Shown here: positions 1-64,000 of the stretch, one piece after another
Position numbering within the stretch: the first letter of the stretch is position 1
Layout of the letters: every line of letters starts with the position of its first letter
Origin: Sclerodactyla briareus
Lineage: Eukaryota; Echinodermata; Holothuroidea; Dendrochirotida; Sclerodactylidae
Direction of reading: 5' to 3'
Assembly: GCA_026419785.1 (NCBI GenBank)
Contig: JAODTK010005628.1
Location: 62,001-126,000 of the forward strand
DNA: 64,000 nt
The notes under the pieces: model-generated
What the model was told of the DNA's origin: nothing
Database searches by the model: none
Seen by the model: the letters and a program-made list of their open reading frames with translations, nothing else
Position numbers and translations under genes: made by a program

Positions 1-2520
1 CCGTGCATGGATACGGTACAACTTGTTCTTCAACATGTTTAAGTTAGTTGCGCTTGAGCATGTTCTGTTGTATACATTATTAGCATATTGGAACATTCCA
101 TAACTCCCCGATCTCTAGGAGCTTTTGTCCGCCAGTTTATGGCGTAGGCCTTCAAGAATGAAACGACTGCGCGCGGATCGCGCTAGAGATTCAGGCTGTT
201 TTGTTTTCAAATTCAGGTTTAATCGGGGGCACCGCTTCCGTCTTTTTCCCTAATCAGAGTCGTCCAATCTAATCTTCCAACCCATTCGTTGTTCCGATAT
301 TTTGGCCTTCTAATTTTTGGATCTTTTCCATTTTTCACGGAACAGATATACTCTGTCTCTGCTACCTATACTTAACCAACCCATTCCTCGATGTTCATAC
401 TAAACCATGGGGAGTGGCGGGTCTCATTTTTTACCACAGTCCACTGAATCACTCCACCAACAACCCAACGCACCCTGCACCTCATGCACTGTATTTAACA
501 AACAAACACTCGGACAGAAATTCTTTTATTCGATTTTTTTTTACAGAATACTGATGTCAATTTGCCCTTTCGCGTTCACAATGCGCAAATGACTCGTTTG
601 TAAAGAGGATTTGGTGATTTGATTTTTTAATATTTATATATATATTTATTTTTATTATAAGAACGATAAAGTCGCCCATAAATGTCGCGTACGTTGGATG
701 GCCAGAAAAACTTCCCTTCTCATCCAGAAGGACTCTTTTTCTTACTGCGACTTTACTCCAATGAACGTAACTTTCATAACACTCGTTACCTTTTCAATGA
801 ACCATTCCAAGAGTCGACAGCATTCGTCCTTTCTAACAATTTATGCCAGTCTACTTTCGCTAAAAACCCTAGAAATGCCATCGCATTGCCTTCGCGACAC
901 AGGAACAAGCTCTCTACACTCTTTGGGATATTGAACAGAACACGACACATTGAAAGCTAAAATATCGTGATCACTTGCACCAGCTATCCAAGCGCTCTAC
1001 ATTTTCTACAGAATTCTGGATCACTGCTCAAAACTAATCCAAAATATATGCCGGTTCTGGTAGGAAAATGTACATTCTGAGAGCCGGAAACAATCCTGCG
1101 TGACTTTAAAAAAGCCAGATCCATGACTCACTAGTACCTTAGACCGACATATCTGGATTATTGAAATAACCCATAATAATTGTACTCCTCCCAGAAACTT
1201 CGAAAAGCTTGTCGGAAAGAAGAGTTGTTTTTGTCTTCAGAGCTATTTGTAGAACGGTACACACAACGCCAACTAATAAGAACTCTGGGAATACCAGATG
1301 AGTTTAGACGGAATTCACACCAAACATAGTTGACAAAACTCACACCCCAATATCGGCCTTCTCAAAAACTATTCAAGTCAGACCTCAACATACACAACAA
1401 AACTCCACCCCCAATTCTACTACGGAGAGTATCGGTTTCTTCTATCTTGCCTTAAATAACATAACCAGGAGGTGAACTTTCGGCTGTGGAAATTCACCTG
1501 TTTCAACAACCACGACTCTGTAATACCAGAACTTCAGGCTTGCGTTCCTGGACTAAAATTCTGCACTCATCAAAACTTGTTTCCTGAGACTTCGAACATT
1601 AGCACAGAAAAGAGACTCTGGCTAACATATCTATTGCTACTGTTGACTCCCTCGCCAGACCTCCCGCTGCTATGCTTGCTAATAACAACCCTGCAGTAAG
1701 CCTACTGACACCAGAATCCCTCGCCCCTAAATTTAGTTTAACAACAACCCTTCAACGCAGAAATTGACCAACTGTGCCTAACACTGAAGCCCCCGCACCA
1801 TTAAGGTGAACCCATCCTTAGGCGAAAGAATCCCTCTTCCCCAGAACCACGAAACATCCACAAACTGACAGCCCTCACCAGCGCACTTAAATCTAACCAC
1901 CTATTGAGACCCCCTATCGTCCTACCTGCAAAACACGACCGCAAACCTAAGGAGCATGCCACAAATCGCGCTATTCCGACTAGTGTGACTTTTCAGCCTG
2001 CACCGCAGTTTTCACGGAATTCGTATCTTAGTACGTCCTGACTTGTCCCCCGGATATTTTTAGTGCCTATCTCGACAACCACCACCGTCACCGTCCTCAT
2101 CTCCACGATCTGTTTAACCCTCACACCACTAATAATCCTCCACCCTTGCTGCTCCCGGAAGAACAAACACGCGTACGCTTCGGCTTATCTTATGCGACGA
2201 AATTCCTCCCTGTCAACATACCGGACAAAAAATCGAAGCCCCCACTAGCAAACACTTCCCTTTTACCTACCTCCCCTCACAGTCACACCTTCACCCACCT
2301 CAACTGAACACCGGTCTCTGACTGTCGCTCCTCCTCCTCTGTACCTTCACCCGCCCCCACGTCATCCACTGACCCCCCCCTGCCTGCCTCCCAACTGCCA
2401 TCACACTAAAACTTTCCTAGTGACAAGGCCAGGGCCCAACACCACTCCTCCGTTGTTATCGGCAGCATCACCCTCCTAACCTCTTCCCACTGAATTTCAC
2501 GTGCCCCAAGCCTCGCTTCA
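1..2520. other. No recognisable gene
   Basis: Only short open frames without known motifs or convincing splice-bounded homology. The stretch at 1700-2400 is C/A-rich on the plus strand with little repeat structure. I see nothing to annotate. Confidence 0.6.
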
Positions 2521-2527
2521 CGCTCAA

Positions 2528-2592
2528 TCTTAGATAGATAGATAATAGATAGATAGAATATAGATAGATAATATATAGATAGATAAACAAAT
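2528..2592. repeat. GATA-type microsatellite
   Basis: Imperfect TAGA/GATA repeats (tagatagatagataatagat and similar), about 65 bp. Confidence 0.9.
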
Positions 2593-2739
2593 AGCATCTG
2601 TGTAGTCCAAGTCACACACTTGGTCTCACTAAATGACAACCCCACCTGCCCATATGTGTGTGGCCGGCCCGAAAAGAAGTACCGGTAAGTTTACGACTAT
2701 TTGCTATCCTACGCGGAGGTCAACCGTTCTACCCTTAAA

Positions 2740-3240
2740 AAAAACAATTTCTATAAAAATCCTATTTATGAAAATCTATAGAAAATCATACAATTTATCT
2801 ATATAGCCCCTCTATAGAAATCTCTGTAAATTTTCTAAAGAATTTCTAAAGAATTTCTAAAGAATTTTCTGGAGAATTTCTGAAGAATTCTAAAAAAATT
2901 CTACAAGAATTTCTAAAGAATTTTCTAAAGAAAATCTATAGGATCTTCTATAGAAATTCTATAGAATTTCTAAAGAATGTCTAAAGTTCTAAGAAAATCT
3001 ATAGGATATTCTGTAGGAAATCTAAAATTCTAAAAATTCTAAAAAATTAATAAAATTTCCAGAAAACTCTATAGACATTCCTAAAGAATTTGCTAAAAAA
3101 ATCTAAAGGCCGTCTATAGGATCTTTAAAATCTCCAAATGATCTATATATTCTCTGTAACCTCTGTTGGGTCTCTAAAGAATTGCTAAAGAAAAAAATTT
3201 CCTAAAGAATCTCCAAATAATTTAAAAGATATCATATTTC
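2740..3240. repeat. TTCTATAGAA / TTCTAAAGAAT low-complexity cluster
   Basis: About 500 bp made of a recurring near-palindromic word of about 10 bp (ctatagaaat, ttctaaagaa, tctatagga). The same word recurs at 4200-4260 and 5070-5280, so it is a dispersed local family. No coding capacity. Confidence 0.8.
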
Positions 3241-4970
3241 CTAATTCTGGTATGAACACAGGCATATACTACCACTATTGGTTGTGGCAAATAGTTGAAT
3301 ATTTTTTTTTAAACCCCCCCCCCCCTCTCCCAATCCCTCTCCCCACCGGGACGGTCCACGCGCTGCGCTATATTTGATATCAAATATTTGTTTTTAATTA
3401 TTGCGCATCCGGGAAAAACTAGCAGTGCCATTAACATAACTGAGGCTATAGAATAGCATATAATCTTACCTTTGAATGTTGGCCTAATTAGCCGGTACCA
3501 ATCTTTTTCAGAATAACACAAGGGAACCTACCGGTCGTATAATTTTGTCCTCCGTTTTTTCCTGCCAAGAGGCATATCAACTACACATTGTTCAACATTT
3601 TGTATTACCATACTAGGCCTAACCATACACAAATTGCACCGGACTGGCCTAGCTATATGCACATACAAACGGTGTGTACTACTTGCCTATGTGCTACAAC
3701 ACTGAATATTCGTTAGGCTATGGCCTACTAACACATTCACCTGTCTCACAACTTTAGGCTTGATTGCTGAATATGAATAAAAGTAATACCATCGTACACA
3801 TCATAATTTCCAATTGAAAAACTTGAAACTATAAATTCCTGGTCAATTATACAATACATATCCATGTTCCTTGAATAATACCATTTAGACTGGAGAATGG
3901 CTGTCAGTCAGAACTACAGAGCCTAACTGCACGCTGTGCATTGATTTTGGAAATAGGGAATAGGGCCCCTGTCAAAATCACAACTGTCCGGTCAGTCTGT
4001 GGTTTGTTGGAATCTGATCTAACTATTATGTAAAATTTATCTGTAGACAAGGAATAAATTAAAATAATGCCCCTCAGAATGTTATACAAGTGTAGGCAAT
4101 TGGTCTACCAATTTCACTATAGATCCCAAACATTTATTCATGATGGTATTAGATTTATGAAATGGAGCAACATTTTATGAATAGCTAAATGGAAACCCCC
4201 AGAATGATTCTAGAGATTCTAGAGGGAAACTCTATAGAATCTCAATAGAAATTAATGAAAGCAGTTTATAAGTTAAAATCAGTTGTATCCCATCTTTTAT
4301 GCAGTACGTATAGGCAGATAAATGTCGGTCTTTCGGACAAGCTAACAGAACAGCCAGACGACTAACATCTTGGGCCTGTCCAAATATCTAAATCTCTATT
4401 AATATGGTAGTTAGCCATAGAAGGTATAATTTCTTGATGAATGGGCTGAATGTGTGTGTGTGGTGGGGGGGGGGGTTACATACAGGCTAGACCAAAATTA
4501 AAACAAAAGTAACATTAGGCAGGCACGGGGCGCGCTAAAACGTGGAAAAACGTTGAGGTGACCCGCATAGCAGAGGCGAACGCGCGTGGCAGCCCTGCCT
4601 GTCAGTAACACATTATGAGGTGTTAAAAGATGTGGGGATATAACTGCTGATTCTTTTATCTGGCCAAACTCTCCCTCCAAACCACTGATGTGTAGTCAAG
4701 TCAAAATGTCGTCACCAGCAGCGCAACATGCTCATCCTCTGTGGTTGAGGTGTTAAAGAAGACGAGGAGACACATGGAATTGAGGTTATTGATAACAAGT
4801 GATTGTACCCAGCTAATTAGAAGATTATCAATACAGATTGTTGTGGACGTTCTAATGTGGCGGCAACATTGTCGGAAATAGCCAGAAGACAACAGGACGC
4901 CTTAAAACTAAGCATCCCACACAACGTTCAGCATATTTCCACCGCAAAACTCAACTATTATTCTTAATTA
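3241..4970. other. No recognisable gene
   Basis: AT-rich sequence with a C-run (3315-3325), a TG tract followed by a run of G (4451-4474), and a small TCTATAGA cluster (4200-4260). No homology recognised. Confidence 0.5.
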
Positions 4971-4971
4971 T

Positions 4972-5060
4972 TATTATGTATTATTATTATTATTATTATA
5001 TTATTATTATTATTATTATATTATTATTATTATTATCATTATCATCTATTATTATCAATG
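4972..5060. repeat. TTA/ATT trinucleotide microsatellite
   Basis: Almost uninterrupted (TTA)n with occasional slips over about 90 bp. Confidence 0.9.
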
Positions 5061-6829
5061 GCATTAGATTCTCAGATTCTATAGGGGTCTATAGAGTTCT
5101 GAACAAATAATCTATAGAACTATATAAGAGTGACTACTGCTTACATCGTTGAAATAGAAATCTTTTATAGAAAATCTATAGAAACTATATAGAATCTCTA
5201 GAAAAAGATGAGCTCAATTTATCGAAAATGGCCTTGTCTATAGAGACCTATAGAACTCTATAACACGTCTATAGAATTCTAATATAACTTTCTCTTTCTT
5301 GTAAGGGTAACGCCCTGAAAGGAGTTGGTACCCTGGAAACTATTGCGTAACGACTTAGCATCTTGTTCTTGGTGTTGGACACACAGTGCAGACAACTCGA
5401 GTCGTGATTACTTACTTCGACTACGTGACGCTTAACCTGAACACCGACGCATATCAACCCCAGGAGTACTTCGCCGATGACACAGCCCGGGTATGTCGCA
5501 AATTCCCACGACCCCACCCCCCCCCCCCCCCCCCCCTCTCCGTCACAGTTCGTCAAGCACACTGACATATCCCGACCGCGGACGAGAGAGGGTATCATCG
5601 CCCTTCTCCGACCGCGAGTCTTTTAGCGGGCCGCCATTTAGCTCCCCTGTTGCTCTCTTACTGTTCCCGTCAACTCCCACCCGAAATTAGCACCCGCAAT
5701 CCCCCCCAAACGTTCCCTGACTTTGGACCCAACCCTATTCTGACCATAAAAAACATTCGGTTGAGGGGAATTGTCCGTGGAAATCTCCGTTGGGAATTGT
5801 CCCGGTCAGCTATTAATATGTCTATGGGTTTATCTCCATGGGGATGTTAGCCGCGCATTGTCAGAAGAAAAACAACCCCCAGTCCTCTCAGGATTAATTG
5901 GGCCAGCTCGATCGCAGTTGCATAGCTCTGGGGTTAAGGGGGGTACTCGGTTACTGCAATATGTATAATCACTCTTTGTGTATGCATTTGTTAAACCATT
6001 GTGATATGTTTATATTCTGTACAATCACTTGTGAGAAAATTCAGTGTCTACGATTGTCCAAAGAATTCTACAGAGGTTGTGCTACCATATTGCGTGGGTG
6101 CCAGACCTTTCACCTGTAATAGCCGGGGAATACAACCGTGCATACTTGCCATCGACGCAGTCAACTTACCTTCTGTTGCGTTACCTGACTATCCTGTTTT
6201 GGTATGTTTGCCCGGCCCCGTCGTCCCGCGTCGTTTCAAGACATTGTAGGGCGACTACACCTTTACCAGCGACTCGTTCGCGAAAATTGACGTTTTGTCA
6301 TGGTTCAAGTCCATTTTGCCGAATTCAACCGAAAGAATCATGTTTATTAACATTGGCATAGCTCTATGCTGTCTGTCGTTAACGCACAAGCTCCCAAAGG
6401 CGTTTTGAAAGCAAACTATAGCTTCAAAGGCCCACATTTGTGCAACAGATGGCCTGGTCCGTTCTGGAGTTACAGTGGCAGTGAGTATTCATAACGGCAC
6501 AGCGTGTGTGCGTGCCAGCTAAAAATTTCGCGCAACAGGTCCAACACACATTTCAATAGGCTTTCACTGTGGTCAAGCAAGTTAGTCCCATTTTTCCATA
6601 ACAGCGTCACACCCCGGTGATTGATACCGGACGAATACTCCTCCCCTAACAAATATCCTCTGCTCTCAACGTTATGGTAGGTGTTATAGATGCCTTGTAG
6701 GTCATATTTAGACTCCACTATAGTATCATGGAGGTTCGTGATCCATCACCTAACGAAACAAGTTTCATTCGTCTTTTTTCTATACCGAACACCATTGCAA
6801 ATCCCAGAAATTTTGCAGCATGGTTTATT
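5061..6829. other. No recognisable gene; TCTATAGA cluster and a long C-run
   Basis: 5070-5280 repeats the TCTATAGAA word. 5514-5536 is a C homopolymer interrupted by a few bases. The rest is unique-looking sequence without recognised coding content. Confidence 0.5.
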
Positions 6830-7640
6830 GGATCAATTCTTTCACATGCCTCATTGTATCGTTTCTGTGGATAAGTACTGAGAATGGAATGCCTGAAGTC
6901 GGTCCTATTTCTGTAATTTCACAGCTCAGCAACTTAGGAATAATAGAGTTATCGCTCGTCACTCCCTGTGGTGATTTTGCAATTTGCTGCTAAACATGGA
7001 CAAAAGTTGACAATATGAATATAGTCCGATGAAGTTTTGTTCTTTTTGGCATGTGAATTGAGGAAACATCATAAAAATATTTCGTATCTGTTATTTGGTG
7101 GCTATTGAAAAAGGTGTGTTAAACAAGTCTGATCCAATTTTTGATTTACCTAAATTTTGGGTAAAATCGTAAATTAGCGTTCTCTTCATCTCATTTCAAA
7201 ACTCCAATGCGCCGTTTGTGGCTTTGATGGAGGATAGTTGTTGCGCAGATTATTGTTTGGTGCCAGGTGCCGACTGCCCTCTGATGCCTCTCATTGCCAA
7301 GTCCAGCTATATTTGGGTGGGGGTTTTTCCATTTTGCAATGGTCCTTTACCGTAGGCTCCCTTGACGGACCAACCGGGCATCATATTTTGTAGGGCTCAG
7401 TGATGTGACCTAGTACCACTTGTGTGTGGGATGAACATGTCTTGTGTAGGGATTTCATGTTTGTTGTATTCTCAGTGAGAGTGAGAACAATTCCCACATG
7501 CCTCATTTGATGAATATTGATACCTTATTCACATCAATTCATTGCGCGTCCGTACGCATAACTGTAAGATTTATCTGCTTTGACGACTCCCGATAACGAT
7601 CGTCTCCCAAGTATATATTAAATTAGCCCTGATAATTGGA
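6830..7640. repeat. Diverged direct duplication, copy A
   Basis: Shares ordered blocks with 7738-9080: the ttattggatcaattcttcca region, gaatgcctgaag, gcatgtgaattgagg, ggtggctatt, and cctaaattttgggtaaaatc. Similarity is obvious but diverged, with indels. No coding capacity seen. Confidence 0.75.
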
Positions 7641-7737
7641 TTGATCTTGAGTCAATCACCCATCGAGTAGCAACTATTGGTCACTTATTTTCTATACTGA
7701 TACCAATCAAAATACACAGCAATTCAGCAGTCATTGT

Positions 7738-9080
7738 TTATTGATCAGATTCTTCCACATAGTTTTCCTGGGAATATTAGTTAATTACTGAGAAGGAATG
7801 CCTGAAGCTCAGCAACTATTCATAAAGTTATCGGTATCAATCACTGTAGTGGTTTGGTTGATGTCCAGCCATCCGAACCGAGTCCTCAGCATCCGCGTCG
7901 ATTCTAAGACCGAGTCCTCAACATCCGGTCGAGTCCGAGTCGAGTCCCCCCCCCCCCCCCCCAACCGAGTCCTATTAAAACTCTGCATTTGGCAAAATAA
8001 CTGGTCCTAGTGTTGTGAATTCATAAAGCAGTTTACACGTTTAGATGTTGCATCCCGTAAACTGTATAATATCGACAATCACTGAATCGGCCCGATGTAA
8101 AATTCATAATAAAGTTTCCACAGCATTTCTATCAAAAAGCTTGACCGCTCATCAAGAAAGTAAAGCCATGTGTATTGCAATGAAACATGGCTATGTAGAC
8201 TCTCCGCCTGTCCACCTCCATTCAGCATTCAATCAGCCATAATTATTTCCAGCAGTTAGGCAAATCGTAAAGTATTTTTTTATTGCACATCAGAAGATAA
8301 CAATTTCCACCATCTTTGCAAACCGTGAGGCGGGTGCACATGTTCTCACTTGTGCTGTGCATGTGAACACCTTTCCTGATGGCGTGCCATAGGCTCAGCT
8401 CAGTCCTTACCATTGGCTCACCTCCAAATTTGGTATGGCGAATTCGGACATTGACAGAAAAGACGCGCCATAAGTTCATCATGTTTTTGATTATCAAATG
8501 TTGGAATTTTGCATTATTTCTCGTCATTCATAATTTTCATGATTATGCCAAGGATTTTTTGGGCGGTCTTGAACCTGACTCTTTCTGACCGAGTCCTGAA
8601 GTCCCAGCAGCCGAGACGGAGTCCGAGTCCTTGAATCCCGAGTCCGAGACGAGTCCTTCAAAATCGGTTCGAGACGCGAGACCGACGCGAGTCTCCAACA
8701 CTGGGTGTTGTGCATTTTGCTGGCTATTTTAACATGAACACAGTTGACAACATGAAAATATCTGTCTGATGAATTTTTTGTTGTTTTGCATGTAATGAAG
8801 AGAAAACTCAGAGAAATATTCCATATCTGTTTTTTGGTGGCTATTTGACAAAGTGTGCAACCAGTTAGATGTCTTCCCCCGTTCCAGATTTTTTACCTAA
8901 ATTTTGGGTGAAATCGTAAATCGGCTTTCTCAATTGACAGGGTGAACAATTTTTCAAAAAATGCACTCAGTTTTATGAGATATTAATACATTGTTTACAT
9001 TCAATTCATTCATGCCGGTAACGCATTGCTACTTGACTGATTGCTGATCGACTCCCGATACTGATCGACTCCAGGAGTAC
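7738..9080. repeat. Diverged direct duplication, copy B, interrupted by an insertion
   Basis: Its block order matches copy A (6830-7640), but about 850 bp of unrelated sequence (about 7857-8708) splits it. After the insertion the match resumes at cattttgctggctatttt. Confidence 0.75.
7857..8708. mobile_element. Non-autonomous DNA-transposon-like insertion with GAGTCC subterminal repeats
   Basis: The segment is absent from duplicate copy A and is bounded by two blocks dense in the GAGTCC/GAGTCCGAGTC word (7875-7975 and 8578-8695). The right end, on the minus strand, begins CAGTGTTGGAGACTCGCG; CAGTG starts are typical of hAT elements. A similar tagtgttgtg lies at 8008. A 16-C run sits at 7947-7962. 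No transposase is encoded. The class is inferred; the insertion is directly visible by comparison with copy A. Confidence 0.5.
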
Positions 9081-11379
9081 TATATAGTCATGGGGTAAAA
9101 AAACAAGGGGGGTAGTTGAGGTAAAAAAAAGAACCACCCCCCTATTTCGCAGGGGGAGATTTAGCAAAAGTTATGATTCATTGCAGGTGATAGCTATATG
9201 GGTATAGTTAAGGCTCGGACAAATCTGATCGCGGTTTTTGCAAGCGCCAATTGCGCTTTTTTTGCGAATCATTTTTGCGTTTTCATGGTAAATTTGGGGT
9301 TAAAAAAACCAACATAAATATAACGATGTTCATTTTTGGTGGGAACACAATCAAGTTAACTACTATTAAATCTTAATTACTATTAAAGCTTATTTGGCGC
9401 GCGGGTCCCAAACCTGTGAGTTCGAAAAACACAGAAAGCTAGCTTTTTTTAATCCGCTTGCAGATCGCGGAAAGAATGTAACATGAATACTTTTTTTTGC
9501 GATCCACAGGGTGTAATTTCCCGATCCATGCCGCCCGCGTAGAACATCTTCATGAAATACACGAAAGAAAATTCTTTCCGCGATCCCGTGTCTTTTCCAT
9601 GAATCCGTGCCCCAAGTCAGCAGAAACGTCTTCCATGATCTGTTAAATAAATGTGCCTACGATATTTGTTTAACGATGAGGTGGGTACGTACTGTAAACC
9701 AACCAGATCATCCCGTTCACAGTGATCTTTATCTACAGTAGGCTATCAACAGCCGCCTGTGGAAGCATTCCATGGCTTGTGCTGATGCCATGCTCAACAC
9801 ATGTGACGTAGCAGTTCTAGTTATTACAACATAGGTTAGGCAGGTCGGTCTTTAATTTTACGGGACACTCAAAATAGGCTAGCGCCCGTTGCTTTGGAAA
9901 AGTTCATTATGATTGGACATTGTGCCTCACGAAAACGTCTGCCACATTTGTAATACAACTTACATTAAAATCATAACGAGGGGTGGTTAACGTAGCAATT
10001 TGACAATAACTTTTGGAACACGATAGTTTAGCTATTAACTTAGGCGTTCTGTGTTCTGCTGAGGAAATTTAAACGAACGAGTTGGTGTTGGATAAGTCAC
10101 AGGATAGGCAGTTCAAGCAGTAATTGTGTTGGTATTTTTGCTAATAACTTAAAAGAGTATTATTTCCTCATGTTTTTATCACATATTGTTCGGAAACAAC
10201 TGGCCTGATTGGCGGCCAGTTTTTGCCATGATAATTCCCTTCAAATACATCAGGTTTTTTGTGCGATCAAGATCACGCTTTTTTGGCGTTTTTTCAAAGT
10301 GCGACACATTTTGTCCTCAAAACGGCCTTTTGTGTCTAGCCGTATAGTTATTAGAAATTCACATATTTAATTTCTATGTCACCAGTGCATCACCACTGCA
10401 AATTGGGCAATGGCGAAATTAGCAAAATTTGAAGTTTGTACCACATTTGGGAAACTTCTCATGTATCCCCAGTCACATGATGTAAGTTATTTTCAGCAGT
10501 TACACGCATCTTAATAGTAACCTTACACTAACCTAAGTTGAATTGCCTTCAACATCGTTCATGACTTCGTGGTGAAGTGTTCTTTTTCTTTTACCCTCCC
10601 AAAAAATGGTGCAAAAAAAAGCAACAAACACGTAGCTGCACTGTATTCCTCATGTCTCCTAAATTTATAAAATTTCACATTCTGGTAATCTTACAGATCT
10701 GTCCTGTCATAAAAAAATGTGTCAACACTGGGGAAAACTGACTTACATTGACCTTTTTGACTAAGTATTGCATTATATTTGCCAGATCATATATGCATCG
10801 CACAGTAAGTATATGAGGGAGAATGGCATAAAATACAATCTTCCACAATTGTGATTTACAAAAAGAAATCCTTTTTTCACTTCATATTAAGATAATAGCT
10901 TATCTGAGTAGGTTATCATTTATGCTAGTATAATTTTGAAGTATTTTCGTGAAGTTTTGAAGATAGTAGGACACATGTTTTCTACATGTTTTTTTTTCCA
11001 CCACTGTCTTTTTTTACCCCAAATCAGCAAAATTCTGGGGGTAAAAAAAAAGGTTTCATGGATAAAACAGCATTTGCATTGAGGAAAAATAATTTTTTTG
11101 TTAGAGTCCTTTTAAAGCAATCCCACTCCACACCTTAAGAACTACAGGTAAAACCACAACTTAACTGCTTCCCATGAGTTTTTAAAGCAAACTTTGTGTA
11201 AATTGTTTTTTTTTACTCTTTTTAACCCCACTTTACATCTAAGCCTATAGGCAGTGGTGCGAAATGGTTTAGCATACTGGCATGCAATCAATTGTGGGTG
11301 TATTGCCACCAAATTATTATATGTTGTTCTAAACATTCTACTTCACATGAATATTGTAAGAACGGCTGTTATCACTAGG
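9081..11379. other. No recognisable gene
   Basis: AT-rich sequence with several A-runs beside G-runs (ggggtaaaaaaac near 9091, gggggtaaaaaaaaagg near 11037). The G/A-run motif recurs at both ends of the stretch and could mark an old element, but I could not define ends. No homology recognised. Confidence 0.4.
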
Positions 11380-12610
11380 TTTCTTCGCAACTGTTCAAAT
11401 ACTACTCAGAATGGTATTTCAGTAGGCATCCCAAGTTCATTGGGTCTTTTGCAGACTATCTCTGTTCTTAAACTTTCAAAAAGCCTTTGACAAAGTTCCC
11501 CATAAACGTATGTCGCTCAAATTGGAGAGTTTTGGTATTGACGGGAATGCCCTCAGGTGGATTCGAGGGTGGCTTCATGACAGGGACACAGGTTGCTATT
11601 AACGGTAGTGCTTCAACTTGGCAGAAGGTCACTAGGGCAATTCCCACAAGAATCGGTTCTTGGACCCCTACTGTTTCTAACTTTTTTTTTACAATACGTC
11701 TTGATATTCATTGTAATCCAGATTAAAAAGTTTTTGCAGACGACACAAAGTTGTACCAAGAGGTTTCGTGGACGACTATGTTCACTTTGTTCATATGATC
11801 TTACCTGATTTCCAAGTGGGGTCTTCTGATTGGCAATGTTTTCGATGCTGCAAGTGTAAAGTCATGCATGTTGGTTACCAAAATACTATAGTAATGCCTC
11901 ATTCAGTTTGACTGGTCAGGATATTCAGGTGGTGGACTCGAAAAAAGATCTTGGTGGTGCTTCGAGGTTCGTTGAAACTTCTAAGCAGTGTGCTGAAGCT
12001 GCAAGGAAAGGAAATTGGATTCTTGGTCTGATAAAGCGGCATTTCACTTCCTTGGATGAGGATATAGTTCTCAGACTATTCAAGCAACTAGTGAGAACCT
12101 CACGTCGAGTATTCAGTAAGTGTGGAACCCTTATTTCATGGAAGATAAGCAGTTGAAAAGTGTTCAGAGGAGGGCTACTAAATTAATTAGTAGCCTGAGA
12201 GATTTCCCATACGAGGAAGACTCGGGCGTCTTGGGCTAACTTCAATGGAGCTGAGGGGGTTGGGGTGATTTGATCCAGGTCTTCAAAATTGTCCATAGAC
12301 TTGATGGTTTGGCATTTCCTGACCTCTTTGAGTTTTCCAATGTGACTATAACTCGTGGGCACCACCTCAAGCTTCGAGGTACTCGCTGTAGATTGGATTT
12401 TCGGAAACACTTCTTCTCACAGAGAGTCATTAACTGAGTGGAATAGCCTTCTGGAAAATGTTGTTATGTCTAGTAGTGTGAATGCTTTCAAGAACGCTCT
12501 TGATTTATTCTTCAAAAATTGTGGGCGACTTATGTAGCTTCTGGGCTCGTTTGCATTTTGGGGGTTTTGGTTTCAGGGTCGTTCAAGAGGACTATGTCCT
12601 TCCTGTCCCT
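11380..12610 (+). mobile_element. Degenerate LINE (CR1/L2-like) reverse transcriptase fragment
   Basis: Plus-strand blocks, in order: FQKAFDKVPHKR (11475), FGIDGNALRWIRGWL (11532), INGSASTWQKVT (11600), LGPLLFLTF, FADDTKLY with the catalytic Asp pair (11733-11756), IQVVDSKKDLGG, ILGLIKRHFTSLDEDIVLRL (12018), RRATKLIS (12170), and SLTEWNSLLENVV (12425). This is the palm, thumb and C-terminal region of a Jockey/CR1-superfamily non-LTR retrotransposon. The frame changes several times and internal stops occur, so it is dead. The endonuclease domain is missing (5' truncated). It lies just upstream of the first recognised LMAN1-like exon. Confidence 0.88.
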
Positions 12611-13138
12611 TCCTCACTAAACTTAACTAATCAATGCAAATAAGAAGTAGCCAAATTTATTTCACCACACTGGGTTAGTGTATAGGCAACATGCAAAAAT
12701 CTCATTTTTAGGTGCACTTTGTGTTAGCTGTCAGTAGAGCAAGCCAGGAAATTTACAATATTTCACTCACTTGTGGGTTTCGCCATTAAATTCTTATATC
12801 TTGTTCTTGGTATTCTACTCCACATAAAAAATTGCAGGAGTTCCGATTGAATCAGATTTTCTAACTCAAATGAGGCCGTTTTTACAATCTCTGAAACAGG
12901 GCCTATTCTGAAAAACAGTGAAGGCTAGGCTTCCATGGAACGCATATTGAGCCAAAAGCCAGAATAATTGCTTGATTTGAGTTCGGATTTCAATCAGAAT
13001 TTCTGCAAGTTTTATTAGCAGTAGAACAACTTTACATATAATTAGGTGTAATAACTCTAGATAATAGTGGTTTAGCAGGCCACTATGTATTGCCTGTATA
13101 TTGGAAGTTCTCATGTGATAATTTTTCTTCTATTACAG

Positions 13139-13195
13139 GTGCTCTTCCAAGTGATGAGAAGGTCAGAATTACACCATCACTCAGGAGTAGGAAAG
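13139..13195 (+). CDS. LMAN1: LMAN1-like exon 1 (first recognised): lectin domain start
   Basis: After a pyrimidine-rich acceptor (ttctattacag) this 57-bp exon reads ALPSDEKVRITPSLRSRKG, matching the LMAN1 stretch of the form IPS-x-(x)IRVAPSLKSQRG. It begins and ends in phase 1 and has donor gtagac. The next exon begins gt, completing the glycine codon at the junction. The preceding exon should encode the FW-containing start of the lectin fold; I could not see it upstream. Confidence 0.85.
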
Positions 13196-16100
13196 GTAGA
13201 CCTTCTGACTAAAATTTGTATTACCTTGCTTCCTTCACTCCTATATTGAGTATTTGTTTTCCCCATGCCTGAGGATCAGTCTATTGTCACACTCATTGCT
13301 TCATACACTGGCAATTATTGTGGAGTGTCAAACTTCTTTGCAATCTTTCATGAATCAGAATTTCCACCGAGGATTTAAGGGTTTTATTAGGAAGAGGAGT
13401 AAATTATTAACTTAATATACAGCTTGATTGATATTAATAAAATTGCAGTCTGCATTGCAGCAGGTTTAAATTGGGTCTGGACAGTAGTCCAGTGTTTGAG
13501 CCGAAGGTCAATGTCCAGTTGTTTGTTAACTTGTCAAACGTCTAGGGGTTTTTGCCATTTTTCACCAGTCTTGACATGTTTCAGTGGTTTCGGACACTCG
13601 CCACTGTCCCAGCTAAAATAGATTTTGGACAGTCTAAAAACAGAATTCTAGTTTCAGGTACAGTAAGCCTGGTAGGGCCAATGTCCAGTTGATTATTATT
13701 TCGTCAAATACCCTGCTAATTGCACATAACCTTCCAGTAATTATTCTAGACAACAATAAAACCTGTTCATGGGTCAGTTAATCCCATCAAGTAACAACTT
13801 ACAAAAAACTGCTTGTCAGGTTTTAGTAATTAATAATTTGTGATGTTGATGGAATACTACATGGCAGTAGTAACCAAGCTTACTCTGATTGTAATTACTT
13901 CGATTAAACCTCAAAAATCATGTTGTGGAATCTGTTCACCTGAATGAAATTCAGGAAGAGACTTAGTGGTCACTATGGCGTGTGTGTGTGTTTGGGTGTG
14001 TGGGCCAATAATGATCGAAATTTGTGTGTAGCACCGGGGCTGGGTGTATACAATCTGATTAGATTCTGGACAGCAAGTCATCAAGTTGGGTTATTAGCTT
14101 ATTTTATGTGATTTATTGCTCAAGCTTGTTAGCAAGATTACGCAAGAACCGTATGTGCCACAGTTATGTAGTTTTGCATGTAAGACTTGGATGACAGGTA
14201 GATGAACTGATTGGATTTTTCAGACTAAAATATGCTAATTAAGTGGTCTAATTGCATAATTATGTGAATTTTCAAGTTCGTCAGATTTTCACGAACTTGG
14301 TGGATGTGGATTCCATGGTTTCCGAGAAATTTAAAAGTGAAGTCGGGGTCACTGGAGGTCATTTAATGTGTCTGAAATTGTGGTCATAATTTCATGTAAT
14401 TTTTGAAAGTTGTTGGATTTCCACAAAACTTGGTGGATGTGTTCCACCTTGATCCTGATCATTTAAAGGTACAGCTGGGGTCAGTAGAGGTCAATTGTAT
14501 GTGCCTAATTTGCATAATTATTCCAATTTCCAACTTGGTAAGAATTTTGCCAAACTCAGTAGGTATGTCGTTTAACATTTCTGGGTCTGATGTGTTTGAT
14601 GTTCATGAATTTGATTGTAATCCATCGTATAATAATCTGCTAGAACACTGAGGAACGAGTAAACCATAGCTCCTGTGACAGTTTTACTGCTGTTAGAAGC
14701 TGCCCACAAGGGCAAACCCTCTCTTCCCAACAAATTTGATTGGTGAGTGACTACAAAAATAAGGTATCATTTTTCTTTTCGTCTCTTCTTACCTGGGGAA
14801 TACTTTTGTATTAAGAGTAGAAACGTATGGTCAGTTGATTGAGAAGTTTGATGTGTTATGTGAAATTATGTGATGATCGTTTGACATGACGATGGTCTGC
14901 ATGAAATATTGGTTGTTTGTGTGTTAAACCACCCATCGATCGCGCAACCAGGCGAGACACTTTTTTGGCGATTGCCTTGTATTGATAATTAAACCTTTTC
15001 CAGTTGTTATCACTTTGCTCTAAACTCGAAATCAATATTGTTCTGGAATCGGTTTTGTTAGTAATTCCTTTCCCATTTGTTATCACTTTGGTTAAAACTC
15101 AAAATCATTATTGTTCTGGAATCTGTTTTGTTGATAATTACACCTCTTCCATTTGTTATTACTTTGGTTAAAACTCAAAATCATTATTGTTCTGGAATCT
15201 CTTTTGTTGATAATTAAACCTCTTCCATTTGTTAGGACTTTGGTTAAAACTCAAAATCTTTATTGAATTGAATTCTTTTCAAAGATGATAATTGTTTTCC
15301 TCATCAGGTGCTATTTGGGGGAAACACCAAGTTGACTTTGATAACTGGGAGATTGAGGTGACCTTCAAAGTGACTGGCAGAGGCAGAGTTGGTGCTGATG
15401 GATTGGTGAGTACTTTAGGGTTTCAGGTTGAACTCTCCACCATATAGACTGTTTTCATAGTTATATCCCCACAACACAGGTGTTCAGGGATATTATGGTT
15501 TTGGGGTGTGCCGCCGTCTCTGCTGCCGTCGCCGCCACCTTCGGAAACTTCAGGCGTTACTGCAATAATTCTCTAACGCTTTATCCGATCGATCTAAAAC
15601 TTGGACACAGGCCATCCTAGTGATCTCTGGACGAGTTTGAAAGTGGGCGTCGTTGCATGTCTGCTGCCCTCTATTTCACATGAAAATACAGAGTTAGTCC
15701 GATTTTTACCAAAAACTTGGTGGGTGGGAACAAGCAATGTCCCGAAAATCATGACAGTGATTTCAAGGTCACCGGAGGTCAAATTTGTGTTTTTTTGGCG
15801 AAAATACAGAGTTAGTCCGATTTACATGAAACTTGGTGATGGGGACAAAAGTTGGTCTCCAAAACATGACATGACATTCAAGGTCACCAGAGGTCAAATT
15901 TGTGTTTTTATTCGTGATTTTGTAACTTTGTTGCATTTGAACGAAACTTGGACAGTTGGTTCCTGAAAAGCAGGGTAGGGCATTTCAATACCAGAGGTCA
16001 AACATAGACAGAAAATTGATGTGCTTCCTTTGAACGAGGTCAACCAAAGGCCAGTTTGCGGAGATATACACGTCGTCGCTTTACCCGCCTGCACATGTCT

Positions 16101-19100
16101 AGTTGGCCTTGATAGTCGATTATTTGTCAATGTCCAAGCTTGATCTAAACTGAACCTGTTTCATGCTTTCAGGTTAGTCATTCTGGTCGTGGGGTGCCAT
16201 TTGGGAGAGGTTTCATTAGTGACAAAACTAATTTTTGTTCATACTGCTTGCCTAAAAGACAAACTGTTGCTCAATGCCCAGAGATCTCTGGCATTTGTGG
16301 GTATGGGAAATAACTATATCACCTCTCTGGAACCACTTTATGGTATCAGTTGAATAAAAATATGCACTGCAGAGTTGTTCACAGCAGGGCTCACAGAGAA
16401 GGAAAACTCGTTGTAATATCCTGATGGTTGCTTGAGATGGCTGAGGGAAGAAGAAAAGGTAGCGAAGATGAAGAGAGTAAGGATAATTTTGAGGGGAGGG
16501 TCTCCAATGTTGAGAGCCTGGAGTAAAAAGGTTGTCCCGGTGGGACACTAGTAAAACACAGATAAAGCATTTTCTTTACTTACATCTTGCTTTTCATATA
16601 TTTCATCCAGGGTAAACTACAAGGTGCACCGGTGGAAGGCCAGTGTGAGAGTTCATTGCGATGAAACACCATGCCAAATGACGATTAAAATCTTGTTATT
16701 TCTATACATGTGAATTCTCCCTGACCAAATTGATACACACATAATAGTAATACACATCATTCATAACATGTCTTGTGGGCTACTTTTACTTATTTTCTTG
16801 TATTGTTGGTCATCTGACCATCTGGAAATTACTTTGTATCATAACCTAACATGGACTCTCACATAACTCTTGCATGCAGTTTTGTGCACTTCGATGCTGT
16901 TACTGTAAAATAGGTTGTTTATGAATATCCCATTGTGTAAGAAACATCGGGAATGCAGTGAAATCAACATTTTCTCCATTTTTTTCTCGTCTGAACAACC
17001 TTCAAAAAGAGACTTAGAGCGTGTCTAAAGTTTACAACTGATGACTACAACATAGTCATCAAACCACTGACATAGTTAGGGTTATTGCTGATTGTTTAGG
17101 CTTGTTAGTCAAGTTATGGACAATCAAGGTGCTATGGTGATATGGTTTGCACTAGGTACCTGCACAGAATATAAGTAGATGAACTGATCAGATTTTCAGC
17201 GTTAAATGTGCTAATTAAGTCGTCCACTTGCCTAATGCAAATTTGGTGAATAACTTGGTGAATATGGTCTACCGTCAGTCCCAAACTTTTTTTTACAAAG
17301 ATTCAGGTTCACTGTAGGTCATTCAATGTGTTTGATCTGCATAATTCATTGAAATCTTTTGTTGGACTTCCATCTGGTGGTTATGGTTTACCTTTCGTCC
17401 AAAGTTCTTCACAATAGATTCAGGTTCACTGGAGGTATTCAATGTGTCTATTTGCATAATTTATGCATAAATTTGAAATTGTTGTATTTTCATAAATGTG
17501 GGGGGATGGTTAAAGTCTATCCAGCTTTAATCATGTCCTCCTATCCAGCCACGGCCTACACATACTATGGTAATCTATTGTATTGGAACTGAATACAAAC
17601 AACACTTGAAGAGAATTTGTTGAAAAGATAGTATTAGGTCAAAATTTGTAGTTTCATGGAATAGGTCCCTGTGGCTAAACATATATATTAGTTTTAGGCT
17701 TTTTTTTTCAATTTGCGAACTGATCACTATTTTCTCCGATATAGAGATGATTTGAGTGCCTGTAATTTTGTCCGTAGTACTTCTGAAGATTTTTTTTTGG
17801 TGAGGAATGAATGGGGACGTCATTGTAAATTTATCAAAATATTTCAAAGCTGAATGGAGCCTCAGTCACTCAATTTTTAACATTGATTGGGCACTGGGGG
17901 TCATTCAATGTGCTTAATTGTTTCACTCATGCAACTTCTGGAGTTCCTCGGATTTCCATGGAGGTATTGCGTGCAGTCCACCATTGATCCTGAGATATCT
18001 GAAGTTAGAGAATGGGCCACTGGAAGTCATGTTGTGTTTATTTTGCAAACTTTGGTTTTGACATAATTTTAGTCACATTTCAACAAAACTTAGTCTCGTT
18101 CGGTAGAAAGGAAATTTCAGCAATCAGTCTTGATAAATTTATAATTGGTCACTGATTAGGTCATTCATAGGTAGTGTACTCAGGGGCTGGCAACCTATAT
18201 CCACCTCTATGTGCTTTCTAATTAAATCACTGATATTTTGGCCTCCCGGCTATTCTTTCCCCTTTTTTTTCCAGGCAATCTGGTTATTGCCGAGCAGCCC
18301 GGGGTCGAAGGTCAGTCTTGGGGAGCCAGGATAAGTGGGTGGGGATAGGGGTCTTCTTCGATTCCTTTGATAATGACAACCAGAAGAATAACCCGTACAT
18401 CCTGGTTATGACCAACGACGGCACCAAGGCCTATGACCACAGCAACGACGGACTGATGCAGCAGCTAGGGGGGTGCATGAGGGAGTCAGGAACAAACCGT
18501 ATGCGGTCAGGGCCAGGATATCGTACTACCAGAATACTTTCACGGTAAGAATATGTGCAGGGGTCGAGATAGGCAATCATAGCCAAGGTATGTTAGACAT
18601 GAGGGATTTCAGGAACAAACCGTTTGCGGTCAGGGCCAGGATATCGTTACTACCAGAATACTTTCACTGTAAGATATGTGCAGGGTTCGGAGATAGGCAA
18701 TCATAGACCAAGATATGTTTAGACATGAGGGATTCAGGTACAAACCGTATGCTGTCAGGGCCAGGATATCGTATACCAGAATACTCTCACGGTAAGAATA
18801 TGTGCAGGGGTCGAGATAGGCAATCATAGACCAAGGTATGTTTAGAATGAGGGATGTCAGGTACAAACCGTATGCGGTCAGGGCCAGGATATCGTACTAC
18901 CAGAATACTCTCACGGTATGAATATGTGCAGGTTCGAGATAGGCAATCATAGCCAAGGTATGTTTAGACATGAGGATTTCAGGTACAAACCGTATGCGGT
19001 CAGGGCAAGGATATCGTACTACCAGAATACTCTCACGGTATGAATATGTGCAGGGTTCGGAGATAGGCAATCATAGACCAAGGTATGTTTAGACATGACG

Positions 19101-22100
19101 GGGGGGGGGGGGGCGCGGTGGGATTTCAGGTACAAACGTATGCGGTCAGGGCCAGGATACGTACTACCAGAATACTCCACGGTATGAATAGTGCAGGGGT
19201 CGAGATAGGCAATCTAGACCAAGGTATGTTTAGACTGAGGGATTTCAGGTACAAACCGTATGCGGTCAGGGCCAGGATATCGTACTACCAGAATACTCTC
19301 ACGGTATGAATAGTGCAGGGTTCGAGATAGGCAATCTAGACAAGATATGTTTAGACATGAGGATTTCAGGTTACAAACCGTAGCGTCAGGGCCAGGATAT
19401 CGTACTACCAGAATACTCTCACGGTATGAATATGTGCAGGGTTCGAGATAGGCAATCATAGCCAAGGTATGTTAGACATGAGGGATTTCAGGTTACAAAA
19501 ACGTATGCGGTCAGGGCCAGGATATCGTACTGCCAGAATACTCTCACGGTATGATATGTGCAGGGTTCGAGATAGGCAATCATAGACCAAGATATGTTTA
19601 GACATGAGGGATTTCAGGTACAAAACCGTAATGCGGTCAGGGCCAGGATATCGTAATACCAGAATACTCTCACGGTAAGAATATGTGCAGGGTTCGGAGA
19701 TAGGCAATCATAGACCAAGATATGTTTAGACATGAGGGACTTCAGGAACAAACCGTATGCGGTCAGGGCAGGATATCGTACTACCAGAATACTTTCACTG
19801 TAAGAATATGTGCAGGGTTCGAGATAGGCAATCATAGACAAGGTATGTTAGACATGAGGGATTCAGGTACAAACCGTATGCGGTCAGGGCCAGGATATCG
19901 TACTGCCAGAATACTCTCACGGTATGAATAGTGCAGGGTTCGAGATAGGCAATCATAGGCCAGGATATGTTTAGACATGAGGATTTCAGGTACAAACAGT
20001 TTGCGGTCAGGGCCAGGATATCGTACAACCAGAACACTCTCGTGGTATGGATATGTGCAGGGTTCGAGATAGGCAATCATAGACCAGATATGTTTAGACA
20101 TGAGGGATTTCAGGAACAAACCGTATGCTGTCAGGGCCAGAGTAGAATACTACAAGAATTCTCTCACGGTATGAATATGTGTCAACAACTCAGGTTCAGT
20201 GGTTTCTGTCCTGGAATTGGGTAGAGACACACGCACACCCTACAGTGTCCTATGGGATATGGAGTAGGCATGAGGGAATAGCTGTTACCAGGTGGTGTGT
20301 GCCTAATGATGGATGAAAATGATAGATGAGAAATACATTCAGCATCATACTGCATGTATATATGTCAATATGACAGAAAAGATGAGTCTTGTCCTTCAAT
20401 TGTGAAAGTATACACCCCCTTCAATACTGAAAGGCCGGACTTACATTGCTGACATCACTACGGAAATACATATGCCAGTGTTGTCTTGCTTTCAGAGAGT
20501 GTAGATTAATCTGAAAAACAATATAAAAAACAACAAGCAACATATGTGCTGAGGGATATGTCCATCACAGTGGAAGATGAGTCGTTTCCTTAGGATCAGT
20601 ATGCACTACCCAGGTAACACTGTTGTGCATTTTGATCAGTGATTCACTCATACCTTTTTATCAGTTGGTGGTGTGGGTTCAAAAGCCAGTCCATTTTCAA
20701 GTCTAGGCTCAATCATTGTACTGTTGCAACTAGCAACTAGAAGCCCACAAAATGCAATCTTTTTTGGGTAGAGGGAGGGGGGGGGGGTGGGGTCACTACT
20801 TTTTCCAGGTCTCAGAAACCACCCCCATGACAAAGTATATACATACCTGAGTTCACAGGAATGAGTTTATTAGGGAATGGTTGCAAAAGGAAATACTCCT
20901 GAATGTCTAATCTGCAACGTTTACCTTGGAGCATGAGACAATGGCCCCTACCAGTGATAACATTAGAGAATGTAACCTTGCATCCTGCCTAAAACCTGAA
21001 CACAGAGTCCATGGAATATTGTGATGGTTGTGTACGATGGTTTTGGCAACAACAAGAACAAAAAACATAATGTGTGCCACGGTTAAGGTAATGTTGAATG
21101 ACACATATTGGTATGCAGTGACTATATAGTTCCAAGTGTACTCCCCACCTCAACCTATCTCCTCTTTACACAGCACTTCCTCTGTTTGACCTATCAATGC
21201 GAGGTCCCACCCCATTCATTGTCTCTATCGCCAGATCATTACTTATAGTATCATTTCAGCACAGAAATTGTTCTGCTGTTCCTGCAAGATACAAGAATTT
21301 GAAGGAAAACCAACCGAGAAAAAAAATCTTTAGGACTGAATGCTGTTTTCTCATATCCATATTCAAAGGCAATTATTTTGTCTACCGACCGCTTTTAAAA
21401 ACCACTGCATCACTAATTTCCGATCTGTTTCTCCACCTCATAAAGGTGTTCTTCAACAACCCGGTTGTGTGAGCAAAACGATTACACGTTTGAGCTGTGC
21501 ATGAGAGCGGAGAACGTAGTCCTCCCAAAGAATGGTTACTTTGGAGTGACTGCTGCCACAGGTGCCTTGGCTGGTGAGTATGCTGCTGGTTACTGATTCA
21601 CTGCCCTCTGATTGTACCTTTGCTCCATCAGTATGATCAAGTGTACATACATACACCCAGCACCCAGTCAGTGAATGCTCTAACCTAACGTACTTCACAA
21701 CCTGCACTACCCGGTCCCACTGGTACAACACGCCTACTCAGTTTTATTATCCATTCCACACCCGAAGGTTGCTGCAGCTGAGTAAGGAATTCCTCAGTCG
21801 GAAATTTGGTAAGGCTCCAGTTTTGGGTGTGGAAGGACAATGGCGGATCTCGCCTACTCTTTTCGAAGATTTCCCTGAGTGACGAGGCAGAAGTGAGAAT
21901 TCCTGCTCCCAGGATTGGCCATTTAACGTCCCCATCCGACAGACGGGAGTGTAGCTTCACTCGTCAGCCACTTTCCTACACGAGGAAGGAGCGGGATGAA
22001 AGTTGGTGGTCTGTGACAACACCACCAGGGGTTTGAACCAGGGACCTCAGGCACTGCAGGCAGACACTCTACCGTTCCTGCAACCTCACTGCTCTGATAG

Positions 22101-25100
22101 TTCTCAACAGTGGTAGCAGTGAAGCCAGCATGCAAACGTGCAATTGTGGATTAAGTGCCTTGCCAAAGGACATGCCACATTAGTGCTGAATGCTAACTGT
22201 CCGTGGGTCTCACTACACTGCTTGTCCCATTCAAAATCAAACTTTATAAAATTGCTCATGAGTCATGATGAAGTATTTGGTACACCGGTTTCCTCATGAG
22301 TACTCAGTTGACAGTACCCCTGGCCTGGCTCACCTACAAATTCAACATTTTGCTATATTTTTTCTCAGATGACATGATGTCTTGAAGTCCTGACTCACAG
22401 TCTTGATCAACAGGCAAGGTTCCCGAAGGAGAGGTACAGTAGGATTTCCGTTTCATTTTGATGGCGAAATTTGTTTGTGTCCGGAAGCCAGTAATAAGGC
22501 TCATCAAGAACCCTTGGCCGTCTTGTTGTGGACTACAACCATGGTACTTCTCGACAAGTGCTAACTCTATTGAGCCCAGCAGGATTGTAACCAATCCACC
22601 TGCCCTCCCCTGATGCCATTTACTTCCGTTCCAAAAGGATGATCAGCGAAATCGAGGATCTCACTTCTTCCTCAGAACCTGGCGAGGGAAGATCCATGTC
22701 CAACCTGACTGCTCCAACTGACTGACTACGACGACAAAACTTATGGCAATTCTCTTACAAAGCTCAAAACCCCTGCCAAATCCAACTGCATACATTGGAA
22801 CCAGAGGTGGCGACCAAACCGGCAGCGTCCCAAAAAACATGGGAGCTGAGTGTGTTTCCGCTCCTGAAAGGTCCAAGGGAGCACCCAAAATTGAATTGAG
22901 GAGTGCAACTTTTTAGTGCATATTGCCCAAAATCCTCTCCGTAAATTCCTCTCACCGAAAAGTTTGTGATACAATGTGCCATAATAATTTTTGAAAATGA
23001 ATCATTACGCCCAAATTATCATCCGCTTTTCTTTCTATGTCCAGATTGTTTTTTTTTCTTCTGTTTAATCTAATTCATTTTCGTTCGAAATCTACGTGAC
23101 CAACCATTTTGTAGCTTCCGGGCCGGGGCCGCATCACACATGCGTTGTAGTGTGCAGGCAACACTCAGCCGCGATTGTTCCCCAGTGTGCATTGTTTTCA
23201 TAGCTCTATGAGACATCCTCTTTTTTTTTTACTCTTGATGAAAAAGAATCAAATATGGGGCAAACCAATGTTATATTCCTATAAAGGAAGAACAAGTGTC
23301 GCTTCAAGACTACATGCTTCCATACATTCACTTATTATTTATACAGTGCTCACGTTGCAACTGGAGGAAAAGGTTTCGTAGGCCCAGTTTGCTCTACAAA
23401 CATTCGAGGATACTAGGCAAATGCTCTACGGCTCTGCGTAGCCATTGCTGATTGGTGGAATAGTGAAAGCGAAGGCTGGCATGCCATGTTGAGGCACATC
23501 CTGATTCGATCATTTTAATACGTGCAGCAGGACACAAACGGAGCTCACGATGAGCACCTAAACAATTTGAATATTTGCAACCAGTTAGTGTTGACATTTC
23601 ATGAAGAGTTTTATTTGCTGGAAAGATGAATCTGTGCATTTCCATTGACAACACATTATACTTGTGAGGAAGAACTAAAAAACAGAACATAAGCATTTTG
23701 GTTTGCTTCTCTCTTTGATCATGTTTGGCGGCACATTCCAGTCCACAAAACGGAGTCAGTCAAAAACTGACTGGTCCTTAATGGTGTAGTGTGTGTTTGA
23801 ATTAATTTGTCCAAGTCTGACTTGAAATGTATGCATAGAGAGTGCAATGCAACATCAGTCTGATTGCGTATATAAACCATACCACTCTTAACATTGAACA
23901 ATGCTGGAAATGTTTCGAAAAGGACATGGGAAAACTTCATACATATTGCTGAAACATGGTTAATCACCATGTCTTCCGTAGCCGCACTGATTCACTTTCT
24001 TGCCTTGTGAAAATATACCAAAAACCAACCTAAACAATCCCAATTTCACTGATTATGGATCCGTGATTTGGCGAGAATGTTATGCAGCATGGCCCTCGCT
24101 ATTCACTATGCACTCAAATATATTTGTAAACATGTGGAGTGTCAGTAAATTCACTGAGAAATAACTATTCTGATCCTTTCACAAAAAATTACATGAGCCA
24201 ACAGACCATTTAGATGTCATCTTGATCATTTGGGCACAATGTGAATTTGGGGTTGAATCAAACAAACCTACTTCATCTCTATCATAAACTACGGAAATTG
24301 GTTATCATACAGATATGAACCAGTATTACCAGTATTACCCCAATGGTACACATGTCCAGCATTTTGCAATATCAGTAACAATGTACCCCCCCCCCCAGGC
24401 TGAATTTGGGTGATGATGCGTGTTGGTCAGTATTATCGATGGTACGTATTTTAGGTCAAACTCTCAAGCTATTACATGGGGGGGTTGTTCAAGTTTTTTG
24501 TGACAATCGCTCGAAGTTCTCTCAATGGGTTGAGGTACTTTTGCCATTGCATCTTGTTTTAGGCTTACGAGTTGTCCGTTCTTCTTTCAGTCTAACATCT
24601 GGCCAAATCACGGAGGAAGAAGCGGACAAGTTCAACAAAGAATTTGATGAGTACACCAAATAAAGTCACGCAGAAGAGGCGGTAAGTTATTTATTCCATA
24701 AACGCGCAGTCCTAAAATCTCGGTTAGCTGCGGGAAATTCTTTTTCGTGTAGCATGGACTGAATCAGTTCCAAACTGATACCAGAGCCTGGCAATTTTTC
24801 AATCTCATATTTTCCAACTTGTGGAACACTACATCCATACGAATTATTCAATTGTGACCAGGCAGCAGTAAGTGCCTAGATGCATACTGCTCTCGCTTCT
24901 AGATATCTGAAGATGGCGCAAAAATTCCATTACAGGATACTCAGGCTGTGTTCTCTTTTTCGATGTGATTAGGTAAGATATCTATGGAAAAAAAGGCCAT
25001 ATCATTAGGGAATATCTTTAGGCCAACTCCGTTTGTACAAGGACTATCTCTACAAAAGACATATAGTAATGGTGGTGAATTTATGATGCCTGTATCTGGT

Positions 25101-28100
25101 CGAACAGGCTCTGGTCACCCTCAAAGCCACCCAAGCAAATCCTTAAAAAAAACTTAGTTGAATGATTGTCTGGATCGGTGAGCTTGTCATTTTTTTCCTA
25201 AATGTAGGGTCGACAACTAGCAGACCTACTTGCATTGGAAGTATTCCAAGTCCTTAGCAGCAGTCACAAAAAAACAACTACTTGCGACTTTTTCCTGAAG
25301 TAGCTACATGTTCCTGCAGTAGACCATACAATGAGGCACAAAGCACAAAGTGACTGAAGCTGTGTCTCATATACCACAATATCTGAGAAGATACAGTGGA
25401 GTCGACTGAACGAGTACTTACATGCAATCCTGTGAAGATTCTTACCTCAATAGGCCCGCCAATGTTCTCTTGCAAAGGGGTGATATGTAGTGCTGGCCTT
25501 GCAAAGTGACAAACCTTTGCAATATTTGTGAACATTGCAATGAGACAGGGACATTCATCAATAAACCATGCAACACAAATCCCTGGAGGTCGCTGTTTTA
25601 GGGCGGTATAGCTATTTTGTGCTTCAAATGCAAAGTTTGCTTTGGTTCGGAAAACTAAATGTAAGATATTCCTACTGGAAACCGCAAGTTTTTATGTTAT
25701 TCTATCAATGTGAAAATTCATCATCAATATGCAAATTGGCCAGTTCTAGTAGCATTGTGCGGCTCACACCGAAACTTTGATGAATGGACGAGTTCTCCTC
25801 CGTAGTTTAATGGTTACGGCATGTATTTGAACTGTCACCACTCTTTAAAAACCCTAATCCTAATCCAAATCCTCCTCTTCTCACTATTTAGCCGTGCTCA
25901 AGTTTTGTGTCAGAAGGATAAGTAATTTCTCATAATGGGAGTTCCTGAAGGTTGTTCTGTACCTATTCCCGTCATTGTGTGCCCGTGTGTGTACTCCAAG
26001 GACCTTTGACACAATAAATTTTATAGTGACATCAATAATGCAATTGCGGAATGGCTTATCTAGATGGGGTTCAGTTAACATGTTGAGAAGTTTCCCTTTT
26101 GAGCCTATCATCCAATGTCATCCTAACATTTACATTCAGCGTTGTGGCTAGATCCCTTCAACCACCTAACTGCCTATTGCGCACAAAAGGTGGTAAAAGG
26201 TCACTGTAAATGGGCCGCCAACTCATAGCCGGTCTCTTGGTTGAGTGGAGGTTTAAAGCGTAGCCTCAAAAGGTAATTTCCCATCACTTGTTGATTACCT
26301 GAGCCGCCATATCAGCTACCTGCTGCTCCGTCAGTTGATCTGCATCATTCAAAAACATGTGAATGTTCCATCTGAGTCTGGGTGCCAGCCGCCTCAGGAA
26401 TAACCCATACGGCTCCAGTTTGAAATGCACCAATTCACCCCGCTCATCAGACTCTTGAGAATTGTTGGATAGGGTCCAGGTATACTCAGTCATTACATTT
26501 ATGAATTTATCTTTCCTATAGTACCGTGAGAAACACCCTGAAATCAAAGACGACTATGATGAAGCAGACTATGTAAGTACTCCTGCTCGACATATATGAC
26601 AATCAAATAACGCGAAGGGTATTAAATCTAATGCGACCGATTGTTGTTTTACGTATGGGGGAAATGAGATCATAGGGATGCATTTTAAACTTTTGTTCCT
26701 AAAAATTTATACAATTAGCAGAAATCTTCTCCCATGCAGTGTAATGACCTACGAGAATGTACTACGTATGAATTTACTAATGAGTAATGATCATAATGTA
26801 AATATTTGCATTTTGGGGATCTTCACTGAAACGCCCCATGCTGCATGTATGTATGAAAAAAAACTTGATTGAAAGAGTTGACTTTGAAAAGTTGATTTAC
26901 GACACTTTGCAGTCAGAGCATGCATCACACTGCTCCAAATGTCCAAAGACAGAACCCTACAAGGGTGTAGAGGGGATCATCTTGTAGCCTGTGGGAGATG
27001 ACCTCGTATCAATCAATGTCATTGTTTCGTGGCTGACCCTTAGTCCATGCTCTCTTTTAATTCACCTCTTATGTCAAGCGGGACCATCTCAACCCCAGTT
27101 ACCGGGGGTATGCAAAACATGAAAAACACGCCTCAATAACATGTATAGGTGGTGGCACGCTTTTCGCCCTTCACTGTCACGCGTCATGCCAGAGGCAACA
27201 GAGTTGAATCAAGCATGTTTTTGTATATCACCATAGCCCAGGGCAGCGTCTGCAAGTTTGCCTGGGGGAGATGTACGAAAGAGCACTGAAACGCATTTAG
27301 GACACCGAGAGAAACAAAAAACCCAATTGTGAGGGAAAATGTCCCTGGAAGACTCTCCCTCCATTTACCAGTGATTTTCTCTGCCAATCACCGATCAGGA
27401 ATGGACAACAATTTTCTTTTCACAATCGTTCATGGATTGCATTTCTTGTACAGGCCAGTAAGCGGAGGGTGAGCGCTGCACGTACCAGGTTAGGGTACAG
27501 GCTATGTATCCAGTCGATTGTAAAGCTTGCAGGCGTTTCCTTACTGGATTGGGCCAACTGGCACAGTCCACCTTGATCGCAAAGCAATGAGGCAATGATC
27601 AGGGATTTCTTATCTCCGTACTGGTTTTGGGAGAAATAACCAAACCATAGGAGGCGAATTAGGTCAGTCGGTGCGCTCGCAACTGAGTTCAACCGTCAGA
27701 AGGTACTTCCACAGTGCTGATGGCGGACATGTTCCAACCCACTTACCAATGTGTAGAATTGGGGACCGTGTGAGGTGGTTGTGGCGTACTTTGTAATGTG
27801 ATAGCCATGGGTACTCCGGAAAACAGAATGTACTGGAATGGTATGTCTGTGAGGGCGAACAAGCAGAAGGTTGTGGTACTTAATAGTTCATATCCAAAGA
27901 GATCTATGTGCTTTACAGTGTGAAAGACAATCATTCTAAAACAGGAGGAAAATGAGGAGGTTAAGAAGCTTCTCAAAGGTATAAAGGGTCATTGCCTGGC
28001 GGATCTGAGAAGGAAGCGAAGTCCACATACGAAGAACCGGGCGACGCAAAATTGCCCTGTCACCAGCAGACCTGTGTGTACGAGGTACTGTTACTTTATC

Positions 28101-31100
28101 ATCGCCACCTGACATCTACTCATCGCCACATTAAAATTCACGTCACTCCCTATTTGTCGCCAAAATAACGTTGCCGTTTTAGCCGTTCCGTATTTATGAG
28201 GTGCATTTCAATTTGGTATGGTCAGAAAGAAGCAAAGCTCACGCCCGGGATCGACATGATGAGTACAATGTCACAAATGAGCAAGGTAATATCTGTGAAA
28301 GCACTTTGAGCTTGTCTTTGACTCGGAGGAAGAAGCCCTATATAAGCACCCATAATATTATTATTGATAATATGACCATGAGGTATTGTTCTTACAATAT
28401 CTGATTTCCTTCTCTTGCACAGGTGAGGATGATTACTCAAAAGAGGACCTAAACCTTATCGTTTGAGGACAGACTAACATCTACAAGAGTAAAGGTAGCT
28501 GCACTGATACGTTTAGCTTTTTTTTTTTTTGAGTTAATCTGCAGAATAATACGGTATAATTCCTAATATGCACCCTTTGTAATGTTTCAATGAAGTGAAG
28601 AAGCATCATTCCACCAAGGTGAAAAAACAAAAGAGTCTGCTGTGTCAGCCAAACACAGTGGTGTTAGTGAGATGAAATTTGGAAGCCTAAACTTGCCAAA
28701 ATGATATTTTAGCCCAATAAATTACTCTTGAAATTATTGCCCCCCTCTCTGAAAATGTTATCCCCCGGGAATTTATACCGAATATTCAAGATGGATTGTC
28801 GTCTGCGGGGGCAAGTATATTGTTCCAAGTTTATTTTAATGACGACAATCCATGTTTTTAATATATATGTTTCTGCCCAAACATCTAAAGTGTGCAGCCA
28901 ATATCCCCACCATTCACACTCAAGTTCATACCCTCAATCATTTTTACACTTAGGCACACAAAGCATTTTCTTTCACTCCTTTTTGAAACCACATTCTCGT
29001 TTCCTGGCAGTGAGAGAAGGGCATGAAAGATCAGGGTTATGACTGATAATTTGGATTTGATAAAGAGTCTTTTCCTACAAACAACTATTTTGATAACTGG
29101 TGTTGTGACTATATTTAAACCACATCTGGCCGCTCTTCACCGAGGAATTCAATTCAAAATCCTTCACTAGTTATGATAATTGGAGTGCTAGGTTTATCTC
29201 TTTAAAATGGCCAGTAAAACGTAGCAGCTACTATCAGGGGGAAACCCTTTTTTTCTGTCGATGGTGTGAAGCTTGTTCGTCTATATGTTCTTTTGTTTGT
29301 TTGCATCATTTATAACCAGGGGCCCAGTCACTGGCCACCCAGTGTTCTCCCCAGGGTCCCTGCACAAACAAGAGAGGACAATAAAAATACAATAACTATA
29401 TCAAATTAAATCATATAAACTTCAAACCAACAGTAAAATACTCGAGGCCAATCCAATTACAGTTACCAGAATTCCAATCTACTTTCATGGCACGTTTCGT
29501 TTAGATTGAAAGTATTTGTATATTGCACATCCAAATGTCTTGAGCAAAGCATTCCAAGATTTACGCCTGGCTAGATAAAAGTCGCCTCCCCCAATTAGGT
29601 GCCGAACGTGGAGGTAAAACCAACAGAGCGGGAGAAGCTTTGTAGCATTATTCTATAGGGGAGACATGAAACAGACTATCACAAGGTAATCCGGAGAAGT
29701 GGCATATTAATCTTTGACATAAAAACCTGACAATGGTAATCCACCTTTTACTCATAGAAAACCATGAATGCTTGAAAGCACATCAGATGTGGGGGTAGTC
29801 CTTGGAAGAGATCTAGAATGATCCGCCAGGATCTACCTTGTAGGGAGATAAAACACTTTTGCTATACTTATTGTAAAGTGTGGGACCAGATACAGCGGGC
29901 ATAATCAAAATGGGGGCTAAGTATGCTATTAAAAACAATATCGATAGTTGTTGTGGATATATTATTACCCTTCCAAGAATCCCCAAGTCGGCAAGAGATT
30001 CTTGCAAACCATAGGAAACTGTTCCGTGAAGGTCAAGGGGGGTACTTCCAACAAAACTCCAGTTACCTAAAAAATCCTGTTTAAATCTTGAGAATCATGT
30101 TGAAGTGGACCAGCTCTCTTAGCATAGAGGTGTTCCAAAAAGCTGCATTTTGTTTTTTCACATTCAGGGTCAATCTGTTTTTGATTAACCACTTACCAAT
30201 CAGAAGTAAGAGCACAAGAAAGAACTTCTTGTACATCATCAGAAGTTCAGAACCATAAATGAGGGCTGTATCATCTGCATAAAGTGTTGCGGCTTTTACT
30301 GCAGCAGAAGGCACAAGTCATTAATATAAATAGAGAAAAGTAGTGGTCCATTAATGGAGCCCTGTGGAACACAAGTTAATACCCACCACATCAGATTCTT
30401 TATCTGCAATCTGAACAATCTGGCTCGATCGCATAGGTATGAACTAAACCAATCCAATGTTGGGTCACTAACTCCACAGGAGACCAGTGTCTTAAGCAGG
30501 ATTTCATGATCAACTGTATACAAAAGCCCTACTGAAATCAAGAAAATGAAAGACTGAGTAGTAATGTAATGTAAGGTAATGTAATTGTACAGATATCTTC
30601 TTCTTGGACACTGTCGCTGTGGGATGGCAGCATGGTGTCATGGTCTGCGTGAGGCCCAGGCCTCCTAAGGCTGACAGATGGGGCACATGAAACCATTTAT
30701 ATCAGATTCACCCCAGCACCGTAATAGAAAGTGTCTGGAGGAGTGTGTGAGGCTAGTTGATGCATTGTTGATGCAAGATGCAGGCCTGTTAATATGCATC
30801 GTGAAGAGAATAGCAAATACATGTGAGATGAGATGGGGTCAGTGTCTGATTGTCCTAATTAGTTTGAAATGATGGATTATATCTTGGTCCAAGAGCCAAC
30901 GAAATCTAATGAAAGAACCCATCCTAAATAGACCAAATGCATATACAAATGCATTAGTACCGCGAATGAATTCTATGAAATATCTTCCCAAAAAAAAGGC
31001 CAGTCAACAACCATATGCACGGGATGCTGCATTTTTATGTTCTTTCCGCATGTAAACCACGTGTGTAGTCTTTCGAACAAACGCTCGTTTTCGTAAATAT

Positions 31101-33161
31101 GTACTTTTCAACTCCAGCCCGACACGCATACGCATCTATGGAATCCCAGCCTCACAGTCGGCTCAGAGCAGAGGATAGTGAGAGGCTCCATAGCAGCCTA
31201 GAAAATCAGTCCAAATAAAGTGGAACAAGCAGTAACCATGCAGGCAGAACTTAAGAAACTATCGCATGTACCAATACGGCCATCAGTGCTGACCCAATCA
31301 CCACAGACAATTCTATGGAGTAACTCCCTCACAAAAAGCAATTCAATGTCAATGTTATATGAGCTGTTGGATATGAATTCACCTTCTCATTGTCACCTGC
31401 CGTTTATCCCTTCTGAAAAAAAAAATTATGCGAAAAAAAAAAAACTAATTCCCAATGCATGATCCTTCCTGCGCCTAACGCTCTGCTAGGGAGAGGAATA
31501 GGTTCAAGCTTTGCTTTGATCATTGAAGTAATGAGAGTTGCATCCATGATAATAATAATATTAATAATAATTAACACTATATAGCGCCTTTACTAAAACA
31601 ATAGACCTATTAAGTGCTTTACAGAGCCAACAAAAAAAAACAAATTAGTTGAAAAATACTCATGAAAAAGAATCGAAAGTTTTGAGGGGCGACTGAAATG
31701 ACTTTACTTGTCAAGCTTACGGAGTAAGTGGGGCAAGGAGTTCCACAGTAGGTGGAGCAGTGATTGAATTGCCCTGTCCCCATAGTAGGCCGTTTACTGA
31801 CGGTTGTTGCACAAAAGAATCATGAATTTCAGAAGTGATGGTCCCTAACTCATGGAACATGACACCTAGGTTATGAACACCGTGGGAAGGAGAAGGAAGC
31901 AAGCAATAATCGCACCACCAATATGCAAATCAATGGCGGGTGGTAGGAGCACTCCCCTCAGAACTAAAGCATGTAACTATGCTGCCACTGCTGCCTTGTG
32001 GGTGTTAACCTGGAACTACCACCTCTTCTTTGATCAAAGGTCAGTTTCTAAGGCTACTCAGGCTACTGGGAAAAAAAATTGAAATGTAGGTATGATACCT
32101 AAATGTCGGCCAGGCACCAAACGACAGTTGCAATCAGGGTTCTGCAAAACGAGAAGCAATAGCTTCCCAGAATGTGGAGTGTGCTCCAAACTCAGTGTTC
32201 AGGTACCAGGTATATCCAGAGAAAATAACTTTTACTGGACTCAAGTCTGCGTTTTGCTATCCTTCTTGCTAAATTTTTAAAGTGAAAAACCCTAATGGGG
32301 AGGTGGTCAGGCGCTTAGCCAGTTTCTAGGTCCTGAACCCTTGCCGGACTTAAATAGGGAAGCGTTCTCCACTTGTCTACTATATCATCGAAAAGAAACA
32401 AGAAGAATTGAAGATTAACATCAGCATGCAATTGTGCCAGCTAGATGGAGGCCGTAGCTAGAGCCCAGGCTTGGGCGGCCATGGCAAGCAGAGTGCTTCA
32501 TGGAACGGAGCTGCATCGAACAGCATTTGACTTTAAAACAACAATGACACGGAACAAAGTGTATTTTCAATAGCTCTGGACCAATATTTGTAACAAGTGA
32601 GATTTATCCAACAGCTTACCACACCAATATTTACTATGTAGCGTTCGTAGTTCCAGGGCCCACCGTTTTTGAATGAGTATGTCTAGCTACACACCAGTAT
32701 ACTCCAAGGGAATATTACTATGTAGCCTTTTGTAGCCTAGGGCTAATAGTTTTACCAAATAACAAATCATATTTCCGCATGCCCACACAAAGATCCCAAT
32801 GGCTGCCTATCCCTGTCTAGGTTTGAGTACAATGCAGCAGGCTTAAATTACAACAGGGGTTATATCGTGTGGAGAATGGAAAACTCTATCTGTAGGTCGA
32901 AAACCCCATTTCATAGGATGTTCTATGTGGAGTTATTGGCCTTCAGAGTGTTGGTCCCCCCCCCCCATTTATGCAGGAGAAAGGGGAGAACCCAAGTGCA
33001 CAATAATGGCATTGACGTCACAACTCGGGCAACCCGGGAGGAAATTGTTATGTATTTATCGTCCACAGTTTGGGTTGAATATAAGTCAACATTTAGCCAG
33101 ACGTTCTCTCAACAAAGTACCCAGAAACACCTATTGGCCCACTACAGCAATCCTCTTGTTT

Positions 33162-33196
<35 letters not shown>

Positions 33197-36100
33197 CCCC
33201 CCGTAGACTGAATGCTTTTGAAGTGAAATTAATTTGTGAATTCAATGAAATCAAAGAATGTTGCAGGGTTGTGCAAGGGGGAATCATGTATTATTGCTTG
33301 ATGGGACACTGTTTTTATCTTGCACAAATTTCAGAGACTGTAACTCTGTTAGTATGAACTGAGGGTTTGGAATGCGCATGTTTTTTCCAGATGATTATAA
33401 TTAGTCTCTTTACAATTCTATCTGCCATTGTCCTTCAAATCTGTCGGTGATTATTATTGAAACCACCTAGTACTACTTCTATCCTTGTTTAGCTCTGTGT
33501 AGGGCTTTCCTTTCTCGGTGCCCCTAATCCTCCCTCATTTACCACAGCAAGTTTTATTTGACGATCTCATGTTGGATTTTACGATTTCATGTTTATTCCC
33601 ACAATTTCCATATGTTTATTTTACGTCTACTTTCATGTTCACAGGGAACTTGAGAAGAAGCTGGATGAGATCGTCGTAGCAGACGGACGATATCAGTCAT
33701 CTCTAGCGCCCAGTCTGGTGGGGGATGGCCCCTACTCACCAGCAGGGTGGAGCCCCAGCAGGGGGCGCTGGGGGAACTATCGCCAGGCACGAAGTAGACA
33801 CCTAAGAAACAAAAACAGAACGTATCAGTTATAACGTCAGGGATTTACAGTAAGTGACATTTGCTTACTAAGGGTCTAATTTGTTCATTCTGGGAGCAGT
33901 GCGAAGGGAGGAATTTTTCTCACTACCTTTCTATGGAGGCATTGTAAATTACACGTCTTCACATTTTGCTTCTTGATAATATGCAACGTTCTGACAATTC
34001 TGCGCAAAGTTCTTCCTTCAATTCCTTGACAAGTCAGAGGAATCTATGCAGTCATGTTAGTGTGTGTGTGTATTTGTGTGTGTGTTGTTTCAACATAAGA
34101 GATGCTTGAAACTGGGTGCGTAGCTCTCTCATGGGGTGTACAAGAATCCTATTGTTGTTAGCTCATCAGTTATACTTGTTGAGCTATTGGAATCTGCATG
34201 CCAATCTATCTATCTATTCATCCATCCTCATTCCGGCTATCTTGTTTGCTATTCAGCTGGCTATCCAGCTAGCCTACCAGCTACTATCTGGCTATCTATC
34301 CGGCGAGCTAACCGGCTATCTATCTATCTATAAATAGCTATCTGGCTATCTATCTATCCGGCTATCATCTATCTGGCTATCTATCTATATATCGTAGTCT
34401 GTAAACTTTCACTTTTTTGGCCACCAAATGTTCGTGCTTTGATGGATCTGCACCAAACTTGGTCACAATGATTATTGACTGATTGGTCATTATGACCATG
34501 TGAAGGTCAGGTTCAAATGGCATTAAAGATGCACATTGGGCTATTAGTGGAAAAATGCAAAATGCTACTTCTCTTGCAAATTAGATCAGATTGCCACGAT
34601 GCATGACTAGTGTAATTATTGACTATGGTACTATGAGTCCCACATATTTAAGGTGAAAGGTCCTTAAGGGGGTGGGGGGGGGTAGTAGGCAATTCTGTTG
34701 GAATTGTAAAATCAAATATGCACATTGCATGTTTTTGGCCCTTGAATTACTAATGCTTTGATGGATGTTGACCAAAGTTGGACACCAATATTCCACTGCT
34801 GGGTGACCTCTGACAACAAAAGGTCAAGGTCAAAGGTCATTGAAAGAGCTTAATGGGGCCGCGAAAAAACAAAAAAAACCCAATCATTGTTGAAAAGTAG
34901 AATAAAGTTCTCCCTCTCACTCAACTATAAGTTGGATTTTCATGATGCCTCGTTCAGTGTCATCATTGACTAGTGGTACCTGTATGGCCATTTGGGAATT
35001 TCAGGTCAAGAGTCATTAAAGTGATTATGTGAATCATGTGAAAAAGTTGCCCAACGCCCGAATGGGATATAAACCTCTCTACCCGTCTGTGTGTGTACAG
35101 TGACCTTGAGCTCTCCAAGCACTGGCATGCGAGAATGTTTGCACAACATCCTATAACCCATCATACAGTTCACTACATATTGTGATATAGTTTCCAGTTT
35201 TGAGCCTACTGACCATTGGTTCTCTAGTTCATGCTTTGTTGATTTCCCTATTTCTCGCTCATCTGAGCAACGTTGAATTGTTTCATTTATAACTCATTAT
35301 CACTCTTGTTTTCAATTCTGACGTAATGCATTTGTTAGGGTTGTAACAGTTAGGACTTTTCAATACTGTTCCACATGAAATGACTGAAGTAATGGAATAG
35401 TTCTGTGACTCAAGTCAGTGACTCGGTGTAAGAGGAGAGGATAGGAGGTGTCTACGTATTGTAATTTTATTATTATCTTCCACTTTTTCTAGTATCTTAA
35501 CTGTTACTGTTCGCTGTCTTTCTGTATTAGCTAGTGTAATAATTTGTACATTTCCCGTAAGGTGCCGTTAAAGCATTAGGCTAAGCCTACAGTCTAGTCT
35601 TGTAAGTTTAGTTTGGATTTGATTTCATATTTAGAGTCAGATGGTTAAAGGTCTTCTTCGATGTTTATATTGTTCAGTGACTTCAGTCTAGGGTTCCTTA
35701 CGGCATAATTACCTTCTTTGCAAGCGCAATTTGTATACTCCCCACTTGTACTACCAATGTAAGGGGGGCTCGATTCCACCGACTGCACGTTGTCGTCGGC
35801 GGTAGTTGTAATACTGGCCGCCCGTCGAGTATAGGGAGATCCTTATACGGGTTCCAATGCAGGGGACAACGTATTTTCCTTTTGAACTGTTAATTACAAT
35901 CCTTTACAAAATAAACAGGATTTCTTAATGAGCTCAAAATGGATTGATAACTGAATAATTCGCGAAGGACTAAGGCTAAAACCCTAGTCTACATAATTTA
36001 CTTAAATAATGTACTTAATTTATTCTGGCCTATCTACTACCTAAAACATAGATGACCTGTCACTAATGACTCAAAAATAAAAACTTAGCTGATCTCTTCT

Positions 36101-39100
36101 GTATTCCTCTCTGTAATCTTTCTCCTGATTTTCTCCGACCACCCTCCACAAATCCCCATCAACTTCACAAAAACCACTCAAACAATCATTCACACCACTA
36201 CCCAGGATGCATCTTCTCTGTTTCGGCCAAACTTCCAACCCCAACGTCATTTAAAACTCTGAAAAAACATTCAAATATAAAATGAACGACCAACCCCACT
36301 GTCTTGCGTCTAATCTCCCTCTTCATATACTAAGCTACTGTGAGGCATTATATGGTGTAAGGGCATTATCTATGTTTGAAGAATTGATATGGAAAAATTA
36401 ATAACATGCGGCAACATAGCCAAGTACCTCCTCTTACTCAGCATGATTTCCCAACATTGTTGAACCGCCAATCATAAATTGCATGACGCAGTTAAAACTC
36501 AACCATATATCAATCTGAGACATGAGCATATGTTGGGTGGGAGAAGTTGGTGACTAAAAAATTAACAATGCAACTACAATATCAACTCAGTTACAACTCT
36601 AACCTTGTCAAGGATATCATAACACAGCTACAATATTGACTCAGTAATATGACTCTAACCATGGCAATGAGAAACGTGTTTAGTAGGAGCAATTGAGAAT
36701 TAGGATGCACTACACAGCTTATTGACTCAGTAATGCAACTCTGTGTCAATGATAGACATAGACAGATATATGTCGAGTAGGAGCACTCCCATTCACCTCA
36801 CTACAGCACAAACTGAGTGAGTCAATACTCTGAACTGTCCATGAGAGACATTGACATGTTAGATAGAAGCAGTCAGGGTTTTTATTTGTGGGGATTTCCT
36901 TCCCTTCCCCCATTGCAATTAGGTTGGGGATAATCCCCCTTGATGATATCCCAGTTACGTTTTCTCATTCATATGTATGCAATATACTGTAACTATACAA
37001 ATGTGAAAGTGCACCTTGGAATCCCCATCCCCCAGGGGACCAACGTGGGCCCCCCCTTGACCCCACGCGATTTGGAAGATCACGAGCATATTCCCCCTCC
37101 CCCTTCCCGAATCCTGGCGGCAACCCTGGCAGTCCTGTTTCATGACTTAGTTTCAACTCTTTCCATGTCAATGTGAGATGTCGAGAAACTTTGGTAAGGC
37201 AGTTGTTGATTTCACCATACAGCTACAGTATAACTAATTTGCTTTTTTTTTCTAGGGGTGTTATCGGTGATGTCCAGCAGAAGACCGCTGCTTATATACC
37301 CCAGAGGGATCAGCCCCTCTGGAAAGAATCCAGACTCCTGGATCATGAAATCAAGGATAAACTCAACCAGCTATCACAAGATTGCAAGCTATACGCTCAA
37401 GTCCCCAGGTCAGTATCTGAGTTCAACATTTTTAGGAATTTCTTAAGGCTCCACATAGTTTTGTGCGGGCGAATATTATTAGGCAGTAATTCTCAGAGGT
37501 CGTCCAGAAAGAACTTCTGAAATGAGACATACATCTTTCTCCTTCTGCTTAAGATTCTCCCTGTGTCATCAAAACAATAGTCGGCTGGTCAAATGCCTAC
37601 AGGTGAGTGCGCCATCAACGCTAGCTTTTGCAAGCATTATGCAAGTTGCGACTTGGAACCCGTGTAAGGTTGGCTTTGAACTGATTAACAATCAACACAG
37701 ATGTGAGAATATGCACTTTTCGCTATTGTGGAACTTCCCCTTGTGACTCAGAAATGTTGAAACTTGGTAATGCAAGGACAATGCAAAACATGTATTTTCA
37801 AACCTGTCACAAATCATCTGTGTTTCATCTGTAAAAAAACCCATAAAATCGTTCACAAGTATTCAAGAAGTCTTTCTTTGTCCATACTCCTCGTGTCTTC
37901 TGTTATCGGGTACGATATGGTAGCATTCACTGTGTGGCGTTTATAATCATCTCTCCACGACGACGCTCTTGCAGTATTTTTCTCACAATGTTTCTTCAAA
38001 TTGTGGTTGGCTTTGTTTGTGTCATTATCCAGATTGTGGGCCAAACGGTGTATACTTGGAAGCCTGGTAGACACATCCACATGTGGTTTTTAATGGTGTA
38101 TTTTAGGATTTGAGGAACTAGTTCTCTGCTCCCCCGTCACGATGGCAAATTTGCTGAGAGTAGCGTGTAGCTCATTGCCTCTTACACCTAATTTCTCTCA
38201 CGTATACACTTCTGATACATCTATTCCATAGATTTTATGCTTCTGTTTTGTATTCCTATCAGGCGGTTGCCGGAGACTGTCCAGACCTTCGGTGTCTCTC
38301 TCTCTTCTTTGCCTTCCCAAAAAAAAAAAAATCATATTGCCTCATACAGACCTTTCTTCGTATGTTACTTCATGTATAGGTAGTTATTTCATTTCCACTT
38401 CAGTTGTTGAAGGTGCAACACCTCGAGTCTGATAATCCTAGATGCACACAAACTTCGGAGGCAGTTAGGTGTAATTATGAGTTCGTTTCAGGTCATTGGG
38501 TTTGGCCCTAACCCTGGCAATGCAGCAATAATGCTCCTATACTGGATGGGTGCTGGTGTGTAGCTACTGGAGATACACAATGCTCGTTTTTTGGAACCTT
38601 GCTAGTCTATACGTGCGAGGCAATACACATCCGACTTTTGCATCAGCTGCCCCTACCTACAAGAAGCAATGTCCCCAACCCCCCTGCTGGTGACACAATC
38701 GGACATCTAGCAAGCCATGTTTTATCATCATTATGAACGCATATTGCAATTTTTTTTTTGCAACATGTTTACCCTCTACCCCTACCTAGAACTTGTCTCC
38801 ACAGCTTCCCCTGCGATTAACAGTTAGAGTAACAAAAACAGTATCAGCTGGTACCTGCTTCCATACAATGGGACTAGCTTGTCGTTTCATGTCATCGCAC
38901 GGGGGACATTCTCTCTCTTCAAAAGTTTACCCGTATTTGCCTGCTATTGCCCCTCTAGTTCATGAAGCTTCATGGTTTCACCTCCTCCTCCTCCTGTCCC
39001 CCTCCCCCATATTGTCAGTCAACAGATTAATCCCCTACTCACCCGACACTGTGCCTAATGTGCGCTAGCATTCCTGCATGCCTACCAGGTCCTGTAGATC

Positions 39101-42100
39101 AACTTTGAAATGATGACATGAAAATTTTTATCCGTTTGTCGATGTCCGTATATTATGCAAGCACTTTTTTATTCTCCATAAGTGTGTGGCTGGGGGATGG
39201 GGCTGGGGGTAATTCTCACCTAAAATGTTGAAGATGGCAAATAAAACTAGAAATCGGCATAGTATATACATACACAATTCAGGGACAAGAATAAAATAGG
39301 GAATATTCGATAGCACTGAACTCCGGAAATTCTCTGGGACTGAGCAAAAAACTGTTCCCCAGTTTCTTCCCCTACCTGAAAAGTGTCCTGTTTTCTCCAC
39401 CGAGTATCCTGGTCTGTCTGTTTGAATAGTTTTGATTCAGAAAAACTGAAACTGACTGCCCTCCGGAAAGTTTCCCTAATATGTTTTATATACTATAATA
39501 ACTGTATGGCATCCTGTACAGTACAAACATATCTCATTCTTATATAGCGCTCTCCACGTCAAAGATGCTCAAGCTCTTTACAGATATTACCCCTGATCAT
39601 TATGACTGTCACACCCTTAAGGCACCTCTTGCTTGTGCCTTTCACTTACAAAGAAATATACATTTGATAGAACATAAATTGAATGATCTGATATTTAAGG
39701 AGAAGCTAGACAAAGTTACTCCTGTGAGGAATTTGAAGTGCCAAATAAGAAGAAATCTTCAATCGTCATGCATGAGGCATCAGAGCAATGCTTGGCCCAG
39801 TCAATTGGAGTTTGGTGTGCAGTTTCTCCTTATGGGGAAGTACAATAACCCATTTTTTCTGATAAAAAAAGGAAATTGGGAAGAATCTGTAATTTTGGTC
39901 AGTTTCACACTCTTGTGAATACGACCCTTGACCCCGCCGGGATATTGGATCTCATATTCAAATGTGCGTTTCACCCCTATTGAGCATGTTTTCCTCATTT
40001 GTTCCGGGGTCCCCTCGAAGGTCACCGTTAGGTTACAGACCTCAGGATCCATCTAGGAGTCACTACCACCTCTATGATCCATAGTTTTAATATAATAACC
40101 ATCATGACTCTAAATGTAGTCGAGGGGGGGGATGGTGGATTAGCTCAGTCGTTCAGAGCTCCGGACTGCAAAACCATTGATTTGCGAGTTCGCAGCCCAT
40201 TGGAACCCAAGGACTTTTCCGCAGTGCTGTGGACAAGGCAATGTCTCCTGAAATTTTTTCCACGCCACCGCACGTGTTGAAGTGGGTACACTTCGAGTGA
40301 CTTCGAAGAGCTGCGAGCACCATATGTGGCAGCCCTATTTGGAAGTCCCCAGGGGAACACGACAAATGATGTCCTGAATGGTGCGTCGGGAGAGAACAAT
40401 CCAGAGGTGTGTGCTGTATTATCGTACGGGTGTGATAAGTTACTAATGATCAAAAGTAATAATCTGGAAGCGCTTTGAGCATGTCTTTCCACGCTGTGAA
40501 GAAGCGCTATATCAGATCAAGATATTATAAATATTATTATTCATTTATTCACACATTTGAAAACTAACCCTACTCACACAGAGTATCATAAAAGGTGCCT
40601 TTCCAGTATATTCAACTTCTCTTTGGCAGTGGACCCCACCAATCAGTTAGAGCCACCCATGCGTCTAAACCACAGCTCGGGACAGGTTTTCCCATTGCAA
40701 ACTAATCCTTTGGCTATGTTCATATACCCATACTTGGTACCATCCGCTAATTTTTTGATCGTCCACCATTATTCTTGCTGTGCGTGTCTCACCAAAAAAG
40801 TGAGAATTCCACTGTTAGCTCAATTCTATTCTTCTCAACATTGAAATCTTCATTTGCTCCACTCACAAAAAATGACATTATATGCCATCGCAAGTTAATG
40901 TTGTGTTTAAATTAACACCCTGGGGCCCCTACCTGTCTCACCAGCTGGGAAAATTTAAGAAGGGTGTTATGTACCAAACTATGAAATCATTGGGGATGGG
41001 ATGTGAGGCCGAACCAAAATTAGTTTGTTCATTCATTTCAATCAGAATTGCTAATCAAAATTCGCTAACACTGTGAATCGCTGCTCTTATCTGAGGAAAA
41101 TCCCATAACTATTGAATTTCTGGTAATTACATATATCCAGTCTCAGCCTAACACAATGCAATAATAAATGTAACCACTTGCTTATTCATTCGTAATCTAC
41201 TAATAACAATGATGATGATGATCTTGTTACCACTATTTGACCTGTAGTATATGTTCGAATGATACCCTATTTTTCAAAACAGTTCTGTTCAATAAATCAA
41301 TAAATGATGTATATTTACTGAGTATGAAACATTCATGTTATTTCATAAATTAGGGAAGTCAAAGACCAGAATAAGTGCAGTACCTACTTGGTTTGTCTGC
41401 TTGGCCGTAGGAGTCCCTACAAGGCAAAGTTACAAATGTATGTATATAGTATTGTCAAACAACCTCAATTTGCAAACACTTCTCCCATACGTAACAACAC
41501 TGTAATTACTGTCCTGCCCCCCCCGTCACTCATTTTATGGTTTTTAAACAGCTAAGTGGGCAATTTTGTCATGTACGTTTAACATTTGCACCCCTGGTAT
41601 ACAGTATTATTAATGAAAGGCATTTATATAGCTCTAATACAACATCCCAAAGAGGCAGCGATCTAAGCACTTTTTACCAAAAAAAAAAAAACAGAAAAAA
41701 AAAACTACAGATCACAAAAAGCCTGATTGAAGAGGTTCACTTCCAGCCTCGACTTATAGAGAGGGACAGTCGTAGCATCTCTGACACAGACGGAATAGCA
41801 TTCCATGAGAGAATCCGAAATTTACTGAAAGATCAATCACCGTAAGATTTGGTACGGGTGGATGGAATGATGGGAGATTTTTGTCTGAGCTACCTAGACG
41901 TCAGGAGGGTTAATATGAACATAACAAATCCCTAATATACGATGGGGAACCCGTGGTGATAGCACTAAAAACAACAAGGAGAACCTTTGAAATATTATTA
42001 TATATTATACAAGCTCTTCAGACAATATGTCCCCCCCTAAATTTGACCAACAGTCTATGAACAATATACCTGTACCGAATATGTACCAGTACTTACAAGT

Positions 42101-45100
42101 ATTAAACGAAATAGCGCGCTGGACGTACCTACTAAAAAGTTAACTCATGGGTTATGTAGATGGCGACATCATTGTCGTAACTCCAGATCATGTAAAATAG
42201 TTCGCTCTGTTTTTTTGTTTGAAACATTCTATACATAACACCCCCCCCCCCCCCCCCCCCCCACCTTCAAGGAGAGAAATCTAAATAAAATTTGATTTTC
42301 CTGAATCCCACAATGTCAAAATAATATTCTCCACCCAGTGCATTAGCCATTACATTTTTTTCCAGAATATGTACAATGTTTAGTACATCTCTTATAGAAA
42401 CCAACTCCACCTCATAGCCTTGTGCTCTTGTTTTTGAACCTGCCCAAATGAACCAACGGATAATAATCCAAGTAAACCCTCGTCTGAAACAGACCATTAA
42501 TGTACACCTCAAAATTCTCAGCAGCTAAAACCAGAGCTGACGTCTCCTTCTCAATGGTCGAATAATTACTTTGACAAGCTTCTTTGGAAAGAAAATCACA
42601 AGGTGGCTCAAATTATCTTTGCCTCCTTGAGAGAAAACACTCCAACACCTATATTACTGCAACCAACCGCCTTACTGAAGGGTATACTGGAAATCGGTCC
42701 AGCAATTACCTGATCCATGGGATTCACCAATACCTACTTCAATTCGCAGATGCAGCTTGGCAACCCTCAGACCAAATTAACTTGAAATTCTCAGCCAGCA
42801 ATTCTGTTAAGTGGACATGCAACATCCAGAAATTCGTATGAACTTCCGGTAGAAGCCTGTCATTTCAGAAACCTCTAACTCTGGTCCTTGTCATTTGGCA
42901 ATGGAAACTTCTAAAATGCTTCCACCCTAGCTAAATCTGGCAGCACCTTGCCACCACCAACACACAGACCACTATGTTACAAAAACCAAACCTCGCCATT
43001 TTGCTCTTGCCAGAATTCCACACGGTTAGATTTGCTTTAGCAAGCCTGTCGAAGAACTCTTCCCTTTTTCTGAGCTTCCATGGGTCAATGGTATATATAA
43101 TGATGTATGCCGTTATAAGATTTCTCACACCTTCCGACCCTGGCAAACAAGGTTCATCAGAAGATAAACGAGCTTCAGAGTTTTTCATCCCAAAAGGCAT
43201 AACGTTACATAACTACATACCATCAGGAATAACAAAACTAGAAATCTCCTTAACCCTTCCATTAAGGGGAACGTGCCAGTATCCCTCCAGAGATCATACT
43301 TACTGACAAATTGGAATTCCCAATTCTATCTATAACATGGGGTGGGTCAGTCACAGTCAAAGAATTAATCTTTTTATAGTCAATACCCTAGCGCATTGCA
43401 CCCCCCTCTTTTGGTACTAAAATCATTGTGACCCCATGGGTTTCCTTGATACCAGTTTTGCTTTTTTTTGGAACCTATGCCATTGTCAGCCATTAAACTT
43501 AACTTCATTCTGGGGGCAGCCTCTACAGTTTGCATGGCACTAACCTATAGGGATGCTGTTTGATGAGACGAGCTTCGCCAACGTCCACGTCATGATGCAA
43601 AACATTGTCCTCCTGGGGTATACGATATGGGCCTGAGAAATGTGCACACAAAGTTTTGCCATGTACGGGAATTCTACAGCCCCAGCTATCCGTTATTACG
43701 ATACATGATTCTGATTGGCTAATCCAATCACTAGCTGACTGTTAATATTTCATTAACAGTCGCTGGTCAGAGGAACGCAACAATCGATCCTTGCTGATTT
43801 GCTGCGTCTCAAGTAAACGCAGTACTTCTTAAACGCGAATGTAGGGTTGCGTGTCGTTTGAGTCCCATGCTTACACGCGCAGATCCGGCTTCAGTATACC
43901 ACGCTTCAGATGGCATACTGGAATACAAACCAGAGAAATGACGCTTCGCTCGTTGCATTGGTGAACGCCATGTTCACACGCGCAGAACCCTCCGGTTCGG
44001 CACGCATGGTTTATTATTGTGTCTCCATGGAAGTACGCACAGCACGCACTGCCAAATCTTTTGTGTATGGTACGCAATGCAATTTACTTCGATCTAACTA
44101 ACGTAATAGTTACACTAGCTGTTTCTTTACATGTTTAGAGGTACAAATATATAGATCTAGAGGTATTGATATCTCTAATCGTTTGGGTAATTCTTGATTT
44201 GCGGTTGTAGAATAGGAATAATCTACAGCAGGTCGACTTCTACGTTCATAAAACCGTCTCTTTTTTTTTTTTTTTTTAGACTCTTATTTAGCTCAATACC
44301 GAACTCGGCTGCGCCGCGTCCATTATTTACCTAAATTCAGAGTCTCGACTGTTTATTCACCAGAAAGTTCCAGTTGCAGTATTCCTTAATTAAACACAAG
44401 GACCTTGCCACCTGGCTCAGTTCCTAACATCCCTATCATATCTATCTTCCATTTGCACTTGTGATTTTTGTGATGCATGCTTTGCCATGTCACAAGCTTT
44501 TTGTAGCCTGCCTTCATGTCGAAACAAGTCTAGGACATTGACCTCCTGCTCTGCTCCGGACAACCAACTCTCTTTGGTTACGTTCAATGGTCCTCTGACC
44601 TCCTGTCCAAACGGACTGGTTCCAGTGGAATCATTTGGTGTTCTCTGGTAACAAGGAGCAGAAAGTCAATGCGACTCTCCCGATCAGTTCCGTTATCGTG
44701 GCAGGACACCCTTGTTCTGTCTTGAGAGTTTGATGGTAATGCTCGAAGGCGCCCTGGGACTGGGGATGGTACGCAGAAGACGTAATTTGTCCTAAACCCA
44801 AACTCATCAGAACGGATGAGAACAGATTACTCATGAAATTCGACCCTTGGTATAAACCCCACTGAAAAATTTAACCAATGCATCAGGGAAAATTAATTTT
44901 GCATGATATTTCGGAGAGGAATCACCTCAGAGTGCCTGGCGCAGGGTTCATAAGAATCAAGTTGGTCATGTCCCAATCATAATCTTAGCATGGGCAACAC
45001 TGGATCTATGATTACTCACTCGAAAGGGGAACACCCACGCCAGGGATAGGAAGAAGTGGCACATCTTTAATAGCTGCTTCGGCTTCCTCACCAGTTGACG

Positions 45101-45885
45101 CGCTCCACAGCTTTTGCAAAACTATGCCATGTCCTGGTGAATCCTAGGCCAAAAGAAGAGCCTGCGGAACACTCAATAAGTGCAACCTGTGTATTCCTCT
45201 GGTACACAGTTTGGTGGAGAACCTGCCAATCCTTGCTAGCCGATACTTCTGGGTGTTGCAATTTTTTCATCAACACTCCCGATTGCGAGAAATTGTTACC
45301 ACAAGGCACTTCAATATCAATTCTTGCTCAGGAAGAGCTGAATTTCACAATTTGCTGATTTGATCATCACTCTACTGCTGGGAGATCAGCAATTTAGGTT
45401 CTAAGGGAACCGACTTGCCCAAACTAACCGGTTTCACTGTTGGATCTGATTTAGCAGTTTCATGGACAGGAATTGATGTTTAAAGAATGTTCCAGCCAAC
45501 GTGAAACTCTCATCCCCCTCGCTAGGTTTGCTACTACCTATATCCTCTACCTGACAGGCCATGGATCAAGTGGTAACCCAGGCCAGTGGAACCATGAAGT
45601 GGAGACCAAGACCACCCCCCCCCCCCCCCCCCCCACCTCCCATCGCAACTGCAGGTACAGTCACCTAGGGAATAACGCTCGGTGACTGCTGGGACTTGAA
45701 CCTGAAATGTTTGCTCGCAAAGTGTCACTGATACCACTCTGGCGTTCTTCCGCCATTCTTCGGCCATTCTTCGGAGTTATCATTCTTCTTTCTTATGGCA
45801 CTCAAAATATGTAGCCAGTAACACCAATGTTTTTCTGTTTGATCGCAGGAGTTCAAAGGAGGCTGCAGCCAAGAAATTCTATTAA
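13139..45885 (+). CDS. LMAN1: LMAN1/ERGIC-53-like L-type lectin cargo receptor, multi-exon, 5' exons not found
   Basis: Twelve plus-strand exons follow the order of animal LMAN1: L-type lectin domain, acidic and coiled-coil stalk, one membrane segment, and a short tail ending KKFY. In known family members this type I membrane protein cycles between the ER and the ERGIC, binds high-mannose glycoproteins with Ca2+, and uses a C-terminal dilysine/diaromatic signal for COPI and COPII. The recognised exons encode roughly 450 residues, so about 60 N-terminal residues (signal peptide and first lectin strands) are unaccounted for relative to the usual ~510. I did not find them upstream of 13139. Exon order, GT-AG sites and most junction phases agree. 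Several exons carry 1-2 base losses, and there are stops at 24661, 28464 and 33803. It may be an intact gene in an error-rich assembly or an unprocessed pseudogene. The family call is secure; gene integrity is not. Confidence 0.9.
13400..14650. repeat. Degenerate tandem repeats with AGGTCA half-sites (LMAN1-like intron 1)
   Basis: Two copies of a 'gtccagttg' block (about 13455-13545 and 13660-13720). Then about 110-bp units carry cacaaaacttggtggatgtg and GGGTCA-n4-AGGTCA (14346-14361 and 14478-14493). Non-coding. Confidence 0.65.
14985..15262. repeat. 84-bp tandem repeat, about 3.5 copies, just before exon 2
   Basis: Units contain tttgttatcactttggttaa, then actcaaaatcattattg and ttctggaatct. 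Copies start near 14985, 15060, 15128 and 15215. The array ends about 45 bases before the exon 2 acceptor. Confidence 0.85.
15308..15405 (+). CDS. LMAN1: LMAN1-like exon 2: lectin beta-sandwich core
   Basis: The exon reads ...FDNWEIEVTFKVTGRGRVGADGL, the most conserved part of the L-type lectin fold in LMAN1 and LMAN2 (W-E-[IV]-E-V-T-F and G-R-[IV]-G-A-D-G). The acceptor is tcatcag and the donor is a strong gtgagt. It starts in phase 1, joining exon 1, and ends in phase 0. No indel is apparent across its 98 bases. Confidence 0.93.
15440..16090. repeat. Interspersed repeat with internal DR4 AGGTCA units (intron 2)
   Basis: Starts near gttatatccccacaacacag and includes a CCGCCGTC-rich stretch. 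Two internal units share aaatacagagttagtccgat and end in AGGTCA-n4-AGGTCA (15766-15781 and 15881-15896). No intact coding frame. Confidence 0.6.
16091..18160. repeat. Intron 2: degenerate 'tcattcaatgtg' repeats, otherwise unremarkable
   Basis: About 17170-18160 holds diverged units with aggttcactg, aggtcattcaatgtg and tgcataatt, related in style to the 14.2-14.6 kb repeats. 16091-17170 shows nothing recognisable. Confidence 0.5.
18275..18544 (+). CDS. LMAN1: LMAN1-like exon 3: Ca2+/sugar-binding part of the lectin domain
   Basis: The acceptor is tttttttccag. The exon begins AIW, continues AEQPGVEGQ, then LGSQDKWVGIGVFFDSFDND, then KNNPYILVMTNDG, YDHSNDG and NKPYAVRARISYYQNTFT before donor gtaaga. 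The D-S-F-D-N-D and YDHxNDG motifs are the ones that coordinate Ca2+ and mannose in this family. These blocks lie in frames 0, 2, 1 and 0 relative to the exon start: three successive single-base losses near 18286, 18312 and 18485. With them restored the length would be 273 bases and the exon would end in phase 0, as exon 4 requires. The last ~70 bases are copy 1 of the 124-bp tandem array that follows. Confidence 0.92.
18477..20175 (+). repeat. 124-bp tandem array of the exon 3 end plus 5' splice donor (about 14 copies)
   Basis: Fourteen head-to-tail units begin with an ATGAGGGATTTCAGG-like motif near 18477, 18599, 18725, 18847, 18970, 19095, 19232, 19357, 19478, 19603, 19731, 19853, 19976 and 20099. 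Spacing averages about 124 bp. Each unit contains the coding end of exon 3 (RDFRxKPYAVRARI then SYYQNTLT), its donor (gtaaga or gtatga), and about 55 bases of intron reading gtgcagggttcgagatagg and on. Copy 1 is the true exon end. Copy 6 carries a 14-G insertion (19099-19112). Copies differ mainly by single-base deletions and by N/Y after DFR. The unit junction lies inside the exon, so this looks like expansion by unequal exchange or slippage rather than retroposition. Confidence 0.95.
20176..21445. other. Remainder of intron 3
   Basis: Sequence after the 124-bp array, with a G-run at 20776-20788. No gene or clear element recognised. Confidence 0.5.
21446..21573 (+). CDS. LMAN1: LMAN1-like exon 4: lectin domain
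   Basis: After cctcataaag the exon starts V-F-F-N-N in phase 0, joining TFT of exon 3. It continues in another frame as NDYTFELCMRAENVVLPKNG followed by YFGVTAATGALA, then donor gtgagt. This matches the LMAN1 strand with an ND-Y-x-F-C motif and the ATGGLADDHD turn. Between NN and NDY there are 16 bases where the family pattern needs 18, so two bases appear to be missing around 21461-21476. The exon ends in phase 1. Confidence 0.9.
21740..22115 (-). mobile_element. tRNA-headed SINE, minus strand (intron 4)
   Basis: On the minus strand from about 22115: an A-box-like acggtagagtgtctgcc and a B-box-like ggtccctggttcaaacccc (about 22025-22050). A body containing cggatggggacgttaaatgg follows, a motif common in invertebrate SINE bodies. 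About 370 bp, diverged, non-coding. Confidence 0.7.
22369..22433 (+). CDS. LMAN1: LMAN1-like exon 5: end of lectin domain (ADDHDVL motif)
   Basis: The acceptor is ttttttctcag. The split codon makes GALA-D, followed by D, then H-D-V-L in a shifted frame and a further shift before LTHSLDQ and FPKE. LADDHDV(L) is diagnostic of LMAN1-type lectins. Two single-base losses, near 22374 and 22388, explain the shifts. With them restored the exon ends in phase 2 (ag|t), matching exon 6. The donor is gtacag. Confidence 0.82.
22434..24590. other. Intron 5, nothing recognised
   Basis: No repeat family or coding homology recognised. A C-run lies at 24386-24396. Confidence 0.5.
24591..24681 (+). CDS. LMAN1: LMAN1-like exon 6: start of stalk, with in-frame TAA
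   Basis: The acceptor is cttctttcag and the donor a consensus gtaagt. The reading LTSGQITEEEADKFNKEF then DEYTK matches the E/K-rich segment after the lectin domain in LMAN1. An in-frame TAA at 24661-24663 is followed by SHAEEA and a phase 0 donor, and the frame continues cleanly into exon 7. A single substitution (for example from a glutamine codon) would account for the stop. No frameshift is needed. Confidence 0.85.
24682..26260. other. Most of intron 6, nothing recognised
   Basis: Unique-looking AT-rich intronic sequence without coding homology. Confidence 0.5.
26284..26547 (-). other. Coding-looking ORF opposite LMAN1-like exon 7 (unrecognised)
   Basis: A minus-strand frame reads ERGELVHFKLEPYGLFLRRL, then APRLRWNIHMFLNDADQLTE, then QQVADMAAQ. 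It has the look of selected protein sequence. The frame meets a cag|gtaatc donor-like site near 26300 and a stop shortly after. Its upstream part overlaps exon 7 antisense. I do not recognise the family; a mobile-element gag fragment or a stray exon are possibilities. Only one exon-sized block is seen. Confidence 0.3.
26522..26572 (+). CDS. LMAN1: LMAN1-like exon 7: stalk, YREKHPEI segment
   Basis: A 51-base exon between acceptor atctttcctatag and donor gtaagt reads YREKHPEIKDDYDEADY in phase 0 on both sides. The KHPEI portion corresponds to the KGHPDL-type motif that follows the E/K-rich helix in vertebrate LMAN1. No lesion is visible. It lies immediately beside a coding-looking minus-strand ORF. 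Confidence 0.85.
26573..27935. other. Part of intron 7, nothing recognised
   Basis: No homology or repeat structure recognised. Confidence 0.5.
27940..28365. repeat. Interspersed repeat fragments, including a SINE-type 3' tail
   Basis: 27940-28080 contains gaccgggcgacgcaaaattgc-like and attgccctgtcacc words typical of a dispersed marine-invertebrate repeat. 28295-28365 (gcactttgagcttgtctttg, gaagccctatataag, then ATT-rich) resembles the 3' tail of the SINE at 40.1-40.5 kb. Confidence 0.5.
28423..28488 (+). CDS. LMAN1: LMAN1-like exon 8: stalk (GQTNIYK), with in-frame TGA
   Basis: After tctcttgcacag the frame DDYSKEDLNLIV, stop, GQTNIYK matches the LMAN1 segment around VFEGQNRIH. The TGA lies at 28464-28466, where the family has Glu. 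The start is ambiguous. The better acceptor gives 28423, but phase 0 from exon 7 needs 28428 (after gtgag). Donors at 28489 (gtaaag) and 28495 (gtagct) both leave phase 1 while exon 9 needs phase 2, so one base is probably missing. Boundaries are approximate. Confidence 0.65.
28500..29315. other. Intron 8, first part; nothing recognised
   Basis: Contains an 11-T run and AT-rich sequence. No homology recognised. Confidence 0.45.
29320..30560 (-). mobile_element. Degenerate LINE reverse transcriptase fragment, minus strand (intron 8)
   Basis: Minus-strand blocks in order: TVDHEILLKTLVSCGVSDPT (about 30510), LDWFSSYLCDRA, CVPQGSINGPLLFSIYINDL (about 30360), and TLYADDTALIYGS with catalytic YADD (30281-30270). 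A C-terminal region around SILSPHFDYA in another frame follows. The 3' end near 29325-29400 has ggggagaacactgggtgg and is A-rich on the minus strand. A 5'-truncated, frameshifted non-LTR element of different sequence from the one at 11.4 kb. Confidence 0.88.
30561..31544. other. Intron 8, middle; nothing recognised
   Basis: Short A-runs and TAATG repeats (gtaatgtaatgtaaggtaat near 30560). No gene evidence. Confidence 0.45.
31545..31900. repeat. Interspersed repeat fragment with 'TATATAGCGCCTTT' head
   Basis: An ATA-rich lead followed by ctatatagcgcctttac, agtgctttacagagcc and ggagttccacagtagg. The same family appears at 39540-39600 and 41600-41900 and, as the downstream part, at 27.9-28.1 kb. 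Confidence 0.6.
31901..33644. other. Intron 8, last part; 34-T homopolymer
   Basis: 33163-33196 is an uninterrupted T-run followed by CCCCCC, and a C-run lies at 32958-32966. Nothing else recognised before exon 9. Confidence 0.5.
33645..33849 (+). CDS. LMAN1: LMAN1-like exon 9: coiled-coil stalk, with frameshift and TAA
   Basis: The acceptor is ttcatgttcacag. The first frame reads ELEKKLDEIVVADGRYQSSL, matching the LMAN1 coil around LD-x-I-x(5)-RY-x-SSL. After a frame change near 33735-33745 the reading is GGAPAGGAGG, TIARHEVDT, stop, ETKTERISYNVRDL. This aligns with the family's Gly-rich hinge and the QQELDTVVKTQHEI helix. The TAA is at 33803-33805. The donor gtaagt at 33850 leaves phase 2, which exon 10 completes. 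Glycine-rich slippage or sequence error could explain the frame change. Confidence 0.8.
33850..35100. repeat. Intron 9: CTAT/GGCTATCTAT microsatellite and AGGTCA-bearing repeats
   Basis: 34195-34395 is an imperfect (CTAT)n array with interspersed GGCTATC units. 34430-35060 holds two or three degenerate units sharing 'ttgatggatctgcaccaaac' style text, including three AGGTCA motifs spaced by 0 and 1 base (34821-34839). Confidence 0.7.
35101..36500. other. Intron 9, middle; nothing recognised
   Basis: No gene or definable element. Confidence 0.5.
36540..36870. repeat. Degenerate tandem repeat around 'tactcagtaatgcaactct' (intron 9)
   Basis: Three to four units sharing acaatattgactcagtaat, aactctaaccatg and gtaggagca at roughly 60-110 bp spacing. 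Confidence 0.6.
37256..37408 (+). CDS. LMAN1: LMAN1-like exon 10: coiled-coil stalk, C-terminal half
   Basis: A 153-base open exon after a long T-tract acceptor (tttttttttctag). It reads GVIGDVQQKTAAYIPQRD, then LLDHEIKDKLNQLSQDC, then KLYAQVPR, and ends before gtcagt. Residue similarity to vertebrate LMAN1 is weak here, as expected for the coil. Both junction phases fit: it completes the phase 2 codon of exon 9 and leaves ag|g for exon 11. Heptad-like hydrophobics are present. The DC may correspond to the stalk cysteines used for oligomer disulfides, which is inference. Confidence 0.72.
38263..38379 (+). CDS. LMAN1: LMAN1-like exon 11: membrane-spanning segment
   Basis: The exon starts after tattcctatcag in phase 2 and ends FFVCYFMYR before a weak donor gtagtt. 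The last codon is split ag|g and joins exon 12. CLIQT in an adjacent frame followed by FFVCYFMYR corresponds to the end of the LMAN1 membrane helix (VVQTVLFIGYIMYR type). In the single open frame a 13-A run (38321-38333) gives lysines inside what should be a hydrophobic helix, so the middle is probably shifted twice. The N-terminal part (RLPETVQTFGVSL) is plausible but less certain. Confidence 0.7.
   Translation, partial: AVAGDCPDLRCLSLFFAFPKKKKSYCLIQTFLRMLLHV
38380..40125. other. Intron 11, first part; small repeat fragment at 39540-39600
   Basis: 39540-39600 (cttatatagcgctctccacg, gctctttacaga) is a short piece of the TATATAGCGC family. The remainder shows no recognised gene. Confidence 0.5.
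40128..40545 (+). mobile_element. tRNA-derived SINE with conserved 3' tail
   Basis: The head has a good A box (ggattagctcagtcgttcag, about 40136) and B box (gagttcgcagccc, about 40187), so it resembles a tRNA-derived pol III promoter. About 250 bp of body follows. The tail reads gaagcgctttgagcatgtct, then gaagcgctatatcaga, and ends in ATT-rich repeats at 40530-40545. Apparently complete, about 410 bp. Not a functional tRNA gene: the acceptor stem does not pair. Confidence 0.85.
41595..41905. repeat. Interspersed repeat fragment, TATATAGCGC family
   Basis: Contains catttatatagctctaatac, gatctaagcactttttacc, an A-rich stretch (41681-41704) and an 'attccatgagagaatc' block. The order is the same as at 31.5-31.9 kb. 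Confidence 0.55.
42241..42262 (+). repeat. 22-C homopolymer
   Basis: Uninterrupted run of C at the 3' limit (minus strand) of the gypsy RNase H remnant. Confidence 0.95.
42265..42850 (-). pseudogene. Ty3/gypsy RNase H remnant
   Basis: Minus-strand blocks NYSTIEKETSALVLAAENF (about 42565-42510), then YPLVHLGRFKNKSTRL and LNIVHILEKNVMANALGG (about 42395-42340), match the RNase H C-terminal half of Ty3/gypsy pol. The end, of ADALSR type, is here ANALGG. Frameshifts separate the blocks. No integrase follows; the sequence runs into the 22-C run. Confidence 0.85.
42900..43680 (-). pseudogene. Ty3/gypsy reverse transcriptase remnant, preceded by the integrase tail
   Basis: Minus-strand blocks: an FSGPY integrase-tail motif (about 43640), then HHDVDVGEARLIKQHPYR (43600-43545), the text leading into any gypsy RT. 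Next come PWGHNDF (about 43430), DYK and LTVTDPP (43385-43350), and MPFGMKNSEA (43200-43171). The last block reads EEFFDRLAKANLTV (about 43065). The YxDD catalytic pair is not readable (LITAYIIIYT instead). The short distance between the integrase tail and the RT lead-in shows that they are contiguous in one element, with a deletion between them. Confidence 0.85.
43690..44390. mobile_element. Unidentified ~700-bp insertion within the integrase remnant
   Basis: On the minus strand the integrase C-terminal text stops near 44395 (a KVLV-type block) and resumes near 43680 (an FSGPY block). Between them lies unrelated sequence with a repeated cacgcgcagaacc-like motif (43874 and 43978) and a 17-T run (44261-44277). 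No matching terminal repeats or clear target duplication were found, so the class is open. Confidence 0.5.
44390..45360 (-). pseudogene. Ty3/gypsy integrase remnant
   Basis: Minus-strand pieces in several frames resemble the zinc-binding H2C2 region (about 45300-45100) and the pre-core PIPGVGVPF block (about 45045). The end of the DDE core follows, with SSAYHPQSQGAFEHYHQTLK (about 44780-44720) and its catalytic Glu present. After it come STGTSPFG, EVRGPL and NVLDLF (44640-44510), the usual post-core region. Frames change repeatedly and the middle of the core is missing. Confidence 0.85.
45606..45745 (-). mobile_element. Possible tRNA-headed SINE fragment, minus strand
   Basis: The minus strand has gccagagtggtatcagtgac (A-box-like) and caggttcaagtcccagcag (B-box-like) in tRNA spacing. 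It runs into a C/G homopolymer (45606-45624). It lies about 100 bases upstream of exon 12. Body and tail are not defined. Confidence 0.45.
45849..45885 (+). CDS. LMAN1: LMAN1-like exon 12: cytoplasmic tail and stop
   Basis: After tttttctgtttgatcgcag the exon completes an Arg codon and reads SSKEAAAKKFY then TAA (45883-45885). This is the LMAN1 tail (RSQQEAAAKKFF in vertebrates). The dilysine and terminal aromatic residues are the COPI retrieval and COPII export signals. It joins MYR of exon 11 in phase 2. Intron 11 is about 7.5 kb and holds a gypsy element and SINEs. Confidence 0.92.
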
Positions 45886-46930
45886 CGTGAGGGACGTCCT
45901 TTGTAGCCAGCATGAGTACCGGGTCAGGGCGACTCCATTCCGAAATATTCTGGGAATCCAGGCAGGATGAAGACGTGGAAAGAAAAGGAGAGCGATTTGT
46001 CTCGAGAGTGGCAAGGGTCACCAGATATTCTAGCCCTGCCAGAGGTTTGATCGAGAGGAATGATTTGTGTTCTTGGTGCGTGGTTGGTTTTGAGAATTAT
46101 GATAGAGTAACCAGACCCTGATAGATAGATGTATGTGTTACTGAATGATGCTGGCACCATGTTCCACCCACTGGCATAACCGGTGGGAGCTTGCAACCGC
46201 TGCACCAGATACCAACTATTTGCCCAGGTGGGCTTGTTGATGACTGGATGGCTGTGATGCACCTACACGGTAACTATGGTGAGTTTGGGGGTTCAAACTC
46301 TCTTCCCCTCTCGCTCCTCCACGGACTGTAAAAGGAATAATTAGAAAGTTTCGCTGGAGAAAAAAATTAGATGTCATTCCATTGCAATTTTAGGCTCCAC
46401 ACTACACTAGTTTCCAAACCTAGAGGCTTCCCAAATGCATTTTCTCCTCCCAGGGAAGGGGCTACTTTCTCCATATTTCAAGGCCCCTCCTGCCCCCCGT
46501 AATGCGGTGCAATAGATGGTATCCTATTCTATATATAATAAGACACATGACAGGAATATGTGCCGCTCAGAAAAAATCCCCCAGTGCCCCTCTAGCCAAT
46601 TATGTCATTGTTCTAGTATTGTCTCACTTGGGGATCGTTAGGACCCCAGAATGACAAAGTTCACTAGATGTTCAGCACCATGCTGTCACTGCCCACTTGT
46701 TCAAACTTGTTGCTGTTTCAGGCATATGTTTAATCGGATTCAGGAACTAAGCTAAGATTGAAGAGGTACTTTTGGAACATCAGCAGATGACCATGATGGA
46801 TCCGATCCAAATGGTTCAAACCTGCATGACAATCCACAGCTCCTAATTAATGTGTTGTTGTTTTTGGACTTCTGATAATCAGTGGAGTAGAATGAACAAT
46901 TCATCACTGCTACACGGGGGGTCCAGTAAT
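45886..46930. other. LMAN1-like 3' flank / candidate 3' UTR
   Basis: No canonical AATAAA was found within the first kilobase after the stop, so the transcript end is undefined. No other gene is seen. Confidence 0.45.
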
Positions 46931-46934
46931 TTCC

Positions 46935-47000
46935 TGAAGGGGGGAGGGGGGGCTAAAGGTGGGGGGAGGGGGGGCTAAAGGTGGGGGGAGGGGGGGCTAA
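46935..47000 (+). repeat. 21-bp G-rich tandem repeat
   Basis: About three units of ggggggaggggggctaaaggt. The runs of six or more G could fold as a G-quadruplex on the plus strand. Confidence 0.9.
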
Positions 47001-47199
47001 GACTGACTACTGCTCACTACACAGGGGTGGTGCCGGAATACTCGACAGGAGAGGGCGGGGCCCCGACTGGGTCCGGGGAGGGGACAACTCATACACTGAC
47101 ATGCATTGCAGAGGCTCCCTCTATACCAACATTTTCAGCTGATAGGAGGCAAGGGTGGGTGGGTTTGAGGCTTGAGGACCCCACTGATCGTACTGCGTG

Positions 47200-47660
47200 T
47201 TGATACAACCAGATGTTGGGTAGTTTCATTGTATTCTGCGTTATTGATGCCAGTGATTGGGTTACTTTACTACTAGCTCACTTCGCCGCATCCTTGCTTC
47301 TTTGGCACAATCTTCAATCCAGTGCCAGGGTCCTCAGGGTGGCGGGGATGGTGAAGGTTAGCTGCCCGATTTGCGCTCGCCAACTGTGCTCCTCTGGGCA
47401 TATGGCGCGCCTCCTGGCGGACGATCCTGCCAATGATGTGGTGGGGGTCGATTGCCAGGAAGCCCTGTAGCCCACGGTTGGCACAGCTTCGCGGGTTACC
47501 GGGCCCATCAGTGAGTCCGCGGTGGCGCAGGCCCCGGCCTGGGCGCTTGCCCCTGTAAGAGGCGGGGCAATTGGAAGCGGCGCTGGATAGCTAGTGCATT
47601 TGGCCCCCATGAGTGAGCGAGTGATGCTATAACAATTCATTTTATTTATATTCAAACATC
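47200..47660. other. Locally GC-rich segment of unknown origin
   Basis: 47330-47600 is far more GC-rich than its surroundings (for example ggcgcgcctcctggcggacg and ggcgcaggccccggcctggg). It ends in AT-rich sequence near 47640. Short open frames exist on both strands but none is recognised. Confidence 0.4.
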
Positions 47661-50480
47661 CCTACCTTTTCTCGGCTTTTCAAGATTTTTTCTTCATGGA
47701 GATGGGGCTCAGTTCTAGGGATTGAATTTTGAGCATTGAGAACTAATTAAACATTTTTTGTAACACATCCCACCTCTGCATAAACCTATACTCCAGTCAT
47801 TTTTCCAGCTCAAGACTTAGGGGTGGTGGGAACTGTTCCCAAGATTGCTGGTTTATGCATGAGGTGCTAGGTAGTATCAAACTAGGATTATGTGCTAATA
47901 TTATTATTACAATATTTTATATCTATTTTTAAATTATTACATGGTCACAATCCTGTAAGTGACAATCGGTTAAGGTACTGTAGCACTTCAGTACAATTTA
48001 TTAGTTTGATGATATACTGTTGAAATTGCAAACATTCATTTCAACCCTCAAACGGTAACTATTCACAGTTTTAGCCTACTGTAACAAGACTTTTCCATGT
48101 CCTCCTCCGTGTCACAATCCAATTTTTTTTGGCATTCTAATGATCTGCCTTTAGAGAATAATATAGTGAAGCAGCAATATTTGTGTCATGACAACGTTGC
48201 TGTGTCGATCCTGCCAGCAACATTGAGATTTGTATTGATAAGAGGATTACCATTAGTTTGATTTGAGTAGGATCATTTCTAATATTGCATTCACAAAGAT
48301 TGCTGCCTGCTGATACTCTTGTGGCATATGAAGCATATCTTTATTTTATTTTGTTCATGCTTCAGGCTGGTTTGGTATTTTACCTCTGGGGAACAGTTTC
48401 TTCTTACATGTATCATTTCTTTCCACATATTATAAAAGTATGTGCACCGTTTCAGTCGAATTGGCACAATCACCTATTCGGGTGTTGGATCGCTGTTAAA
48501 CTCGATGTGGAAATAGTAGGCAATCCTTGTAATACAAGAAGCCTACATTTGTCTAGCATTGACAGAGAAACTCCTTTGACAAATCAAAACAACTTGTCAC
48601 CTAAATGTTGAAATTTTGCCCAAAATTGTCACGGTGTGCCTGGGGCCCTATGAAGACTTTTTTGGAAGCTGCAGTTCTCAATGAATGACTTGGTTGCCCC
48701 GTTCATCACAGTCACTGGTAACTATTTGAAATATTCAACATACCACACCTGGTACGTTCCCTCCCTCCGTTTGAATCTGTGTAGGAAGGAGAATCAAGGC
48801 ATACCGAGAGATTTGCAAAACGCCTACTGGACAGTGAAAAAGGTTTTTTCTGTGTTAAAAAAAGTTATAAATCACATGAGTCAATTGTACACCACTGATT
48901 CAAGGTACCACACTTTGCAACTGTGGCCTCAAATATTTACAAATATAGGTGAGCTGTGAGATTCTGTTGAATGCTACTAAAAAGTAGTTTTTGTGTTTTA
49001 AATTTGTTTTGCCCTCAGGGTGAGTGGGGTGGGTTCTGACCCCCAGAACCCTCTCCTTGCGTACGGCCACTAATACAAGCTACCACACTTTGCGACTGTG
49101 GCCTCAAACATCTACAAATATAGGTGAGAACAGAAACCACTTAATTGCCCAGATCATGTAGGAGTCTGTATTTCCCTTCCCAGTATTCATTTTACAAGTA
49201 AACAATGCAGTAAACAAAGGTTCTCTGCTAATTATAACTTCTTTTACTTTCTCATTCTCCCGTCTACATTTCCCGCAGTTGATTTCATGAAGTGGGGTCC
49301 ATTGTTCTGGGTTTGTTTTTTTCTTTGGTGGAAATGTACTCATTGTTTGCTCTTAGAAAATGAGTAAAATAATATTTTTGAGTTGGCCAGTTATAGATCC
49401 TCATAAGATGCAATCAAGAATGATTATTATTTGATGAGTACAGATGCTGATAATGTCAATAAATTATATATGTTAGGTAACAACAGGTTCTAAAAATTAT
49501 GCGGTGCTGCCTCGATGTTCGTAATATAAGTTTGAAGAGTAAATTTTCTAGTTTTTGCCGTTTGTTTTTTAAATTCCATCATGCAACATCTCAATGATTT
49601 CTGTACAACTCATTCTCCTGTATTGTAGCAAAAAATAATAATTGATCCATTATGCACTATCTTAGTATCTTTCTCGCTTAGCAAGTTTGCTTTTCCTGTG
49701 GGATGTTTCGAAAAGGCCTATCCTCCTTCTGTGTATGTATACAAGGGTTTAACTTGTACATTATGTTTTCATGCTCTTTCACGTAATGCCTAGTTCGAAC
49801 AAAAATGGATGGAGAATTTTCACTGTCACAAAGCCGTTTGCCCATATCGTAGGCACTTCACTGTAAAATAACGCAGACTCTCACATTTCTCACTTGCATG
49901 TGGTTAGGCCTAATTGTATTTGACCAATACTGGGTGCATGATGCTCTTGAGGGTGCTGCATATGAGGAGGTTTCTGATAACTACAAGACTGTGGTTCTGT
50001 TTAGATGCAATGTGATGACTCCCCAACATCAGGTTCCTTCATTGATGATGTGAGCTTGAAATAAAAATGTAATTAAAAGTTGACTTACATTATATAATAT
50101 CACTTATTTTCGTAAATCTCATGATGAGGCCAGATAATAGATGTGGGAACATGCTTTCATTGTGTCTACGTGCTACTCACTTCACACGTGATGATGTTGT
50201 GTAATACCAATAAGTATCTAAATATTAGTTAGTACTGAGACACCTCCAAACCTCCATTATTCTTCCACTGGTCATTTTTTTCTCTTCGCTTTCCTCTTCC
50301 CTCGTGGTGTTCGTGTTGGAAAAGACTTGCAACAATGAACTATGGATGTGATTTAGAGCTTTTTCTGACAAGTTATGGCCTAACAGATCCTTGTAACTAT
50401 GGGTACCTACTGACGGGCGCAACCAATAAAATCCGACATGGATCACAGTATTGTTCCATAAATATATAGAAAACTTCCCT
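47661..50480. other. Intergenic; one ~58-bp direct repeat pair
   Basis: accacactttgcaactgtgg and its flanks (48899-48957) recur at 49072-49130, ending in the same acaaatataggtgag. No gene recognised in the rest. Confidence 0.55.
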
Positions 50481-50488
50481 CCCAAAAG

Positions 50489-50955
50489 GTGCTGAAAAAA
50501 ATACACAGATTTACGCCAGAACTAGAGAACCAGAGTGCTAGATAAATATTCTTACACTGTCCTGGACAAGTCGGGTCTCCATTAATAGATTTCAGACATG
50601 CGATTCAATTGCGTGTGCTCTCGAAAATTGTATCACCCTGGGAAAAAAATACACAGATTTAACCAGAACTAGCGACCAGTGCAGATAACTATTCTTACAA
50701 CTGTCCTGCACCCGCCTGGGTCTCACATGATATATGTCAACATGGGCGATTCAAAGTGTGTATGCTCTCAGAAAACAATTTGTATCAATCAACCCTGGGG
50801 AAAAAAATACACAGGATTTAAACCATAACTAGAGAACCATAGTTCAAGATAAATATTCTTACAACTGTCTGACAAGCCTGGGGTCTCACATGATAATCAA
50901 CATGCGTTCAAGTTTGTATGCTCCTTAGACAAAAATTGTATCACCACTTGAAATA
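50489..50955. repeat. ~150-bp tandem repeat, three copies
   Basis: Units starting aaaaaaatacacagattta at about 50495, 50645 and 50803 share aactagagaacca, aaatattcttacaactgtc, gggtctcacatgata and aaattgtatcac. Divergence is mostly short indels. Confidence 0.85.
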
Positions 50956-52770
50956 GACTAGTTTTACCCATGGTTTGCAAGTTTTTTCGTAGGCAGATGT
51001 GATCTGCGAAATGTTTTTCCTTCATTATACCCTGACTGGGTCATCTTGCTAACTGCTGTCCACTAAGTCTAGAGTGCTAGTTGTACTAGAAGATAATAAA
51101 GCTAATGCCCAAGTTGTGGTGAATTCCATCATGCTTCCTATATGATAGATAGCCCTTGTGGCGGGAGACGTTTTAACGTAGCGCTTCAAAATCCTTTGAA
51201 GTGCAACATGCGGTTGGCATATCTCAGTTGGCAGAAGAGTGCTCACATTTCTTCTTCTCCCTTTTTTTAGTATGCTCGCTGGACATAGGTGCAGGGTGCT
51301 CCATATCTCACTATTCCTTGTGATACACAACTGATGCCCAATCTCAGTCATGTCTTAAAATGCACATTTTCTTGCTACTTATGTTGATTCTTGTGTCAAT
51401 TTTAGAAGTGTGTGCCCCAAGCCTAAGTAAGGCTGAGAGCCCATCACAGTTTGAATCATGTATGTGGTACTTGTGGGCCCAGCAACGCTGAAGCACAATC
51501 AGTGATTGGTTGTTGCAAATTATCTACAGATAACAATGGCAGAGGCATAAAAGTGTCTTTCCCAAGCTGTGGATTGTATCATGAGATACTAAGATTGATA
51601 ACCAGTACTACGAGGGTACTAAGATTTGCAGTTTTCCCTGACGCCAGTGACTACTGACTTATTAGATGTCATCTTCAGCAGTACCCTTTCACAAATGATA
51701 GGTATCCACTCAGATGCCTCGCCACACTTTACAGAGAGCTAAACCTATCAGACAAAAAAAAAGACCATCCATACCTAACGCTGCACCAAGCTAGAAAATG
51801 TGGCAGTGTCACAAAATCAGCCAATCACAGTGACACTTTTTACAATAATATGATAATAGATCCTCGACACATGCGCTTTGAAATGAAGATACATTGATGA
51901 CTCTTTCATTGCATGAGATCTTTCTTCGGGTAGTGTTGTTGTTTATTGACAGAATTCAATTTGAATGATTGAATGAATGCGATCACCTGAAATTATGGTG
52001 TTGTGATGTTAAGTTTGGGACGGCACGGTACAGGGTTCCATTGTGGAGGCTTCTATTACCTTAACTCACACATGTGGATTTGGAAGACCTCATCAATAAA
52101 ATGGAGAGAATGTTGGTCTTGATTTGATTAAACACTGTTCACGGTATATTGGTTGATTTGAACATGTGCATTTCTGGATAAATGGCTCATAAAGTGCCAT
52201 TACATCTTTTTCGAATTGCATGGTATTCAAAAGTTTTTTTTTGTGAATGTTCAAATATATGTCTTAGTAGTTTGGTCCATCATTGTGTTGTCACAGTCCA
52301 ATTCATTGTAATCAATTGTGACTGATTTCTCCATGTCTGGTTAAAAGGGTTGTGTTTCCCCATTTGAAAACGGTTGTATTTTTCTGTACTGGAATGCTTG
52401 TGGTAATAGAACCCTGGAACTCCTCTGAATTTTTTTACAGTCTGGTATGAAATGCGGTACAGACTTGAGAACATCCATTAAAGCTTAGGATTAAGAAATA
52501 CCCTAGTGTTATTCACTGTATTTTGTGTTGTGCATGCCTTTTTATTCAGTCAAGTATGTATTGTCCTAATTTCATGTTTGTTTGGTTCATGGGTAGGGTA
52601 TAGTCAATAAATATTATTATATAATAACACTTCCCATTGTTATTGACTTCATTTTTTCAATTCTTAGCATTCTCAGCCATATGCCTGGGTGAGCTATTGC
52701 GATCGTGCATCCATGGTGTCAACAATTGATTCCATTGCCACTCCTACAGTGTTGTGGTCGATCATAATTA
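50956..52770. other. Intergenic, nothing recognised
   Basis: No homology or repeat recognised. Confidence 0.5.
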
Positions 52771-52779
52771 AACTCGTCC

Positions 52780-53190
52780 AATGATCATAATGGAGGGGCA
52801 TCTGGGGTTTTCATGAATTGAGTCAAAGTTCAGCATCTGGGGTCAATTTTGATCTTCCTTTTTGAACAGTCAAGTAACTTCTTTCTTTCCTTTTTAAGGT
52901 CGAAGGTCATCTAGGGTTAATTTTGGGCCATTTTGCTCAAACGGTCAAGCAGCGTCTCCTACAGTTCAATAAGATGTTTCATGTAACTTCAGTCAGTATT
53001 ATCAGTGACCAAGCAGCTTCATGCAGAAGGGAGAATCAGTAATTTTCGGTCACTATTACTATTGAATAATGGTCATATGGAGCGTTCAGGAATTTTAGAT
53101 CAAAAGCCATCGAGGGGTCGATTTCAGGCGATTTTGTTCAAATGGTCAAGCCACTTCTATTTTGTTAGAACATTGTGCGGCTTCACTTTC
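52780..53190. repeat. Degenerate repeats with 'ttttgctcaaacggtcaag'
   Basis: Two or three related units (about 52850, 52930 and 53130) carry gatcaaaag/ggtcgaaggtcat text upstream of the 300-bp array. Confidence 0.55.
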
Positions 53191-53319
53191 TACAGAATAG
53201 TTTGGATAATCATGGAAGTTGGTACTCGAGCCTATTTTGTTGATTCATTTTTTTATTCCTTGACTGAAGTCAGGGAATCTATGCAGTTCATGAGTGTGTG
53301 TGTGTGATGCCTGGTTTGT

Positions 53320-54240
53320 GAAGAGCATAACTTGACCCCACCTGGATGGATGAAGCTCATACTCAAGGTATATGGGGTTCCCCATAATGAGTACATGATC
53401 CCTATTATTTTGGGGTCAGGTCAAAGAGGAGGTCCAGATCGCTTGGTCCAATCAAGTTGGAATTCAGTGTGTAGCTTTCTTATGGGGAGTACAAGCCCCA
53501 ATCGTTTTTTTGCAGACCAGTGGTCATTTTTGGGAAAGATGACAAAATTGATATTTGGGCAATTTCAGCTAGTGAAGAGCATAACTTGACCCCACCTGGA
53601 TGGATGAAGCTCATACTCAAGGTATATGGGGTTCCCCATAATGAGTACATGATCCCTACTGTTTTGGGGTCAGGTCAAAGGTCATCTGAGGTCATTAGAG
53701 GTGAAAGTCTGAAAATCTTGTGGAGAGGATAAGTCCAGAACGCTTGGTCCAATCAAGTTGAAATTTGGTGTGTAGCTTTCTTATGGGGAGTACAAGCACC
53801 CTATTGTTTTTGGTGCAGACCAGGAGTCATTTTTGAGGAACAATGGAAAAATTGAAAAACTGATATTTCGGGCAATTTCAGCTAGTGAAGAGCATAACTC
53901 GATCCCACCTGATTAGACGAAGCTCATGCTTGGTATGTGGGTTCCCCATAATGAATACACAATCTCTATAGTTTGGGGTCAGGTCAAAGGTCATCTGAGG
54001 TCGAAGTCTGAAAATCTTGTGAAGAGAGTAAGTCTTAAGGATGCTTGGTCCAATCAAGTTGAAATTTGGTGTGTAGCTTTCGTATGGGGATTACAAGCAC
54101 CCTATTGTTTTTGGTGCAGACAGGGGTCATTTTGGGGGAAAATGAGAAATTGTGAGAAATATATTATTTTGGCAATTTCAGCTTGCGAAGAGCAAACTCG
54201 ACCCCACCTGGATGGATGAAGCTCATACTGATACTACAGA
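53320..54240. repeat. ~300-bp tandem array with stacked AGGTCA motifs
   Basis: Units begin gaagagcataacttgacccc near 53320, 53575, 53888 and 54188 (the last partial). Each includes ggggttccccataatgagta, ggggtcaggtcaaaggtcat, cttggtccaatcaagttg and tttcttatggggagtacaag. The first unit is shorter by about 50 bp. Non-coding. Confidence 0.9.
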
Positions 54241-56955
54241 GTGGATGTACCTCATACTTGGTGTGTGCCTCCCATAATGATTCCACAATCCATATTACTT
54301 TGGGTCAAAGTTAATCAGCTTAACAAACTTATATAAGTGAAAGGTCATGAGGCAGTCAAGGAACCATAAAGCCGCGCGCTTTCTGGTTTACTCAAATATA
54401 TAAATTATAGGTGAGCTACTGTGCCATTGGCATTTGGTTCCATATGTTAAATAGAATAAGCGAGTAGAGTAGTATGTTCTGGGATTGAACACGGAGACAA
54501 TATTTGCTAGATACCAGATATGTCGTTTCGGTTTAGGTGTTTTAGTTGTTTCATTCATTTCAAGATTACAGTGATTGAGAACAATTTACTGGTTAGCAGA
54601 TGCACGTAAAATAAAATAAATAACAACACGCGGCTGCCTAAAATATACACAATCAATCCCTCCTCAAATCTACGAGGACTACTGAACGATCATGGAATGT
54701 TGTGAAGGTGATTAAATGGAAACTTTGTATATCAAATTAGCCGAAAATCTGCTGACAATTATTGACCTTTGGTGAAGTTGACTAACTCTAGGAACAGAGG
54801 TGGACTGTATCCACAAAGCTTCATTGAAATTGAAAAACACTGGCATATATGAATTTGCAAATTGCACATTAATTCACCAGGTTTAGTTGAAATCTGGCAA
54901 AGTCCTGAATTTCCTGATGTTCTTGCCAACAAACCAACATGCCTACTCTGGGATTGTACCCACCACACCATGTTGACTCGACAACCATGTTGGCTTGACA
55001 GGGACCTATATGTGATTAAGTTTTTACGAATGGGCTGGAGGAAGTTTGCTGAAAAAAGAAAAATATTCGTTTGATCCGTGCCTCATGCCGAGAGAGGTGT
55101 GTATGTTTATTTATGTTAAGGACAACACATGGCTCTGTTTGTGGCATGTAAGTTGGAGGTCAAAACAAAGGTCCCCTTGATTGGTTATGGGCTTGTGAAC
55201 ACCATAACTGTTCAATGCAAAAGATGGAGAGGGCACATAGGGTATGTAGCTTGGCCAGGAATGATGGGTATTGAACATATCATTCTGGGTCATAGATCAT
55301 GCGATATCAACTCTTAACGGACTAGTCTCAACAATGAACATATCACACAATCACTAAAACATCACCTTCTCTATTATGATTCAACTGGCGGCCATTCAGC
55401 GTGAATTACTCAAGAAAAATAAGCATAAACATGTATGAAAAGGAATGACTGTCACGTCTGATACATATCTACCAGATGAACTTCAGTCAAAATACAGCAC
55501 TCAAATCATTTCTTTTGGAGAAGAACATGGTGTTCAGTCTGCAAAATTTCAAAGAGACGGCGAGCCGTAACAAATGCTTTCGTTCGCCACAGGAACCTAT
55601 TCAAAAATTACAAATTTTGACCAATGCTATCGTTTCAACAGCTTATGATTTCAATTGTAGTTTTGTATCAGACAATACAATAGAATTACTGCAGTATGGG
55701 TTAAGTCGTTAGCTGGAACAACAGGAGGACATAAAATAAGGGTTGAATGGAACTTCAACACGGTTATATTTATTCGCTACAAAATTTTGATGATGGGGGA
55801 TGGGGGTTGATCATCCCACAAATTCATAAACCTGCCTGCAAGCAATGGGCCATGTTACCACCATATGCAGCCAATAGGAGCCGGTCACACATAACGATGA
55901 AAATGCAGATCGATGCAAAAGCCGAAAATTCAGTGTTACCAACCAGTAGCCTGGCTAAAGCAGACGATATGAAGAAGCCATTCCCAAAAATAGAGGGGGT
56001 ATCGCTCTTTAGTTATATACCATGGTCGAATATCACCAAATATCGTCTGCAGGACTTCGTTTGAAAATCCCCGAAATTGGGATTCTGCTCATTACGATCA
56101 GGTGACGTAGATGTTCAGTCTCATCAGTAGCCCACGGGGAGTTGGTATGGATGGGAGCACCCTGAATAGATTCGCAGAACATCGCCCCATTTAGGTCATG
56201 AAATCTTACAGAAGACGTTCAAGAACCTGTTACAACACCGAAAATGAGAAATTATTGAAGAAGATGCCTTTGAAGCCTAAAAATTGACCCGAAGCACTGC
56301 TTCGGCTATGCGCAGGCCTATTTGAGCTGTTTGTATCGCGGCAGAGGTCAGAAAAATAGGAATCCTTCAAAGGGTCAAATAAGACAAGAATATCCATCTA
56401 AACGTCAGGCCAAACATGGTTGGGTAGGTCTAAACATTCCAAATCAGACAATAAGTAATTTCAGGCAGACAGGGCGTTTTCCAGTATTGATTGAAAGAGA
56501 TGATGTCCGATTGCGCAATAACGTTGACGTCGCACGCCCACTAGTACGCCCATGATTCAGCTCGACAGCGACAGAACGAAGTCGCACCGGCGTTTGTTTA
56601 GGAAAATACCTGCACATATGGTGAATGAGGCTGATACGAGGGTGAAAACAAATTAAGAGCCTGTTTCGACAGGGTAACCAACCAGAGAATGTTTACAGTG
56701 ACGTCATAGCTCTTCACCTAGCAGCTGCTCCGAGCTGTGTTACCATGGGCTTCTATCGCTTATGAGCGCAGCGCTCCAACTTTAATTATTGTTACAGCAT
56801 GGAACCGAGCTTCAGAATGAGGATACAGTGACTGAAATAGCCAGCCGAGCAACTTCTCTCCACAAGCATGTCTTCAAATAATCAAATGATAATGTACCTA
56901 TTGTCAAAGGTACAGGGACAGTTTTTCTCGAAACCCGTCACAACACCAGTGTGGG
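54241..56955. other. Intergenic, nothing recognised
   Basis: Short open frames only; no recognised family. Confidence 0.5.
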
Positions 56956-56959
56956 ATTT

Positions 56960-58135
56960 TTGTTTCAACAAGAAGAGAAACAGTGAGCTGCAGTAAGTTC
57001 TTTACTTGTATGTGATTATACCAATGTTGTTACATTGGAGATCACAGAAAGTTTTTGCATTGTTTGGCGTTGTCATTCCTCTAGCCCATTTCGTTTGGGT
57101 TATCGGGTTGGTTACACCATTTAAAAAATAATTGAAAATGTTGACAAACAAACCAGGAGCTGACCTAGGTCAATAGGCCTGAATATGCAAAATGTGATTT
57201 AAATGTACAGGGGAAGCAGCTACCTATTTTACAAATTATTCATAGTATATTCAAACACAGATAATCAATAGTAGCAATCTCCGGTTTGTAGGGTTGAACA
57301 CGGTCACCATCAGTGGTCATTAGACATTCTCGAGACCGTGTTTGAAGCCGATAACGTTTGTGCTGAGAACAAAATAATGTCCTGCTGGTCACATGAATAA
57401 CACGCCGGCTTAGACTCTCAGAGTTGTTGGCTATCAAGACAGTGACACCTGGTTCATCACACACATTCATCAAAGGGCATTCTTCTGAAAGTTCCTTCTA
57501 CAAGCTGCAAATGTTTTGCAGACCACTCTTCTGGTATCGCTGGTCGAACATGGAGTTGCCTCTGAAGAGTCGGTCTGAAGCATAATCAAAGTTTGAGTGG
57601 CTTTGAAGACTCGCTTATTTTTAACTACAAAAAATTTTACAGGGCGATCAAGTGCTTCCAACATCAATAGCGCTAGCATATACCTAGCTCCCATTTTACC
57701 CTTTATGGTATATATGCTAGCCCCCCAGTCCGAATAATTAACACACTTCGCATATAAGTGTCGTTCGCCTCCCGCAGTAAAGATAATTTGATAGGTGCCC
57801 ATATTTTCTGTACTCTGATATCGCTCAGAGGCATTCGCATGAGTTCTGGTTCTACTAGAAAATTAATGTCCAATATAACGATCAAATACAGATATATCTT
57901 TTTAAGTCAATTACGGCAGTATGGGGGAATAACCCTGTATAAGCAGTATGATTTCTATATTATATATAAATATATCGAATAATATATGATATACAATATA
58001 ATATATAGGGATATGGAAGATCCTGTGTGAACATTTTGCTATGTCCGAAGATATGCAATCTGATTCATCCGGACCACGACTAATAACTGTCCTCTGCCAC
58101 CACATGCAATATTGCAATGACATTTTGAGTTTTTT
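56960..58135. repeat. 1.17-kb direct duplication, copy 1
   Basis: Collinear along its whole length with 58145-59345. Shared landmarks include aggagctgacctaggtcaat (57156 and 58353), aaagggcattcttctgaaag (57472 and 58662) and ccactgacattttga at the end. Differences are largely single-base indels. Confidence 0.93.
57240..57885 (-). other. Unrecognised open frames inside the duplication, minus strand
   Basis: A 110-codon frame (57802-57470) overlaps by 4 bases a 77-codon frame (57473-57240). A single frameshift would join them, and a further partly overlapping 60-codon frame lies upstream (57885-57703). Text such as CVNYSDWGASIYTIKGKMGA and NNSESLSRRVIHVTSR is not a family I know. The second duplicate copy breaks the same frames with many indels. 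Coding status is uncertain. Confidence 0.25.
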
Positions 58136-58144
58136 TTTTTTTCT

Positions 58145-59171
58145 TTTTCCTGTATGATTGTTTTCAACAAAGAAAGAAACAGTGAGGCAGTAAGTTCGTT
58201 TACTGTATTATTTTATACAAATGTTGTGACATTCGGAGATCACGAGGAAGTTTTTGCTTGTTTTGGCTTTGTATCCATCTCGCCACATTTCGTTTGGGTT
58301 ATTCGGGCTTGTTACACATTAAAAACAAAGAATGTAAAAGGTTGCAAAAAACAAGGAGCTGACCTAGGTCAATAGGCCTGAAGATGCAAAATGATTTAAA
58401 TTTACAGGGGACGCAGCTACTATTAAAATTATTTCATAGATATCAACATAGAATATATCAAAGTAGCAATCTCCCTGTTTGGTAGGGTTTGACAGCGCGT
58501 CAACCATCAGTGGTCATTAGACATTCTCGAGAAGTGTTCATCCGATAATCGTTTGTGCTGAGAAAAAATCACTCCTGGTTCACATGAAATTAACACTGGC
58601 TTAGCTCTCAGGTTGTTGGGATATCAAGACAGTGACACTGCGTCATCACACACATTCATCAAAGGGCATTCTTCTGAAAGTTCCTTCTACAAGCTGCAAA
58701 GTTTTGACAGACCCTCTTCTGGTATCGCTGGTTCCGAACATGGAGTGCTCTTAAAGTCGCGTCTGAAGAAGCAGAATCAAAGTTGAGTGGCTTGAAGGAA
58801 CTCGCGGATATTAAGCTCAAGTATTTTACATGGCGATTCCAAGTGACTTCCCAACATCAATATGCGCTAGCTATACCGAGACTCCATTTTAACCTTTAGG
58901 TAGTATATGCTAGCCCCCCAGTCTAATAATTAACACAATGCGCATTATGAAGGTCTTGTCAGCCTCCCGCAAGGTAATAGATAATTTGATAGGTGCACAT
59001 ATTTTCTGTATCTCTGACTATAGGTCGAGGCATCGCATGAGTTCTGGATTCTATAGACAATAATGTCCAATATAACATCAAATACAGAGAGATGATCTTT
59101 TTTTTTCAAGTCAATTAGGCAGTATGGGGGAAAAACCCTGTTATATATCAGATGATTGTATATATATAATA

Positions 59172-59202
<31 letters not shown>

Positions 59203-59345
59203 AAACATAATAATATATGGATAGGTAATATTCTGTTTTGAACATTTTTGTATGTCCGAAGATTCTGCACACTGATCATACGAGCGCACGAATAATTAAC
59301 ATGTCCTCGAGCCACACACGCAATTATGCCACTGACATTTTGATT
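58145..59345. repeat. 1.17-kb direct duplication, copy 2
   Basis: Tandem partner of 56960-58135, separated by a T-rich joint. It carries many single-base gains and losses relative to copy 1 and a longer TA microsatellite (59156-59215). Confidence 0.93.
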
Positions 59346-59504
59346 CCTTGACTCGCGATCAGATGTTGGTTCTTTTAATAAGTCACCTCTCGTTATCGTT
59401 GACGGGCCACGAAAGAAGTAGCCATATGACCACACATACAGCAAAAAAAGGACATTGGTTGGCATTTAGCTTTTGGGTTTGCCCTCCTACTTACCAGCCC
59501 CAAC

Positions 59505-59790
59505 AGATCAGCTTGGTTGGTAGAGCTAACGGACTGGCAATCAAAAGGTTGCGAGTTTGGGTCCCAATGGCCAATCAACTTTCCATGTACCCTTGGACAA
59601 ATACTTTGTCTCCAATTGCCTCACCCCACCAGGCAAATTGGGGACCTGTGAGGAATTCGCGCCTATAGGCAGCAGCTAACTCTCCAGGGGTGTTGGAGAG
59701 AGCGGTACGGTTCCTGTGATCAGGGTTAGCCTGACAGAGCGCTAGTGAGAAGTCTACGACGATAGGAAGGCAAGCAAGAGGATATTATTT
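59505..59790 (+). mobile_element. tRNA-derived SINE
   Basis: The head agcttggttggtagagctaa (A box) and gttgcgagtttgggtccca (B box, about 59549-59567) have tRNA-like spacing. A body follows with ctccaattgcctcacccc, ggggacctgtgaggaattcg and gcagctaactctccagggg. It differs from the SINE at 40.1 kb. No tail repeat was clearly seen. Confidence 0.75.
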
Positions 59791-59799
59791 GATCTTACT

Positions 59800-62095
59800 T
59801 TCATTTCCTGTGTTCACTTGTGAAAAGTACGATACTTCTTTTATGGCTGATACAACATGGATGTCAATCAAAATAGGATCAAATGACACGGACACAGCTG
59901 ATGGGAGGTCATGCGGACAACTACAATGCCACTAGATGACAATCCACCTCTGAACACTACGGAATCTCATGAGATTTCTTTCTCGTCAGCATTCATGATG
60001 GAATCAATACAAATTTGTCATTTGAATAATTAAGTACCTCATTATGCATCTGGGTGCCCATTCAGCTCATTTGGATTTCCACTGTTACACCCCGAGACAC
60101 ACAGTGAAAAGTCCTATGTACCAATGTGGTATGCGTACCATAGGTTGGGAACCCCTGCCGTAAAAACTGGGACTGATGCCTGTGTCTTATAATATGTTGT
60201 TATACTTTAAATGAAAAAACGTGGTTGCAAAAGAGAGGTTAAGTGAAAAGTTGTTCAGGATTAAAAATTGGCAGAAGTCCATGAAATATGATGGACGCCA
60301 CTTCTTTTCAATTGAGGGTAGCCTCCAAATCTCAGCCCGGCAGATGGTACATGATCTCTAAAACAATCAATGTGCAGCATTACTTTATTAATCATGAACC
60401 AAGCAAAAACACAAGCCTTGTTCCATGAATGAAGATGGACTGGTTGAAATGAACAGACAACTCGCAAAAATTATAAGCCAATGAGGAAAATAAACAGATA
60501 ATGATAATCCCTAATGAATAAATAGGGTACATGCATAAATAATTGAATGAGAGAGAGTCTAATGACTAAGTGGGATCAAGATTAGTCACAACATTTGTGG
60601 CCACAGTTGGATTCTATCAGTGTACCTAGCCTGGAAAACTCTGATTATTACAACAGTGTGCACCCATTGCGTCTCTTCAAAAGCAGTCGTATTAGCCTTA
60701 CTGGGTGAGGGTTGGGTTTGCCCCCCCCCCCTCCTTTGCCTAAATATTGTTTGGAAAGATAATATTTTCTCTAAAATACGCATATGTGAGATTGTCAGAT
60801 TTGAACTATTTTTATTTCCTCTGCCATAGAAGATCCCTTTTTGAACTGAAGCGGAGATATTGGATGCTGGGGATACAATTACAATAGAACATAATACAAA
60901 TATCTTTATTTACAAAAGGGGTTCACTCAAACCAGTACTGGGAATTATTCCATTTACATCCTGAATCAAATTCAGATGGCACTACGAACCAATGAATTTT
61001 CAATCCACAAATTGAGACGGCAGAAAAAATATGACACAGCGTACTTATTCAAAAAGATGCGAGAACAGCAAGAAAATACACATTTTTGTTCTACCACACA
61101 TGAGTTCATTTTGGCAATAATATCAATACCAGTAAACACACCTGAGTGAACTGCAACATGACCAGGACAGTAAAGAGTTACCTCGTGACACAATCTACCT
61201 CGTAAACTATAATCATCATGATCGATATCCTGTACTGCGGAATACTTGGGCACTGACCTCTTCAATTTGGAAAGTTCATGAACAATGGATGAATCACATT
61301 TTTTCCATCTTCAACACCAGCCTCCTCGGTATTCGGCTGAAATTTGAGTCTGACAGAACCCATGACTGACTAGGTGGTAGACTTCATGTTCACAAGGTTT
61401 CTCAGCTCATGCCCTCAATGATTCTGACCCGTTCAAATATACTGTGGGGAGGGACAACACATACCAAAGTATGAGGTTAATCCATCCAGGCATGCTGCAA
61501 TTTCCAAACTTCCAAAATCTACTTTTCAACAAAGGGCATATCATGTTCCTGGACCTTGAGGAATTAATCATCATGACAGCAGTCTGCTCACTAGCAATCA
61601 GCGAAGAGCGTCAAATGATGTTACCCCATGTCCACGGGAGGTAATCAGCAGACTGTAACAGTATGTCTAAAGTTACGGATATGGTGGTAGGCCGACCAGT
61701 TCCAGGTTAACGACTATCTATACAATGCTCAACAATACCATTGCGTTCATGGCTTGTAGCGTGGGGGGTGTGCCCTTCCCCTCAATATTGCTCTCATACA
61801 GAATACTCATTCAGAATACGTCTGAGCCAGCTAGGCAATAACCCCAAAGCATTGAGTTGAGTAATGATACCCAGGTCACTGAATCACATCATTGCACCGT
61901 CCATGTGCTCTCTCAAAGGAGAAGAATCGAAGCGGATTGTTGAATGGCACTGTCAACTTACGTGATAAACAAATATAACTCTTATCTTTACATACAAATG
62001 AATATCCCTTCACTATAGCAAAAACTTGCTCACACTAGAGATCCTCGACGACACACGCCAATGCTACCAAATCTTGGCACAGCTTATCGTTATAT
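59800..62095. other. Intergenic, nothing recognised
   Basis: Contains a C-run (60721-60730). No gene evidence. Confidence 0.5.
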
Positions 62096-62099
62096 CCCT

Positions 62100-63850
62100 A
62101 GATGTCTTACAGACTACTAGGCAGCAATCCACTTGAAATCATTCACATTCCGTCTGGAGCACACCCATCTACACGCTTTCCTTGGCTTCACAAATTGACC
62201 AATCATCATCCACAGAAGAGGTCGCCACCGACCTATCACGTGACATGTAATAATACTCTGCCCAGAGTCACCACCAGCACTGCTGGCAATTCCGGACCGG
62301 ACTGGGCCCCTCCCCCTGGAAGGCCTAGCTCTAACCACCGATGGGATGATGCAGCCACCTCCATAGGGAGGGCCCTCAAGCATTAAAATGCATATTGCAG
62401 CAAAATAATCAGCACTTTCTCGGGGACTCCTGTCCCAAAAGGCCATTCATCACTAACTCACCTATAGGACTCGTATGAGGCCTAGATTCTCTAACACTCC
62501 TGCATCCAATCTCATCGCCATAGGATTAGCGAACTAATTCCTTCCGGGTTGGAATCGGTATTTCTACGTACCAAATCAACACCCGGTTATCCCAGCCATC
62601 CCATCCATCATCACCAAATCATTCACTCATAGCAGACCGGAGGGTTGTGGTGCAAGCATTCAGGCAACCTCACCCCACATGAGGATCATGAAAATGGCAT
62701 CGTAATCCAATGGACTGCAAGCTCTTACAGGGACTGCATTCCTTCTGCTCACAAATCACCATCAGTCCTCACCGATGATGGGCCATCTCTCGGATGAGGC
62801 TCCGGCAGAAAACCTATTCCGGGATACCCAGGGCTCCCATAGGATTTTTCCTGACCATTCATCATCCATATCAAAAACTCTCATCTTACTCAGGGGCCCC
62901 GTCTTACCATGGCCTAGTTCATCAGAGCCAGCAGAGTGTGGCTCCTTAAGGGCTTACATAGTGGTGACTCTCGGAACAGAGATTACGGTAGTCTCGGAGC
63001 TATTGCCGTTTTCTCAGCAGCCGGTGACCGTTCATCCTAAAAGACCTGCACTAGGCCTGTCGAGGTTCCATCAGTTAGAGGGGGGGGGGGGTGGGGAATG
63101 GGCTCCATCAGTCCATGGGGCGTGGGTGGCTCAGAGGGGAATGTTATGGGAGGGACTTCGTCTAAACAGCTTCTGAAGCGCCCGGTGGAGGTGAATCTCG
63201 ATCCAGCAGGGGGTTTCCTTGATGCGTGCCTGGGGTAGTATGAGTCCCCCAGCCCTTCACAAAGCTAGTCCTCAGATACCAGAGGCGACGGAGGCGTTAC
63301 TCCGATACCCGCCCGCAGAGTACCCTGTTGAAGCAAACTTGACAGTGAACGCAAGATCTCACCAGTTGTCGTGTCTGGGCCGAGCCGTAAATTTGGGGAC
63401 AGACTTTGAGGAAATTAAACAAGCTGCCCAGAAAAACTTCCCTAGCTCTACACACAGAACCCCAACACCACAAAGGGGAGGGGGAAGGGTAAGGGGGGCG
63501 AAGCTAAAAACCACAATGGGGGGTAGCGAAGGGTATGATTAGCCCTACGGACTAGGCGAGAGGATAGGCCCGTTACGAAGTCAATAGGATGCAAAGGCCG
63601 TCGTGTGCAAGAATGAATACGAGCCAAGCATCGCTAAAGGCTCCTTTGCAACAGGCGACAGACAATGGCGAGAGAAAGTTCTTGAAAATCTCAAAGATCA
63701 GGAGGAAGGAGGATACTGCCACAAAGCTACAGTGAGAGGACAAAGAGGGACAAGTCTGATGAACAAACTCCCAAAAATTCGACTCGTAGGAACTGACTAG
63801 CTCCGTAGCTTTGGGATTTTCTGCAAAAATTCTCTGCCTAAGGCACTCCA
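62100..63850 (+). other. Unrecognised coding-like ORFs in a GC-richer segment
   Basis: Successive plus-strand frames are open at 62102-62386, 62775-63176, 63219-63542 and 63603-63800. The region is richer in GC and in proline-type codons than its surroundings. Protein-like text includes NLTVNARSHQLSCLGRAVN (63339-63396), TDFEEIKQAAQKNFP (63401-63445) and DRQWREKVLENLKDQEEGGY (63660-63719). The frames change at homopolymers, for example the G-run 63079-63091. I do not recognise the family; a mobile-element gag-like protein is the likeliest explanation. It could continue past the window end. Confidence 0.35.
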
Positions 63851-64000
63851 TTATGGGCTATTCACGTGGCTGGCAAGATGAGAAGATCAATGGGGTGGCA
63901 GAACCCGATTTGTAGTAGCTGACAGGTTTTTTGCGATAGTGCAATGCACATGGGGTGGGTTGGAGGGTCCAATATGGGGTGAGTTGAATAAATGGCACAT

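Follow-up and report, generated by a model that had tools for sequence, protein, structure and literature searches.

In the window, the 64-kb stretch of DNA analysed here, the end of a lectin-domain exon of LMAN1 is repeated together with its 5' splice site and the start of the following intron, in a tandem array of 14 units. It represents well the known 'mirage' kind, a kind of repeat reportedly first described by Canestro et al. in 2002. With a probability that we put at about 0.8, judging from sequence, it is a neutral minisatellite spanning the exon-intron boundary, born by duplication over that boundary, and splicing would take place at the donor of unit 1. A little-studied class of splice-site-copying repeats thus gains a 14-unit example. 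Arrays of this class offer a natural test of donor choice by the splicing machinery where many donors are present, and also of whether the turnover of repeats can rewrite coding ends or seed new introns.

The host gene and the layout of the array

The window has a G+C content of 41.5%, and its forward strand carries a large part of an animal LMAN1 (ERGIC-53) gene. When human LMAN1 was used as a tblastn query, strong matches were found at 15292, 18312, 18488 and 21471. The weaker matches, which keep to the expected order, are at 6417 (E 0.049), at 13141 (E 0.037) and, for the C-terminal end of the protein, RSSKEAAAKKFY, at 45847 (E 1.7; 0.11 in another run). For the stem exons, sought from 21.6 to 45.8 kb, the best candidate, near 33643, is also weak (E 0.13). 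A match at 63957 (tblastn E 4.0) was considered as a second lectin exon and rejected, as by eye no clear exon is present.

The lectin exon that enters the array (exon D in our labelling) was delimited by eye at ccag/gcaatc and acg/gtaaga. The ORF at 18234-18545 matches ERGIC-53 structures in the PDB (E 7e-18) and the Pfam Lectin_leg-like family (E 5.7e-19). In a Pfam scan covering 39 of the 310 ORFs of at least 60 aa in the window, this Lectin_leg-like match in exon D was the only one over its cut-off; among 8 sub-cut-off matches, only two look meaningful, one to a reverse transcriptase (E 1.4e-05) and the other a second lectin match, which is weak. On the window, Rfam gave 0 matches and ARAGORN 0 genes. 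The intron between exon D and the next exon (exon E) is, by eye, of phase 0. The features to which the text refers are as follows, all on the forward strand.

18275..18544, +, LMAN1 exon D, lectin domain (tblastn, PDB ERGIC-53 matches, Pfam Lectin_leg-like)
18476..20184, +, boundary-spanning tandem array, 14 units, 125-bp consensus unit (TRF, wrap-around alignment)
18476..18597, +, unit 1, the coding copy, with donor ACG/GTAAGA at 18545 (alignment, donor scoring)
18724..18846, +, unit 3, with the second strong donor, at 18792 (alignment, donor scoring)
19094..19234, +, unit 6, G-rich insertion close to the unit start (alignment)
19603..19730, +, unit 10, with the third strong donor, at 19675 (alignment, donor scoring)
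20099..20184, +, unit 14, truncated and most diverged (tblastn, alignment)
20269..20277, +, CATGAGGGA in the native intron, 9 bases equal to the unit start, a candidate duplication breakpoint
21446..21573, +, LMAN1 exon E, next after D (tblastn match from 21471; limits by eye)

TRF reports the array at 18476-20181 with a period of 123, 13.7 copies and a score of 2430, and wrap-around alignment resolves it into 14 units at 18476-20184 with a consensus of 125 bp. An earlier note on this DNA, which had proposed 14 copies of 124 bp at 18477-20175, was therefore essentially right in its dimensions. TRF also gives rows of 247 and 245 bp for the array; a two-unit (247-bp) period was rejected, as units at lag 2 differ on average by 3.9%, which is not below the 3.5% at lag 1. 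Each unit comprises 69 coding nucleotides, the 5' splice site and about 55 nucleotides of intron, which bears out the earlier description of a tandemly repeated LMAN1 exon end, donor and intron piece, with 23 codons in place of the estimated 22 or so. The unit starts within exon D at CATGAGGGA, and the last 69 nucleotides of exon D form part of unit 1. The exon-like part of the consensus translates as MRDFRYKPYAVRARISYYQNTLT, and the reading of unit 1 ends in ...RNKPYAVRARISYYQNTFT. In the case of unit 10 the exon-like part holds a TAA stop, and unit 6 carries a long G run and, counted over the whole unit, two insertion events that total 21 bases.

Reality, turnover and origin of the copies

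The assembly is rich in indels, as single bases break the frame (by eye) in exon D and in the exon near 6417. Since ordinary exons are affected too, a single-base indel between units cannot be trusted, and 14 is not a secure figure for the number of copies. The indels counted between units, in 14 insertion and 34 deletion events, may largely be assembly errors. This raises the question of whether a single- or few-copy boundary was inflated by noisy assembly, a view with which the long G run in unit 6 would also agree; a supplement legend in PMC3087553 records that one mirage was misassembled in the B. floridae draft genome. Such an artefact is nonetheless quite unlikely. Ten of the 26 distinct substitution variants recur in at least 2 of the 14 units; with the 46 substitutions placed randomly, 2.5 would be expected, and the maximum in 2000 trials was 9. 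For 9 sites compared over units 1-13, with unit 14 excluded, only 25 of 5000 permutations gave linkage as strong as that observed. Sub-families are not expected from read error, the far edge of the array has diverged, and both flanks of the array are unique sequence. The copies are real, as their shared and linked variants show.

The inner units are the most alike, with a mean pairwise difference by substitution of 2.9% among units 3-12. Measured against units 3-12, the difference is 4.3% for unit 1, 5.1% for unit 2, 7.7% for unit 13 and 9.5% for unit 14. Over the 85 columns that unit 14 covers, the values for units 1, 13 and 14 are 5.0, 10.1 and 9.5%. Similar inner units together with diverged units 13 and 14 fit a process of homogenisation from which one edge, the far one only, is excluded. 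Of the 45 pairs that 10 sites form in units 1-13, 16 show a four-gamete conflict, which suggests exchange between units, the coding unit included. Some of these conflicts may be miscalls, as 4 of the 16 involve column 10, beside an indel, and column 88 sits in a G run. The variants that unit 1 shares with other units occur in recombinant combinations: its TTC codon (F) is common to units 2 and 11, its GTAAG to units 2, 3, 10 and 11, and a G to units 3 and 6. Unit 14 has L in place of this F, as does human LMAN1.

Such a pattern could have arisen in three steps. A stretch reaching from 69 nucleotides before the end of exon D into the intron would first have been duplicated in tandem. Unequal exchange or conversion may then have enlarged and homogenised the array, apparently the coding first copy too, and the far edge, represented by units 13 and 14, would have drifted. 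For the initial duplication, the CATGAGGGA motifs of exon and intron are possibly the breakpoints. The intronic motif at 20269, 85 nucleotides past unit 14, is the only forward-strand copy in the window outside the array, and none was found on the reverse strand of the window; its chance expectation in the 90 nucleotides after unit 14 is 0.00045. This breakpoint is attractive but post hoc, a point that we count against the neutral minisatellite reading.

The unit tail aligns unconvincingly with the native intron, as 39 of 1936 random segments align equally well, and a 23-base match in the native intron comes joint first when one unit variant is used but further down when the other is. A search for the source of the unit parts elsewhere in the window gave no outstanding match. 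A second array, of 76-bp units at 14982-15265, stops 43 bp before exon C (15308); it was tried as another boundary array, but the similarity of its unit to the acceptor region was equalled by 360 of 3971 random segments, and we do not class it as a mirage.

Relation to other repeated splice sites

Mirages are minisatellite-like tandem duplications of exon-intron boundaries in amphioxus, and the passages on them in PMC3087553 and PMC3902484 give Adh3, the globins BflGb6 and BflGb9, troponin C and PGBD5 as examples. For the globins, concerted evolution from which the cluster boundaries are excluded is described, with regular splicing not affected, and the repeats are proposed as a route to new introns (passages on mirages in PMC3087553). 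The PGBD5 paper describes repeats of 60 and 108 bp across splice sites and names troponin C (passages in PMC3902484). The LMAN1 array is like these, so far as the passages describe them, in that its unit extends over an exon-intron boundary with the splice site copied along, here in 14 copies, that concerted evolution goes with an excluded edge (in LMAN1 only the far one), and that many units retain their splice signals. The unit length is of the same order as the 10-72 bp of Adh3, the 150-160 bp of BflGb6, the 157 bp of BflGb9 and the 60 and 108 bp of PGBD5 given in those passages. The array is unlike BflGb6, for which 6 and 3 units are given in two haplotypes, in having 14 units, and the gene also differs, LMAN1 not being named in the mirage passages of the two papers.

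The earlier note regarded an array in a conserved coding exon as unusual, for which the amphioxus mirages, as presented in those passages, are a precedent. Two features keep their interest, the apparent part of the coding copy in the turnover and the unbroken, different exon end that unit 14 holds. In the open-licence literature, no boundary array in LMAN1 was among the matches listed, and no paper was found on duplicated 5' splice sites.

In human ABCA7, the relevant passages of PMC5954066 describe a VNTR in intron 18 with about 12 to 427 units of 25 bp that start at the GT donor of exon 18. Skipping of exon 19 grows with VNTR length, and one-unit retention, which is out of frame, is independent of length; the VNTR increases Alzheimer's disease risk. 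As in the LMAN1 array, donors are repeated down the intron; unlike it, the ABCA7 unit is 25 bp long with no exon part described in these passages, and effects on splicing were measured in ABCA7. Intron gain by tandem duplication of splice-signal sequence is the subject of passages in PMC4974935 (potato RdRp) and PMC2812944 (human internal tandem repeats). There, as in LMAN1, the duplication copies splice signals, whereas the LMAN1 repeats lengthen an existing intron, with no new intron shown.

Donors, reading frame and splicing

Donor strength was taken as the energy of the duplex with the 5' end of U1. A GT is kept at the donor of all 14 units, with energies that fall into two groups: units 1, 3 and 10 (ACG/GTAAGAAT) stand at -8.2 kcal/mol, and the remaining 11 at -4.3 to -4.7 kcal/mol, a level reached by 17-21% of GTs. 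The energy of the unit 1 donor is among the best 1.7% of the 3679 GTs on the forward strand of the window, and four other LMAN1 donors score from -6.5 to -11.1. These values do not agree with the fourteen competing, nearly identical donors envisaged in the earlier note. The donor of copy 1, which the note ranked best, is indeed among the best but is equalled by those of units 3 and 10, an equality that counts against the neutral minisatellite reading. Among the other units, eight carry GTATGA, which reads V-stop at once, and unit 13 carries GTATGG.

The array is probably tolerated because copy 1 still links the native exon to a strong donor, which allows the normal exon to be produced, the other 13 units being intronic, and we infer that splicing at LMAN1 is normal. 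Use of a later donor would bring extra sequence into the mRNA, as had been claimed, and would mostly yield frameshifted or stop-bearing messages. For instance, read-through of the consensus past the GTAAGA donor gives VRICAGFEIGNHRPRYV-stop, that is, 17 codons.

Alternative LMAN1 proteins would be produced if the donors of units 2, 3 or 10 were partly used, adding units to the lectin domain, or if units were spliced in as small exons. Unit 1 as written does run open and in frame into unit 2, as VRICAGVEIGNHSQGMLDMRDFRNKPFAVRARIS, and the donors of units 3 and 10 equal that of unit 1 in strength. The open reading needs indels that are missing from the consensus, however, and the donor of unit 2 (ACT/GTAAG) is weak, at -4.3. 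For units as small exons, the distance from ttcag/g to the donor is 55 nucleotides in the consensus (1 modulo 3), which, with a phase-0 intron, means that a single spliced-in unit would shift the frame; this goes against the in-frame repeats foreseen in the earlier note. The 14 raw units have 52-57 nucleotides here, with 55 in seven; in five (units 3, 8, 9, 10 and 11) the length is a multiple of three, 54 or 57, and as written these five would be in frame. We take the departures from 55, without proof, to be indel noise; some may be real, and the reading-frame argument would then change. In human ABCA7, exactly one donor-bearing VNTR unit is retained in messages, but out of frame and unchanged with VNTR length (passages in PMC5954066), and the amphioxus mirages are reported without disturbance of splicing (passages in PMC3087553).

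Coding constraint was sought in units 2-13 by classes of substitution and none was seen. Their exon-like parts hold 6 synonymous, 14 non-synonymous and 1 stop change, shared variants being counted once per unit, where a synonymous share of 21% is expected without constraint. In units 1-13 the exon part is no less diverged than the intron part (24 substitutions in 895 positions against 15 in 697). The extra copies do not look coding, which argues against a contribution to protein, and in place of the in-frame, constrained units of a coding tandem-repeat exon the array has a 125-bp unit with a stop in its consensus reading. Alternative proteins from the array are, on balance, unlikely.

Unit 14 has an unbroken exon-like part, MRDFRNKPYAVRARVEYYKNSLT, and this too is counted against the neutral minisatellite reading. 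It would be expected if unit 14 were a kept alternative exon end, with the array inside a composite intron, through either early intron gain or a tandem alternative exon. The globin paper's proposal of new introns from mirages (passages in PMC3087553) speaks for this, and the Pfam score of the lectin piece is 90.4 bits when it ends with unit 14, 89.1 with unit 1 and 87.5 with the consensus. The difference of 1.3 bits is not meaningful, however, the unit 14 donor (GTATGA, -4.4) is weak, and a unit-14 exon would be out of frame, at 55 nucleotides from ttcag/g or 71 from tttag by our count. A kept exon end thus seems very improbable.

A more tentative and rather doubtful reading is concerted evolution between the coding end of the conserved LMAN1 lectin exon and the satellite in its own intron. 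By exchange, non-coding copies may then rewrite a conserved beta-strand, with unit 14 keeping an alternative version (RVEYYKNSLT). Five of the seven substitutions of unit 14 fall within 16 columns, and since this patch leaves an open, lectin-like reading, it is not what simple neutral decay would predict.

The last unit of the array

Unit 14, the truncated copy at the far edge of the 14-unit LMAN1 array (20099-20184), differs in alignment from the consensus of the units by seven substitutions, five of which fall inside 16 columns, and by one deleted and two inserted bases (region 20140-20165). Despite these substitutions and indels, its exon-like part remains open and lectin-like, reading RVEYYKNSLT.

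Repeats, homopolymer runs and LMAN1 exons

The following were also observed:
14982-15265, tandem array of a 76-bp unit (3.8 copies), ending 43 bp upstream of LMAN1 exon C
19094-19130, unit 6, with a long stretch of G and a short insertion rich in G
near 20780, 45610 and 46939, further long G or C runs
6417-6482 and 18275-18310, single-base frame breaks in ordinary LMAN1 exons, seen by eye
45847-45885, the LMAN1 C-terminus, KKFY

The splice acceptor of exon C is not demonstrably part of the 76-bp array. The frame breaks are as expected for a noisy long-read assembly. Human ERGIC-53 has KKFF in place of the KKFY terminus.

A possible reverse transcriptase ORF

30299-30637, minus strand, ORF with a Pfam match to RVT_1 (E 1.4e-05; 25.4 bits, below the cut-off of 29.6)

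This ORF is perhaps a retroelement remnant.
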